This document shows, one piece after another, positions 1 through 64,000 of a stretch of DNA of 64,000 nucleotides. A program made the translations under genes and the position numbers. The notes beneath the pieces were generated by a model that saw only the letters and a program-made list of their open reading frames with translations, was not told where the DNA came from and made no database searches. Numbering within the stretch: position 1 is the first letter of the stretch; every line of letters begins with the position of its first letter. The stretch is from Apoderus coryli (Eukaryota > Arthropoda > Insecta > Coleoptera > Attelabidae): positions 3,906,001-3,970,000 of the forward strand of contig OU452201.1 in assembly GCA_911728435.2 (NCBI GenBank). The letters run 5' to 3'.

Positions 1-3000
1 TTTTTCCATTTATCACATCTGTAGTATTGTCACGTTGATCCAATTTAGCAACTACTACTTAATATTCGCTACAACATATTACTTTTTTTTTTGTTTATTT
101 AATATTAGATATGACGTCAATTAACAGTTACAAAAATACAAACAGTTTTATTACTTAAATACACCATATCTATTATACTAAGTAAGTGCTGTAAATATTT
201 ATTAGATTTAGTATTTGAAACTACCATGGTATTAAGGACTTAATTAACGATAATGGAAATAACAATGTTAATTATGGTATTGTTCTAATTACACCAAATT
301 TATGGTTGAATATTTGCTACTGGTACTGTAGAATATAAAAAGTTTCTTTACAAATGTACAAAAAATAATCTAAATTTAATATTTTTAATTAGCTACTTAA
401 TAGCACACGATAAAACAATATAGGAAAATTATCAGTGAGAAGGATTTAAAAAAAAAAAACAGAATTATCATCCGTAAAAAGTAAAATTAATTCAGAGCTA
501 GATCGTCGAATTTAATTTTTCTTAGTGCAAACAATAAAAGGTCGTATATTAATTGATGAATGAAAAAATTTGAAGAAATAATCCATAGTGAAGTGGAGTG
601 AATGCGTTATTAAAAAATTTTAAATGAGGATTTTAGGTACTAAATAAAACCATATAGCATTCCTGTTCGGCTTTGAGAATTTCTAAAGCTCACAGAGTGA
701 TTTATTAAACCTTTTTGGTGGAGGTTCGACTTTTATTTCTCATTTAATTGATTGATTTTATCAATGTGTAAAAAAAATATCCATACCTACCTATGTATAT
801 AAAAATACCAAGAAATATTTGCAAAATGCAGCTAAATTATTAACAATTTCGCTGAATGTATATTTATATAAAAAAAATGTCTACATTGCTAAGAGTTTTA
901 TTCTCCTATATCACAAAATACTGCTAGATAACGTAACATAATACGTACATAACATACCAAGCAGTTTGTCGAGTAAGCGAAAAAAAATCCAACTAGATCA
1001 GCAAGTTCGTATACCTAACTACGAGTTGATTTTTTTTTTCTTTTTATCACACACACACATCACATCGACTGATGCTGATTTTGCAAAACGACCGTTTCAA
1101 CAAAATGCTGCGTACGTAATCACTTTTTCCTACTGTATAACAGGATGTAGGTATCGTATTAAATTCAAGAAAACTAATATCACTAGGAATTGAAATACTT
1201 TTTTGCTTTTCACTAGATCATTAATATTTATACCTGCCCATATTTAAAAAATATGTTTTGAAAAAAGTCTATTTTTCTTCAACTATAGAAAATAATTAAA
1301 ATGAAAACTATTTCTTCACCTGAAAGAGCTCGAAACGACTCAACAGCCGAATCAAAAACTCAGTGACCCCTAATACTTTGAATACTTCATTGAAATATAT
1401 GTATACGTAATTAAAAGGAAACTGAATAAAGCATAAATTAACTCATTTTATAAAACTGTCCCATGACATTATAGTTATTTTTATTACAAACTAATTTAAA
1501 TATTATGAATTATAATGCATAAGTATATGAATTGAGTTTTGTATTATAAAAGTCTACCAAAAATAGCGTACCTAGTATTATAAGTATTTATATTATCAAT
1601 GTATTATATCCTCATACCCTTACAGTTGTACTTCATCATTAATTTCGATCACGTTGCTCGACGTGACAAGCGTAGGATGCTTAATATTATGTACGAGGTT
1701 AACCGTATCATTCACAAGTGCTACAAGGATTGCTGAATTTAATTTATAAAAGTGAGTAAAACAGAATTTGGAAGTTAAACAAAATGCCGTGAGTGCAATT
1801 TTAAATGACCTAGCTGAAATATCAAAGAAAATTGAATTGCATTTCTTAAATGAATTTTAAAAAAATTAAAAACCTTAGTTACATAACCTATTCATGCAAT
1901 CAAATCATTTCAAACACTTCAACGATCACTGTATACAAATATTTATTTAACCACATTATATCCAAGTACACGTAGGTAATATAATGCGAAAACGTAATGT
2001 TATGTATAGTATATAATATAAAGGATTACATTATTTATCACGTAGGCGTTGCAAAACACATTCACAGAGTTATTATCTAGAATTCTGTCTGAGTCACCCA
2101 CGCACTAAACCAACCGCGTATTGTATAGCAATAATAACTTCCATGGATCTCAGCAAGTCTCTAATGATGCTCTTTTGTTACAAGTCATCAAATAGAATAG
2201 AATTGACTAGGTACTCAAATAGTTATATTCATCAATATTATTGCGTAAGTAATAAGGTTTCTCAAATATAAATATTTTCGTATTTTGGTTTTAGCTTGCA
2301 TTTAAATCAAAAACATTTATTTATATAAAATAATAAGAAAAATGACATTTATCCACTATCTAATAGGTATTACTAATTAATAAAGTACAGACACGTGGTT
2401 TTGATATAAATTTATCTATATACTTGTTATTAATTCCTAAACGCTACACTAATATGGTAGGTATTGCCTACGATCCATTACTGCCACTAGCAGCAGATGT
2501 TTTTAATATAATACAAACAAACAAATTAGCATCAATTACTTAAAATCTTAGAACAAGTGGCAATATTATAAAAAGGTCCAATTGTCATTAATAATTAATA
2601 AAATAAGTTAATGCATAACAAATAAATAGGTAGGTGTACCTATAAACATAAAATTATTAAGTGAAAGTCATTGATAAATGCAGCTTTCTACTTAGCAAGT
2701 AGGTATAAGTGTACCTACTTATCTAAAAGTTATATTATACAAAACAAGTAAATCATAAATTTATAATACATTAGAATAGCAATGCAACAATGTAAGCCTT
2801 CACAATTTGTGTAATAATAATTCTATAATTAGTAGTCCAATGCGTTGGTTTCCTGTTGTTTCTTTTTTGTTATTTATTACTAGGTAACAGCAGAAGTATA
2901 TAATGTATTGGCTAAATTTACATAGAAATGAATGTAATGTACATGGAATAATTATTATCATGTTATTTACTATATACAGTAATAAATATATTCGTTTGCT

Positions 3001-6000
3001 AGGAATGCTTTTCTTTATTTAATCGTGAAATTATTGTTAGTCACGCCATCTTAGTTTGAATAATAATAACATCCATCCGGTCAAGGGCGAATTATATTTT
3101 CTATTACAAAGGATGTTTTACTAATAAAACCAACCCGCCTACTCACAAAATGTGCCATTTTATTGGGATACAGTTCTTAGAGTTTTACCCTAACTTAAAA
3201 TACAGGCCCCTTGAAAATAGAATTTGCATTCGTCATAAACGGATGCATTCTACTACTCAAACTATTTAGGTAGCTGCTGTTACAAAAACAGATGGCTAAA
3301 ATTTTGATTTTAATGTATTGTAATGTATTTTAATGTATTATTGTTGTAAGGTGCGTCAAATTGTTTTTGATTAACAAGTAAGGTTATGTGGAATAATTAA
3401 AGACAGATTGCCCTGAAAATCACTGAAAAACTGCTATGAATAGTAGTAATTTACGCCAAATCTTAAAGGTGTTATTAATGAACAGTAAAACGCTTAAATG
3501 TCATCAGATTTTCATCAGCTGAACTCATTTGATGTGTAACAACTAAGCTAAATTTTCAATGTCCAGACTGTTTTCAGGCTTTGTCAGATTTTGCGAAATT
3601 AAAAAATCAAATGCCTACAGTTTAATTTGGTTTTAAACAATTATATACTTAGATATAGAACTATCAAAATTCTATATTGAATACCAAATACTTTTTTGAC
3701 AGGTTTATATATTATGAAATTTATTGAATTACATTGATATAGGTACAAACGTACAATAAACATATTTCATTCGATGCTAAACCTGATTTTGTTTATAGGT
3801 ATAAATTATACCATCGAAAGATTTCGTTGGAATTAACGAGCTTGAACCGAACATGGATACCGTAATTTTCTAAATACCAATAACCCAAGTGATATTCTCG
3901 CTTCAAAACCAGTCCATAATATAATATATTTTAATGGTCATGTCATGTCCACGATTTTAAGTACCACAACAACAAAATAAAATAATGTGAACTGAGAAAG
4001 AGCAAAAAGAAACGAGAGAAAAATAAAAGCAAAAACACGAAATATCGGGTCGCTTGAATAATGCATGAGCGGGAGTAGCATGGAATTTATGCGACCGGTT
4101 TTCTCTCAACTTATATACACGGTATTTCGACATGTTTCGTTTTATTTATTTTTTTTTATACCTACTACATTATACCTATATTGGTATTCGTATATTTTTA
4201 CTTCGGCATCTGACCTGCCTCGCCTCAAGCTAATTTACGTTAGACCATATAGAATAAAAAAAAAGAAACTGTAGGAAGCCAAGTTCAAACTAAAATCAAT
4301 ATAATAATGTAGGTATACTATTTTCAAATCTTCTCATTTGTTACGATATTAATCTCCACGTTCTAAATAGTGTATAGTGTCTTAACTAAAGTAATTATTG
4401 GCCTTATTTTTCAAAGGAAGGATATGAATATTATTTATAACTACAACAAGATACCTAAGTACAACTGCAACCTGAATACCAATGCTTTTTCATTGTTTGA
4501 ATATCGACAGCTGGTACAATATAGACTGTATAGGACAAACACTTTTTTTTTTGTATATTACTTCCATTTATTTGAGAATACACTCTACCCTTTCAAAATT
4601 TCATACAATGATCCCTATGATAAACGATTACATTAAGTTAAAGACGTTAATACTATGAAGCAACATTTATTTATTATATTTTAAATAACTTCCAAGAACG
4701 GTACCTATTAAGATTATAATATTATAAAGTTCATACATTTTAAAACACCAAAGGTTAATTTAGTATGTATTATCTAAAATGACGCGTAGATCTATTTTCA
4801 AAATAACAAATATTAAATCCTTGGCTCAACAGTCTTGAATGGCCCTGTATATATTTTTACAAATTACTCTGTAATACGCGCATATTTAATTAACCAATTT
4901 ACAGAAATATGTTGATATATTCAAATTTATTTATTAAATTAGCATATGAAACAGCACACGTATGTGAAAATACGGAAAATTTCGACGACCAAAGTTCTAC
5001 CAGCTAGAGGTATCTGAGAAGGTAACATAATAAATATTACGCGACAACATAATAATTATGTGTCGGTTCGGTTTTTGGAGGTCATATAGAGGTCGTTGAA
5101 TACACAACAACAAAAATGCTATTATTATCTACACTTATTATTATTACTACAATGTTATTTATAACAAAGTAATGAATAAATATTTAATAGGCATAAGTAA
5201 GTAGGTAGGTATGCGTAAAATGTAATCATTAATTTCATCTGTTTACTTTTGACATGACATTACAATAGAGAGGTACAAGTAGGTACACAATAGTCTAATA
5301 ATCTTATCGGCTATTTGTTTAACTAATATTTTCGCTTCAAATTAATATAGGTAGGTTATCATGAATAGGTAGGTATAATATAAAAAACCGAATAGGTTAG
5401 GTAGGTACAACGGAAATTATTGGAAAGTTATTGATAAATATTATACCTACACCTACCAACTAAAATTAAAAGCAAATTTGAAATTGAATTTATGATTTAT
5501 TTCTGAAACCCTAACCAGATACGTATTAGGTACTTACTACTAAATTTTTAGTACCTAATGCAATGCAAAAGATAATTCATAAAGTTTGACACAGATTTCA
5601 GTAATTACTTCGGTCCTTAGGTAGCTGCCTATTAAAATGTGTCGCTAAAAATTGATTTTAATGTGTCATAATTAGGTAGATATACGGAGGACATACCTAC
5701 CTATTTGATTTCAATATCATTTGATAGAGCTTTTCACGAGGCTTTTCAAAAAGGCACCATCATGGTGTTTACAAATAACTATGGAATTCAACGAAAATAA
5801 AAATCAGGTCATCTAGAAATTATAGAATATCTATTTTGACATTTAATGCATCAAACAATTAACCACGTATTGAAAATTTTCAAAATACAGATACCTACGT
5901 CAGACTCTAAAGTTAGACAGAATTAATCTTGTTTACAAGTAGGTAGGTAGAGTCACAATTCAAATACCTAAGTAAGAACGGACAAGTGTCTATAAAAAAA

Positions 6001-8690
6001 TCAATGCCATATTTTTCAGGCAAACCAGGATTAAGTTAGGAGTGTTGTATCTATACTCGTATTGCTGAAATCGTACCGCCCCTAAAAAATCAAAACCAAT
6101 GATGGTTTCATATAAATGGAACGTGCGGTACAAAAGGTCCTATTTTTATCAGGTACCTAGTTAAGAAATAGTGGTCTTTGCTTTTTGAAAGCTTTGGAGT
6201 CATCTTTAGGAAAATACATTGAAGTTGAGTGTATAAAAGTTGCACCATTTTCGATATGCTAATGAACGGCCTCCGAATCACTCTGTAGGTACCTACTTAC
6301 ACGTCGTGAAAGGAAAATAAAACTTCTGGAACACAAAACTAAAGCACGCAACCTATTTCCCACCAGCCATGTTGGCTGGCTGCTGCTTGGCATAGGCTTG
6401 CTTGAATGCTGGTGGCTTCTTTCTTACTTTTTTTTCTATGCATTTGTATTCGTTTCATCGTTATAACGCAGGCGGCGTGTCGAGGGGTCAGTGACTGCAA
6501 AATGAAACAGTTGCCTGCTGCCAAGCTGGTGGCTCTCTCTACGCGGGAATATTAGGAATTATTGTGTATATAAGCCGCGAATAACAATGCCTAAAAATAT
6601 AAGGCACTACATTATAAGCTGTTATGTACTGACTTGTATGTTATTATTTTTATAGGTAGGTACATAATATATAAATCCTTTTTGACATAAAAGAACCCAG
6701 ATAAGAATTTATGTGGGTACGTAGGTATTATCGTTTTAGGTAGATAGGTAAGTATACCTACCTGTCCCAAATTTAACATTTTTTCACTTCTTTATTGTTT
6801 GTAGGTACCTATTATTATGCAACTTTACGTTTAATACACATTACGTTTAGCTTCTGAGAAATACCAATTAAAACAATTTTGTCTAAGATATAAAAACAAG
6901 CTGTAAGTAGGTACCTACCTATATAAGAATATTATAAAATAGAGTAGCGGGCCACACTCGGTCCATTAGACGTATTAACAGTAATAATATTAATCAATCA
7001 AAATAATCCTTTCCGATTGATAATAAAAGCCACAGTGGGAATGAAAAGATCTCAATTGGGCAATACCTCTTATGTTAAAAAAGTTGGACAAAACTTAATA
7101 GGTAGGTACACCTAAATGGGAATGATTGGTTCCCGAAACCTTAGGACTCCATAAAGATAAGTTTTTTAATTTACGTTTTTTTAGTCTTGTCCTAAATCAA
7201 TAAAAAATAGGCGCATTTATACGTTAAATAATGGCATTTTTCGGTAATTTTTGCAAACGAAATTATGTTCCAAAAGATTATAACCTATACTTAGGTAGGT
7301 ACCTATTTTATAACTACCTAATAAGTAATTAGGTATGTTCGCAATTAAATATTTTATATTAACAAACTGTATAATAACGGTTATAGGTATTTTCATTTGT
7401 TTTCAAAGGCGTTTATTAAAATTGTGTAACGTATAGGTAAGTAGGAACCTAGATACCTATGCGTTGTGCAGTTTGCACAGAGAAAGTTGTTTAGAATACC
7501 GTAACATGACTTAATTACTAATAGTATACCTATCTAATACTTAGTGGTTCTGAAATTAGATTAGTTATTAAATACCTACCTACCGATTAAGTGTACAAAT
7601 TAATTTAACGAGATGTCTATGTAGGTAGTTCATTTTCGATTCTACATGGCCTATTACCTATCCATAGGTTGGCAATAATATTTTTTAAATGTTTTACTTA
7701 AATAGGAACCTACTTATTAAAATTATATAATAAAAATTCTATCCTCATTTCATACAAAGGTCCCATGAAATATCTACTAAGCTTCAATGTCTATGCTAGA
7801 TAGGTAAGTAACAAAAATAATTGACTTGTGTCCCATCTAAACCAAAACCTTCCACTTCACTGATGGAATATTGCTTCTAGTTAAAATTAATTTTAATTTA
7901 TCATAATACATGTAAGTTCTAGATAGGTAGGTATATCTATAACAAGAAGAAAACCTCGTAGCAAACTGCTTCCCTATTATTGTTGGTTCAACACTCTATA
8001 TAAGTACCTATATACTAGTTCCACGAAGTCGTCTGTTTCCAATTAAATATAAGAAATATATCCTATTGAGTAGGTACTACTAAGTGTTCATCAATTTTTA
8101 TTTATTACAAACTTGATCACAACTTTCTGTCTTTTACTTTCTCTTATAATACGCATAATGAAATACAAATATTAATGTAGGTACCCATACAACGTAATTA
8201 ACCATTTGATAAATTATGTACGTAAATATGTAATGCATTTAAATATTTATGATTAATGCATAAATGTTGCGCTTAATTTGCTGATCGTACCCTTATCGAG
8301 ATACCAGTTATGCAGGATGTCAAGATGCCAGGTGAAGTATCTACATAATGGCTATAAAATTAAACCACATAAAAAGGTCCATTATATAAGTATTTCTTTT
8401 TGTTAATATTATTCCTGTTCGATTATAAAGTTGAGAAAATATGGCCGAACTAGGTATACTACGACGCATTGCACCTAATACAATAATGTCCACGTAAGCT
8501 GAAAGCTTGCTTTGCTTCTTTTGTTTCAAATAATAATTATAGTCAACAATTAACTTACCAATTCAGTAGTTACAATAATGCAATGAATATAATCCACTTT
8601 TTAGGCAATAATATCACACTTTGATAACTTGTATTATAGATACAAAAGTCTTTAGAACAAATAAAAACTAATAAAAAAGGAATTATATAT
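1..8690. other. AT-rich gene-free DNA with TAGG/CCTA simple repeats
   Basis: No open reading frame here has coding character; the few that exceed 60 codons are low-complexity, rich in F, Y, I and K, and translate AT-rich DNA. Short runs of TAGGTAGG and CCTACCTA, often meeting as GGTACC, recur from about 5.2 kb onward. A GC-richer island at about 6340-6540 has no convincing exon or splice signals. I see no recognisable transposon ends. It is most likely intronic or intergenic. Confidence 0.7.
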
Positions 8691-8741
8691 GTATAATGTC
8701 CTTGAAAATGCGGAATTCTCGCAAAACACAAACGTACTCAC

Positions 8742-8830
8742 TGCTAGTCGGTCTGTAACTGAATAAAGGCTGCCGATGTTCGTTTAGAAGGTGTGCCGTT
8801 CTGTGCCGATCATTGCCGAACTATATAACA
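8742..8830 (-). promoter_or_regulatory. Candidate promoter with short untranslated first exon
   Basis: Read on the minus strand there is a TATATAG box (8821-8827), a TCAGTT arthropod initiator-like hexamer (8757-8762), and a good splice donor, GTGAGT, starting at 8741, so the putative first exon would end at 8742. The patch is clearly richer in G+C than its surroundings. TATA to TCAGTT is about 60 bp, longer than the usual 30, so the true start may lie between them. No coding sequence is evident. This is inference from motifs alone. Confidence 0.3.
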
Positions 8831-9846
8831 CCGTTTAAAACATAATATAAAAATGTAAAAACTACAGTGTCTGCTATATAATGGTATATTATATAGTAGA
8901 ATATTATTATGTTTTATTATTCTTCTCTGAATTATAATTTTATCGAAATTCTGGGAAAACGTTTGAGGTTTACCTATGGCGCATCATGAAATGCGAGATT
9001 TGGATCCCAAACATCCCTTAGCCACCTAACTGCTGTCATGTTTTTATTGCTCATTCAAGGATTTAAGGAGTGAATGGCATACGCAAAAAAAAATACAGTG
9101 AGTCCGTGGAGAATATCCGAAGCCTAAGAAGCATAGCTTACAATGTTGCCATGCACATTTTCGGGTTTTGAAGATTCGTCAAGAATAACATTTTGCAAAA
9201 TCCAATACTCACCTCGTCATTCGCATTTAGGTAGGTATTCATTTATACACTTCAGAACAAAATGTTGATGCATAAATGCATAGAACGACAAGATTAGAGC
9301 AGCAGTGTGAAAATAATGCCTTTCTTCATCGAGTATCTACAGACTTAATTTGTAAATTAGACTTTTCCTTCATCTCTGGTATAATAAATAGTAGGTAGGT
9401 AGGTAAGTATATTATTTACATGAAATCACTATCGTTGAATTGATATTATACTGATTCATTATCGATTATGTTGCTTGTAAATGTATTTAATAAATTTCTA
9501 TCGATTTGACCTTCAAATAACCTCTCTCGATTTAATGACTTATAGGTACCTATATAATACCTTTCTGTATAAATTTCAAATAATTAGTAATTGTTGTTAA
9601 TTTTTAACACAATTTAACTTTGTATCAGGTGCAGATAATGAAAGGCCTACATTTGAAAAAAAAAATGAGACAAGTCTATATCTATGTATCAAAAAGTTAT
9701 AAAAAAAAATAAGCAAACGTCACTTTTGGTATTAGAGATTAATAAGACTAGCCTTATTTTGACATGTACGCATGCCCACTTGGGTTCACTAATAAGGAAT
9801 ACCTTAATAACGATACTGCCTGGTCCTATTTGTGCAGGGATAAGAC

Positions 9847-11471
9847 CATAGAAATCTTATATTATATATGTACTCTAGAATGCTAATTAAATCCAGCCGA
9901 ATACCAAAAAGTGTAACGGGTATGCAGAGTTTTCTCGAACTACGCATGCTCCTCAGTCACTTATTTTCAGTACAGAGCTGCCATATTTAAAACTATTTTG
10001 TCGTTCGCCTTACAGAATTTATGCGACATATCTGTTTTATAAATAAATCCATATGTTGCGTCATACGAAACTGCTTGACAAAATCAAATAATTCAATGTT
10101 ATCGGTAAAATTGTAATACTGTTTAGTTTTCAGCAATATGAACGAAACATTTTTTTCCAAATCTTATTATATTTAGGAGATTTCGCAACAGCGTCTATTT
10201 TCGCAAATGACATTTCTCGTAGTGGGAATATCTGTTAGAGTCGGCTTCACAACAATTCAGATAGGTTTTATAATTGAATTATGGGTTTATGCGTGGTATA
10301 TTTTAATTGTTGATAGATATACCTATTTGTGATTAAAATTGTTTTTAATATTTGTTATTTTGGTTTGGTAGTTTGTTTATTTAACAAACAATGAGGTGTA
10401 TAGTGTTGTGGTGTAAAAATGAAAGTATCATTCCTGGTATTAAATATTTTCAGTAAGTTATTGTTTCGGGTTTCTAACAGTCTCAGTTTGAGTCAATATG
10501 ATACCATTGACATGATACTCATTTTTAGCTTGACAAAAAAAAGACATGATGTTTGGATGCGGGCATTGGGATCCTAGTACAGAAAATGTATGTGATGGGA
10601 ATGTCATATGCAGTAAGCATTTCGCTGCAGAATATATCATTTGTAGAGAAGACGGCAAGAGGATCACCCTCGTACCCGATGCAGTTCCCAAACTTTTGTT
10701 GAAAAGAAGAGATTATGTAAATGAGAGTGGAAGTTAAATTCTTAATCGTTTGATATCAAGACACTGTTTACTTAAAAGCAGTCAGTCAAAAATGCATGAT
10801 ATGTATGTCAAGGATATATTTCCTACGTTGTGTAGGTATACAAAGTTCGTTTGAATTCTGTTGTTAAACTGGAATATACTTAATTATAGAATCCTCCATG
10901 AAATTGCTGAGAATAAAAGTTCTACCAACCATGTTTTGTCACAAAATACTATTGCGAGTAGTACGGATGATGAGTGGTTTACATGGACACGGAAAATATT
11001 CGTGAAATCACTGTTTCTTGCACCCCTTCTTTGAAGGCTGTAGAGAGGTAAGAGGCCTAAGGTGGTTGTATAAACAAACAAATATTATATAATAATAAAA
11101 TAAATAATTAGAATGCTCAAGTCCTTACGATATTTTCCAATATTAGAATTTTTACTTATTTCTCGTTTCTGCTTAGATTTATTATTATTGGGTTGTACCT
11201 GTTAGACAATAAAGTATTTATATATTTAATGTAATTTTTTATTTCTTAAATTCCTTTATTCCATTTTTTTATTTGAATTACCAAATGGTAAAATTTAATT
11301 TTAAATATACCTATAACAGTAATATTACATTTAATCAAAGCCGGTCCTGTTGAAAAATAAGTGACTGGTGATCATGCGCATTATGGACAGCTCTACACTT
11401 TTGGTTACATTTTTGTACTACGGGATTATCATTCTAGAGTATATATATATATATAATATAAGATTTCTGTG
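9847..11471 (+). mobile_element. Non-autonomous P-superfamily DNA transposon
   Basis: The element has imperfect terminal inverted repeats starting CATAGAAATCTTATATTATA (left) and CACAGAAATCTTATATTATA (right, read inward). Similarity between the ends continues for about 140 bp, with shared blocks CTCTAGAATG and CAGTCACTTATTTT. It is flanked on both sides by the 8-bp direct repeat GATAAGAC (9839-9846 and 11472-11479). CA...TG termini, an 8-bp target duplication and an internal THAP-domain gene are the hallmarks of the P-element superfamily. At 1.6 kb it lacks the catalytic part of a P transposase, so it is a deletion derivative. An AATAAA signal follows the gene near 11207. Confidence 0.75.
10391..10737 (+). 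pseudogene. THAP zinc-finger domain gene, P-type transposase N-terminus, frameshifted
   Basis: Exon 1 (10391-10452) begins MRCIVLWCKN, giving the first two zinc ligands as C-x4-C. A canonical GTAAGT donor and TTTTTAG acceptor bound a 76-nt intron (10453-10528). Exon 2 continues with KRHDVWMRALG, which matches the THAP W-x2-A-L segment, then hits a stop. In the next frame the domain resumes with ICSKHF (the C-x2-H ligands) and DAVPKLL (the conserved AVP box), ending at a stop at 10737. One small indel therefore breaks an otherwise complete C2CH THAP domain. THAP domains bind DNA at the N-terminus of P-element transposases. No RNase H-like catalytic region follows. Its place inside the inverted repeats supports a transposon rather than a host origin. 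Confidence 0.75.
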
Positions 11472-11479
11472 GATAAGAC

Positions 11480-12694
11480 CAGGCCTTAAATTTGCCTTAT
11501 TTTGACGTTTAGCGGATTTGACGTTCATGACAACGTATTTTTGGCAGTTCCAATAACTTCCAATTTCTTTCTTTCGGCCACTGCGTCGATATTAGTCAAA
11601 AGATAATTTGCAAGAGCGTATTTAATTGTGAGAAAATATGAAAACAAATAAGATCAAAGCCATTTTTTAACATATTTGGCAAAAAGCCGACCGGACAAAA
11701 AAAATTTAACTAAAAAGCCAGCTTTATCCGGACTAGTCACCCTATTTAATTTTGAAAAATAAATATCTACCTAGGTATATGTTCTGTTCTCTTATTTTTT
11801 TTTTCTAAACAAAATTTAACAGTTTTGTGACAATAAAATTGATTAAATTGAAATACATTTTAAATAGCAATAAATAAATATATAAAAAAATAAATAAATA
11901 AGATCGTATTCAGTCAAGCGAAAACCAGCTTGGCAATATTCCAAGGCCAACTTCCAACTATATGCTTATAATGCATTTTCTGCTGTTGTAACAACTTTCT
12001 ATTTAAATTTAAATCAAACAAAATCGTTCTGGGTTATTCGTTTACTATAATACTGCTTTTGTAAGTATTTATACAGGGTGTCCGGTAAACTATGGATAAC
12101 CATATACCGGACCTTATGGCCTTTAAAAAATATATATCCCGTAGTACTAAAATATGAGACCAATTATACCATTTATAAATCAACTTTTCTTAGGTACTAT
12201 TTGGTATAAGATATATTTTTTAAAAGTGCATAACAAATTTATCCCCTGTATATAAAATATATAAAACGCATATTAGCAACATAGGTGCGTTAGAAACGAT
12301 ACAAAAATATAAATGTAAAAACAAGGAATGTCAGAAAACTAATATAACACACATGTCCACATTCCCTTGACTTTGTTTTATAATTATTTTATGATTGTAG
12401 GCAGAATAAAAATACTCCAAGATCATGTAGTAGTTTTATAGTGTTGCTAGGTTCCTTTCAGCGTCGCGCGGTCGATTTTATTTTACTATAGACTTTATTT
12501 ATAAAAAATGAATCAAATCATGACCTTTTGTACATTTTTATTATTCAACATAAGAAAGCCACCAATTTAATGATTTTTTCGTCAACAAAAAAGTAACAAA
12601 GCGTTAATATGTTTAATCTGATTACATCATCATATCTATGTACTAATAGTGCATTCTACAATTACATTATAAATATATTTGTATTAATTTTATA
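11480..12694. other. AT-rich DNA with a fragment of a TACAGGGTGTCC-type repeat
   Basis: No gene is seen. At 12072-12083 the motif TACAGGGTGTCC, a terminal motif of several insect DNA transposons, is followed by a small CCGGTA...TACCGG palindrome and by an inverted pair of TTTAAAAAATATAT segments (about 12122 and 12212). A matching far end was not found, so this is probably a truncated copy. Confidence 0.4.
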
Positions 12695-12975
12695 TACCGT
12701 GTTAGTCAAAAGTACCGCCCCCTACCTGCCTATATTTTTTGAACGGTTATATTTTTTAAAATAATAAAATTTGGAGGGTGAAAATAACAGGTGACGTAAT
12801 AGTCGTACAGGGTCACTATGACCAATAATTTTAAAAAGGACCTCCATCTATTGCCTGACAGTAATTCTCCTATTCTAAACCCTTGTCGTACTCGTGCAAA
12901 TGTGTCAGCGTAAATTGCCTTACATTCTTCAACAATTCGTTGTTTCAAAATGTCAATACTGTCAAACAAATTATA
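12695..12975 (-). pseudogene. Mariner-type transposase C-terminal remnant
   Basis: The minus-strand frame reads DILKQRIVEECKAIYADTFA and then ARVRQGF. This resembles the region after the third catalytic aspartate in Tc1/mariner-type transposases (typically DLKxRI...VxxxFxxRL near the C-terminus). The GTGTTAGTCAAAAGTACCGC segment at about 12699 resembles the terminal end of such elements. No catalytic residues remain and the rest of the element is missing, so it is a dead 3' fragment. Family assignment is from motif similarity only. Confidence 0.55.
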
Positions 12976-13189
12976 TTGATTTATCTAACAAAAGACAAAT
13001 ACATCAAATAATACTAAAAGAGAAAATAGTTAGAATCGAACACATCCCCAAGATTAGTTAAAGAGTATAACAACGCTAAGTGGCGCGGTTATTATTTATA
13101 GATTTATTCTGTAACATCTTTTTATAATATGAAAATTATAACTTATTATATATATATTATAATGTAAAGTCATTAATAAAAATAATAGA

Positions 13190-13232
13190 GAAAATTAATA
13201 ATCCTGGAACCCTGAGGTAGCCCAGTTTGGTT
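13190..13232 (-). pseudogene. Reverse-transcriptase motif remnant
   Basis: On the minus strand the frame gives QTGLPQGSRIINFLYYFY. This fits the (G)LPQGS palm motif of non-LTR reverse transcriptases but has lost the flanking LGP and LL residues. It is very short and isolated, so it may be chance. Confidence 0.3.
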
Positions 13233-14389
13233 TTTCATTTACCAGGCTAGGGACAATAGTACCGAAGGTCCTATTTACAAATATATTAAACACATATAAT
13301 AATATATTTATTGACAAAAATAAAAAATTTGCAGTAAATTGATAATATACTCATTTTATTAAGATAAAATATTTATGAAATCTATTTCAGGAAAACTGAC
13401 ACGCATTGTATTTGGCAATGAGCCAACGATAACGGATCTCAAATAAATAGACGTGAAGTGTTAGGGTATATGTTTAACCAAGAAAAATAACTTTGCGCAA
13501 TAACATAACACATAGAGAGGAGAGAACGTTTAAACAAACATTTAGACTATGTGAGAGAAAACCAGCTTGCGCTTTTATTTTTGTGTTTTTGGAATGTATT
13601 TTTGGATCTAATTAATTACAAAGGATATGTTGTTGGTTTAAACCGGTCTTTTTCTATTTTTATTGATTGTGTATTCAAAAATTAATCATATATATTGTGT
13701 GGCGAAATATACATAAACATTAGCACCTCACGAGAGCTGTTAGTATCTACAATGTAAATTTGTAATTAGTTAATTAGCAATATTTAAGTATATTTATTGA
13801 AAAAAAAATGACTAATTCAAACAGCATAATATTCAAAACCTGCCGGAGACACACACATGCTCATAATAATTTAGTGAATTACAGTAAATACGAAAACAAC
13901 TGCCTACGAAATGAATTATTCATGAATTATACAACAGAAATAATTCCACTTGGTGGCATGATTAACATTATCATTATTATTTATTCAAAATGAGTGGGTA
14001 AGAAAAAAAAAACAGAGAAGAGAAAAATAAATACGTCGACGATGTAGAAGGAAATCGCTTAGCCCGTGGGCATACATAATAACTATTAAATAAATATGTA
14101 TAGATTTTTACATAAATAATTTTACTACTCCGACTTTGTGAATAATAAGATGTAGTTATAATGTGTCGTTCATTTGCATATAAAAATTATACTTTCTAAC
14201 ACGTATAGTTAATTACAATACAGTCGCACTGTATTGATAAATAGCAAATAGAATTACATCGTAATACTTTTAAAAGTTATTATAACCTTCCATTTCTTCT
14301 TAATTTTTGTTCATATCAGCTATATTGCATTTTGAATGTATTTGCAGTGGAGAAATTTAAGTAGGTACCTCGCCACCTGGCCTTTCGAA

Positions 14390-14610
14390 GACTGGACATT
14401 GGATAACGAGGTAGAGTGCCGCATAGAACAAGCCTTGCTAAAGTTTGGAAGGGTACCTACTTAGCTGTTCCGAATTTGACCTTGACTTGCGACTCCGATT
14501 TGTTCGGTGTTTCTTTATGGCTGAAAGCCTTCGAGATGGGGATATACCGCAGAATCCTTAAGAGATGGCGGCCTTTTTTTTTCAGAAGAACTGGCCATGT
14601 GGCAACTGTC
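14390..14610 (+). pseudogene. RTE-like LINE C-terminal remnant
   Basis: The frame starting near 14390 reads DWTLDNEVECRIEQALLKFG, matching the segment (EIRxRIExARxxFxKM) after the RT palm of RTE-like LINEs; compare EIKIRIEKARSAFVKM in the better preserved copy at 36.5-37.4 kb. A second block in another frame, LKAFEMGIYRRILK, matches LEAFEMWCYRRMFRISW of that copy. Between them about 40 residues are lost or scrambled. The fragment is heavily decayed. Confidence 0.6.
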
Positions 14611-14923
14611 TTTGTTATTGTTATGGAGATTGAATTGCTCACTTAATTGTCAATTTATTTTATAAAAGAACCGCGTAATTTCGTGAGATAAGTAAATACA
14701 ACTGATATTTTTAGTTGAAATTAAAATGAAATCTAATCTAAACTTCTACACTGAACCGAAAAGGTACGTGATATTAATAAAAAAGTGCTTCAAATCAATG
14801 AACGTCAACATTAAATTTGAGCCGATGATGGGTGACATTAATACAATGAACGTTCGTACATAAATTCGGTAGCGAATTCTGTACGTTGAATTAATAAATA
14901 AAGAACATAAATTTATGCTCGCC

Positions 14924-15190
14924 GGTTATTGATCTTACGAATGATGGACATTAATTTATAACTCCTGTACGTTAAAACGATGTTACCAGGTTGTTAATGT
15001 TACGAACGATGAAGATTAGTTTATGTCTCCAATACGTAAAACCGATGTTAGCTGGTTATTAATGTTACGAACGATGAACATTAATCTATGACTTTTGTAC
15101 AATAAACCGATGTCTGAAGGTTATTAATGTTACGAACGAGGAACATAAATCTATGACTTTTGTACGTTAAACCAATGTTAGCTGATTATT
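14924..15190 (+). repeat. 65-bp tandem repeat, four diverged units
   Basis: Units start at 14924, 14989, 15054 and 15119, each exactly 65 bp, with a partial fifth at 15184. The core is GGTTATTAATGTTACGAACG, then ATGAACATTAATCTATGACT, then TTTGTACGTTAAACCGATGT. Units differ by about 10-25%. The same GTACGT-AAACC block recurs inverted at the right end of the enclosing element, so the array probably expanded from its subterminal repeats. Confidence 0.85.
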
Positions 15191-15564
15191 ACATTGGGTT
15201 ATAATAATTGTTTTACGTAATTGTGTTCGCCGGAAATTATTATTACGAAAGATTGAGATTATTGTTCTGTATTCAATCAATAATCGCGAGCATATATAGG
15301 TACATATGTATTATGTGTACTGCAAAGTGCAGTATGGTTCAAATATACTAGTACCAATGGTTAGAGAATTTAAAAGCCCAAATAAGACTCAAAATTATCT
15401 TGCTGTACGTCCATTGATTTGATGCACCTGCTTTGTAAATAAATTAAATCATATTTGTACAACACTCGAAATCTAAAGGCTTTATTTTTAATTTAGTTCA
15501 TATTAAATGCTAAACATGTCAGATTCGTCTGTCGTCTGAGGTGAAAAGGGAGAAACTACGCAAG

Positions 15565-15905
15565 GGGCATTTGACCGCATTGGTCATGGTTTGTTGCTGG
15601 CCATTGTGGGTTACCTGGGCTTTGGGGAGTCTGCTGTGTCTCTACTCGGAACATATGTGAATGATAGAAGTCAGGTTGTCATTTTGGGAACGGCAGTGTC
15701 TGGGCCCAGGACATTGCGTAGTGCCGCAGGGCATACAGGAATCATTGCCTTTTTTTATGTATCAGGGTTTTTGTTGTTGTTATTATTATGCAGTTATCTT
15801 TAGTATTGCTAATATGTTAAGCTAGGAGGCTGTGCATCGACTTCGCCTTTTGTGTAACTTTTCTAGGTTCTCAATAAAGTCATTTATCATATTATTATTA
15901 TTATT
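15565..15905 (+). pseudogene. LINE reverse-transcriptase fragment, internally deleted
   Basis: The frame reads AFDRIGHGLLLAIVGYLGFG and continues ESAVSLLGTYVNDRSQVVIL, clearly the RT fingers-palm segment AFDxVxHxLLL...YLxxRxQxV. The following PQG motif is present one frame off (VVPQGIQES), showing a frameshift. After it the YADD region is missing and the sequence jumps to a 3' tail with AATAAAG and (TTA)n at about 15876-15905. This points to 3'-end integration of a deleted copy, or a later deletion, inside the CACTG-ended element. Confidence 0.75.
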
Positions 15906-16673
15906 AATCAAAATAACAGGTTTTTAAGTAAACAGTGTGCGCCTTTAGAATAGACTTATAGAACCCATAAATACGGTTGAATTGCAGATTTTTTTTCATT
16001 TTTCAACTTTATACATTTAACTAAACAAAACAAAAAGGACGCGTAAACAAAAAGTCTATGACAATGTCATAATGTCAATGTTTTGAGTTAGATTCGTAAA
16101 ATTAATGCTTAGCATCCATTGAATCAACGATGATCGTTTATTAGTTTTTATGTTCGCTGTTCATAGGTGTATGATTTACAAATTATTGTGTTAAAGGCGA
16201 AGAGCATAAATTAATAAATTTAAAACATTGAAGCAATAAATAATGACATTATATTGATGAAAAAAAACATAAATTTTCGATGTCTTGCATTTATTGCTTA
16301 ATGTTTCATCGTACATTGTTTCTATGTATGAAATTATTAATTTATGATCAAAATTCATTGTAACAGTGACCAATTCATAATATTAATGTTCAAAATATTG
16401 ATGACAACCATTCATTGGTTTTACGTACAATATTTTTTTCAGTGTATACGTTTTATCCACTCCCACCCATTATCTTCGATATATTATGTTCGTCATTCAA
16501 TATTAATACATTATGGAGCATATCGACCCCACAAAATTTAAATATTTGGAACGAAACACTTAATGCAAACACATCAGCTTATCATTTACGTTGACGATCG
16601 TCAGAACCAATTATTTGTTCAATACTTAATTTTCATATCTAATAGGTTTATCAAAAAAGCATGTGTGATATTA

Positions 16674-16700
16674 TGTAGGTACCTACCTACCTACCTACTA
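16674..16700. repeat. CCTA/TAGG microsatellite
   Basis: A run of TAGGTACCTACCTACCTACC type. The same tetranucleotide is scattered through the window (for example near 5.4, 7.3, 9.4, 50.7 and 59.9 kb). Confidence 0.9.
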
Positions 16701-17094
16701 CATATTTAGCAACAGCTACATAATGTTTAAAAATAAATATGTAAATAGTGTTTATTAATCCTATATAAAATACCATTAATTTTAATTAGTGTATAATGTA
16801 TAATTTTATAGATACCTAATATATATTAAAAAAATAATAATAATAATATAATAACACATAAAACAAACGGAACAAAAATTGTAACGCGACAAATGTCATT
16901 GAGATGACCTTGTGAAATTGTGGATGGTGAAAACAACAATTTAATTGTATTAAAATACACTTAATTTATATTATTTCTGATTCCTTGGCATTGATATAAA
17001 TACAATGTCGAATACCTCGCGCAAATTTATATTCCATCTCTAATAATTATTAAAATTTGCACAATGTCGAGCACTAACTGCTTCTATATATCTA

Positions 17095-18866
17095 TACAGG
17101 GTGAACCAAATGTCCACCTCGAATATTGTTGAAGGAAGGAAAAACTCCGGAAGATCACGTCGATTTCCAAGGGACACACTTTTTAAACATTCTGAGGCAT
17201 TTAAACTCACTATTCGTTGACGAAGGTCTTCTACAGTGGCAGGTTTGGTTTTAAATGGCCCCACAAAAAATTTAGTAGTGTTAAATCAGCTGAACTAGAG
17301 GCAGTGTGTTTCTGGCTAACAATGGTTCCAGTTTCTTTCAATTTAGGTCAGAATTTGCAGCCGTAAGCAATTGTTTCTAGAAGTTTGGTTGTGTGTGGCA
17401 CGGAGATACTAATAAAATATAAATAAGAAATGCTCAATCTGCAACATTAAAAAGAATATTCGACCAGTCTATAGTTATAATATAATGATTTGAAACCATG
17501 ATATATAGAGAGATATACAGAATATCCCAAAATGAATCATTCATTAAACAATAAGGAATTTGTGCTGGGACTATTTTTCGATCTGAGTAGAGCTTTTGAC
17601 ACCGTCAATCGTGAACTACTGATGAGAAGGCTGAATGATGTGGGTGTAAGGGGAACGGCGGCCGCCTGGATATCTAGCTATCTACAATCACGCACACAAA
17701 TGGTTGAGGTTGATGGTGCTCGTTCTAGAGTAGCATTCACAAATAAAGGAATACACAGGGATCATGTTTGTCACCCACACTCTTTAACATTTTTATTAAC
17801 GAATTACCGAACAAAATCAAGGAATTCGGAACTGCCGTTCTCTACGCAGACGACAACAGCGCCATAATAACCGGAACAAACAGGAGATAAAGGTCGTGAA
17901 AAAAGCACAGCATGTAGTTGTGAAGATAGCCGATTGGTGTAAGCTGAACGGACTGTCACTTAACGCCTCTAAGACGGTCGCTCTTTCTATTACAGCAAAT
18001 AACAAAAGGCCTGATAAAAGTTTATTAATACGTATGGGCGGCAAATCCGTGAGGCCGGTAGATAACACCAAATTTTTAGGCGTAATCACGGACGAAAGAT
18101 TAACTTGGGGCAACCATATTGACCGCGTCACACAAAAGTTGAGTAGCTGTGTATTTCTCATAAGGAACATCAGGGGCACTGTATCGCGTTCGGTCCTCAG
18201 GGTGCGTTACTTCGGACTGGTGCAGTCGACTATGGCTTACGGTATATGTATTGGGGAGGGGCAGGGGATGCAATTAGGGTCTTTATAAAACAGAAAAAAA
18301 TCATTAGAACAATGACTAAAATAAATCAGAAAACCTCGTGTAAAACTCACTTTAAAATGCTGAACATAATGACCCTCCCTTGCCTATACATGTACGCACT
18401 GATAATAAACATAAAAAAGCTATCAGGATCAATAAAAAAAAAGAGAAAATATACACAATTATGATACGAGAATTAAGGACAGCCTAGAATTGCCATTCTC
18501 CAGACTATCGAAGGGTCAGAAAAACCCGAACTATATAGACATCAAATGTTTTAACAAGATTCTGAGAGTTGGAGGGTTCGCGGACATGAAAATAGATAAG
18601 TTCAAGCTCGAGCTGAAAGACTTTTTTGTTCGTGAATGTTTTTATTCAGTTGACGAATTTTTAAATTATTAATTGTTTGTTTTGTCGCTGTGATACTTGT
18701 AATATGTAACTGTTATACTGTTTGATTTTTATTTTTATTGTTATTTTGACGAGCCGACAATGTAATGTATTACATTCTATGACAAATAAAGAATTTGAAT
18801 TTGAATAACACGTTCACCTCACATATATTATACAGATCGATCTAGTTCCCCCTTGGACACCCTGTA
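17095..18866 (-). mobile_element. Mariner-type deletion derivative containing a LINE insertion
   Basis: Inverted ends TACAGGGTG (17095) and CACCCTGTA (ending 18866) are each flanked by TA. On the minus strand, inside the left end, is transposase C-terminal coding: SADLTLLNFLWGHLK matches the third catalytic motif S-P-D-L-T-P-L-D-F-F-L-W-G, then, one frame off, TKPATVEDLRQRIVS. Directly upstream in the same frame is PKLKETGTIV, which belongs to the N-terminal helix-turn-helix region of such transposases. The middle of the protein is therefore deleted, and the catalytic D has become N. About 1.3 kb of the interval is the LINE at 17505-18806. Confidence 0.55.
17505..18806 (+). pseudogene. Jockey-like LINE, 5'-truncated ORF2 fragment
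   Basis: The frame from 17532 gives FVLGLFFDLSRAFDTVNREL (RT motif with SRAFD), then WISSYLQSRTQMVEVDGARS. A frameshift follows before the NELPNKI-like region; AVLYADDNSAI is in another frame and its YADD catalytic pair is intact. The thumb region WCKLNGLSLNASKTVALSI and TKFLGVITDERLTWGNHI lies in the 17896-18288 frame. The C-terminus ending FFVRECFYSVDEFLNY stops at 18670. The 3' end carries AATAAAG and a GAATTTGAATTTGAA tail. Several frameshifts make it inactive. A second member of the family is at 53.6-54.25 kb. Confidence 0.85.
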
Positions 18867-19682
18867 TAATATATAAACCCAAGTAACAGGTGCCAGAAAT
18901 AGGCAAATTTTAAATTGTCTGCTGTTAGATCCAGTGTTCCTCATATAGATCGTACGAGTTTGTTACTACTTCAGGAGTACCGCAGATGACCTCAAGCTTT
19001 ATTCTGTCGTCAGATCTGTGAGTGGATGTGATGCTTTGAAGTTGGATCTCCACATGTTCTAACTCTCTAGGAACATGTGATAAATTGTGTAAGACCCTAT
19101 ATATTTTTTTCTAATATTATAACCGAAATATTTTTTTTTCCTCATCAACTTCGTGGGAACATACAAAGATTCGATAGCGCGTTATGTTTATATTAAATAA
19201 AAATAATGCAGCCTCAAGAGGTTTGTAAAGTAAACAAATAAATGGTTCTAACGTCTGAGAATCACGTCTTTGTCTATGGGATTCATTTTCAATTTTATTT
19301 CCAAAGAGTTTACAACTATTCGAATATTTTAAATTAATAATTATTAAATTGTGTGTTTGTGAATCTTTTGTGCTCAACCTACCTATTGTCGACGAGGTTC
19401 TATTCTACATCCATAAGGGTGAGTTTCTCACTGAGTAAATTTGTTTTGCATGATTTTCTTTTCGATACATATATTAATCATTATTTATGATTTATTCAAC
19501 ATTTGGCTATTATTGATATTTTAATTTGATATTACAAATTTATCTGAAGGAAGTTAAATTCAAAACAAGTGCATTTTCTATTCTTGATCATATTTACAAT
19601 GATATCGAGTAATTAACAGATTTTTCATGTTTTATTATTTTATTATCATTGACTCATTAATGCCGTAAGAAACATCCGTACA
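18867..19682. other. No gene recognised
   Basis: AT-rich DNA with no transposon end or exon that I can support. The minus-strand reading frame at 19117-19377 shows no recognisable domain. Confidence 0.5.
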
Positions 19683-20125
19683 TTTTGGTCGATTATGGAG
19701 CAGTATCTTGCGTGACTCTGTCCCTGATACATTATAAGCTCCGGACCGTTGAATTATTATTTATTTTTGGTTAGTATCTGGAGCGATATCTTGCGTGACT
19801 CTGCCCCTGATATCATTGCACACTCAGTTCTAACGTTTGGTCAATTATAGAGCAGTATCTTGCGTGACTCTGCCCCTGATACATTATAAGCTCTCGACCG
19901 TTGTATTTTATTGGTTAGTATCTGGAGCGATACCTTGCGTGACTCTGCCCCTGGTATCATTGCACACTCAGTACTAACGTATTCCTAGTATTTGGAGGGT
20001 ACCTTGCGTGACTCTGCCCCTGGTACCATGGCCACTCCGGACTAGTGTTATTTGAATTTTGTGATAACTGTAGCGATACCTTGCGTGACTCTGCCCCTGG
20101 TATCATTGACGCTCAGTATATCAAT
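19683..20125. ncRNA. Array of six stem-loops with invariant 18-nt loop and covarying stems
   Basis: Six hairpins lie at 19687-19747, 19770-19834, 19839-19899, 19914-19978, 19985-20045 and 20063-20122. Each has the loop TTGCGTGACTCTGCCCCT (copy 1 has one C-to-T change). The inner stem changes but always pairs: GTATC/GATAC (copies 1, 3), GATATC/GATATC (2), GATACC/GGTATC (4, 6), GGTACC/GGTACC (5). A middle stem covaries too, GGAGC/GCTCC in copy 1 versus AGAGC/GCTCT in copy 3. Outer stems also pair: GGTC/GACC (1, 3), GTTAG/CTAAC (2, 4), CTAGT/ACTAG (5), ACTG-AGCG/CGCT-CAGT (6). Compensatory change with a fixed loop is the signature of selected RNA structure. The strand is undetermined because stems pair in either direction. 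I do not recognise the motif. There is no open reading frame across it. Confidence 0.6.
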
Positions 20126-20819
20126 GAACGATGTAATACTGGCAATTTTTGATTGATTTTATCTTAATTCTGAATTAAAGTCGTGAAAGACAACATGAAA
20201 TAACAATAAGGAATTAATTAATAATAATGCACATTATAATACAAGATTTTACATACACACATGAGTAGAACAAAATTGCTCAGACTTTCCTTCTGTTTAT
20301 TTACAGATATAGATATACGTCACCTCATCAACCGATTAAAGCTTCGGCCCAGTTACTGGCAAAGTAATTTTACTTTTTATATATATTTCTTTATTTTAAG
20401 TTTTTATTTTATTTTTCTTTATTTCTTTATTATATATATTTATATATTTTTTTTTATCTGAATTTACTGTTTTACTTGAAAAGAATACAAAATAATAGAC
20501 GAAAATAATTAACGCATCCTGACAATTTATTATACTTTAAATTTTCCTACAATTGTCTTGATACCCAGACAATAGTAATTGTATTACAAAAAAACAATAT
20601 ACACATTATAAAAAATGTATAGTGATTGTTTTATATTTATCTTTAGATAACGACAATATGAATATGAGATCATAGTCCAACACTTATTCCTTACAAGTAA
20701 TGGCAGAAAGATTAGAATGTTATCTTTGCTTAATTAAAGATAATTTTCCATTGAATTAATTATATAAACTTACATAAATACATAAGTGCGAAAAAATTGT
20801 ACTCAATGACAATTTTGGT

Positions 20820-21263
20820 GGTGTTCCCCTAAGGTTTGTTTCAAAGGTAGACAAAGGCACCTAAACAGTAAATGATTCATATCCATAGGGCGAAGTGGAC
20901 CTCAGTTTAGCCCAGCCCGATCCCGGGATCGAAATCCTCTGTGGATATTTCCTTCTGGGGCAACTTAAAAACGTTGGTGTATAAGACTTAAAAAACCGCT
21001 TATTTTTTAATGTAAGCTTATATCCGAGCCGTCTAGACTCATGTACAGTGGCTGAAGGTGGCCATTTTCAACAACTAATATGATTTCATTTATTTATTTA
21101 AAATTGTTACAATAATTTGATTAACAAAGCTTACTCGAAAAGTACAAGACCTTAAACTATCACACATTTGTAAATGTTATGAGACAAAAAGTAAAAAAGT
21201 TATGTATATAAAACACATTTTAGAGGTGGCTTTTTCTACCTCAAGCAACCATAGGGGAACACC
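20820..21263. mobile_element. MITE-like element with GGTGTTCCCCTA inverted ends
   Basis: The left end GGTGTTCCCCTAAGGTTTG is matched by the right end, read inward, GGTGTTCCCCTATGGTTGC. The 444-bp interior has no open reading frame and includes a GATCCCGGGATC palindrome near 20922. A target duplication is not obvious, so the superfamily is not assigned. It is a non-autonomous DNA transposon by structure. Confidence 0.6.
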
Positions 21264-21390
21264 AATAAAATATATATTGCACACCCTCTTGATCGCTGAA
21301 AAACAGGAGTTGCTCAATATTTTTGTATATATAAATAACAAACCTTATTATTAAACAAAGAATCACATTTTTCCGAACTTATTTATTTCT

Positions 21391-21490
21391 TGATTCGGTG
21401 GGTCGTGATGCATGGTCAGTCTTAGTTGGTGGAGCGATTTGTCTGCTTCATTCGGATAACGAACGAGACTAACCTAGGCGTATTAAATGA
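21391..21490 (+). pseudogene. 18S (small-subunit) rRNA fragment
   Basis: The segment contains CTTAGTTGGTGGAGCGATTT followed by GTCTG and GATAACGAACGAGACT. This is the highly conserved eukaryotic 18S rRNA stretch (TTAGTTGGTGGAGCGATTTG...TAATTCCGATAACGAACGAGACT) from the 3' half of the molecule. Several substitutions (CTTCATTCGG in place of GTTAATTCCG, and CATGGTCAGT in place of CATGGCCGTT) and the loss of flanking rRNA show it is a dispersed, decayed fragment of about 95 nt and not a functional gene. Confidence 0.85.
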
Positions 21491-22421
21491 CATCTTAAAG
21501 GCCCATCGATTTAGGAGGAGAGAAAATTTACATTACTGACTGCAAGTAAATATAGTAAAATGTTCGTTTAATATTTAAAGATTTTACTTCTGCATTAAGA
21601 TCAGACTTATGCTCCAAAATTATAGGCTATACTGCTATTCTAGTCAAAGTCGTCGGAACGTAGACATAATATTGGGAGGTTTTTCATATATTCTGGAGAA
21701 GTTTTTGCTAATCCCTCCCAAGACAACTTTCATTCGACTTGACGGTCTGAGATCGATCTGCTAGGTACATGGTCCAAAATAAGCTTCTTTTAATATTATT
21801 AATAATTACTATCGAATTCTTGATGGGGCACAGATGTTTTTAATCGTCAATGAACCCCAGAATATCTGAAAAATGTTATGATGAAACTACGGTTATCGTG
21901 TGATCGATTAATATAAATATATAGCGAAAGAAAGAAACTGCCTTATACTTATATTATTACAAAAATGCCCCATATAAAAGAATATATCTAAATATAGTAA
22001 TACATAATAAGACCACATAATGCAGAGCTATACACAATGTCATGTATGGCCGCTTGCAGCCTCGCATCTGCACCAGCAATCAATAATTAAATTACCCCGT
22101 CCCCATGGTCGTTATTATGTGTGTACGCCACAAATTCCATTTACAGTGTGCTTCCACCTACATCATGGCACCTATTTATGAAATATTTTAGTGGTAACAC
22201 ATATTTCACCGTTAAATACAAGGATCAAAATGAAGTTTTTACCGTAACTGTCCTAAGGAACAAACGGGTAAATATATTTCATCAGTTTGCAGTACTAAAT
22301 GCTGACCATGGGCGTTCGTTCAACAAAAACAGAATTTTAATAATAATAATTATTATTATTGTATTATTATCCTTGTTTCCAAAAAACTAACGTAATAACA
22401 AACTAACTACTTTATTCAAAA
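21491..22421. other. No gene recognised
   Basis: AT-rich DNA. The frame at 22121-22390 shows no recognisable domain and ends in an (ATT)n run. No transposon ends found. Confidence 0.4.
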
Positions 22422-22745
22422 ATTAGAAGAAAAAAATATAGCCAGAGCTGGGATTCGAACCCAGAACCTTCGACATGCCAGCGCACGCTCTATCAATGAC
22501 GCCAAAAACCATTTATCAAATTACTGTATTATATTCTAATAAGAGTTATAGGTTCCAACTACCTAACTGGTGAAATTTTAAACGCAATGTTCTCGAAAAT
22601 TTTGGGGGCATATATCAAAAGTAACCCTATGGCTGTAAAGCAGATAAAAAATGCTTTAAAATGATGTATCACTCGACCCCTACAGCTATTTGCAAATTTG
22701 GTGGTTGTGTCCACACCTACCACAGGGCTAAAGCGATTTCGGGAT
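22422..22745 (-). repeat. tRNA-derived interspersed repeat, copy 1
   Basis: Copy 1 of a family with a second member at 62563-62875; the two match at roughly 80% over about 310 bp by eye. On the minus strand 22441-22505 holds a tRNA-like head with a perfect B-box GGTTCGAATCC and an A-box-like TAGAGCGTGCGC, as in tRNA-derived SINEs. The remaining part, including AAAAAATGCTTTAAAATGAT and CACTCGACCCCTAC, is shared by both copies. The tRNA-like part is too diverged to be a functional tRNA. Which end is the tail is unclear. Confidence 0.7.
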
Positions 22746-23939
22746 AGTAAAATTCGTATGAGCAAATCAAAATCATCGCACTGTGACTTGTGTCTGTTTC
22801 AATAATATTATCTGTTTCCCAAGGTCAAATCTGCATTAAACAGAACTTACAGTCCATTGAAACAGGGAGACCCGTCATGAAGGAGTACTTACAAGCAGAC
22901 TTCCAACTTTGTATCGGTAAAATTATTATTCAAATATCTCGGCGGCCAGACACAACCTTAACAAACATTTGACCGTTCAGTATCCTTATATTCTAATGAA
23001 CCGCCTCGCCTATTTGCTTTGCATAGCCATCGAATACAGATGTGAAAATTCACTTGAAGTTCTCGCACAATTGCCTCTCCTCCGATCTGAGAAAGGTTGC
23101 AACTAATCATTTTATAACAAGGTCAAGATTTAAATCCTTAGGGACCTTATTCAAACTCTACTCGCGCTATTTTAGTCCATAAATTAAATGAATACTTAAA
23201 AATAGGGTGGTTCGGTAAAAGGCAAAGACTTTGATATAATTTCACAACTGTGATCACCCTATATAAACTTGATATAATAATACCCCATACTTATTCTATA
23301 TATATGTATATAGAAAATACATGTACCTAGTTGTATGTAGATATATAACGTCGGCAGTTGACTGTGCCCTGGGGTCATGCCTGCGCTCGCTGCTTTCCAA
23401 TTGCGTTTTGTTTTTGTTACTTTATCCTTTTTTGGTTTTGTTTTATTTTTGTCGATTTTGAATACTGTTTATGTACACAATTTTTTTCATCTCTTTTCTT
23501 TTGCATCTGCTGTTTATCTTCATTCTTCTTTTCGCTTAATACACACACATACAGATGGCTGGGTTAGCGGAATTTTGTTATGTATTCCACACGTGGAAGA
23601 TAATATTTTTAACGTAATTCTCGAGATACGTTTAAGAAAAATGATAATTTAATTTAATCTACATTATCCGCCAACCAGCACTGAGTAGGATTCTAGAGAC
23701 CTCTTTCCATATATCTAAGTATCTCCAATGCAACCAAGCATTCACAGTTGGTACTAGACAATTCAAAAACAGTCCTGTCAAGTTTTGTCCGCTCAGAATA
23801 TTTCGTGAAGGTTAACATCCATTTGTAGTTACCACATTATTTAACTTTTGCCTTATTCTTTCCCACAATGTGTATCCATTTGTTGAAAACTGTATAGTTG
23901 TTTAAGACCAATAAAATATCATTCAATCTTCTTTGCAGA

Positions 23940-23977
23940 GCCTTGAGGAAGCAAATAAAAGTTTGTGAAACGTTGGC
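23940..23977 (+). ncRNA. Degenerate hammerhead-like motif
   Basis: The order of parts matches a type I hammerhead: stem I strand GCC, core TTGAGGA (consensus CTGANGA with C3 changed to T), stem II strands pairing CAAA with TTTG around TAAAA, GAAA, a minimal stem III CG, then TT, then stem I strand GGC. A nearly identical layout with different stem II bases occurs at 42775-42812 minus. The core substitution predicts little or no activity. Confidence 0.35.
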
Positions 23978-24110
23978 AATTTAAAACAAAGTAGTTTCAT
24001 TCACGCAAGATGTATAAACCCATTAAAACTTTTCAACAATAGCAAATATTGTTTAACACCGAGAATTAAAAATTAAAGAAATAATCCATTTGATGCAGTG
24101 GAGTGTAATC

Positions 24111-24376
24111 TAATTACAATGAAACAATTTCGTCGTCTCCACTAATAATTTAAAAAAATCAGCCTTAAAATATCGCAACTATGGTGGAGTTAAATCCGCA
24201 TATAGGCAGAGCCTAATAATAGAGTATTAAGGGCTCTGCCTATATGCAGATTTAACTCCACCATATTTGCGATATTTTAAGGCTGATGATGGAGCTGGGA
24301 CTCCGAAACATCTCCCTTTAAATAAAGATTTTTTAAAATTATTAGTGGAGATGACGAAATTGTTTCATTGTAATTA
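24111..24376. mobile_element. Hairpin element with hammerhead motif in right arm
   Basis: Two inverted arms of about 100 bp share TAATTACAATGAAACAATTT and AGCCTTAAAATATCGCAA, and meet at a short spacer near 24226-24236. The right arm has about 40 extra bases, which contain the hammerhead motif at 24275-24322. The left arm lacks exactly that segment, apparently through a deletion between two GAT triplets. The architecture resembles the larger element at 26.3-27.3 kb. No coding sequence. Confidence 0.7.
24275..24322 (+). ncRNA. Hammerhead ribozyme motif (type I, minimal stem III)
   Basis: Core CTGATGA (24283-24289) and GAAA (24305-24308) are canonical. Stem II is GGAG/CTCC with loop CTGGGA, preceded by one extra T. 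Stem I pairs TTTTAAGG (24275-24282) with CCTTTAAA (24315-24322): four pairs, a U-U mismatch, three pairs. The stem III segment is CATC before the TC cleavage dinucleotide, where other copies have CATG, so stem III is weaker. Cleavage would fall after C24314. Stem I bases differ from the other loci yet pair, which supports real homologous structure. Confidence 0.65.
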
Positions 24377-24397
24377 ATCAACTTAATATTTTTAATT

Positions 24398-24510
24398 TAT
24401 CGTATCTAGGCTTACGCCAACAGGGCGCGTATAGGTAAGTTTCAAGAAATGATCATACTCGTAGGAAATATGTCATTTCATGTTCGTTGCACAATATACC
24501 ATTTCAGCAC
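24398..24510. repeat. Interspersed repeat shared with 45.72-45.86 kb
   Basis: The segment TAGGCTTACGCCAACAGGGC, followed further on by ATCATACTCGTAGGAAATAT and CATTTCAT, recurs at 45726-45855 with about 80-85% identity. The other copy has an added inverted half that folds into a hairpin. No coding potential. Confidence 0.65.
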
Positions 24511-24755
24511 TAGTCAACATTATCCATAAATAGCAGCAGCAATAATTGTCAAGCCTGTTCTGATGGAGCTCTGCAAATTTGCTCGATCAGCAAAACGTGA
24601 GCTAGTGAAATCTCACCCTAGAATTCTCCTATAAATATTTAGCCTGCTTGAGTATTCGAATGCAGTGATATACGTTTTGCTATTTCGGGAGAATTATTAG
24701 CACAGAATAGGTGTCAGATTGTAGGTTCTACTCCAACATGGTTTATGCTTCTTTA

Positions 24756-25457
24756 AGGTGGACTTCCCTCCGAGTGACTGTATCTGGCGATAGTCGCGGA
24801 GCGACTATCGCTTAGCGATCATCGCTATGTATATGTTTTTCTCCCAGCGTTTGCGACGATTAAATTTCCCGCGTGTTTACTTCTGTTGTTCGTTCGTTCT
24901 GTGCTGGCTGTGTCGTAGTTTTCACTAATTTTTGGGATGAGTTTAACACGCAAATTACTTGTGGCCTATATGCTGTACGAAGAGGCAGAAGATGATGACA
25001 TACTTCAAATGTGTATCGGACAACGAAATGGAGTCCATCCGATGTACATCACAAGGCGGGAGGAGGGTTTTTTCACAAAATTAATAGAAACCCAACGATA
25101 GAAAATTTAGCAAATTTTTTAGATTGAATCCACGTCAATTTAATTACGTGTTAACTTTAATCAAGTTTGATATCAAATGTAATTCTTCTAATAGAGTTTT
25201 GTATCCAAAAAACTGCTGAGGAAAAACTACATTAACAACCAAACGAAACTAACGAATAGTCGCTGGCCGCAGCGACTATATTTGCTCTGAGAGTAGGCGG
25301 CTTGCGACGATCGCTAGGCCGAGCGACTATCGCCGGCGGCTGTCGCTTGGAGGACAGTGCTTTCATAAAACAACAACGGTAGCAGTATCATAGCGACCGT
25401 CGCCAGCGACGATCGCTGGGCGATCGTCGTAACAGTCGCCCGGAGGGAAGTCCACCT
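24756..25457 (+). mobile_element. Non-autonomous PIF/Harbinger element
   Basis: Terminal inverted repeats AGGTGGACTTCCCTCCG are perfect at both ends, and TTA is duplicated on both sides (24753-24755 and 25458-25460). A 3-bp TWA target duplication is typical of PIF/Harbinger. Subterminal regions are packed with GCGACTATCGC/GCGATAGTCGC palindromes, so both ends could fold strongly. The interior keeps a 54-codon reading frame (24937-25101). Length is 702 bp. Confidence 0.8.
24937..25101 (+). pseudogene. Truncated Harbinger transposase N-terminus
   Basis: A 54-residue frame beginning MSLTRKLLVAYMLYEEAEDD includes GVHPMYITRREEGFF. The pattern HP-x4-R-x3-G-x-F resembles the conserved N-terminal segment of animal Harbinger transposases (WVHP...R...GEF..L). 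It stops before any catalytic region, as expected in a deletion derivative. Start chosen at the first ATG after the palindromic end. Similarity is by motif only. Confidence 0.5.
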
Positions 25458-25530
25458 TTAGGTGTAACCCAAGGATCGCATTTAGGGCCTTTTTTAATAA
25501 TGTTTATAAACGATATTGGCCGTTTTTTTT

Positions 25531-26308
25531 ATTCTCAGTCTGTTAGTGATCTTGAAGTTAAAATAGTTACTCTTTGACCTTTATTAGATAAATTATGTTA
25601 CAGCAGCTTTAAGAAACATAAAATCTATTAACTGCCGTACAATGCAATACTTAGTGCGCACTCAAGATATTCTTTAGCAAGTCTTTTATAGTTATTATTA
25701 TCCATATTGTGTAGGTTTTTTTTTAAATTAACTTTTGATTTTTTAATAATGAAAACTAATTTGTGTCTGTGGCTCTCATATTTTAAAGAAAATTCTGTCT
25801 ATGTTAATAATATTTACATGTTATCATGTGTAATGAAGTGAAAATAATCATTGCCCCACATACGTTCAAATGATTCCTCGAGATTATTTATTATTAATAT
25901 CGTTGAGCAATTTTTTTCAATGTTTCGATAAACCTATTCAACCTCGTGACATTATATTAACAATAAATAATATTTTATAAATTAAAATAACAAAAACAAT
26001 TAAAAATTATTTGTATATATTAATGATATCAGTTCTGAGGAAATTTCGATGTTATTTATAATACTTAATAAGTGGTTTATCACGTAAAAATAAACTCTGA
26101 TATGAAACAATAAAAGTCTGAACCTGGTGTAGTGATGATTAAGCTGTTTTCCTACGTATGTATTGTGTTATCATCAAATTGTCGTTTAGGAAAACATTTG
26201 CAAGTGGATTTACGAAGTGTTTAGACCTCTTTTTTCCATTATTTGATAATGATTAATTATAATGAATTATCTCGATCTTTATTATACCTACTGATAAAAA
26301 AAATTAAT
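25531..26308. other. No gene recognised
   Basis: AT-rich sequence without ORFs or repeat ends that I can support. Confidence 0.5.
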
Positions 26309-26373
26309 GTTTGATTGAATAAAAGACGTCTACTCCACAAAAAATCTTTATATACACGTTGAAACCGTTATAA

Positions 26374-26418
26374 TTTGCCAGACATGTTTCGGACTACACG
26401 TCCATCATCAGTGGCTAA
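26374..26418 (-). ncRNA. Hammerhead ribozyme motif, left arm
   Basis: Minus strand: stem I TTAGCCA pairs with TGGCAAA (GCCA/TGGC, an A-A mismatch, then TT/AA). The core CTGATGA and GAAA are perfect. Stem II GGAC/GTCC closes loop GTGTA after one extra T. Stem III is the minimal palindromic ACATGT and the cleavage dinucleotide is TC. All core residues of a type I hammerhead are kept. Minimal stem III forms are thought to act best as dimers; an inverted-arm transcript would not supply a dimer in cis, so activity is uncertain. Confidence 0.75.
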
Positions 26419-27223
26419 GGAACCTTATATGATGCGGTTAGATGAGGGGGTTAAACTTCATATGAACTTAATGTAGGGTCTTTTCACATTGATTTTCAAT
26501 TTAAACGTTTATATAATGTCTGTAAAATAATGACTTAAATTAACATATCCCTTCTTCTTAAACACAGACAATAGACTCATTAATCCACAGACACCTTTTC
26601 ATCGAACATCAAATTAAATAAATTAATATACCCTTAAACAACAAATCATTAAACATGGACTTCACATACAACAAATTATTCTTCTCAACACCTTACCAAA
26701 CCTCCCAATTAATTCATTTAAATTAAACCTCCTTTATATACTCACCACATATGACTTCCTCACCTCACTTCACTTCACCTAAAACACCAAATGTGTAACT
26801 TTGGCTGAAACCTAATAACAGATATACAATTATCTTCATTTCGCCACTCGACATTTTGTCGTCTTGTCCAATTTGTAGACATTAAAACCACACTGGTGGA
26901 ATCTTACCAGCTCTTCAAAATATTACAACTTACAATTAAACATGAAGAAAAAAGAAAAGTACAAAGAAACACAAGTTGAAATAATGCACAAATGTTAATG
27001 TTTTAAAACCAATTTATTTTCATTATGCTTAATTTTTAAAAAACCACTTTCCATAAAATGGTAAGACTCCAACTGATTTAATAATATTACATCATATTCT
27101 AATTTAAGTCATTATTTTACAGACATTATATAAACGTTTAAATTGAAAATCAATGTGAAAAGACCCTACATTAAGTTCATATGAAGTTTAACCCCCTCAT
27201 CTAACCGCATCATATAAGGTTCC

Positions 27224-27268
27224 TTAGACACTGATGATGGACGTGTAGTCCGAAACATGTCTGGCAAA
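27224..27268 (+). ncRNA. Hammerhead ribozyme motif, right arm
   Basis: Same motif as the left arm read on the plus strand: core CTGATGA (27231-27237), stem II GGAC/GTCC, GAAA, ACATGT, TC. One change in stem I (GACA instead of GCCA) breaks a pair with TGGC, so this copy should fold less well. Confidence 0.65.
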
Positions 27269-27330
27269 TTATAACGGTTTCAACGTGTATATAAAGATTT
27301 TTGTGGAGTAGACGTATTTTATTCAAACAA

Positions 27331-29720
27331 TAACATTCACTCCTCGATTGATGGATTACTTCAGAAAAAAAAAATTAAGTTTAGACAATTAATATTATTC
27401 ACATAACCTTCTAATAGCTTGATTTACCTTGAATTATACTCAGTCCTTTACCACTTACCATGCAAATGCGGTAAAGGAGAAGTCTGGAGCTTAATTACTT
27501 TACAATTTCCTGTCCGATTTAAACCAAACTTCTACGAGGATCTATGACACTGTTCAAAATTCATATTAGTATTTTGCAATTTTATCCATTCAGTGAGGGC
27601 AATAATGCCCTGCATATAAATAACCATAAGTGCGGTGATGTGCGACCCTAAAGACTGTGCGAAATGCAAAATACCGGCATAGTAACGATGCGACCAATGA
27701 GAATCCGGGCCTGATCACGTGATAGTTCTCTCTCTCTCTGTCTTTTGTACAGTTTTCGATATTATTTTTTTAGATTTAGAAGAACTTTAGATCTTTAGAT
27801 TTGCTCAGACAAAAGACAAAATAGATATAATGCTTTGATTGTTTTGTAAGTTAAATGTTATTTGTTCGTTTTTTAAAGTTATTTTTGTTTCGTTTTATTG
27901 TGTAACAATAAAGGTTTATATAGAAATTATCAATTAAAACAGACACTATTGGCGTTCTTGCCACACACCCTGTATATGTTTCAATTATAGATTCTACGTT
28001 ACATTTGCTATAATTTTAATTGAAACACATTTGTAAATGAAACTGAAAGAATTATTATAGTTCAGGAAAGTTGTACTAGGCTTATAGAGGCCGCAAAAAA
28101 AAATCCAAACAGGGTTGCTTGAGGACTGCCTCCTGAATATAAAGCCAAAAATCACACTCGAACCCCTGGTACGTTTTGCGCTATAGGGGTGGTTTGATAA
28201 ACATTTTTTTACAAAAACTCGATAAGTAGGTATTAGAGCTGCAAGAAAAATGTATAGGACAAAGCCTTTGATCCTCTAAATGTTTTATTCAAGTCATTTT
28301 TTTGTAAAAAAAATGTGTGCAGTTGGTATCGACATCATTTTCTTTTAATTTTTCACTATATTCTTTTGATTTCACCCGCGAAAGACATGGGAATCATTTA
28401 TAAAGCTCTAATAAATTCTATTAAGAATTCTCTCTTTGGCTTTTGCGATGGCACATCAAAACACCATTTAAATGAAGAAAAACACATCCACTGTATTATT
28501 TGAGGTTATAATCCCAAACAGGTGTCACTGTCAGCGAGAATTATCTGCACAGGTTGATTGAACCATGTTTACACTATTAGATATATGTACGAACCTCAAT
28601 TAAATTGCACACAGGCCAAATTTTTTAACTGTGCACATTAACGATTTCGATTTATTTGCACAGGCCGCTTTGCACAAATTAACTGGGAGTCTAAACCCCT
28701 CCTTCCGAAGAGGTTAAAAATATATTTAATCACACATGGCCAAATTGAAATCCGATTTCAAAAGCCACTTTTTGAAAAACTGTTTGCAACTATTCAAAGA
28801 AGTTGGAAATTGTTGACATATAGACCACCATCAGGAGGACCCAAAATAAATGAACAATCAGAAAGAAGCTTGAGGCTTGGTTCTTAACGACAGTAATTAA
28901 ATTCGACGATTTAATTAATTCGAAATCATTGGAAAAAATGTTTGAATGTAAATTATAACTTATTACTGATGTTGAATATTTTACACAGGCGCCAAAACGG
29001 TGAGGTACTATCTCGTCAGCTATTAAACATAACTGTTTCTATATAAGTATGTCTAGTATGTTAAAATATTGAAACATGATGGCTTCCGTTTCGTATTTCA
29101 CTGGTATTCTGTATGATATAAAAATGAGTGTTTACCGTAGAGGTGCCTATAACGGTACTATTATTATGAGCGCCATAATATGAGGAAGTCTAGATCACAA
29201 AATTGAATTCTTGTAACTAAAAATTTACGGGCACAATCATTAAATTAATAATTTAATCCAACAACACGAATATTACTTACGGGATCTTTAATTAATGATT
29301 AATTGGTTCATTAATATCCTTAAATCAGATTTTAATCTTCAGGAAATTGTAGTAAAAGTATTCGGAAACACTTATGGTAAAGCTACTAGTATATCATTTT
29401 AATTGGAAAACTGTAATTTTGTTTTTTATATTGTACCAAATCTCATTTTAACACAATAAAATAGAATTAAACACGAAGGCACCACAAGAAAAAGTAGATG
29501 ATGATTAACAAATGTTTAGGCCAGAAATTCCACAATTCTGTATATTGTGAGATCCCACGAAGCTAGAGGTGTTAGATCTGGCAACACTGCATTTTGAAAT
29601 ACCACCATCCTATTTGCCTGATTTGGTCATGTGTAATTTTGCTGGTTGTTCTTTAAGCTAAAAGAGATGTATTCTTGATACTTTGGGGGCTGTAGTGTAC
29701 GTTGACCCGAAATGACTGCT
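27331..29720. other. No gene recognised
   Basis: Mostly AT-rich unique-looking DNA. A short (CT)n run lies near 27728-27740, and CACACCCTGTATA at 27964-27976 looks like one end of a TACAGGGTG-type DNA transposon whose partner end I could not place. No exon-like segment was found. Confidence 0.45.
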
Positions 29721-30158
29721 TTGCAATAAATCAGGAAGTCTAAAAATATATAGCTTAGAAATTGTTTACCAATTAATATGTATGTTTGGTTGAGACAGTA
29801 ATAATTATTGAACTGGTTTCTTGCACTGTTAAAAATAAAAATAATGACATTTTGTATTTTTTTCAATCATGTATTAAATAAAATAAAACATGAAAAAATC
29901 AGTCGTGATAGTCTAATAAATCGGTGTTCTGCTTGAATATTGCAATAAATCAGGAAGTCTAAAAATATATAGCTTAGAAATTGTTTACCAATTAATATGT
30001 ATGTTTGGTTGAGACAGTAATAATTATTGAACTGGTTTCTTGCACTGTTAAAAATAAAAATAATGACATTTTGTATTTTTTTCAATCATGTATTAAATAA
30101 AATAAAACATGAAAAAATCAGTCGTGATAGTCTAATAAATCGGTGTTCTGCTTGAATA
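29721..30158. repeat. Perfect 219-bp tandem duplication
   Basis: 29721-29939 and 29940-30158 are identical as far as I can compare by eye, from TTGCAATAAATCAGG to GTTCTGCTTGAATA. There are only two units and no divergence, so the duplication is very recent, polymorphic, or an assembly artefact. The unit has no coding sequence. Confidence 0.9.
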
Positions 30159-30351
30159 GTTTTACAATAATATGTAAGTGCTTACTTCTGTACGCTGAAC
30201 AGATGTCGAATATGTTTTTTTTTTATTTCTATTTTTTATTTGAATGGTTAGAATAATATAAGGCACCGTTTACTTGATTTACCTTCAATTAGCTTAAAAG
30301 CTTTTCCAAATCCAAAAATATATGATTAATGCAATTAATAGGGATGCATAT

Positions 30352-31050
30352 ATTTTATTTATTTATTTATTTATTCACGGACAAAGTTCATTTATACAGC
30401 ATACAATATAATATAACAAATATAATTCCATGCAATACCACACAAATACAACAATTTTACAAAACCTAAGAAACTTTAAATTACACAATAAGTAGACAAT
30501 TCAAACATAATTCAAGTTATACTAAAGCTATTCGCAAGACCCACGCCAGGAATAAAAGGAAAACCATGTTCGTCAACGCAACAGGCATCGATCGACTTAC
30601 GCAAAACTGCCGTCACGACGCTCACATTTCAAACGGCGAATAAATTCACCTATAGGCGCAAAGAAATCAACGCTTAAGCAAGAATTCGCCATTGGTCACT
30701 CTAGGGACAAAATTATTTCCTCCGTAATTTGTACGGTGAAATTCCTCATGGAAAAGGTGAGAGTATCTATTGTTCCTAGACGGTACATGAAAATGAATAT
30801 TGGACAACAAATAAGAAGACGATACCATATTGTTCAAAAGCTTATAAAGTATTAATAGATCTCTGACGACCCTGCGATCAATCAATGTCGTAAGCCCCAG
30901 CTCGCTCATCATAGTTCCGTAATCGAACACAAAATCGATAGGACGCGGACGACCAAGCTTAAAGTGAACATACCTAAGGAAACGCCGCTAAACGCTCTCA
31001 ACTCGGGCAGAATGGCAACCGTATGACGGGGTCCAAACCGCCGATTTTAA
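30352..31050 (-). pseudogene. LINE ORF2 C-terminal fragment
   Basis: Minus strand. The frame beginning near 31050 reads AVWTPSYGCH, stops once, and continues RRFLRYVHFKLGRPRPIDFV. It then gives DLLILYKLLNNMVSSSYLLS and IHFHVPSRNNRYSHLF, ending GEFLLKR near 30670. These match the region C-terminal to the RT in Jockey/CR1-like LINEs (W-P-x-Y...IERVQRRFLRY...LYKLLN...FHVP.R). An ATAAATAAATAAATAA tail lies at about 30352-30378. The YADD region is missing, so it is a 5'-truncated copy with at least two disruptions. Confidence 0.75.
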
Positions 31051-32874
31051 GATAAAATAGGCAAGTGGTGTTTAATTTCAATACACATAGAACCATGAAT
31101 CGCTCGGGTTTCATCGAGAGAAGAAATCAAAATCTCGCCTTGATGTCTTTCTCGAGGATTCGAATCAAAAGTCAGATTGGTGTGAAATTTATACACGTAT
31201 CGTTTGAAGGTTAGTAGTAAATAAAAATCATACGGAAAAACTGGTAACGCCATCTATGGCCTTTTTGAATGACCTAATATATCATTGAATGAATGAATGC
31301 CAAAATCTCACGATGTCATTTTATGATATTTGGAGTAACAAGAACCTTAACTGATAATCTTAAGGCATGTACACATGCATGCTCGTACATAAAATACAAG
31401 ATTTATTGAATAATAATTTCGGCAAAAAATATTCTATTCGACTAGATGAGGCATTGTTTATATTACATATTTATAGCTTTATGAAAACAAATAAATACCC
31501 GCATGTTCATATTTATGCCTTGTGTTAGATACAAACTAAAATTGCAGTTCATCGACTTTTTAGGTACATCTACCACATATTTTTTATACATTTCTGGTCC
31601 CTTTGATCATAGACGGAGGTAAATCTAGTGTGCTGTATATTAGGGAAAAATTATAGCACGTCAAAATCGCGAAACTGCCAATTACAGGCCTGTAAATAAA
31701 TGGAGAAAATGATTAAAACACATTTGACTATTCTTCAATTAAGATGATTATATACCTAAGAGTTTTCAGTGGTTTTGCACTATGTCAGTCATGTTGAGAT
31801 GAAGAGAAACATCCCATATTAGGAGTTCCTTGGGTTAACTGAAGGACCATAAATTGCTTTATTATACGTTCAGTTGAAGCAATTCAATCAATTTGAAAAT
31901 ATAGTCATTAAGTCTAGACAAATGTGGAATGAAAAGTAAAAAAAAACCAATAAAACGTGCTCACAACTTGTTGACAAAACATGTACAGACAGATAATTCT
32001 TGAAAAACAAAATAATATAAATCCAATGGATTTAAAAATGGTTAGGTACACCACTGCGCTTCATAGTTACAACCACTATCATATTATGCGGCTGAAAAAA
32101 ACCAGTTCTAATATACAGTTGCTGGTTTTCCTATGTATACCTATAATATAGATTATTTTACCCTATACTTGAGAATAATACGAAGAAATGGGTGAAGAGA
32201 AAAAATAAATCTACAAACACCTGCCTTGGAATACATTGAAAAGTAATTCCGATACCCGTATATATAATAACGATCGAAAGCATTCTTTTATAGACTTGAA
32301 TAATATGCCATATGTTTCAGATTGATTTTTTTTATACATTTTGTTCGATAAAAATGATTTACTTTACAATATACGTACCTACAGTACAGCTGCTGACTCA
32401 ATAATATTTCTACATTGCTAAATATTTTCATATAGGGCCACCCATTAGTGTGTGGGAAGATATATAGACAAAAAAATGCTTCACAAAATCTTTAAGCTCT
32501 GAAGAAATGTACAGGGTTGTTTTCTCAAATGGTACACCCTATATATTAAAGCGTCAGTAGATTCCAAATTTCATTCCCTTTCCAACCATGTATGACAAGT
32601 AGCTACATATTTAGTAAAACTTAATAAAAATAAATAAAAACCATATTATATTCCAAATAAAATACATTTTAAGTTTCTTATTCAAAACAATTAATGTCAA
32701 ATAACAGATTATTGATACTGTCATTTATTAATGTATTTGGCAAATGATAATTATTGTCAGCATTAATTAATTAAAGCATTCGTTAATTAACAGTGTGTTT
32801 TTCAGATTTGAATAGGAAAAGCTCCAAGCTCTCAATGTAAAGGCAACAACCCGCAAATATAGTAAAAAAACCTA
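31051..32874. other. No gene recognised
   Basis: AT-rich DNA. The minus frame at 31047-31253 looks mildly protein-like (SNPRERHQGEILISSL) and contains a tRNA B-box-like GATTCGAATCC, but I cannot assign it. The rest shows nothing supportable. Confidence 0.4.
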
Positions 32875-34943
32875 CACGGGAAAAAATTCTATCTTAAATT
32901 AAGACATTTGATGACTATTTATTTAGTTCAAATGATTGTGCGTTTAATTAAAAATATTTATTAAATAAAATCGCTTACATTAAATTTCATATCTCGTGCG
33001 GATATAACCAATTATAGGCCTATATCAATTCTGTCTAATTTTTCTAAATTACTTGAAATAGTTCTTTACAATCGTATTTATCCAATTGTTCAACATGGGC
33101 TGGTCCATTATCAGCATGGTTTCATTGCACACAAGTCCACACTTACAAATTTGTCAATTTTTTCACAATACGTGTCTGGGACGTTGGATAACCGCGGTCA
33201 AGTAGACGTTGTATACACCGATTTTTGCAAGGCGTTTGATAGAATTGATCATACAATCCTTATACAAAAGCTTCCGCATTTTGGCTTTAGCGCTCATGCC
33301 GTCTGTCTTCTGCAATCTTATATTACTGATAGAGTTCAGTTTGTGTCATACAATGGATATACATCGACATATTATACGGCTCTATCTGCAGTACCTCAGG
33401 GTTCAAATCTGGGACCTCTATTATTTTTATTATTCATTAATGATTTGGGAGAATTATTGAATTGTAGTAAACTGATTTATGCAGATGACTTAAAGATTTT
33501 TACAACGATAAGTACGCCGCAGGATTGTATTTCGGTACAGGGCAGTCTTCAATTGGTGAATGCTTGGTGTGAACAAAACAGACTTTCCCTCAATCATAAG
33601 AAATGTAATGTTGTTTCTTATACCCGCAAAACGTCCCCGACCATCTTTTATTATAATGTAAATGGAGTAATTCTTAATCGAAAGGAGTCTATTAAAGATC
33701 TTGGAGTTACTTTTGACATGCATTTCACTTTCAAGGAACATATTACAGATATGGTGGCTGGTGCGACCAAAGATGATGGCTTTATTGTTAGAAACAGCAA
33801 ATATTTCGAGAGTGTCGTTACTTTGAATACTCTATATTTTGCATATGTAAGATCCAAGCTTGAGTATTGCTCTTTGGTCTGGTACCCCTGCTATGACTGT
33901 GATATTCAAATGATCGAGAAAGTTCAGCGTAAATTTTTAAAATATTTGTGCTTTAAGATTGATGGAACTTACCCGGATCGCGGAATATCTTACAAATATC
34001 TTATTGACCGATTTCAATTCCAAAGTTTAAGTTTAAGGAGAAATTTGTTTAGTATAAGCTTCCTATATAAGATATTCAATAGTGATGTAGTGTGCCCTGA
34101 GCTACTGGAAAAGGTATCTCTGTTAGTTCCGCGTATCAATGCTAGAGGTTCTATTGCATTTTATAATGAGCGAGCCAGAACAAATGTTATATTAAAATCT
34201 CCCATTTATACTATGTGCCGGCAATTTAATTTGGTTAATGATCAGTGTGATATATTTTTTGATTCTCTGAATGAAATATGGTCTTCCGCGGAATCAATAC
34301 TAAAGGAACTTGATGTTCATTAATACTTGTGTACTGTTGATTTTCGTTCTTTATTGATGTACCTACTGTTTTTAATATAGTTAAGCTTTAGTGATAGTTG
34401 GTTTTTGTATGCATTGCTCTGTAAATGGAACTTGTTCTGTTGAGTAATAAAGCTATTATTATTATTATACGCACCAAAAACAAAACTATTAGTTTTATAT
34501 GAAATGTTAAACTTACATGTTACCAGAAATGCAGAAATTTGATAAAAAAGAAAAGTGTCTTTTATTCAAACTAATTTAAAACATTCAACTTAACGAATTA
34601 TGCTCAGTTGCAGATATTTCAGTTCTTTAACAGAAACAAAACTATTCATTTAAACAAGTAATTTATTCTAAATAAATTAAATTTTATTATGTTCAAATTG
34701 TGTCTATATTTAAGAAGAAGATAACATTATCGATATTTCGCATTAAGGAAACGATGATCTTAGTTTAAAATTATTAAATTTAAAGACAAGACCATATCTT
34801 CTGCGTACTTATATTAAATACATTATTTTAATTTTATAAAAATGTACCCAAAGAAATAATGTTTCCAAAACAAAGAGATATTTCCTCGATCCATATCAAA
34901 ATCAATGCATTTTATTTAATTCAAGTATTTCTTTTTTACCGTG
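32875..34943. mobile_element. CACGG-ended DNA transposon hosting a LINE
   Basis: The left end CACGGGAAAAAATTC and the right end, read inward, CACGGTAAAAAAGAA form short inverted repeats, each next to TA (32873-32874 and 34944-34945). About 1.5 kb of the interval is a LINE (32992-34469), so the original element was only about 0.6 kb and non-coding. Similar ends occur at 38130 (CACGGAAAAAAATC) and resemble those of the 14.7 kb element. Superfamily not certain. Confidence 0.5.
32992..34323 (+). pseudogene. LINE reverse transcriptase, 5'-truncated but uninterrupted frame
   Basis: The longest RT frame in the window: open from 32992 (SRADITNYRPISILSNFSK) to a stop at 34323, about 443 codons. Motifs in order, counted from the in-frame TTG at 33151: DFCKAFDRIDH (residues 24-34), VPQGSNLGPLLFLLFINDLG (81-100) and the catalytic YADD (110-113). 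The thumb and C-terminal region follows, including WCEQNRLSLNHKKCNVVS and KLEYCSLVWYP. A complete ORF2 would also have an N-terminal endonuclease, absent here. The 3' end has AATAAAG and (TTA)n to about 34469. The intact frame suggests a relatively young dead-on-arrival copy. Clade Jockey/CR1-like; not resolved further. Confidence 0.85.
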
Positions 34944-36508
34944 TAATATAAAAATACATTACAAAATATCTATAACTAAACTACTACATCCAACTTAAGT
35001 GCTCTGTAATGTAGAGATGATTGATTAACAGCTTCTAAAGTTCATCAATCTATAAATGTCGTTTTAAAACTTTTGATATGTAAAATCTATTATATTATGC
35101 AGTTCGGACTATTCGTCCTGATTAGCTTTTATAAATGCATAAACAATAATCAAAATGTATCTAATGAAGTGCGTTTTAAGCTTATTTTAATACTTAATAT
35201 CCAGAATCTAAATTTGTTTTAACATAATGTTGGATCGTTGCCAAATCATCAGCAGTAAAAATAAAGAAATTGTTGTGTAAAATGACGAGCACAAGATACA
35301 CATAATATATAATGTTTTATATAAGACAAAATAGACAAAAGTCCAAATCATAACGTTAATTTTTGGCACCAACAACATTTTCATTAGTAGTTTAAACATT
35401 ATTTTGTCCTACTTAACTGGTACAGTGTCAATTTAAAAATATTCATTCTAAATATACACGAAAGATGTCAGTCAACTTGTGAATATCATGCATTTTATAT
35501 TGAACAAGTAAATTTTAAACTTAAGAAAAGCTGATTGATCCAACTGTGGGGTTACGGTGGAAATCTTTGTAATCTTAAATTCGACTAAGAAGGGAATAAT
35601 TATGAACTTTAAATGGGACGCATTCTTTACTGAAGGAGTGCCACATCTGTAAAACCTTTTAAAAGTTCTAACTTAACTTAAGATTAATATGAAAAGTAGT
35701 TGTATTTTTTTAGTTAGTTTAAAATAAAGCTTGACAGTTACTGTCATCATATATTTCTTAATGATATTATATTATTAACGAAAAGATGAAGGTTCATTGC
35801 CACCCTTGTTAAAAAAAGTTTAAACAACTTACAAATTAAATCTCTCTATATAGTAAATCTCTAAAACTTTTGCACATTGGTGTGCTTTGTGAATCGTGAG
35901 GGGTGCTGGGCACAACAACAAAGATAGACTATTTAATGCATGGTAGTGGCAAGCGGCATCATATAATATATAAGAAACCTTATATAGCTACATCCCCTTT
36001 AAAAAGGGATGAAAATGAGATGACATTTTCTTTGTTAGCCCCCTACACATAATACCTACTCAATAAATTATGCCTTATTTAATTTTTAAATGCCTCTACG
36101 ACCCGCAATGTCAAATGAAGGTCGTAGTAAAAATTGTTATTTAAGGGATATTTTCATTATTAAAAATATTATATTGTTATAAAAATAAAAGTATTTAACT
36201 GTTCCAGTAAATAAAACCTATCCGGATTCAAATAAAACCTTTGCGTTGGTCTTTTTTATTGTAGCATAACATACTGATGCTGAAAATAATATTCTTGCTA
36301 TGTGGTTTTTATAATTTAAATATGCCCCATGTCTCGAATTATTTTTTGATGCAATTAAGAACAAAACAAGGGAACAAAAAATAGGTGAGTAAATTATTGA
36401 TATTACTGCCATACCTAATAATTTGAAAAGTGAAATTAGTCTTGATTAACAAGAACTCAACCCCATTTTAATCGAGAATTTTTGAGTTTTTACTTTTTGA
36501 GTTCTTAC
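34944..36508. other. No gene recognised
   Basis: Very AT-rich DNA with no exon-like or repeat structure that I can support. Confidence 0.5.
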
Positions 36509-36509
36509 T

Positions 36510-37413
36510 AGAATAGGGGTGTATATTGTCCCCATTATTGTTCAATACATATTCAGAGCACATTATGAACCTAGCGCTAACGGACATAGACGAGGGAATA
36601 CTTATAAACGGACAACGATTGAACAATATAAGATACGCTGATGATACTGTCATTTTTGCAGACAGTCTTGAAGGTCTGCAGACACTTGTCTCCAGGGTGG
36701 CAGAAGTAAGTAGCAGGTTTGGGCTTGATTTTAACATCAAAAAAACCAAATACATGGTTATAAGTAAAAATAGGATACCACCTGATCAATTACTAGTTAA
36801 CCAACAACCTATAACACGAATCACCAACTTTTGTTATTTGGGTGCAAACTTAAATGAACAGTGGGACCAATGGACGGAAATTAAGATAAGGATCGAGAAG
36901 GCACGATCAGCTTTCGTCAAAATGAAAAAAATCTTAAACAGCCGCGATATAAAACTGGAAATAAAAGTTCGTTTACTAGAATGCTACGTGTTCTCCGTTC
37001 TTTTATATGACGTGGAGACATGGACCTTAACTGAAGCGTCACTGGGAAGACTCGAGGCATTCGAAATGTGGTGCTATAGACGCATGTTCAGGATTTCCTG
37101 GACAGACAGAGTCACCAACGAAGAAGTTCTACATAGAATGGGTAAAGAGCGCGAACTAGTCGTAACCATAAAACGTCGAAAACTGGAATACCTGGGCCAT
37201 ATAATGCGTAATGAACAACGGTATGACCTGCTTCGGACAGGGTAAAGTGCATGGGAAAAGAGGTCCAGGACGAAGAAGAATATCCTGGCTGCATAAAGCT
37301 GCGAAAATGGTTTAACTTAACCACTACCGGACTTTTCAGGGCAGCAGTCAACAAAGTAAGAATAGCCATGTTAGTGTCCAACATCCGTAACGGATAGGCA
37401 CCATAAGAAGAAG
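36510..37413 (+). pseudogene. RTE-like LINE, 3' part of ORF2
   Basis: It begins within the RT palm: LSPLLFNTYSEHIMNLAL, then IRYADDTVIFADSLEGLQ with the catalytic YADD intact. Next come FGLDFNIKKTKYMVIS, ITNFCYLGANLN, RLEAFEMWCYRRMFRISW and KRRKLEYLGHIMR. The frame breaks at 37245 just before GKVHGKRGPGRRRISWL, which sits in another frame and is followed by LFRAAVNKVRIAM and a stop. This order is typical of RTE-type LINE proteins common in insects. The 3' end is an AAGAAGAAG tail near 37413. It is 5'-truncated and frameshifted. Confidence 0.85.
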
Positions 37414-38294
37414 ACTACAATCATTTGATTTCCTCAAACAACAGTAAACAGTTTTCTAAATTAAATTACTAATTTAATTTTTTATTAGTCGTTTCAATAT
37501 TAATTTAGTATAAAATGCATTAACCGTTAAAACTTTAAAAGAGAACCTAGTCTTCATTTATTTTTATTTTTTTTTTTAATAAATAATTCATAGCTTTCGA
37601 GAGAATTTAAGAAGTGACAACCAGATCATATAAAGATCGAATAATAATTGTTCATACCTTTAATTAAATCAATCTGTGTGTATTTAACTTAAAACTATCT
37701 CCAGTTCAGTATACGTGGGTGTCCCATAGGATAAACTATCTAAACTAAAGATTGCCAAAACTTTTATCTCCCTCGTTTTATCATTGTCTTAACAACACAA
37801 CCAACTCCAAGGGAAAAGTTTCCCCATATTACGTATAATAACTTTTCAACACATATAACAATGATGTTAAGAAAAACTTTTGCTATATCTACCTAGGTAC
37901 TATATATGGTTTATAATATATTTCGCAAAGTTTGTAAAAGGTTCTAAAACTTTACGTGAACATAAAATGGTAATTATTGTATAGAAGAGACCATTATTTA
38001 GTTAGGTTACACGTATACTATATCTAGGTGGATATTCTCTAATTAAAACTTATAATAGCGGTTTATTTAAAAATTAGAAACGAGACAAAAATAGTGATTA
38101 TTTGTAAGACTAGACGCCACAAATATCTACACGGAAAAAAATCAAATCTTCAAATAAGAATAGTCGTATCCTTAAAGATAATGATAAATATTTGGTATAA
38201 TAATGCTTCAGTTAAGTTTAATCAACACCAACTTTTATAGAAAAACTCCACAGTTTTGCTCAATTAATTAGGGATAGTCTAATTGCTGCTATCC
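37414..38294. other. No gene; possible CACGG-type element end at 38130
   Basis: AT-rich DNA. TA followed by CACGGAAAAAAATC at 38128-38143 resembles the end of the 32.9-34.9 kb element, but I did not find the opposite end. Confidence 0.4.
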
Positions 38295-39437
38295 CAGTAA
38301 ACACATATACGTAAATTAAACGTGTCAGTCGTTGATAATTGGTCTTACGTTAGAAAAGTGACGGTTTATTTTAAGTTTAATTTTACACCGTTCAGTTTAA
38401 ACGTTATAAACATGTGTTTTTATTATCTAAATACAACTACGTGCATTAATTATGTTTAATTAACGTTGTATATGTATTATAAAAAAACCATAAAATACAA
38501 ACTTTTGTTTTAGGTGTTTTTTAAACGCGTCTCAAACATTGTCAAAATTAAAAACGTTTATAAAACGTTCTTTATGTAATTTATAATAATCCGGTATTTA
38601 TAGCTAAAATAACGTTAGAAAATGTTCATTAGAAGCGCATAATTTTTAGAGGCGACAATAAAAACGTTAAAATGACGTTTTTTAAGTATTTTATAACAAT
38701 CCGAAAATTACAGTTAAGGTAACGTGTAAAATAAACCAAAAAGTTGGATTGTTGGTTGTAAATATGCAAAAAGCCGTTTGTTTTTTTTTTTGTGTTATTC
38801 AATATTTTTATATAAAATATTGTGAAAAAGAAATTACAAAAATTATTCGATACAACGTAAGTTTCGGCAACAGAAAGCGGCATAGTTCGCCGAAACTCGC
38901 ATTATTGTATCGTATAATTTTGTAAGTTATAGTTGACCACAATATTTAATATTAAAAAACACAACAACAAAAAGGGCATTATTTTTTCATCAAACTTTTG
39001 TATCAACTCAACAATGGAAATCTGGTAGTTTTATTGATTTATTCCATACATTTTATCAACGTATATTTCACGTTACAAAAATATATAAAAGCAACTTTAA
39101 ATAACGTGAAATCAATCGTTATTTACATGTCTCTAAAATGCGTAATTAATATGATTACACAAACGTTTTTTTAAAGCTAATACTTAACGTTTGTGTAATC
39201 GTATTATTAACGTATTTTAGAAACGTATAAATAACGTTTAATTTCACAGTTTAATATATATACATAAATACGTTCAATACACGTTTCTTTAAAGCATTTA
39301 ACCAACGTTTCGTTATTCGTGTTCTGTAACGTAAAAAAGTGCGACATATCAAAGTCAAATGTAAGTATCTAATGTACCTTTTTCTGGAAAGGTGTTTTGT
39401 AGTGATAAACGTTAAATAAACGTATGTGTGTTTACTG
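38295..39437. mobile_element. Fold-back type DNA transposon with CAGTAAACACA ends
   Basis: Inverted ends CAGTAAACACATATACGT (left) and CAGTAAACACACATACGT (right, read inward). The inside is full of AACGTT-type blocks. Two diverged direct copies of a segment of about 110 bp contain TTTATAATAATCCG and TTTATAACAATCCG. There are two internal hairpins: one around GTTTCGGC/GCCGAAAC at about 38830-38930, and one at 39109-39237 whose arms share ACACAAACGTT/AACGTTTGTGT. There is no coding sequence. No target duplication seen, so the superfamily is unassigned. Confidence 0.6.
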
Positions 39438-40448
39438 AGATCTTTGTTAGAGTTAAAATGCAAATCTACTAATCCTACATATTAAGAAGTCGTAATTCAA
39501 TAGTTTGACGTGACGGTCCAGATCAGACAATTAAAAATTGTCGAAAATCAATGTAAGTCTTGCCCAAACTAATTTTGTCAAAAAGAGAAATTTAGTATAT
39601 ATGTACACAATACAATATTGTTTAGTACGGCCCTGACACAGATCAAATTGTGCTTGATTACATGATGATGTTTACAGCAAAAATAATTACCAACTTTTTC
39701 CATTTACTTTTATAAACAATAAAAATATATCACAAAGTAATCTCAAAAACATAATCAGTTTCTCTGCCCACACACGTTCTACACGTGCCCTTCAGTATTT
39801 TCACTTCGCTCGCTTCTTTCCGTTTTTCATTCTTTTTGAAACCTACATATACATTTATTTCCCTCTTCTATCCTCTATCCCATATCATTTATTTTTTTAT
39901 TGAGTCCCTCTATCAGCAACCAACGTTTATATTATATTCTTTCGTAACCCTATAGTCTTCTTCCATGTTTTTATATATAGCGACAGGCAAAAGTACAGAA
40001 TCGCAGATTTTGCATTCAAGTCAGTTAAATCATCTAAAAGTTTAGCGAACTTTGTCGATCAGTGTTTCAACCTTTGGCATCAATGATCATATTCTGTATA
40101 AAGCGCACACTGACATTACTGTTCGAAATTTCGTGCTTTCATTATTGGTATGGCATCAGGGTTGAGTTAAAATGTATTGGTGCATAGAAAAATAAAACCC
40201 AGACGCATTTTTAATGGTGTTATTTATTTAAAATAAAGCTGGTTACTTGATACAAAAATAAAACTTGAAAAAAATCTCTGGCATATAAAAATATGTAATG
40301 AAATTGGAGTTTCATTTACCAAACTTTGTATTACTTTCACTGTACCTCATCTAGAGACAGTAATTTGCTTTACTTAATAGGAACACTGTGATATGCATCC
40401 AAGTCTTGAAGGAATTTCGATTTCTTCTTTAAAATCTAAATGCATATT
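39438..40448. other. No gene recognised
   Basis: AT-rich DNA; nothing supportable. Confidence 0.5.
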
Positions 40449-41965
40449 TAATAATAATAATAATAAATGTTTTATTGTGCAAAAAAAACCAAATGACAAA
40501 TCAAGAATACAAAGTTTGCTTACAAATAACAAATCAGTCACTTAGGCTAGTTTACACAAAAGGAATAAGATTTGGCTATAGCCACTCTTCCACTTATTCC
40601 AAACTTAACACGGTACAAAAGAAACACGCACTTATGAATATAATTTAAGGAAATAGTCTGCGCCTCAACTCTTTCTTGAAACTAAACAACGATAAGTTAA
40701 GAATATCTATTAAGTTATTTAAAAGTTTAGGACCATTATATGAAAAACATCCTTCAAATTTAGCAGTAGAATGTTGAGGAATTGTAAAGGAGTTGAAGCG
40801 CAAATCAAGTCCGTGGACATTATACCTCCTCAAGAGCAAGTCAGCAAGGTACTGAGGTATATGGAACGTAAGAATTTTATACAACAAGACAGAATACAAG
40901 TAATCAAACCGAATGGCGAGCCTATGTTCTTTTAGTTTAGTAAGAAATGGAGTAATATGAGCTGTGAAGGGAACTTTGCACACGAATCTTATACCTGCAT
41001 TCTGTATTCGCTGCACTTTATCTTTATTATAATTTGCCAGATAATAGTAATACACTTGCGAACAATAGTCCAGGTGTGGGTAAATCAATGATTTTACGAG
41101 CATCAACTTTGTACCTTCATCCAACAAATACTTCAAATGATACATAGATTTTAGCCTAAAAAAGGAATTCCTGTACAGTTGAGAACAATGATCATCAAAA
41201 CTCATTTTACTATCAATTAGTATACCTAAATCTTTAGCGTTATTCACCCACTGCACCAATGTTCCCTCAACGAAAACACTACTAGAAGCCCGAATCAACT
41301 CAGTATGGCGTTCATTCCCGATACACAGAGCGACAGTTTTATTAGGATTTAATCTCAAACCATGACATTTACACCAATCCGAAAAGTGGGACAGATCTTG
41401 GTTAAGATTATAAATAGTATTTTGAAATTCGGAAATAGAGCAATGAGAATATATTTGCGCGTCATCTGCGTAAAGATGTATTGCAGAATGAGCTATGCTC
41501 ATGGGCAAATCAAAAGTAAAAATTGTAAAAAGAAGCGGGCCAAGGATGCTTCCTTGTGGCACACCGCTTCTCAATTCCTTGAACTGAGAGCATGAAGATC
41601 TGATCTTGACACATTGATTTCTATGGAATAAATAGCTACAAAACCATTTTATAGAAACTTCGTCGAAGCCCAAGTAATTAAGCTTGCCCATCAAAAGCTG
41701 AAAGTTCACAAAGTCAAAGGCCTTGCTCTGATCAAGTAAGACCAAAATACTGCAATTTCCCTTATCCATAGCATATGAGATATCATTTGTAACTTTTAGT
41801 AAAGCGGTTGAAGTGAAATGGTGTGGACGAAACCCAGACTGCACAACAGGTAAAATGCGGAGTTGATCCAAATAATCCCGAAATCTGGAGTGATATGATT
41901 CTCTCAAGCATCTTTGACAGTGTAGGCAGTAGACTAATCGGTATTTGACACTATAATTTCAATAA
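40449..41965 (-). pseudogene. LINE reverse transcriptase, 5'-truncated with one frameshift
   Basis: Minus strand. The long frame (41907-40645) carries DQSKAFDFVNFQLL (residues 59-72), SGVPQGSILGPLLF (114-127), the catalytic YADD (146-149), WCKCHGLRLNPNKTVAL and a complete C-terminus ending KKELRRRLFP. Upstream, PISLLPTLSKMLERII lies in another frame, so a frameshift separates the fingers region from the palm. Endonuclease and ORF1 are absent. The 3' end is AATAAAACATTTATTATTAT with an (ATT)n tail at about 40450. Jockey/CR1-like. Near-intact, hence fairly recent. Confidence 0.85.
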
Positions 41966-42660
41966 CCAACTTAAGGTCGTTTTCGTAAACTTCTGATGTC
42001 CATTCTCGGGTTTAGTTTTGAAAAACCTTCAACTTTTTGGTGGAAAATTATACACAAAGTAGTGTCTGATCAGCCAAAAAAATGGTTATAAAAATCTGTC
42101 TTGGCAGTTTAGTTTCAATTCTAATTTAGTTGCAATGCGTGAATTTATTTTACGCAATGACAGTGTGTGAATTTGTTCAAGAAAGTATATTTTTGGTTTT
42201 TTAGGAACCTTAAATACGTAACTATATAAATTCAAATGATAAAATGTTTTTCAGCAAGTCTCGTATAAAACACCAACATTTATTTATAACAATAGACTCA
42301 CGAAACTGATGCAGCTCTCTTTCATACCATTATCGTTTTTAAATGTCCTCCCTATCTTTATAACAAAATAGCATTTCGTTCCGATGTACATACGCTTAAT
42401 CTTAGATTTAAGGGTCTTCTGTCACCACCACCATATCGAACAAATATTTTTAAGAGATCTTTCACGTTTAATATATACACTCTTTATAATAATCTGCCAG
42501 AAAGATTAAAATCCCTTAAGTTGTCAGCTTTCAAAAATTGCTATAGAGAGATATTGTCAATAGATCAATGAAATTTTTATTTGATTTCTTATTTATTTTT
42601 TTTTGTCGTGTATCATGTGATACATGTGTGTATTTTGTATCTGTGCCGCATTTTGTGCCT

Positions 42661-42682
42661 CTATATATATATATATATATAA
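42661..42682. repeat. (TA)n microsatellite
   Basis: Alternating TA run. A similar run lies at about 43071-43092. Confidence 0.9.
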
Positions 42683-42774
42683 GTTGAGTGGTAGTCTTTG
42701 CTGACTAGTTAATAGATAACTTAGTGTCTTGGGTTGATCAGCAAATATTTTTGATTAAAACTCTTTTACGTTAT

Positions 42775-42812
42775 GCCAAGCTTTCGATATATTTTTATAT
42801 CTTCCTCGGGGC
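42775..42812 (-). ncRNA. Degenerate hammerhead-like motif
   Basis: Minus strand: GCC, CCGAGGA (consensus CTGANGA with T4 changed to C), stem II GATAT/ATATC after one extra A, GAAA, GC, TT, GGC. Compared with 23940-23977, stem I (GCC/GGC) is the same while stem II has entirely different but pairing bases. The core change suggests loss of activity. Confidence 0.35.
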
Positions 42813-44091
42813 TACAAATATAAAAGTAAGCTAAGTATAAATATATATAAAATTTAAAAATATGTTTACCTTAGTATACGCGGTAAGTTTTACATTAGTA
42901 AAAATAATATAAATTGTAAATTAAAGAACATTATTATATAAATTTTTGTAAACTTTGCAAAATAATAATTAACATTTAACATTTTTGAGTTAATTGAATT
43001 TTTTTGTGATTGACACTGACATGTTTATTCAAAAATATTTTGTTTAGTTAATTTGTGGTAAATTGTTTTTATATATATATATATATATATATCTATTTTC
43101 TTTTTCTATAATTTTTTTTTGCATGTAATTTTTTTTTTACTTTTATAATTTAAGTATTCCTATAGTGTAATTATATTTCATAATTATGGTGTTGTTGTAC
43201 ATAGTTATATTTTTTTTTCTCTAGGGTTAAAATTATGTATCAGTTTTTACTGTTTTTCTAACCCTTTTTGTAATTTGTTTAGTTTACTGTAAAAATGTTT
43301 AATTGAAATTTATAACTGATAAAATTACAAATAAACTGTTATTATTATTATTATATCGAGAAATCAAAGCTCAAGTGGATTCTATTATAAGTATATTAAC
43401 GGAGAATCACAAAGATCCGTCACCTTTCTCGTATCATTCAATGACACAATATTGTGCTATGGTTTTGCGAAATTATATCTGACTTCAAGCCAAATGTTTT
43501 ACCAATTTATGTTGAATATTTTTCAGTTCTATAAATCAAATAACATGAATTCCACACTGTTGATTAATATCAATCTAGTAATACTCTAAAGCAACACGGG
43601 CATAATAATTAATAAACGCTGTTCGCTCAGCCAAAATAGATTTACGAAATTTGCCCTTTTGTTTAGAAACATAGTAACTATATTTTGCCAGACCCAGTAA
43701 GTTCTCGCAACTCCTGGCGCCTGGCCCTGATGTTATATACATTTCCTATATAAATACATATACTCGAAACCCGGCCAAATGTCAGACATAATGGCGCATG
43801 CTCCGTTTTATCACAAACAACATTAACATTCTTTGCTCTATTCCCTCCCTTTTCCGTCTACTCCATGCTACATAGATGCGACCTGTTTCCGAAGTTTACT
43901 GGAATAAAACTTTATGTAATTAAATTACTCACAGTGTGCGATTTGTTTTCCCATTTTTGAGAGAAGAGAAACTTGTTTATTTTTTAGTTTCATAAAACTT
44001 AAACATCAAAAAATAATGTAATTATGCTTACTTTAATTTTGAAAATGTAGACCATTCTCTAAGTGTAAATATGATGATGACTAACTTTATA

Positions 44092-45306
44092 TCGGGTCCG
44101 CCATCTAACGTTTTTTTTTTCAACTAGTGCTTATTTCGTGAAGGGTAACACTTAGCTCATGTCTGATTTGACAGATAATTAGTTTTATCCTTCCGCTGAA
44201 CGAATATGGTTGTGTATACGCTTGAACAACGCTGGGAAATATTGCGACATTACTTTGAAAATCATGGTAATGTTGCAGAATGTGTGCGAAAATTTCGTAC
44301 GGATTTTGGAAGAAGAGAAGCACCGTCAGCTCCGTATGTTCGTTATCTCGTGAAAAAAGTGAAAGAAACTGGCATCCTCATCGATAAACCAAAGCGTGAA
44401 AAGCCAAAAACAGTGCGTACACCCGAGAATATTGCTGCTGTGGCAGAAAGTGTGCGTGAAGCGCCATCAACATCAATTCACCGTCGGTCTCAACAATTGA
44501 ACATTTCGGAGACATCATTGAGACGAATTTTGCATAAAGACCTTGGTATGACGCCATACAAGGTCCAATTGGTTCAGGAGTTGAAGCCAACTTTTCAGAT
44601 GAAGCTCATTCTGATCTTGGCGGGTATGTAAACAAGCAAAATTGTCGCATTTGGGGCACAGAAAACCCGCACGCATACATTGAAAAGCCGATGCACCCAA
44701 AACGAGTCACTGTTTGGTGCGGATTTTGGTCCTGAGGCATAATTGGGCCATTTTTCTTCGAAAATGAGCAAGGAGTGGCCGTTACAGTCAATGGTGATCG
44801 TTATCGGGCCATGTTGAACGAATTTTTGTTCACAAAAATTGAAGAGGAGGATATTGGCAACAATTGGTTTCAACAGGACGGCGCTACGTGCCACACAGCC
44901 GAAGCTACACTCGATGTTTTGCGCCCTGTTTTTGAAGATCGCATTATCAGCCGCAGAGCTGATGTCGTTTGGCCACCTCGGAGCTGCGATTTGACACCGT
45001 TGGACTATTATTTGTGAGGTGCCGTCAAAGGTAAGTATTACGCCGACAAGCCAAAGACAACTGACGCTTTAAAGGACAATATTCGTGAAGCCATTGGTGA
45101 AATACAGCTGCACACAATCGATAATGTGCTTAAAAATTGGACCGATCGTGTAGGCATGGCCAGCCGACGCAGCCATTTGAATGAAATTTTTGTCATTATT
45201 AACCGGAAGGATTGTACTTTCAAATAAAAAAAGAAATTTGAGAAAATATTCAGCAGTTTTTCTTTTATAGCATTTTCAAAAAAAAAAAGTTATCTGGCAG
45301 ACCCAA
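44092..45306 (+). mobile_element. Mariner-superfamily element, DD41D type, inactivated
   Basis: The complete element is bounded by TA on both sides (44090-44091, 45307-45308). The inverted ends are TCGGGTCCGCCATCTAACG and, read inward from the right, TTGGGTCTGCCAGATAACT, each followed by a T run. Length 1215 bp. The single gene inside carries all catalytic motifs, though broken. A spacing of 41 residues between the second and third catalytic aspartates places it with DD41D (rosa-like) elements of the Tc1/mariner superfamily. Confidence 0.85.
44206..45226 (+). pseudogene. DD41D mariner transposase, disrupted
   Basis: The start MVVYTLEQRWEILRHYFENH opens the paired helix-turn-helix DNA-binding region, and KPKTVRTPENIAAVAE forms the linker. 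After VQELKPTF an internal deletion and frame change remove roughly 25 residues, resuming at SDEAH, the first catalytic D. VTVWCGFWS is followed by an in-frame TGA. WFQQDGATCHT has the second D, and CDLTPLDYYL the third. A TGA replaces the Trp codon directly after YYL (45015-45017). The C-terminus continues GEIQLHTIDNVLKNWTDRVG and stops near 45226. At least one deletion and two nonsense changes prevent activity. Confidence 0.9.
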
Positions 45307-45725
45307 TACATACATTTTAGAATCATTGAAAAATAGATGAAAATGCAAAATATCAATTAGATTTTTAAGCAACAATTAAACTGAAAAAAAAAGGACAGAG
45401 CTCTTCAAGGATTTTGTAAACCTTTAGCTGGTCTTGGTTCATAGGAAGATCAAGGCCACAGCTGGCTCATCACCATTCTTCAATGTATATATTTCTAAAA
45501 TCTTTAAATGCCTTTAGGCACGGGTAAATTTCCTGGTAATGACAAAAGTGGCATCGGTTATGAAAAATCAAAAAGAGCAATGCCGACAATATAAACAAAC
45601 CAACTTGACAGTTTAAATTATTTCGCTAATTTCGAAGGTTTCAAAGCTATTTATATAATGAAAAACAGTAATAGTGAATATAGTTTAACACCACCTAATC
45701 AATTTAATACTTTTAACTCATCGTA

Positions 45726-45855
45726 TTTAGGCTTACGCCAACATGGCGAGTATATAGGTGTGACCTTGCATGAAATGACCATTTCCTACTCTTATGTTTT
45801 TCGATCATACTCGTAGGAAATATATATCATTTCATATTCGGTTTCACAATATACT
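45726..45855. repeat. Interspersed repeat with hairpin, second copy
   Basis: Matches 24398-24510 (TAGGCTTACGCCAACATGGC and CATACTCGTAGGAAATAT). This copy also contains ATGAAATGACCATTTCCTAC upstream, the inverted counterpart of GTAGGAAATATATATCATTT, so the segment folds into a hairpin of about 70 nt. The 24.4 kb copy has lost the left half. Probably a MITE family. Confidence 0.6.
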
Positions 45856-46443
45856 ATCAATTACCAACATACTATTATTTTTTACCTGAAAACCATTGTA
45901 GTAAAAACAATGGATAAAATATAGATTGTTTGAAGATCAAAAATTGAGCTATACATGTGATGTGCACGATTTAAGTTACATAATTTTAATTCAAGGAATC
46001 AATCAATTGTGTTTCTTTGTGTTTTCAGTTCAAAAAACGCACTCATGTAGAATTTCATTTCAAGTCAATTTAAAACTTGAACTTCAGAAAAACTATTATG
46101 CCTGCACTATAAAAAAGAGGAGACTTACACTAATTAACTAAATGTGTTTCTCCCTCTCAGCATAAATAACACAATAAAAAAAAACTATGTATATAATCAT
46201 TTCCGTCTAAATATAACATGGCAAAAATTTGCCAAGAGAAATATAAACAATTAATCTAATGGAATTTCCCATAAATTATATTACATTTTAAAAATAGAAT
46301 CACATTCTGGTTATCCTTGAATAACCTAATAATATAGATCTTTGGAACTAAATTAAATGAAAAATATTTAGGCGAGCTCGACAAATTGTACGAAGTTGAC
46401 GATTTCGTAACAAATGTAAACTGGTTATTATTTTTATTTAATT

Positions 46444-46771
46444 GAGAGTATTTTATTTATTTGCGTTGTAGGTCGTAAACAATAAAACTCGGTTAACAAC
46501 CATCTTTGTTGGGTCATATAAAACGACTAATAAGATCATATTTAAGTTATTATATCTACAATGCAAATATACTATTTTAATAATATAAAATTATACTGCT
46601 TACCTTGCAAATACTTAAGATAAACCATATCTGACATTTTGAAAATTTATCGACAAGAAAACTCAAAAAGATTCACTCTGAGGATCATCCAATATAGAGC
46701 GAAACGTCAGTGACATTTTAGACTGAGTTTTATTGTTTACGACGTACAACGCAAATGAATAAAATACTCTC
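46444..46771. mobile_element. Small hairpin element with hammerhead motif
   Basis: Inverted arms 46444-46491 and 46724-46771 share GAGAGTATTTTATT and TTTGCGTTGTA and GTCGTAAACAATAAAACTC. The right side carries the motif at 46673-46713. The layout repeats that of the elements at 24.1 and 26.3 kb: two arms, non-coding middle, hammerhead just inside the right arm. Confidence 0.6.
46673..46713 (+). ncRNA. Hammerhead-like motif with perfect stem I, broken stem II
   Basis: Stem I TCACT/AGTGA (46673-46677 and 46709-46713) is perfect. The core CTGAGGA is canonical because position 7 is free; GAAA (46701-46704), minimal stem III ACGT and cleavage dinucleotide TC are all in place. Stem II (TCATCC...GAGC) no longer pairs, so the copy is probably inactive. 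Stem I bases differ from the other loci yet pair. Confidence 0.5.
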
Positions 46772-49201
46772 TAATATTATTTATTTATGAAACCAGCAAA
46801 CAGCTCTTGGAACAGCATTAATTATTTGCATAGTTTCTATGATCTGGTTAGATCAATTGGCTAATTCACCATCTACATTTTCTATTCTTATTTTGATTAA
46901 TACAATTACGTTTCACGAATAAACAGAAAAAATTGTTGGTTAATTTACAAATTGAAAATACAAACTAATTAAATATGATATAAATCTGATCACTTCCCAC
47001 TCACTTAAATATTGGTTGTAAAGATTAACACACCTGATATTTGGCATTAAAAAAAATTCACTAATATCATATACTCATAAAAACAAATGCTCTTTCTATT
47101 TGACCTGTCATTGACTAAATACCAAAAAAAAACTCTATTGTCTATATCGAAATTGGCTAGAAGCCAATATCTATGCTATTATAATATGCATATAACTACT
47201 ATATACATTATTTATACAACGTATTTATGGAATTTCCACTGAGTACTTAAAAGCTCATTGGAATTTTGCCAATTATTTCATATATATACAGCCAACTAAA
47301 GTGTTTAATAACAAGAAAAGATATAACGACAATATTGTTGCTATTATACAAAGATTTATATTTTTTTTAGGTACGTAAATAAATCAGTAGATAGAAATTG
47401 TTATTAGTATCTATTATATTAGCCTTTCAACGCCAAATGCAGTGATTTCCTGGATGATTTTGCCAAAAGTTAAGAGCTATACTCTAAGAACCACCATCAA
47501 TATTAAAACTGTTTCTTTAAATCATTAGCCCAAGTCCAAAACAAAACAAGATTCAACTATGAGTTGGGGCTACTACCATTACAAAAATTAAATAAATAGT
47601 TACTGATAACTAAACCTAACCCTGCAGTGGAGGCCAGAAAGGAGATGGTAGGATTTTGATCTTGTTCGTATACTTCGAGGAAAACAAGATAATAAATGAA
47701 AAGCGTTTTAATTTTTAAATAATTTTGTAACAAAATAAACTCAGTGCATAAGAAATGACAGTAAACACACTAATAAATCTAGCCCAACTCAATCCAGCCC
47801 AGCGAGCTCCATCATAAGTTGTTTACATTTAATAATAAGATTATAAAAAAGAACATCAGCTGTGTCATAATCACTATAGCACATATGGTAACATTTATAT
47901 ATGAAAGTTGATTTAACGTACAAAAATACAAACACGACAAAGCAGGTAGAAAAAAAAAACTAAATAACATGGGATATACCTACATAAGCACAGAAATTCT
48001 TTCCGACCCTTGTCTCAGCAGGTGCGGCCTTTTCAATCCCCTGAATATATATACAACACATCTAATACGTATGTTACAGATAGGAAGAACAATAAAAGGG
48101 CACATAAGGGAAATGGGAAGCCACCCTCTCACAGTTGAATTTTATGCTGCAGTGCGTCATATACAAGGTGGTTGCATGAACCCATTATCAACAATTCATC
48201 CATTTTAGAATATTTTATAAATGATATTATGTTCCGGATACACAATACTCAACGCGAAATAAATAAGAAATACTGTTAGGATTGTTTATTGTTGTTAGAA
48301 TTTTGACTTTTTTTTTAATTGCACTCGTTTTGATTTTCAGTTTTATTTATTTATTATTTATTTTATAACATCGAAATTTCTTTCATTTTTCGAAAGTGTT
48401 GCTCCACTTATGTCCAATACTGTATATAACAATTTTATAGTCAAACTTGGCATGGAATTCAAACATCTATACAGACATTCTTGTCTGCAAAATCATCCTA
48501 AATAAGTACATTTTAAAACACTGCTTGGTGGGTGTACATAACGGGTGTGAAAAAGTAAAAATGTAATGCATTTTGACCTAAATGTTCCAATGGCTTCAAG
48601 TAATTTTGAGGTTTTTACCAAATAAATAATGGGCGTTTAAAAAAATCTGCTAGGTGTACGTATAAAACTATATTTGAAGATCAAAAAAGAATAAAACTAT
48701 ATTACCTAGGTATACCTTTAGAATCATAAGAATTACTGAGTTATTTAAGGTTATCACCTAGACCCAACAAAGTACCTATTATACTATTTATTGTACCTAG
48801 TGCTTTTTATCCTTTTACATTAAAGTAGATATGCCAAGCCAAAACATAATGCGTACCTACAGAAAGAACAGACATATAAAAGTTATAACGTTGGAACTAT
48901 ATAATGAGTTTATATCGTTTATGTTATTTTTTTTTTTGCTTTATGTTATTAAAGAAAATGGAATGACTTTCAAATTACCTCTACACATAATGTAGAGATA
49001 GGAATAGAACCTAAATACTCAGTGTAACAAAAATTTTATGTTTGAAATTTTTAATTTAATATTTAAAATTATCAAACATGCCTCAACTCAATGCGAAAAC
49101 TTAATAATAATTATAAATATATAGCTTCGCTACCAATCATAATAACATCCGGTTAATTATCTATGTTAAAAGTATAAAAACAAGCCCTGTTTATAGCTTT
49201 T
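46772..49201. other. No gene recognised
   Basis: AT-rich DNA. The frame at 47969-48208 (with HIREMGSHPLTVEFYAAVRH) looks slightly protein-like and lies in GC-richer sequence, but I cannot assign a family. Confidence 0.4.
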
Positions 49202-49380
49202 ATGACCCTATCGAAGGTTTTTGACTTATTTGCATACTTGGTCAAAATAGAGTAATGTAGTTATACCTACATAGTGTTTATTCACTACGGATTAAAATAC
49301 ACATACATACACAACATTGATGTGCCTCAAGGATCCATTTTAGGGCCTGTACTTATTTTAAAGTATCCTGACACTTAGCT
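49202..49380 (+). pseudogene. Collapsed reverse-transcriptase relic
   Basis: MTLSKVFDLFAYLVKIE (from 49202) corresponds to the (D)LSKAFDxxxxxxLxxKL motif, and VPQGSILGPVLIL (49321-49360) to the palm PQGSILGPLLF motif. They are only about 100 bp apart instead of about 200, so the segment between is partly deleted. It stops at LKYPDT. A heavily reduced LINE fragment. Confidence 0.65.
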
Positions 49381-50964
49381 CTATAAAATTGAATGAACAA
49401 TGTACCTATTTGGTCCACTGTGTGTTACCTAGTTATTATTATTATTGTTAAGTTATATAAAAGTGAAATATAAATTGCTTCCGTTTTAAAATGTTTATTA
49501 CATTAGATTACATTGCACGATTATATTATATTATTTACCACATAGATATATTGAGGTCAACATGTTTACTACGATACATTATTTATAACAACAAAAAATA
49601 TAAAATTATTGATAATAACCAGTTGAACTCTGATATGTGGGTAACATTAACTATAACAATAATAATATTAAACAGAGGACTTGGAAATTTATGTTGTGTG
49701 ATGATGAGATGAATTGCAATCTCATAGCACATCTATCAATGCTTAAATGGCAGCTTGAATGAGTTAAGTTATGTTTAGCGAACCAAATTAAACATATTCG
49801 GTCTAGCCTCAACTAATTATACCTATACAGCTGAAGTAAATAGACTAAATTCTATCGAAAAGTTATTATACCAACCCCATGTCCTCATTTTTGTTTGCTT
49901 GACATTGACATTAGAGGACAACGATAGTAGTAGTAACACGTCATAGAACTGTGCTATTAGCTTAGTGTAAATATTAATCCCTGTAAGGATGTTGTCTAAG
50001 TTCTACCTTTGCAATTCCACCTGACCTTGCATAACAACTCTGAAAACACTGTAAACTAGAAAAAGCTAACCTACCTATATTTTATATAACAAAAGGTTTG
50101 GAGTATAATAATCACACTAATGTTTGTAGGTATATATTTTTAGAAGAAAGAGATACGTAAATACCACAACAAAATAAAAAATAATAAAAGCAAAAAAAAA
50201 TAAATAAAAAAGCACAGTCAGCAAAACCGTTGACTTTCAAATGACCTCTATTGGCACAGAGCGCCGTGTTCTCTCACTACAACTCCATACATGACGTATC
50301 ACGTTCACGTTGTCTCTTTCTTTCTATCGTTCGTGTTCTGTTTATGGATTGTTTGATCTCGCATACCTATATAGTTATATTATGTTTTCATTATATACCG
50401 AATGAAGTATATAGACATATATATCCATCTTTGTCGTCGATTTTATAACGGTAAAGTAACCGGCAATATACCCGCCAATTATTGTTTGTTATTCAAGCGT
50501 TGTTGTTCGTTTCTTCGGTCTGGTTTTAATGAAAATAAATGAAAAAAAGAGAGAAAGAAAATAATGATCACAGAAGTAAAACAACATACCTACCTATTTG
50601 CTATCTACTTGTAATTATTTATCATTTATTATGGTTGTAGGTAGGTATTCTTATAGTGGTAGATAGGTACCTATATAAAATGAAAAATAACTTACAGACC
50701 AAGGATTATGTAGGTACCTACTTAGGTATATAATGTTTATTATATTATGATTAATTAGGTAAGAACTTATTACGTTACAGATCTGGAATTTTTCAAACGA
50801 TTTTATTAATTAAAGTGAATTATTTGCTCTTGGCAACTAAAAAGACAGCAAGTCACCTCTCAAAAAAATGCAGTTTCGTAAGAAACAATTCGAAATTAAA
50901 AATTGCTACCCACTTAAATTTGTTTTACAAAAAGTGTAGGTATCAAACTATTTATTGACATGAT
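49381..50964. other. No gene recognised
   Basis: AT-rich DNA with many TAGGTA/TACCTA motifs. A GC-richer stretch at 50230-50350 includes TGACGTATCACG (CRE-like core TGACGTA) but no exon signal. Confidence 0.4.
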
Positions 50965-50984
50965 CTATACGATATGTAAGGGAT

Positions 50985-51260
50985 GAATAAAATGGGTTAG
51001 AGGGGATGGAATGCATGCTGGAGTAATGTCCTGGGTGAGGCGACGAGTGGTGCGGAAATTTGGAAAGTTGAAAACTTGTCTGCCGCATCCTGGCGTTGCG
51101 TTGCTACTGCCGCTGTTGCTGGATGACAGCACTGCTTGTGTTGCTATAGCAACAAAACTCTTGTGTCGGTCGTAATGAAACTGAATTGGGAAGAGAGAAT
51201 GAGGTGGGGAAAACATAGCCAGACAGCCACAAAGGGTGGTATATATGGGGGGGTGAGTCG
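50985..51260. promoter_or_regulatory. GC-rich promoter-like patch with perfect RFX X-box
   Basis: This patch stands out in base composition from the AT-rich flanks. It contains GTTGCTATAGCAAC (51140-51153), a perfect 14-bp palindrome that matches the X-box bound by RFX transcription factors (GTNRYC-N-RGYAAC), typical of ciliary and sensory-neuron gene promoters in animals. On the minus strand a TTCAGTTTC initiator-like motif lies about 30 bp upstream of it, and a minus-strand reading frame of about 45 codons begins MRQTSFQLSKFPHHSS. Function is inferred from motifs only. Confidence 0.35.
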
Positions 51261-51411
51261 GAAAGCGGGAAATATACTGTTTGGGGGAGATTCCCGGGAA
51301 TATTTTATATATGTCCTAGAAGAACTTCCAAGGACGAGACCTACATATTTCGGTATAAGATTAGTTGGTGTTTGGAAAATGCAATACCTAAATTTTTGGA
51401 TGGATTTTTAA

Positions 51412-52212
51412 AGGAATTATTATACCTATAATTACATACTAGCATTGTGTCTGACGATGCAGTGATTTGATGACGAATACTATCATACAATAAATATATC
51501 AACACCAAGTATACCTAGCAGGCAAAGTAAGTACCTCATAGAATCCAAGTTTGACCTTCAAAATTATGTCGTCTGCAATGGATAAAATCTGCTTATGGGT
51601 ACACAAATCTAATCATCTAATACCTATGTATGATCGCATATTTGGCTCATGCAGTAATTTGCTCGGTAATTTGTTAACTTCAAATAAATAAATAAATAAG
51701 GACAAAATTTCAAAGGCGTAGCACCTATTTATTACCTATCGTAGCTCTAATGATACGAATCAAGTTTGAGACGTAATATTTTTTATTTACATGAAACTGT
51801 AGTGAGCTAATGTCAAAAATGAAATTTCACCATTTTTCGTTGTTTGAAAACCAATAATATAATTGTATACCTATGTATACATATTATGATGACTTAGAAC
51901 AATGAACAAGGTTAAACGACTTTTTCTTTTATTTGTTTATTCTCAATAAATTTTCAATTACGGAAATATTTGTTTAATATTTTTTTATACCTATTTCGAT
52001 TAAGTAAACAATAGCTATAAATTATTTACAATTAAATGTTTCGTTTCATATTCATATTATAGAAACAATGCTTCTGGATAAATCATGCGTCCAATTTATT
52101 TATTATTTGTTGATATTAAAGTACCTATTATGCGATTAAAAATGAAACTGGTACCTACTAGTATTAGATACGAGTGTGGTTTGATGAGTAACGTGACTTA
52201 TAAAGGAAACTG
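51412..52212. other. No gene recognised
   Basis: AT-rich; nothing supportable. Confidence 0.4.
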
Positions 52213-52302
52213 TTTTTTTTTTTTCATTTGATTTTTCTACATAATCTTCTTTTAGTTCAATACATTTAGTCCAATGTGTTTCAAATTTGTTTCCGTTATT
52301 AC
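52213..52302 (-). pseudogene. Mariner transposase C-terminal remnant
   Basis: Minus strand: NKFETHWTKCIELKEDYVEK. The pattern HWxKCIxLxGDYVEK is the conserved C-terminus of classical mariner transposases (here E replaces G). Only the last about 25 codons are left, next to an A-rich tract. No inverted end identified with confidence. Confidence 0.6.
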
Positions 52303-53570
52303 ATTTTTATTTTATTATAAAAACGCATAATGACACTATGAATATGATCAATAATTTACATTCTGAAAAGAGTGCCTATTGTACAAAGTGTACCCAAAAA
52401 TGTGTAGCATATCAAACTTAGGTTTTGCTGTTAAAATGTATTGTATTACTTTAATACAAAATATTATTTTTATGTCAGGCTAATTTCTAACAATATCCCG
52501 ACTGCGGCCATGTCCTGGTTTTGCTATACTAAAAACTGGTCACCTTAAGAACTGGTTTTGAATTATAATTCTTTAATTTGTTGTAAGTTGTTTTAAATTA
52601 TCAATTCTATTTCTGAATAAACTATATATAGTTAGAACAAGCTGATGATACACAAGTCTCTTACTCCTATAAACTTGAAAATCATGCATAGCTTCCACTG
52701 TTATTAATCAGCAGTTTAAAATTTCTAACTTATTTATTGTATTACAATAGTCATTGCATTGCACATTTTTGTCTATTTAATGACCTATTTATTGTCTATA
52801 TCAAAAAATATTCAATTGTTTCTATTGAAATTAGAATTTCTATTTTTCACCATAATTTCCAAAACCACATACATAATTGTTATAACATTTAAATAACACA
52901 CAGTATTTTACATCAATTATAAATAATAATGCTATTTAAAATTCAAACAGAAAGCCTTAGAATTTTTTTTAAAATTAAGTAGTATATTTCATGTGGTAAG
53001 TGATAATAAACAATTTTAAAACTTCTACGAATTTCCAGTATACATATACTTAATAAGACAATAATATATTATGTTATGCATAATAAATTAAATGTTAATT
53101 TGTTTATTTATTTTGCAGGTGAGTAGGTATTTAACATAATAACTAGTTTTTATGGATTTCAACTAATTAGGTACGTCATTTTTTAACAAATATCTATTTT
53201 AAAAGTCACCTTTGTAACAAAATGATAATTTAACGAATAGAAACAATAAACATACAGGTACCTCGGATTCATATAAGGTATAATCTGTAAAAGTTTTAAG
53301 GAATTATATTTTCTACTATTTGCTATTTCCCTGTTGAAATTGGAATTTTCTTATAATTATACACGGTGGTATTCAGTGTATAATTATTAGGTATGTAAAT
53401 ATTTTAAACAACGGTTCCAACTTAGATAGGTATTTTATTGTTATATATGGAATTCAAAATGTTTAATTTGTTTTAAATTTGCAGATTCAGCCATGACTTA
53501 TTATTATTATTTTAAATAAGAGTACCAGAAAAAGACAGGGAAATCCCGCAAGGGATTTCTTGTTTAACAA
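52303..53570. other. No gene recognised
   Basis: AT-rich; nothing supportable. Confidence 0.4.
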
Positions 53571-54250
53571 TAATAAAACATGTATTCTTATATAGACGCT
53601 GTATCAAAAATACTGTATCGAATGATATTCTTAAATTGATATATTTTGGTCTGATACAGTCTACTTTAATGTATGGTGTTATATTTTGGGGGGGAGCGAG
53701 TGGGACAGCGAGGGTGTTCAGAACTCAAAAAAGGATCATCAGAGCGATGCAGGGAATCTCTCAAACTACTTCCTGTAAGGACCATTTTAAAAAATTAAAG
53801 TTAATGACATTCCCTTCACTCTACATGTACGCACTTATAGTACATATAAAAAAAACAAAATGAAATAGGTATTGCCTAAATCTGAAGATATACATAGTCA
53901 CAATACTAGAAATAAAAATAACTTGGTATTACCATTCTCCAGATCAACTACTGGCAAAAAGAACCCTAACTACATAGGTGTTTTAAATGTTTCAATAAAA
54001 TTTTAAAAATACAAAAGTTTCAAAACATTTCTATTAAAAAATTGAAACTGGAGCTGAGAACCTTTTTTATAGAGAAATTTTTTTATACAGTAGACGAGTT
54101 TTTAAATTATACTAATGAATAGTTTTAAGTCCCGAATTATAGCGGGTTATGTATGAATATTATTGTTTTTGTGTTGTATGTAATATTATTGACTATCCCA
54201 TAATGTGACATGTCATATTGTTATCATTCTGAGGAGCAAAGAATAAAAAA
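53571..54250 (+). pseudogene. Jockey-like LINE 3' fragment, second copy
   Basis: IYFGLIQSTLMYGVIFWGGA and TARVFRTQKRIIRAMQGISQ and TSCKDHFKKLKLMTFPSLYM align with YFGLVQSTMAYGICIG..., QKKIIRTM and CKTHFKMLNIMTLPCLYM of the 17.5 kb copy. LPFSRSTTGKKNPNY and the FYTVDEFLNY-like end follow in shifted frames. It starts after the RT palm and ends near 54250 in AATAAAAAAAATAAATAA. The two copies differ substantially, so they are separate old insertions of one family. Confidence 0.8.
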
Positions 54251-54279
54251 AATAAATAAATAAATATTCACTCTAATCC

Positions 54280-54622
54280 TCTACCAAAACGAGTTTCAGC
54301 CCGCGTAGATCTTCAAAATACTTCCCAAATCGTCAATTTTTTCATTAAAGTCATTAAAAAAGAAAAAAAATGTGTGTGCTTTCTTATAGAATCTACTCGC
54401 CTAAACAACACACTAACATACAATGCTCTGCTGCCTTTTCGAAATTATCGCCATCATCCACCACATACTCATTATTCGCGCAATAGCGTAATTAATCCGA
54501 AACATATTTACACCCAACACATGTGCAGACGCTTAATTAAACACAAACTTAATTTCACCAAGTTTATTTTACGTAATAAATCTGTCGTTAGTTTTTCTGA
54601 TTCTTTAAAGTCCATGTTGTAA
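54280..54622 (+). other. Possible LINE C-terminal remnant, uncertain
   Basis: A reading frame (54374-54622) contains LTYNALLPFRNYRHHPPHTH and SRNSVINPKHIYTQHMCRRL. The R-N-Y-R-H and NS.IN patterns recall C-terminal regions of LINE proteins, but no diagnostic RT motif is present. Confidence 0.2.
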
Positions 54623-54863
54623 GAAAAGATTCAAAAATGTCAATACGAGAGTTTAGCAAAACATGACCAACCGCCAATATAACCGTTATTTTGTCGCTTG
54701 GTCAAGTTATGTTTAATCATTATTATCAATTAATCAGTTGAGTAGATCCTTGGCAATATTGGACTATCATTAAATTTTTGAATATAACGGTTGTTGTGTT
54801 TTGTGCCTGGTGTTAAAAATAATGCAGAGAATAGTAGCTTTATGCCGGAGAAAAATATATAAA

Positions 54864-55075
54864 GGTAAGTTTATATGAAAAGACAACGCATTGGCGTTAC
54901 TATCTTGTATAAATTTCATTGTATCGTCTTTTTTATTAATTATTATTCTACGTTTGAAAATTTCAATTCAAAACAAAAAAGACTATACCTACAATGAAAT
55001 TTATACAAGACAGTAACGCCAATGGGTTGTCTTTTCATCAAAAATATTGCAATTATTGTAATAAACTTACCCTTA
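54864..55075. repeat. Inverted repeat (hairpin), about 70-bp arms
   Basis: The left arm GGTAAGTTTATATGAAAAGA followed by CATTGGCGTTACTATCTTGT is mirrored by the right arm (read inward) GGTAAGTTTAT, then AAAAGACAACCCATTGGCGT. The right arm has a 25-bp insertion. The centre near 54940-54975 is AT-rich. The arms contain the GTAAGT donor-like sequence at both outer ends. Confidence 0.75.
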
Positions 55076-55129
55076 TAGATAATTATTATTGATTTGTAAA
55101 CCTTTGTAAAACACGTAATCGAACACAAA

Positions 55130-55960
55130 CTAGACCTCTGTACAGGGTATCCAATGGAAATATTTCTATTACTTTGAAATTGCACTTCCTCGCATACCCA
55201 TCAATATTGTCTTTTATAAACGACAGATTTGGCTTTATAATTTGGGCATCCACACTGCTAAAGAAAACAAGGCTCATTGCTACCTATGGGTGGAAGGTGA
55301 AGCTGGACGTGGAGCTCGCAGGAAGTTTGTTCATGCTTATAGAAGTATATTATGGAAAATCAGGATATGCAATCGTGTAAATATCTTATTCCGATAGCTG
55401 TGGGGGCCAAACAGAAATATCAAGGTGGTTTTAATGTTAAAAGCTGTTTCGGAAGTACATCCATCTTTGCAGAAAATTATCACGCGTTTTTTGGTATCAG
55501 TTTTCTCCCTAACGATACCGATTTTGGTGATATCGAATGTGCCCTAATGTTACAACCGACTATAATCCCCAGATGATTACCTCAATATTATGAAAGCATG
55601 CAGAAAGAAAAAACCTCTAATTATTCACAAAATGAAGCAAGAAGATTTTTTGGAACTTCTGGCTTAGAGAAATCTATCGTGAATAGAAAAACAGATATTG
55701 AAAATCAAAAAGTTAATTGGCTGAACATAAGAGAGATTCAAATGAAACACCCATTCAAGATATTTGTAAAGAAAGACAGGAAATCGAAATCGATTTAGCA
55801 AAAAAAACGGGGAAGACCTTCCTTCTTAGAAGTGCCAAAATTCAAATTATGCTAATGCATAAGCGCCAAAAATGGCATATAGTCAAAGTATGCAAACCTC
55901 AAACATGCAGGATGCACAAAACCAATAAGCGACCAAACGGCTTTTTTGTTCACAAAACGT
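55130..55960 (+). pseudogene. Transposon-type protein relic (DUF7869-like), many frameshifts
   Basis: Pieces in successive frames: YKRQIWLYNLGIHTAKENKA, CYLWVEGEAGRGARRK, SDSCGG immediately before (next frame) PNRNIK, HPSLQKIITRFLVS, LPNDTDFGDIECAL, PDDYLNIMKACRKKKPLIIH, and NRKTDIENQKVNWLNIREIQ. This order (Y-R-Q-W-Y-N-x-G-I-H, D-x-C-G-G-Q-N-R-N, D-x-D-F-x-x-I-E) matches a multicopy insect and cnidarian protein family of unknown function that I associate with the DUF7869 group; it is probably transposon-encoded. The D, D and E-containing motifs hint at a DDE-type nuclease (inference). No terminal repeats found. Confidence 0.55.
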
Positions 55961-56564
55961 ATATTTTTTATATTATCATGATAAAACTGCGAAACTAATT
56001 TCTCTTTAGTACTTTTGATCTCCATATAAAACTTGAAGTCAATCTGATGGACTGTTTTTTTTTTTAGAAAGCTTAATAACTAGAAGTCGTTTATCTATAT
56101 TCGTTAAAATGGCGCTTGGTCATGTTATGCATAACGCGGTCCAATTATGAAACTAGATTTAAAGAAAATAAAAATTTGAAGTTACTACGAACAAAAAAAA
56201 GTATCGGACTAAGATTGTATTATTATGTCAATATAAAAATGTAGAATCAACAGAAAACATTAAATTAAAATCTTTCAAAAAGCTCGTAACAAATTCGTTA
56301 ATTGACGAAAGTTTGTCCATCTTGGAAATGTATAATTATTTATGATTGAAGAAATTGTTTTTTTTTTCTTAAACTATACATATTATGATCATATCAATGA
56401 TATAACCTTTTTTTGCAAACCCATATAGTGACTTCATAATATTGAAACAAATTTAACTTAACATAAAATTGCTAACTCGATAGGATTCATGTTTGATGGC
56501 CGGTTTATTTGAAGTATGTAAGTAGTTAATACTTCTGCAATTTAATTTACTTTTTAGACAAAAA

Positions 56565-56757
56565 GACAAGTTTAAGACGACATGGCACCATCCAAGGTCT
56601 AAGCACTGGCAGTTGCTCGACTACACAATTGTTCGCGCTCGTGACTGACATGAAGTAAAGAGCACCAAAGCTTTAACGAGGGCTGATGACGGCTGGCCTG
56701 CAAAACGACCAAACCAACAACAGGGAAGGGAACCAAGGCGAAAGCTTAATAGAAAAA
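56565..56757 (+). pseudogene. LINE endonuclease-domain fragment
   Basis: One frame reads DKFKTTWHHPRSKHWQLLDY then TIVRARD, a stop, HEVKSTKALTRADDGWPAKR. This matches the C-terminal end of the apurinic-type endonuclease of many LINEs (TTWMHPRSxHWHLLDYVLVRRRD...VxxTKAxxGADGWTDHRL). D-H at the catalytic SDH position has been lost and a stop interrupts it. Fragment of 64 codons, preceded by a TTTTTAG that mimics a splice acceptor. Confidence 0.75.
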
Positions 56758-56843
56758 AAAAACTTAAGATTGGTTCAGGAACCGCTTCTTACAATTTAAA
56801 AGCATTAAGTAACTAATAATAAGAATAATATTGACTGACTTAC

Positions 56844-56958
56844 CTTTGTCAGGCGGTTCTGGGGAAAGTCCACGTTCTGCTACAGCCAATAACCGGGCGG
56901 ATCTTGATTTTCTCGTAATGCCATTATTACTGTTGTTTAAACCACGGATAACTCGATT
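56844..56958 (-). CDS. Candidate host-gene internal exon, 115 bp
   Basis: Minus strand. A strong acceptor (TTGTATTCTTTACAG, up to 56959) precedes AATCGAGTTATCCG, and a perfect donor GTAAGT begins at 56843. Between them one frame is open: NRVIRGLNNSNNGITRKSRS, then ARLLAVAERGLSPEPPDK plus one extra base, phase 0 in and phase 1 out. The segment is richer in G+C than its surroundings and has a basic, Ser/Asn-rich, probably disordered composition. I do not recognise the protein. Neighbouring exons of the same gene are not evident within the window, implying large introns. Confidence 0.5.
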
Positions 56959-56973
56959 CTGTAAAGAATACAA

Positions 56974-59900
56974 TAATACAATACCTATTATGACAATAGT
57001 ATTTCCTTAAAGACACATTAATACAAGTTTGAGTGAGAAAGGCCCAAACTTGCTTGCTTGCCACAACACGTAACCGGCAGATAACTCAGCCTAATAGTGA
57101 AGTCCCACAAGTAAGGTATGCAGTGCAATTTCAGCTATCTCTGATTGATGTATATGATTTTAATAAAAGCACACCTACGACACATATACCAATCTTTTAA
57201 AAAAAACATTCCTTACGTACATTAAACGAAATTAGTGTTATGTTGGTGTTGGGCAGTCAAGTCACGATAGACAACTTCTCAGAACATCATTTAATTCAAG
57301 GTGATGCCTTTAATATTGTTTTATGTTGTATTCTTTTCTGACTGGTTTGCTAAATATGTTGAATGATAAATAATAAAATAATTTAACAACCAGTGTAACA
57401 TACAAACAAATAGGTATAAGTATCTTGCGATGGGAGAGACGTGTTTGAATGCGAACACTGTACAAGAAAACAAGTCAGTATCTATTTTATGCCCACATAA
57501 ATATTTAATAAAAAAAAACTACCCAACTAGATATGGACATACAACATGTACCAGTTTCTTGTAATAGGCACATACATTGAGAGTTCTGTTGTATTAAAAA
57601 TCCATCCAATTCAGTGATATATGGACGTAGTCTTGATTTTGCAAAGGTAAAACGATCACAATATCAACTAGTAAAGTAAACCCCAACTAAAATAACCAAG
57701 ACTCACAAAGAATCTACAACAAATTTTATAAATAATTCTGTTTTATAAAGAAATTAATGTTTGTTACAGGTTCACGATAAAATCCTATAAATTACAGTTG
57801 TAATAAATATTGAAACATGTACTTTATCGATTTTCTTTCAACTCCATTTTACCTACCATATATTATATGCCTCTGTTGATTGTTTTTTTTTTCTATCGCT
57901 TCTCCCTTTTGTGTTTCGGTCCCTCTTTTATATATACCAAACTACGTTTATATACAAAATAACTTCTACCCCTTTTTTTGTTCTGTTTTTAAATATCATT
58001 AAATATTTAGATCAATATTACACAAGAATTTTCCTTCCTGCTTTTAATTAAAATTCTTTGTATCTCAAGCAGGTTTCATTTGAAAATATTTCTCAAATAT
58101 ACCTAGTATCCTTTATGATGATAAAGATTCCACAAGAAGCACTCGAGAGTTAGAGCCAAAATTATTATTGCAATCACAATTAGGTAACGTAACTCTCAAC
58201 AATAAAGGGCAAAGCCAGAAAGTTTTGAGTTGTATTATACCACAGCCTTCTCAAGTCATTAAACAGTATATTTGGCAACGTTGAGTTCCAGTCGATTTGT
58301 GTATGTGTAGTATTTACAAATATATCGTCGTTACAATACCGAATAAAATAAAACCAACTTAAATCTGATTAGTATTACTAATATGGAAGTTTCCGTAATT
58401 TAGGTTTTTTAAGTTAGTGTTAAGTCTAGTTTTTAAGTACTTTAATTTAGACAATTCTAGTTTTAGATAAATTAAATACAACATGTAATTGGGAATTTAT
58501 CCTGTAGTTGTTGATTATAAATAAATAAATAAATTGTTAAAAAAAATAAAGTGGTAGAAGCTGCGGCATACTGTTTGTCGTATACCTAAGAGGTGGAAGT
58601 GAAGAAGAGCAAAATAGCAAACTAACACAGGGATAGAAGACTCAGAAATATTCAGTCAATGTAAAGACTGAATCTCAAGCTCTGATTTTATAGTCAAAAC
58701 AAAGCACGAAGAACAAGAAAGTCAAGCTTAAGAGGGAATTAAATCAGCTTATTACGTTAAGGAGACAGGAATCATACATATAATAAAGAAGATTTCATGA
58801 TGAAAACCTCATTCGTCAGTCCCCACCGCCATGCAATATAAACTAGTACGAAAACTAAACCAAATTACCGAAACCTTGTTGATAGAGATCAAACTACGAT
58901 CCAGCTAAAGCAGCAGATTTCCTTATAATAATAGGAAAAATTAGAAGAACGAATTAATGTAAGCAGACGAAATTGAGACCTTCTTTTGGGATAGCTCGTT
59001 TTAGTGGGAATTAGCTGAGACAGTCGAGCTGCAAATGCATTTCGTCTATAAAGAAATGGAAATTTTATCACCTTTCACACTTACTTATCGTCTGATACCT
59101 ATCAGACTGTAGTCAATAGTCAATACTCGCAAATATTAGAGTGTCCCTTGAATATTAAGTATATTAAACTGATTCGGATGAAGTGCTATAATACTCCGCC
59201 CATGACAGTTGGCAATGCGATTGGTGCAATAGGCATTATGCAAATATTGATTTAACTGTTTGAATATTATAAAAGGGAATACATTTCCGGAAATATTTTA
59301 TCGCAATATATAATATTATGTATTTGGATCGTAAGTACCTAAATGATATAAAAACATGATTGTAGCTCGTTTAATAACAGATAAACATACCTAGTGCGAG
59401 CTTTTCAAAATTACAAGTGTTTATATTTACCTAACATGCTTAGATATGCCTGACAAACTTCCTCTTGATGGTTTAAAAAAATTGATTGTAAAAGGGCTAT
59501 CATCATACAGCTTTCGTAGATATAATAAATAGGTAAGCCTTACTCAGATGCACCAGTTTCAATTCTAAATGACATTTTCAATCGTTAAGTCAATAGCTAC
59601 TTATATTATGAACGCGATCTATCTAATCTTGGTTCAACGGCAATCATTCATTATCATGAATCTGGTAAACAATTTCAAAATTATCTGACGTGGTCGCTAA
59701 TCATGGGGAGACCCCGTAAACATCCAGTCCAACAAGTTTTAGTTTGGGTACGTATAGGCGTATTTCTTCTCAAATAGGTACAAGAATGTAATGCCGGCAC
59801 GATATTTGATTGATTGAACAATTAACACAACCAATTATTGTCAACAAATGAGCTTCTAAAATACTTAGCTAGGTAGGTAGGTAGGAGACACCAGAAAACT

Positions 59901-60560
59901 AAGCCATAGGTCCTGCGAAAGGATTGATCATTAACATCAAAACTTTTCAGACAAACCCCGTATGACAGGAAGCACATGTAAAAAATTCTCATGATTTTTT
60001 TTTTGTAATTTCCTACGAGGATACAATCCTGGAAATCTCGAAGAACGTTATAATAATACCTAAACCATGGTAGGTATCTATCTATATAATTTCCTCTTTA
60101 TTTGGTACCTATAATACGAATTTAAACTGATTTGGTAAAAATAAAGTAATTTTTCATAAATAAAACTTCAAAGAGGATCCAAAACTATTTTCAACTCAAT
60201 AACAAAGACGACGAAAATCAAAATACATTCAAATAATCCTTTTAGCCAAATGTTATAGGAAGACATTTTGTGAATCACTTATTTCGCGATGATAATAAAC
60301 CTTAAACCTAATACCTATAATAAAATAACTCGTTAGGGACTTACTAAATCACTAAGAAATCACAGTTAACAAACTTTTGAACAATAACTTAAATTAAAAT
60401 AGTCTTTGAAATTATCTCTTGTTTAATTCACTTAACACCACATTAAAGTAGGTACATATTCTAACATCACAGAAACATTTAATAGTGAGAACATAAAATC
60501 CCACAAAAACCGAAACTCACAACAACGCGAACCGTTATCGTGTCCAAACCATCGCGAAAA
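56974..60560. other. No gene recognised
   Basis: AT-rich DNA with TAGG runs near 59.87 kb. Reading frames such as 58889-59071 have no coding character. No repeat ends were recognised. Confidence 0.4.
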
Positions 60561-60659
60561 TGCTTAATTAGTTGAAGTTGAAAAGCATCATGTTATCTTT
60601 GTTGAAATTATATTTATTTTCTGCAAATTTGATAGAATTGCCTTTGCTAAAACAGTACA

Positions 60660-60840
60660 ATCTACCAGAGCCCAGACAAATTATTGAAAGAGGAGATGGC
60701 GGGTTGAATGCTTTGGGGTGGGGGAACACGCACGACAAACAGCGCAACAGAGACATTACCGTGGCGTTTATGCTATAGACAGAGATAGAACCAATCACCG
60801 GCCCTATACTCGCGACGCGCTGTTGTCGATTAGTGTTCTC
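60660..60840. promoter_or_regulatory. GC-rich patch with CCAAT box, possible promoter
   Basis: A short GC-rich island. On the minus strand it has a GATTGGTT (inverted CCAAT) box at about 60788-60797 and CpG-rich sequence. It lies upstream of the minus-strand exon at 56844-56958, which would fit a promoter for that gene, but no first exon can be shown. Confidence 0.2.
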
Positions 60841-61276
60841 TATATATACAATACAGTGCGATTTGAAATCTACCTGGAAAAAATATTGTCGAGATACAAA
60901 ACAAATAAAATTCATACATACACCTACGCGATATTGATGTTTTAACTTATTAATTTACTAGTTGATTATTCGAGGCATTGGCTTTACCGAATCATAACAA
61001 AAACTATTGCGTATAGATTATGCTGTCAAAGGAATGGTATATGATATTCTCTAATCGTGCTTTTAAGATAGGCAGGTTGTGCATTATACCTTGGAAAATT
61101 TTCTTGGGTCATCAATTTATCACAAGACCCTGGGAAATTTTTTTTATAATTTAAAAGAGAGCATTACTCAATTCGCATAGCCTTGCTTAAATGTTGTCGA
61201 TTATACTTTAAGCAAGTTTGGAACGTTTAAAACGACACACAAAATATGCTTTATTTAAAGTTCGAATTAATCCTAG

Positions 61277-61367
61277 GCAGCTTCAAATGACATAGCTGAA
61301 GGAAACCTGAGGGCCCTGGCTGGAAAAGAAGGAAACCTTGCAAAGGTTGCTACAAGATCTTACGAGA
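61277..61367 (+). CDS. Candidate host-gene internal exon, 91 bp
   Basis: Acceptor AATTAATCCTAG ends at 61276 and donor GTAAGT begins at 61368. The enclosed frame reads AASNDIAEGNLRALAGKEGN then LAKVATRSYE plus one base, phase 0 in and phase 1 out. It is about 48% G+C within DNA of about 30%. EGNLRALAGKEGNLAKVA has a short internal repeat, EGNL-x-A/K. I do not recognise it. The opposite strand from the 56.8 kb exon implies a second gene. Confidence 0.45.
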
Positions 61368-61955
61368 GTAAGTTTCTGTAATGAATGTCCAAACATGCCT
61401 GGGTTTTGATTAACTTGTTTGAACAAATATCATGAATAAATGTTTTATTTTTTTTATTTAAAAAAACCAAGTTTCAACATGTTTATTTTTCTGTTTATTT
61501 TTATGATCTAAGTAAACTAAGGGTATCATTTTCTCACGAAACAAGCCTCCCGAGATATGTACTGACCTGCACATACAATTAAAGTAAATTTAAGTACTAA
61601 TAATAACTATCACCGACAGAATCAACATCCTGAAGAAAATTAGGCGCTAGACTAGACAGCGTTAGCCACATTGCGGAATGGCAACAACGCGGCTGTGAGC
61701 CGTAAACGACATGCAGTTGGGAACTGGTTAGGGCAGGGCAATTGGGCTTGGCGCAATCTCTATTGAGCTAATACAAAAATTAATAAAATTATGTTTATAT
61801 AATAAAAAAATCATGTTGACGCATATTTGGAAACAATGTGATGAATAACAACATCATATAGGTATAACCGCAAATCACAAAAAACTAATGAAATGAAAAA
61901 TATATTAGGTATGGTTGAACAAATAAACAGCAAGTAGGTAGGTATCTGTGTACTA
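61368..61955. other. No gene; GC-rich stretch at 61640-61760
   Basis: 61640-61760 is unusually GC-rich (CGCGGCTGTGAGCCG, GGGAACTGGTTAGGGCAGGG) and may be a relic of a repeat or an exon, but every frame is interrupted. Confidence 0.35.
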
Positions 61956-62043
61956 TTAAAGATGACTCATATTTATTATTTTATTCATTTCATTCCGCAT
62001 TCGAATTAAACGTGACGCCTGAACTTTCACCCATTGTTGAAGT

Positions 62044-62238
62044 TTATACAGGGTGAGGAAAGATTGATGTCTCGTAATACTTATTAGTTTTGATTCCGAA
62101 GGTTCCTGAAGCGTGCCACTGCATGGATGACTCAAAATTGATATCCATATTTTCATCTACAAACAGTCCCATGTTAGCTACAGCTGGGAAGGAAGACAAT
62201 ACATGTTCCGCCGTCTTATTATCATACGCAAGCAGCAT
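62044..62238 (-). pseudogene. Unassigned protein relic with TACAGGGTG end
   Basis: Minus-strand frame MLLAYDNKTAEHVLSSFPAV followed by GLFVDENMDINFESSMQWHA and FGIKTNKYYETSIFPHPV, ending at a TACAGGGTG-type sequence (62047-62055) similar to those at 12.07 and 17.09 kb. The composition is coding-like, so it is probably the C-terminal end of a transposon-encoded protein. I do not recognise the family. Confidence 0.35.
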
Positions 62239-62424
62239 TCGGAATTTTTAGAAACCTTGACAGATGATGATTTAAATGACTGAGTAGGGTATTACCAGGC
62301 ATCAGAGAGGAGATCTAATCATATCCAACAGTTGTTTGGCTCTTGATTTCGTCGTATTAATAAACTCCTTAGAATGTACCAAACTTGGATGGTCTATGTT
62401 TGGAAGTTTTGTTATAATTCATCA

Positions 62425-62645
62425 TCATCATCAGTTCCGAATCAGTTCAGTAGTTATTCGCAGGCGCATTGCTACTATAGCGTCCGCGGGTCACAAAGGT
62501 CAGGATTTTTAGTAATAGAAATTAGTTAGTGTAAGAAAATCCTGAACTGATTCTGAGCTTCAAAAATTAGAAAAAAAAGTATTGCCAGAGCTGGGATTCG
62601 AACTCAAGACCTTACGCATGCGAACCGCAGGCTCTATTAATGACA
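62425..62645 (-). repeat. tRNA-derived SINE-like head and tail
   Basis: Minus strand: a tRNA-like head with B-box-like AGTTCGAATCC (62583-62645) is followed by a body and a (GAT)n-type tail, seen as CATCATCATCATCAG at 62428-62442 on the plus strand. Simple-repeat tails and tRNA heads are typical of SINEs. The head is similar to the one at 22441-22505. Confidence 0.55.
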
Positions 62646-62875
62646 TCACAAAACCCTATACTGAATTGCTACATATATTCTTGTAACAGTACTACCTAAT
62701 TGGTGAAATTTTAAACGCAATTTTCTCCATAATTATGGGGACAAATATCAAAAGTGACCTATCGCTGTAAAGCAGATAAAAAATGCTTTAAAATGATGTA
62801 TCACTCGACCCCTACTGATATATGAAAATTTAGCGGTTGTGTCCGCCCCTATCACAGGGCTTAAGCGATTTCAAC
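62563..62875 (-). repeat. Interspersed repeat, copy 2 (partner at 22.4 kb)
   Basis: Shares with 22422-22745 the blocks GCCAGAGCTGGGATTCGAAC, GGTGAAATTTTAAACGCAAT, AAGCAGATAAAAAATGCTTT and CACTCGACCCCTAC in the same order and orientation. It continues rightward into sequence resembling widespread insect repeats (CAATTGGTTCAAGCG, AATACACACAGAAAGACAGA) up to about 62990. Confidence 0.7.
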
Positions 62876-62999
62876 CAAAAACTAATGGGTTCATCCTAGG
62901 ACTCCCCCAAACTCATATACCAAAATTTAGCTCAATTGGTTCAAGCGTTTAGGTGCTATCGTGGAAGAATACACACAGAAAGACAGACTCCATCTGGAT

Positions 63000-64000
63000 C
63001 TTTATGTCAATTTTTTATTAGCGTATTCACAATAATTCTTTCCCTGTGCGGGAAAAAAAGAGAACTGATGATTGACTGTAATTTTTTGAAACGTCACAAT
63101 AATGGAATGTATGGTACCTCAGTTAGTGAGTCTTTATCATTTTAATTTAAAATCATGAAAAATGCAGGCAAGTTGATAATGGGTTCAACCCATCCGTCGT
63201 AGAGAAGAAATCATAGTGTCATTTTGTAGAGCAGAAAAAGTTGAAGTGATTTTGGTTTTTTTATATCTTTTTATATAGTCAGAAAAAAATAAAAATATAA
63301 TTGGAGTAAGCGGTAAATGTGAGTTTTCTTGGGGGTATAGTCTTAAGCAACAAAGTCCTCAACTATATCCCATAACTTCGGCCAACTTGTACACAATTGT
63401 TTTGCAGTGAAGTCAACTAAACGAAAGTTGACCCCTATATTTTGCAATGATATAATAATTTATCACAACTAGGTACCTACTTATTCTATTTTTGTGAATA
63501 AAAATAAAAACATCCGCATAGTTTACACTTGCGTAAGGATCGCGTCTACATACATACATGCAGGCAGGTATAATATGTCTAAATGTTCTATTTTAAAATT
63601 ATTATAAACCGTTTTTCCACAGTACATAACTTTCATTAAATATAGGTAGGTATACATTATAATAAATATTAACGTTAAATTGCTCGTTTATTTCTTAACA
63701 CTTTGGTGTAGTTTTTGGAAATTAAAAATACTGTTATGTTAGTGGACTGTATGATTTTTCACTTCTTGTATTAAATAAACTCATTTGTAAATAAACAACT
63801 AAATATCTTTAATTTTGATAAAAAAACATATTATAATAGTAAATAAGTGTTGTTATGATGCTTATAGCTTATAGCAAAAAAAGGAATGAATATTATGTTT
63901 ACAATAGGTACACTATTATAGTCTTATAGCTGTGTGAATTGTCTATATGAAGGAAAACACAAAAAGAAAGAGTCACTGTAAACCTTAGAATATGTATAAA
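63000..64000. other. No gene recognised
   Basis: AT-rich DNA to the window end; no exon or repeat end supported. Confidence 0.4.

What the first reader, a model, noticed from the sequence alone, without database searches (positions are those of the whole stretch)
19683..20125. Six tandem stem-loops with a fixed 18-nt loop and compensatory stem changes
Six copies of TTGCGTGACTCTGCCCCT are each closed by a different but perfectly pairing stem. Two inner base pairs vary independently in all four combinations: T-A or C-G at the second pair, G-C or A-T at the fifth. A middle stem also covaries (GGAGC/GCTCC and AGAGC/GCTCT), and each copy has its own outer pairing stem (GGTC/GACC, GTTAG/CTAAC, CTAGT/ACTAG, ACTG-AGCG/CGCT-CAGT). 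Drift in a DNA satellite would not keep pairing while changing both sides. This points to a structured RNA, perhaps a polycistronic small RNA precursor or a repeated protein-binding RNA. I know of no described family with this loop.
Basis: seen in the sequence. Interest (0 to 1): 0.93.

Follow-up and report, generated by a model that had tools for sequence, protein, structure and literature searches.

The report
Hairpin array in a retrotransposon LTR
The six hairpins are real and look like a selected RNA structure, but they belong to the long terminal repeat of a dispersed Ty3/gypsy-type retrotransposon, probably as a docking platform on the element's own RNA.

Summary
Observation confirmed: six hairpins, five with the exact 18-nt loop and one with one change. 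In arm-swap tests the own arms pair best in two other copies (rank 1 of 720) and rank 4 of 720 in the window; compensatory changes exceed a null (P 0.0015). Folding energy alone is not unusual.

The array is no locus of its own. It lies in a 1464-bp solo LTR (19088-20551, TG...CA, target duplication ATTG) of a Ty3/gypsy retrotransposon. The exact loop occurs 104 times in the 428-Mb genome, at 27 loci; one element has two such LTRs flanking RT-RNaseH-integrase.

The array sits between donor-like and acceptor-like splice sites. A sister family (RT 75% identical) shares the donor block and a block after the acceptor, and has three other hairpins with a common tip, TGCGGTCA, in the same slot. Between two subfamilies of ours all six loops change (18 or 17 nt) while stems hardly do; mixed copies exist.

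Best reading: a multivalent RNA docking platform on the element's unspliced RNA, for export or packaging. Function untested. Structured RNA: supported; free-standing small-RNA precursor: not supported. New variant of a known kind.

The parts
19084..19087 (.). 4-bp target site duplication ATTG (left)
19088..20551 (+). Solo LTR, 1464 bp, TGTAAGACCC...TTTTCCTACA, of a Ty3/gypsy retrotransposon
   Evidence: 95.9-97.1% over the full length in 11 other copies with sharp ends; ends and TSDs; same LTR flanks RT-RNaseH-integrase in L033/L034
19417..19438 (+). Splice-donor-like block GGGTGAGTTTCTCACTGAGTAA (putative intron starts 19419); itself a small hairpin GTGAG-TTT-CTCAC
   Evidence: matches the sister-family LTR; GTGAGT in 21 of 21 aligned LTR rows, the whole block in 19 of 21 (L026 one change, L031 deletion)
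19687..19747 (+). Hairpin 1 (type A), loop 19708-19725 with one change
19770..19834 (+). Hairpin 2 (type B), loop 19791-19808
19839..19899 (+). Hairpin 3 (type A), loop 19860-19877
19914..19978 (+). Hairpin 4 (type B), loop 19935-19952
19985..20045 (+). Hairpin 5, loop 20004-20021
20062..20123 (+). Hairpin 6, loop 20081-20098
20286..20306 (+). Splice-acceptor-like tract TTTCCTTCTGTTTATTTACAG (putative intron end 20306)
   Evidence: TTTACAG in 21 of 21 aligned rows; sister LTR has TTTTCATTTCAG in the corresponding slot in 2 of 2 copies looked at; no RNA data
20335..20340 (+). ATTAAA, possible poly(A) signal before a T-rich stretch (inference only; one of several A-rich hexamers in the LTR)
20552..20555 (.). 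4-bp target site duplication ATTG (right)

Best explanation
The array is a cis-acting structured RNA module of a Ty3/gypsy retrotransposon. Shown: it is part of the LTR, pairing of the arms has been kept through double changes, and the loop is fixed among six diverged hairpins. Follows from how LTR elements are transcribed (general knowledge): an LTR segment is in the element's full-length RNA at one or both ends. Inferred: six copies of one large unpaired loop form a multivalent docking surface for a trans-acting RNA-binding factor (the element's Gag, or a host export or splicing factor). Inferred from the donor-like and acceptor-like sites on either side: the array is removed by splicing, so it marks only unspliced RNA as the one to be exported or packaged; this fits the LTRs keeping the intron. 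Inferred: the loops evolve together because they face one partner.
For: LTR anatomy and TSDs; polymerase domains beside it in the order RT, RNase H, integrase, on the same strand. In the majority string of the 18-nt subfamily 0 of 18 loop columns vary among the six hairpins against 49 of 63 arm and flank columns, p 1e-9. Compensatory changes. Among the pairs that are not Watson-Crick in the two majority strings, G-T occurs at three positions and A-C at none, which points to the + strand RNA, the strand of pol; A-A, A-G and T-C also occur (few events). All six loops differ between two subfamilies, each by one base of length, while stems hardly change: loop 14 of 108 columns against 15 of 346 outside, p 0.003; indel columns 6 of 108 against 1 of 346, p 0.0009 (13 and 6 rows). 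In the sister family (RT 75%) two of five LTR segments tested match ours: the donor block (local score 45, null maximum 33, 0 of 300) and a block downstream of the acceptor (35 against 33, 0 of 300). In the same slot it carries three hairpins with the tip TGCGGTCA, in a segment, picked after seeing them, that folds at z -3.64.
Against: Folding energies of our array are ordinary, and the predicted fold of the whole array mixes hairpins 1 to 3. No RNA, protein-binding or splicing data exist here. An exact spliced-junction pattern has 0 matches in the genome, which neither proves nor refutes the intron. In the one copy with its own RT there is no reading frame of 60 codons or more before the RT, so no Gag could be examined. 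The loop has no Watson-Crick complement of 7 nt or more in that copy, where 232 of 300 shuffled loops do, so pairing within the element is not the partner. In old copies the stretches with the splice-like sites are not clearly better kept than others. In seven sister copies the predicted fold had 24 broken cells against 1 double and 24 one-sided standard changes.
Confidence: 0.45

Rival explanations
1. DNA-level array: the 18-bp segment is a binding site, in six copies, for a sequence-specific DNA-binding protein (host zinc-finger repressor, insulator or enhancer factor); one-base length changes in every copy are escape or partner change; the palindromic flanks are secondary.
For: Six direct copies 69-83 bp apart; loop-centred change at all six sites. 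Tandem protein sites in gypsy-type elements are known (gypsy insulator, recalled). The segment contains GCGTG and TGACTC, both recalled as transcription-factor cores.
Against: Does not explain paired arms kept through double changes, G-T but not A-C among tolerated pairs, or the stably folding hairpins in the same slot of the sister LTR.
Confidence: 0.17
2. Splicing control: the hairpins hold the intron in, or hide or present splice sites, to set the ratio of unspliced to spliced RNA; no export or packaging role.
For: Position between donor-like and acceptor-like sites; the shared donor block is itself a small hairpin.
Against: Splicing itself is not shown; a fixed 17-18-nt loop in six copies is more than steric masking needs.
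Confidence: 0.17
3. Mutational artefact: arms stay paired because hairpin-templated (quasi-palindrome) repair or reverse-transcriptase template switching copies one arm from the other; no selection on structure.
For: Template switching or unequal recombination does occur here: some copies join the 5' arm of one hairpin to the 3' arm of the next with the break inside the loop (L009, L023, L031).
Against: It would not conserve the loop: 0 of 18 loop columns vary among the six hairpins against 49 of 63 in arms and flanks. Templated repair gives perfect pairs, whereas G-T states are seen at three positions. A different hairpin set fills the same slot in the sister family.
Confidence: 0.12
4. Hairpin substrate for small RNAs (miRNA, hpRNA or siRNA precursor).
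For: Tandem hairpins in a repeat that is probably transcribed.
Against: Longest uninterrupted helix in the pair list is 7 bp; arms vary and the loop is fixed; no Rfam match at gathering level.
Confidence: 0.04

Closest known systems
Rec response element (RcRE) of HERV-K HML-2, and the CTE that replaced it in SERV-K/MER11 (PMC11379458; abstract and passages seen)
   Same: RcRE is a 433-nt structured RNA inside the LTR that binds a trans factor for export of unspliced RNA; our array is about 435 nt inside an LTR. There too the export element was replaced in a related lineage.
   Different: RcRE is in U3 of a primate retrovirus; ours is in a Ty3/gypsy LTR, made of six near-equal hairpins with one loop, apparently in an LTR intron; a Rec-like protein was not looked for; export untested.
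Constitutive transport element of Mason-Pfizer monkey virus (named in PMC11379458, passages; its build is recalled)
   Same: Repeated equal unpaired motifs offered by stems to one export factor (recalled).
   Different: Two internal-loop sites there, six terminal loops here (recalled); no sequence comparison made.
Retroviral packaging signals, e.g. of MMTV and HIV-1 (PMC8096270, PMC7599994: search listing with the start of the abstract; details recalled)
   Same: Series of hairpins at or after the splice donor, so that unspliced RNA carries them (recalled).
   Different: Not six copies of one loop; ours would be inside the LTR.
Helenus, Ajax and Cassandra: LTRs holding small-RNA gene sequence (PMC10886601, abstract and outline)
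   Same: Structured RNA-like sequence inside an LTR; 4-bp TSD in animal Helenus.
   Different: Those are tRNA- or 5S-derived; the window has no tRNA by ARAGORN and no Rfam match at gathering level.

Membership tests
LTR of a Ty3/gypsy retrotransposon | TG...CA ends and a short constant target duplication | tested here: met
   20 copies with both ends found (window and 19 of the 26 regions; the others lacked an end or belong to the L033/L034 element): exact 4-bp TSD in 16, after an extra GTATA in 2, absent in 2
LTR of a Ty3/gypsy retrotransposon | Same sequence in direct orientation on both sides of RT, RNase H, integrase | tested here: met
   L033/L034, one element, AAAA on both outer sides
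LTR of a Ty3/gypsy retrotransposon | tRNA primer binding site after the 5' LTR | tested here: inconclusive
   ATCAGAAGTGGGAT stands near the LTR end; likeness to a tRNA-Leu 3' end is recalled, and the first bases deviate
LTR of a Ty3/gypsy retrotransposon | gag | tested here: inconclusive
   No frame of 60 codons or more before the RT in the one copy with its own RT; no gag search was run; looks like a deletion derivative
Export element (RcRE or CTE kind) | Promotes export of intron-containing RNA | not testable with these tools
   needs expression
Export element (RcRE or CTE kind) | Conserved RNA structure within the element's RNA | tested here: met
   energies ordinary
Retroviral packaging signal | Bound by Gag and needed for packaging | not testable with these tools
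   no gag in hand
Retroviral packaging signal | Present on unspliced RNA only | tested here: inconclusive
   Donor-like and acceptor-like sites flank the array; no RNA reads; 0 exact junctions in the genome
miRNA cluster | Conserved arms of about 22 paired bases, variable loop | tested here: not met
   Loop 0 of 18 columns variable, arms and flanks 49 of 63; longest helix 7 bp
Satellite DNA | Long head-to-tail arrays of open-ended copy number | tested here: not met
   Six hairpins with spacings 83, 69, 75, 69, 77 in the window and in 9 other LTRs (L012, L015, L018-L020, L022, L028, both LTRs of L033/L034), dispersed over contigs
Known Rfam family | Score at the family's gathering level | tested here: not met
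   0 matches in the window; 2 matches, E 2.7 and 2.9, in 19400-20400

The most novel reading that the evidence does not exclude
A clade of Ty3/gypsy elements carries, inside an intron within the LTR, an exchangeable hairpin array: several stems of free sequence, one family-specific tip. In one family the loop changes in concert across all six hairpins (all 18 nt or all 17 nt in two subfamilies), and between sister families it is another one (a large loop UUGCGUGACUCUGCCCCU six times; a small tip UGCGGUCA, predicted loop CGGU, three times), as expected of a modular, fast-evolving address label that tells unspliced element RNA from spliced and host RNA and tracks a changing trans-acting partner.
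Probability: 0.33. Interest if true: 0.78.

Novelty: new variant of a known kind. Interest (0 to 1): 0.6.

Why it matters
Export and packaging signals are known in detail mainly for vertebrate retroviruses and yeast Ty elements (recalled). A countable, repeated, natural array with matched variants (six loops of 17 or 18 nt; two families with different tips in the same slot) in tens of closely similar LTRs is a ready-made system for finding the trans-acting partner and for testing whether loops and partner co-evolve.

Tried and rejected
Rfam families: none at gathering level. tRNA-like LTR (Helenus kind): no tRNA by ARAGORN in the window. Transposon inverted repeats around the array: among 21 pairs in 18800-21800 none has its arms at the borders; the borders came from comparing copies. 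Loop pairing with another part of the element: no Watson-Crick complement of 7 nt or more. Prokaryotic or viral origin: exact loop 0 in the GTDB and IMG/VR collections. A degenerate loop pattern hit 58 IMG/VR loci; the hairpin model gave 48 matches at E up to 1 there, 38 of them without the full stem, the 3 alignments shown lacking it too; the two contigs with two pattern matches each (L075, L093) were judged from L075, a tandem duplication of G+C-rich sequence: taken as chance. A fold-stability argument failed. The tool count used 17 inner hairpins that I picked by hand from the 45 and left out rows with broken stems (L030 h2 and h5 among them); it gave 0 of 500 shuffles for cells paired, double-change cells and covariation score, but 316 and 480 of 500 for pairs with double change and pair types. 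Redone on all 45 rows: 249 of 270 cells paired, 40 double, 0 of 500; on 18 distinct inner arms 93 of 108 and 11, 0 and 1 of 500. Direction of the loop change: I first took 18 nt as ancestral. Old copies L102-L105 have 17-nt loops wherever a whole loop is kept, and mixed copies exist (L106 1 of 6, L029 5 of 6, L013 and L016 5 of 6, L026 3 of 5 at 18 nt), so it is open (support values were low at these nodes and not shown). Spliced copies: 0 exact. Literature: searches, seen as listings; none listed a description of this array or loop. Passages only were read of PMC8786324, PMC11379458, PMC3601003, PMC4974528, PMC3184123; abstract and outline of PMC10886601. PMC8786324 and PMC3184123 were judged unrelated in structure.

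Full report
OBSERVATION. The six loops lie at 19708, 19791, 19860, 19935, 20004 and 20081 on the + strand. Five are exact; the first has one change. The hairpins form three A-B pairs: period 144, three copies, with spacings 83, 69, 75, 69, 77.

IS THE PAIRING SELECTED? Arms were swapped among the six hairpins and refolded with the loop kept unpaired. The true matching ranks 1 of 720 in L018 and L035 and 4 of 720 in the window copy (three copies tested). On all 45 hairpins tabulated (11 copies, decayed old ones included), 249 of 270 inner-stem cells pair and 40 carry double changes, reached by 0 of 500 shuffles; on 18 distinct inner arms, 93 of 108 and 11, reached by 0 and 1 of 500. Shuffles do not correct for relatedness. 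Over two paralogous and six subfamily comparisons there were 2 double compensatory changes (0.064 expected, P 0.0015), 3 one-sided changes that keep a standard pair, and 1 broken pair (6.6 expected, P 0.0012). With one further pair, included after seeing the second subfamily, 3 doubles against 0.07, 0 of 50000 runs. The pair list was drawn up on these sequences, so the changes, not the 98 of 101 standard pairs, are the test. Folding energies are ordinary: the six hairpins z -0.87, -0.06, -0.85, -1.61, -0.24, -2.54, the whole array +1.03 on + and -1.18 on -. Among pairs that are not Watson-Crick in the two majority strings, G-T occurs at three positions and A-C at none; A-A, A-G and T-C also occur. 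That favours the + strand as the RNA, on few events.

WHAT IT SITS IN. The exact loop occurs 104 times in the host genome (43 forward, 61 reverse; reversed control 0), at 27 loci by my count of the 100 places listed. All five spacings are exact in the window and in 9 other LTRs. Window positions 19088-20551 align over their full length at 95.9-97.1% with 11 other copies and stop sharply there. The ends are TGTAAGACCC and TTTTCCTACA. Of 20 copies with both ends found (window and 19 of 26 fetched regions), 16 have an exact 4-bp duplication, 2 have it after an extra GTATA, 2 lack it. The window copy has ATTG on both sides. In L033/L034 the same sequence stands in direct orientation on both sides of a 2877-bp region with RVT_1, RNase H, Integrase_H2C2 and rve domains, and AAAA on both outer sides. 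So the window segment is a solo LTR of a Ty3/gypsy element. A genome search with that RT scored 104 matches of 1964 candidates: itself at 100%, one relative at 75%, the rest at 54% or less. Of 21 RT relatives with an organism name among the 120 listed (of 1001), 16 are from insects and 5 from spiders, so the host is probably an insect; this is inference.

LTR ANATOMY. The LTR holds one donor-like site GGTGAGT (intron start 19419), and an acceptor-like tract ending TTTACAG at 20306. The array lies between them. GTGAGT is present in 21 of 21 aligned rows, the 22-base block around it in 19 of 21, and TTTACAG in 21 of 21; but in old copies these stretches are not clearly better kept than others. 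The donor block GTGAG-TTT-CTCAC is itself a small hairpin. ATTAAA at 20335 before a T-rich stretch may be a poly(A) signal. Start site, R borders and splicing are not shown. Whatever the borders, an LTR segment is in the element's RNA: U3 at the 3' end, U5 at the 5' end, R at both (general knowledge).

SISTER FAMILY. L108 is the 3' part of the 75% relative. Its LTR begins TGTAAGAACG after nearly the same internal end, GCAGGATGGCCGAC (ours GCAGGATGGCCGAAC). Of five LTR segments tested, two match: the donor block (score 45, null mean 22.8, maximum 33, 0 of 300) and a block starting about 50 bases after the acceptor (35 against maximum 33, 0 of 300); the 5' end, 3' end and array do not. In BLAST only the donor block is clear (E 6e-6; next 0.011). 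Between its donor (L108:583) and acceptor-like TTTTCATTTCAG (L108:1296) our hairpin model finds nothing (best E 0.15 in the locus). Instead there are three hairpins with the tip TGCGGTCA at 907, 994 and 1058; the predicted loop is only CGGT, so they are not of the same size as ours. The segment 780-1110, chosen after seeing them, folds at z -3.64, 0 of 100 shuffles as good. A second copy in L021 has the same layout. Forty copies scored (of 58 candidates) match at 89-100%, two of them identical over the query and 5430 bp apart. In seven copies aligned, one pair of hairpin 2 is seen as T-A, T-G and C-G; over the whole predicted fold there was 1 double change, 24 one-sided standard changes and 24 broken cells, and 53 of 226 paired against 32 of 105 unpaired columns vary, so this test is weak.

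LOOPS CHANGE TOGETHER. Thirteen LTR rows (window and 12 others; two are the LTRs of one element) have 18-nt loops; in L013 and L016 hairpin 6 has 17 nt. Six copies (L035, L037-L040, L043) have 17-nt loops at all six hairpins with nearly the same stems. Between the two majority strings 14 of 108 loop columns differ against 15 of 346 outside (p 0.003); of the indel columns 6 fall in loops, one per hairpin, and 1 outside (p 0.0009). A 17-nt pattern has 62 matches in the genome (control 0), old copies included. Old copies L102-L105 have 17-nt loops wherever a whole loop is kept; L106, L029, L026, L013 and L016 are mixed. So two young subfamilies each have one loop length at nearly all hairpins, mixed copies exist, and the direction is open. 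Recombination between LTR lineages, whose stems are alike position by position, can make mixtures; it does not explain how all six loops came to agree in one lineage. In the majority string of the 18-nt lineage 0 of 18 loop columns vary among the six hairpins, against 49 of 63 in arms and flanks (p 1e-9).

INTERPRETATION. A fixed large loop offered six times by free but pairing stems, in an LTR, in a slot where a related family offers another fixed tip three times, fits a multivalent docking platform for a trans-acting factor on the element's RNA. The flanking splice-like sites suggest that it marks unspliced RNA, like the export elements and packaging signals of retroviruses. The nearest printed parallel seen here is the RcRE, a 433-nt structured element in the LTR of HML-2, replaced by another export element in a related lineage (PMC11379458, abstract and passages). 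Which process is served is not shown.

NOVELTY. No Rfam family reaches its gathering score; the loop is in none of the held papers, and the topic searches listed no description of such an array. I rate it a new variant of a known kind: cis-acting RNA structures of retroelements.

Mended: the pair count is now given for all 45 hairpins beside the hand-picked 17; GTGAGT is in 21, not 20, of 21 rows; the sister's tip is a small loop; gag is rated inconclusive.

Noticed in passing
L108:580-1310 (G000:C7:22759150-22761650): Sister Ty3/gypsy family with three hairpins of tip TGCGGTCA in the LTR slot where ours has six; segment 780-1110 folds at z -3.64.
   Followed up: partly
window 19417-19438 and L108:583-605: The shared donor block is itself a hairpin (GTGAG, TTT or TTTT, CTCAC) that would cover the 5' splice site.
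   Followed up: no
L018 and L020, LTR 3' ends: Two copies carry CCTATA plus GTATA before the target duplication, as if the U5 end reached the primer site without trimming.
   Followed up: no
L009, L023, L031 arrays: Hairpins lost by joining the 5' arm of one hairpin to the 3' arm of the next, with the break inside the loop.
   Followed up: no
L108:1464-1480: Primer-site-like TATCAGAAGTG follows what should be a 3' LTR; possible tandem element or longer LTR.
   Followed up: no
L033:8440-8460: The internal region ends GCAGGATGGCCGAAC, which recalls (from memory) the 5' end of a tRNA-Leu rather than a polypurine tract.
   Followed up: no
window 14924-15191: Second tandem array, 65 bp x 4.1, consensus with a hairpin TTAATGTT-ACGAACGATG-AACATTAA; by eye no compensatory changes.
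   Followed up: partly
window 29721-30158: Head-to-tail duplication of 219 bp at 100%: very recent or an assembly effect.
   Followed up: no
window 24158-24287, 39106-39247, 54875-55038: Long palindromes, 79-91% self-complementary, probably fold-back or MITE copies.
   Followed up: no
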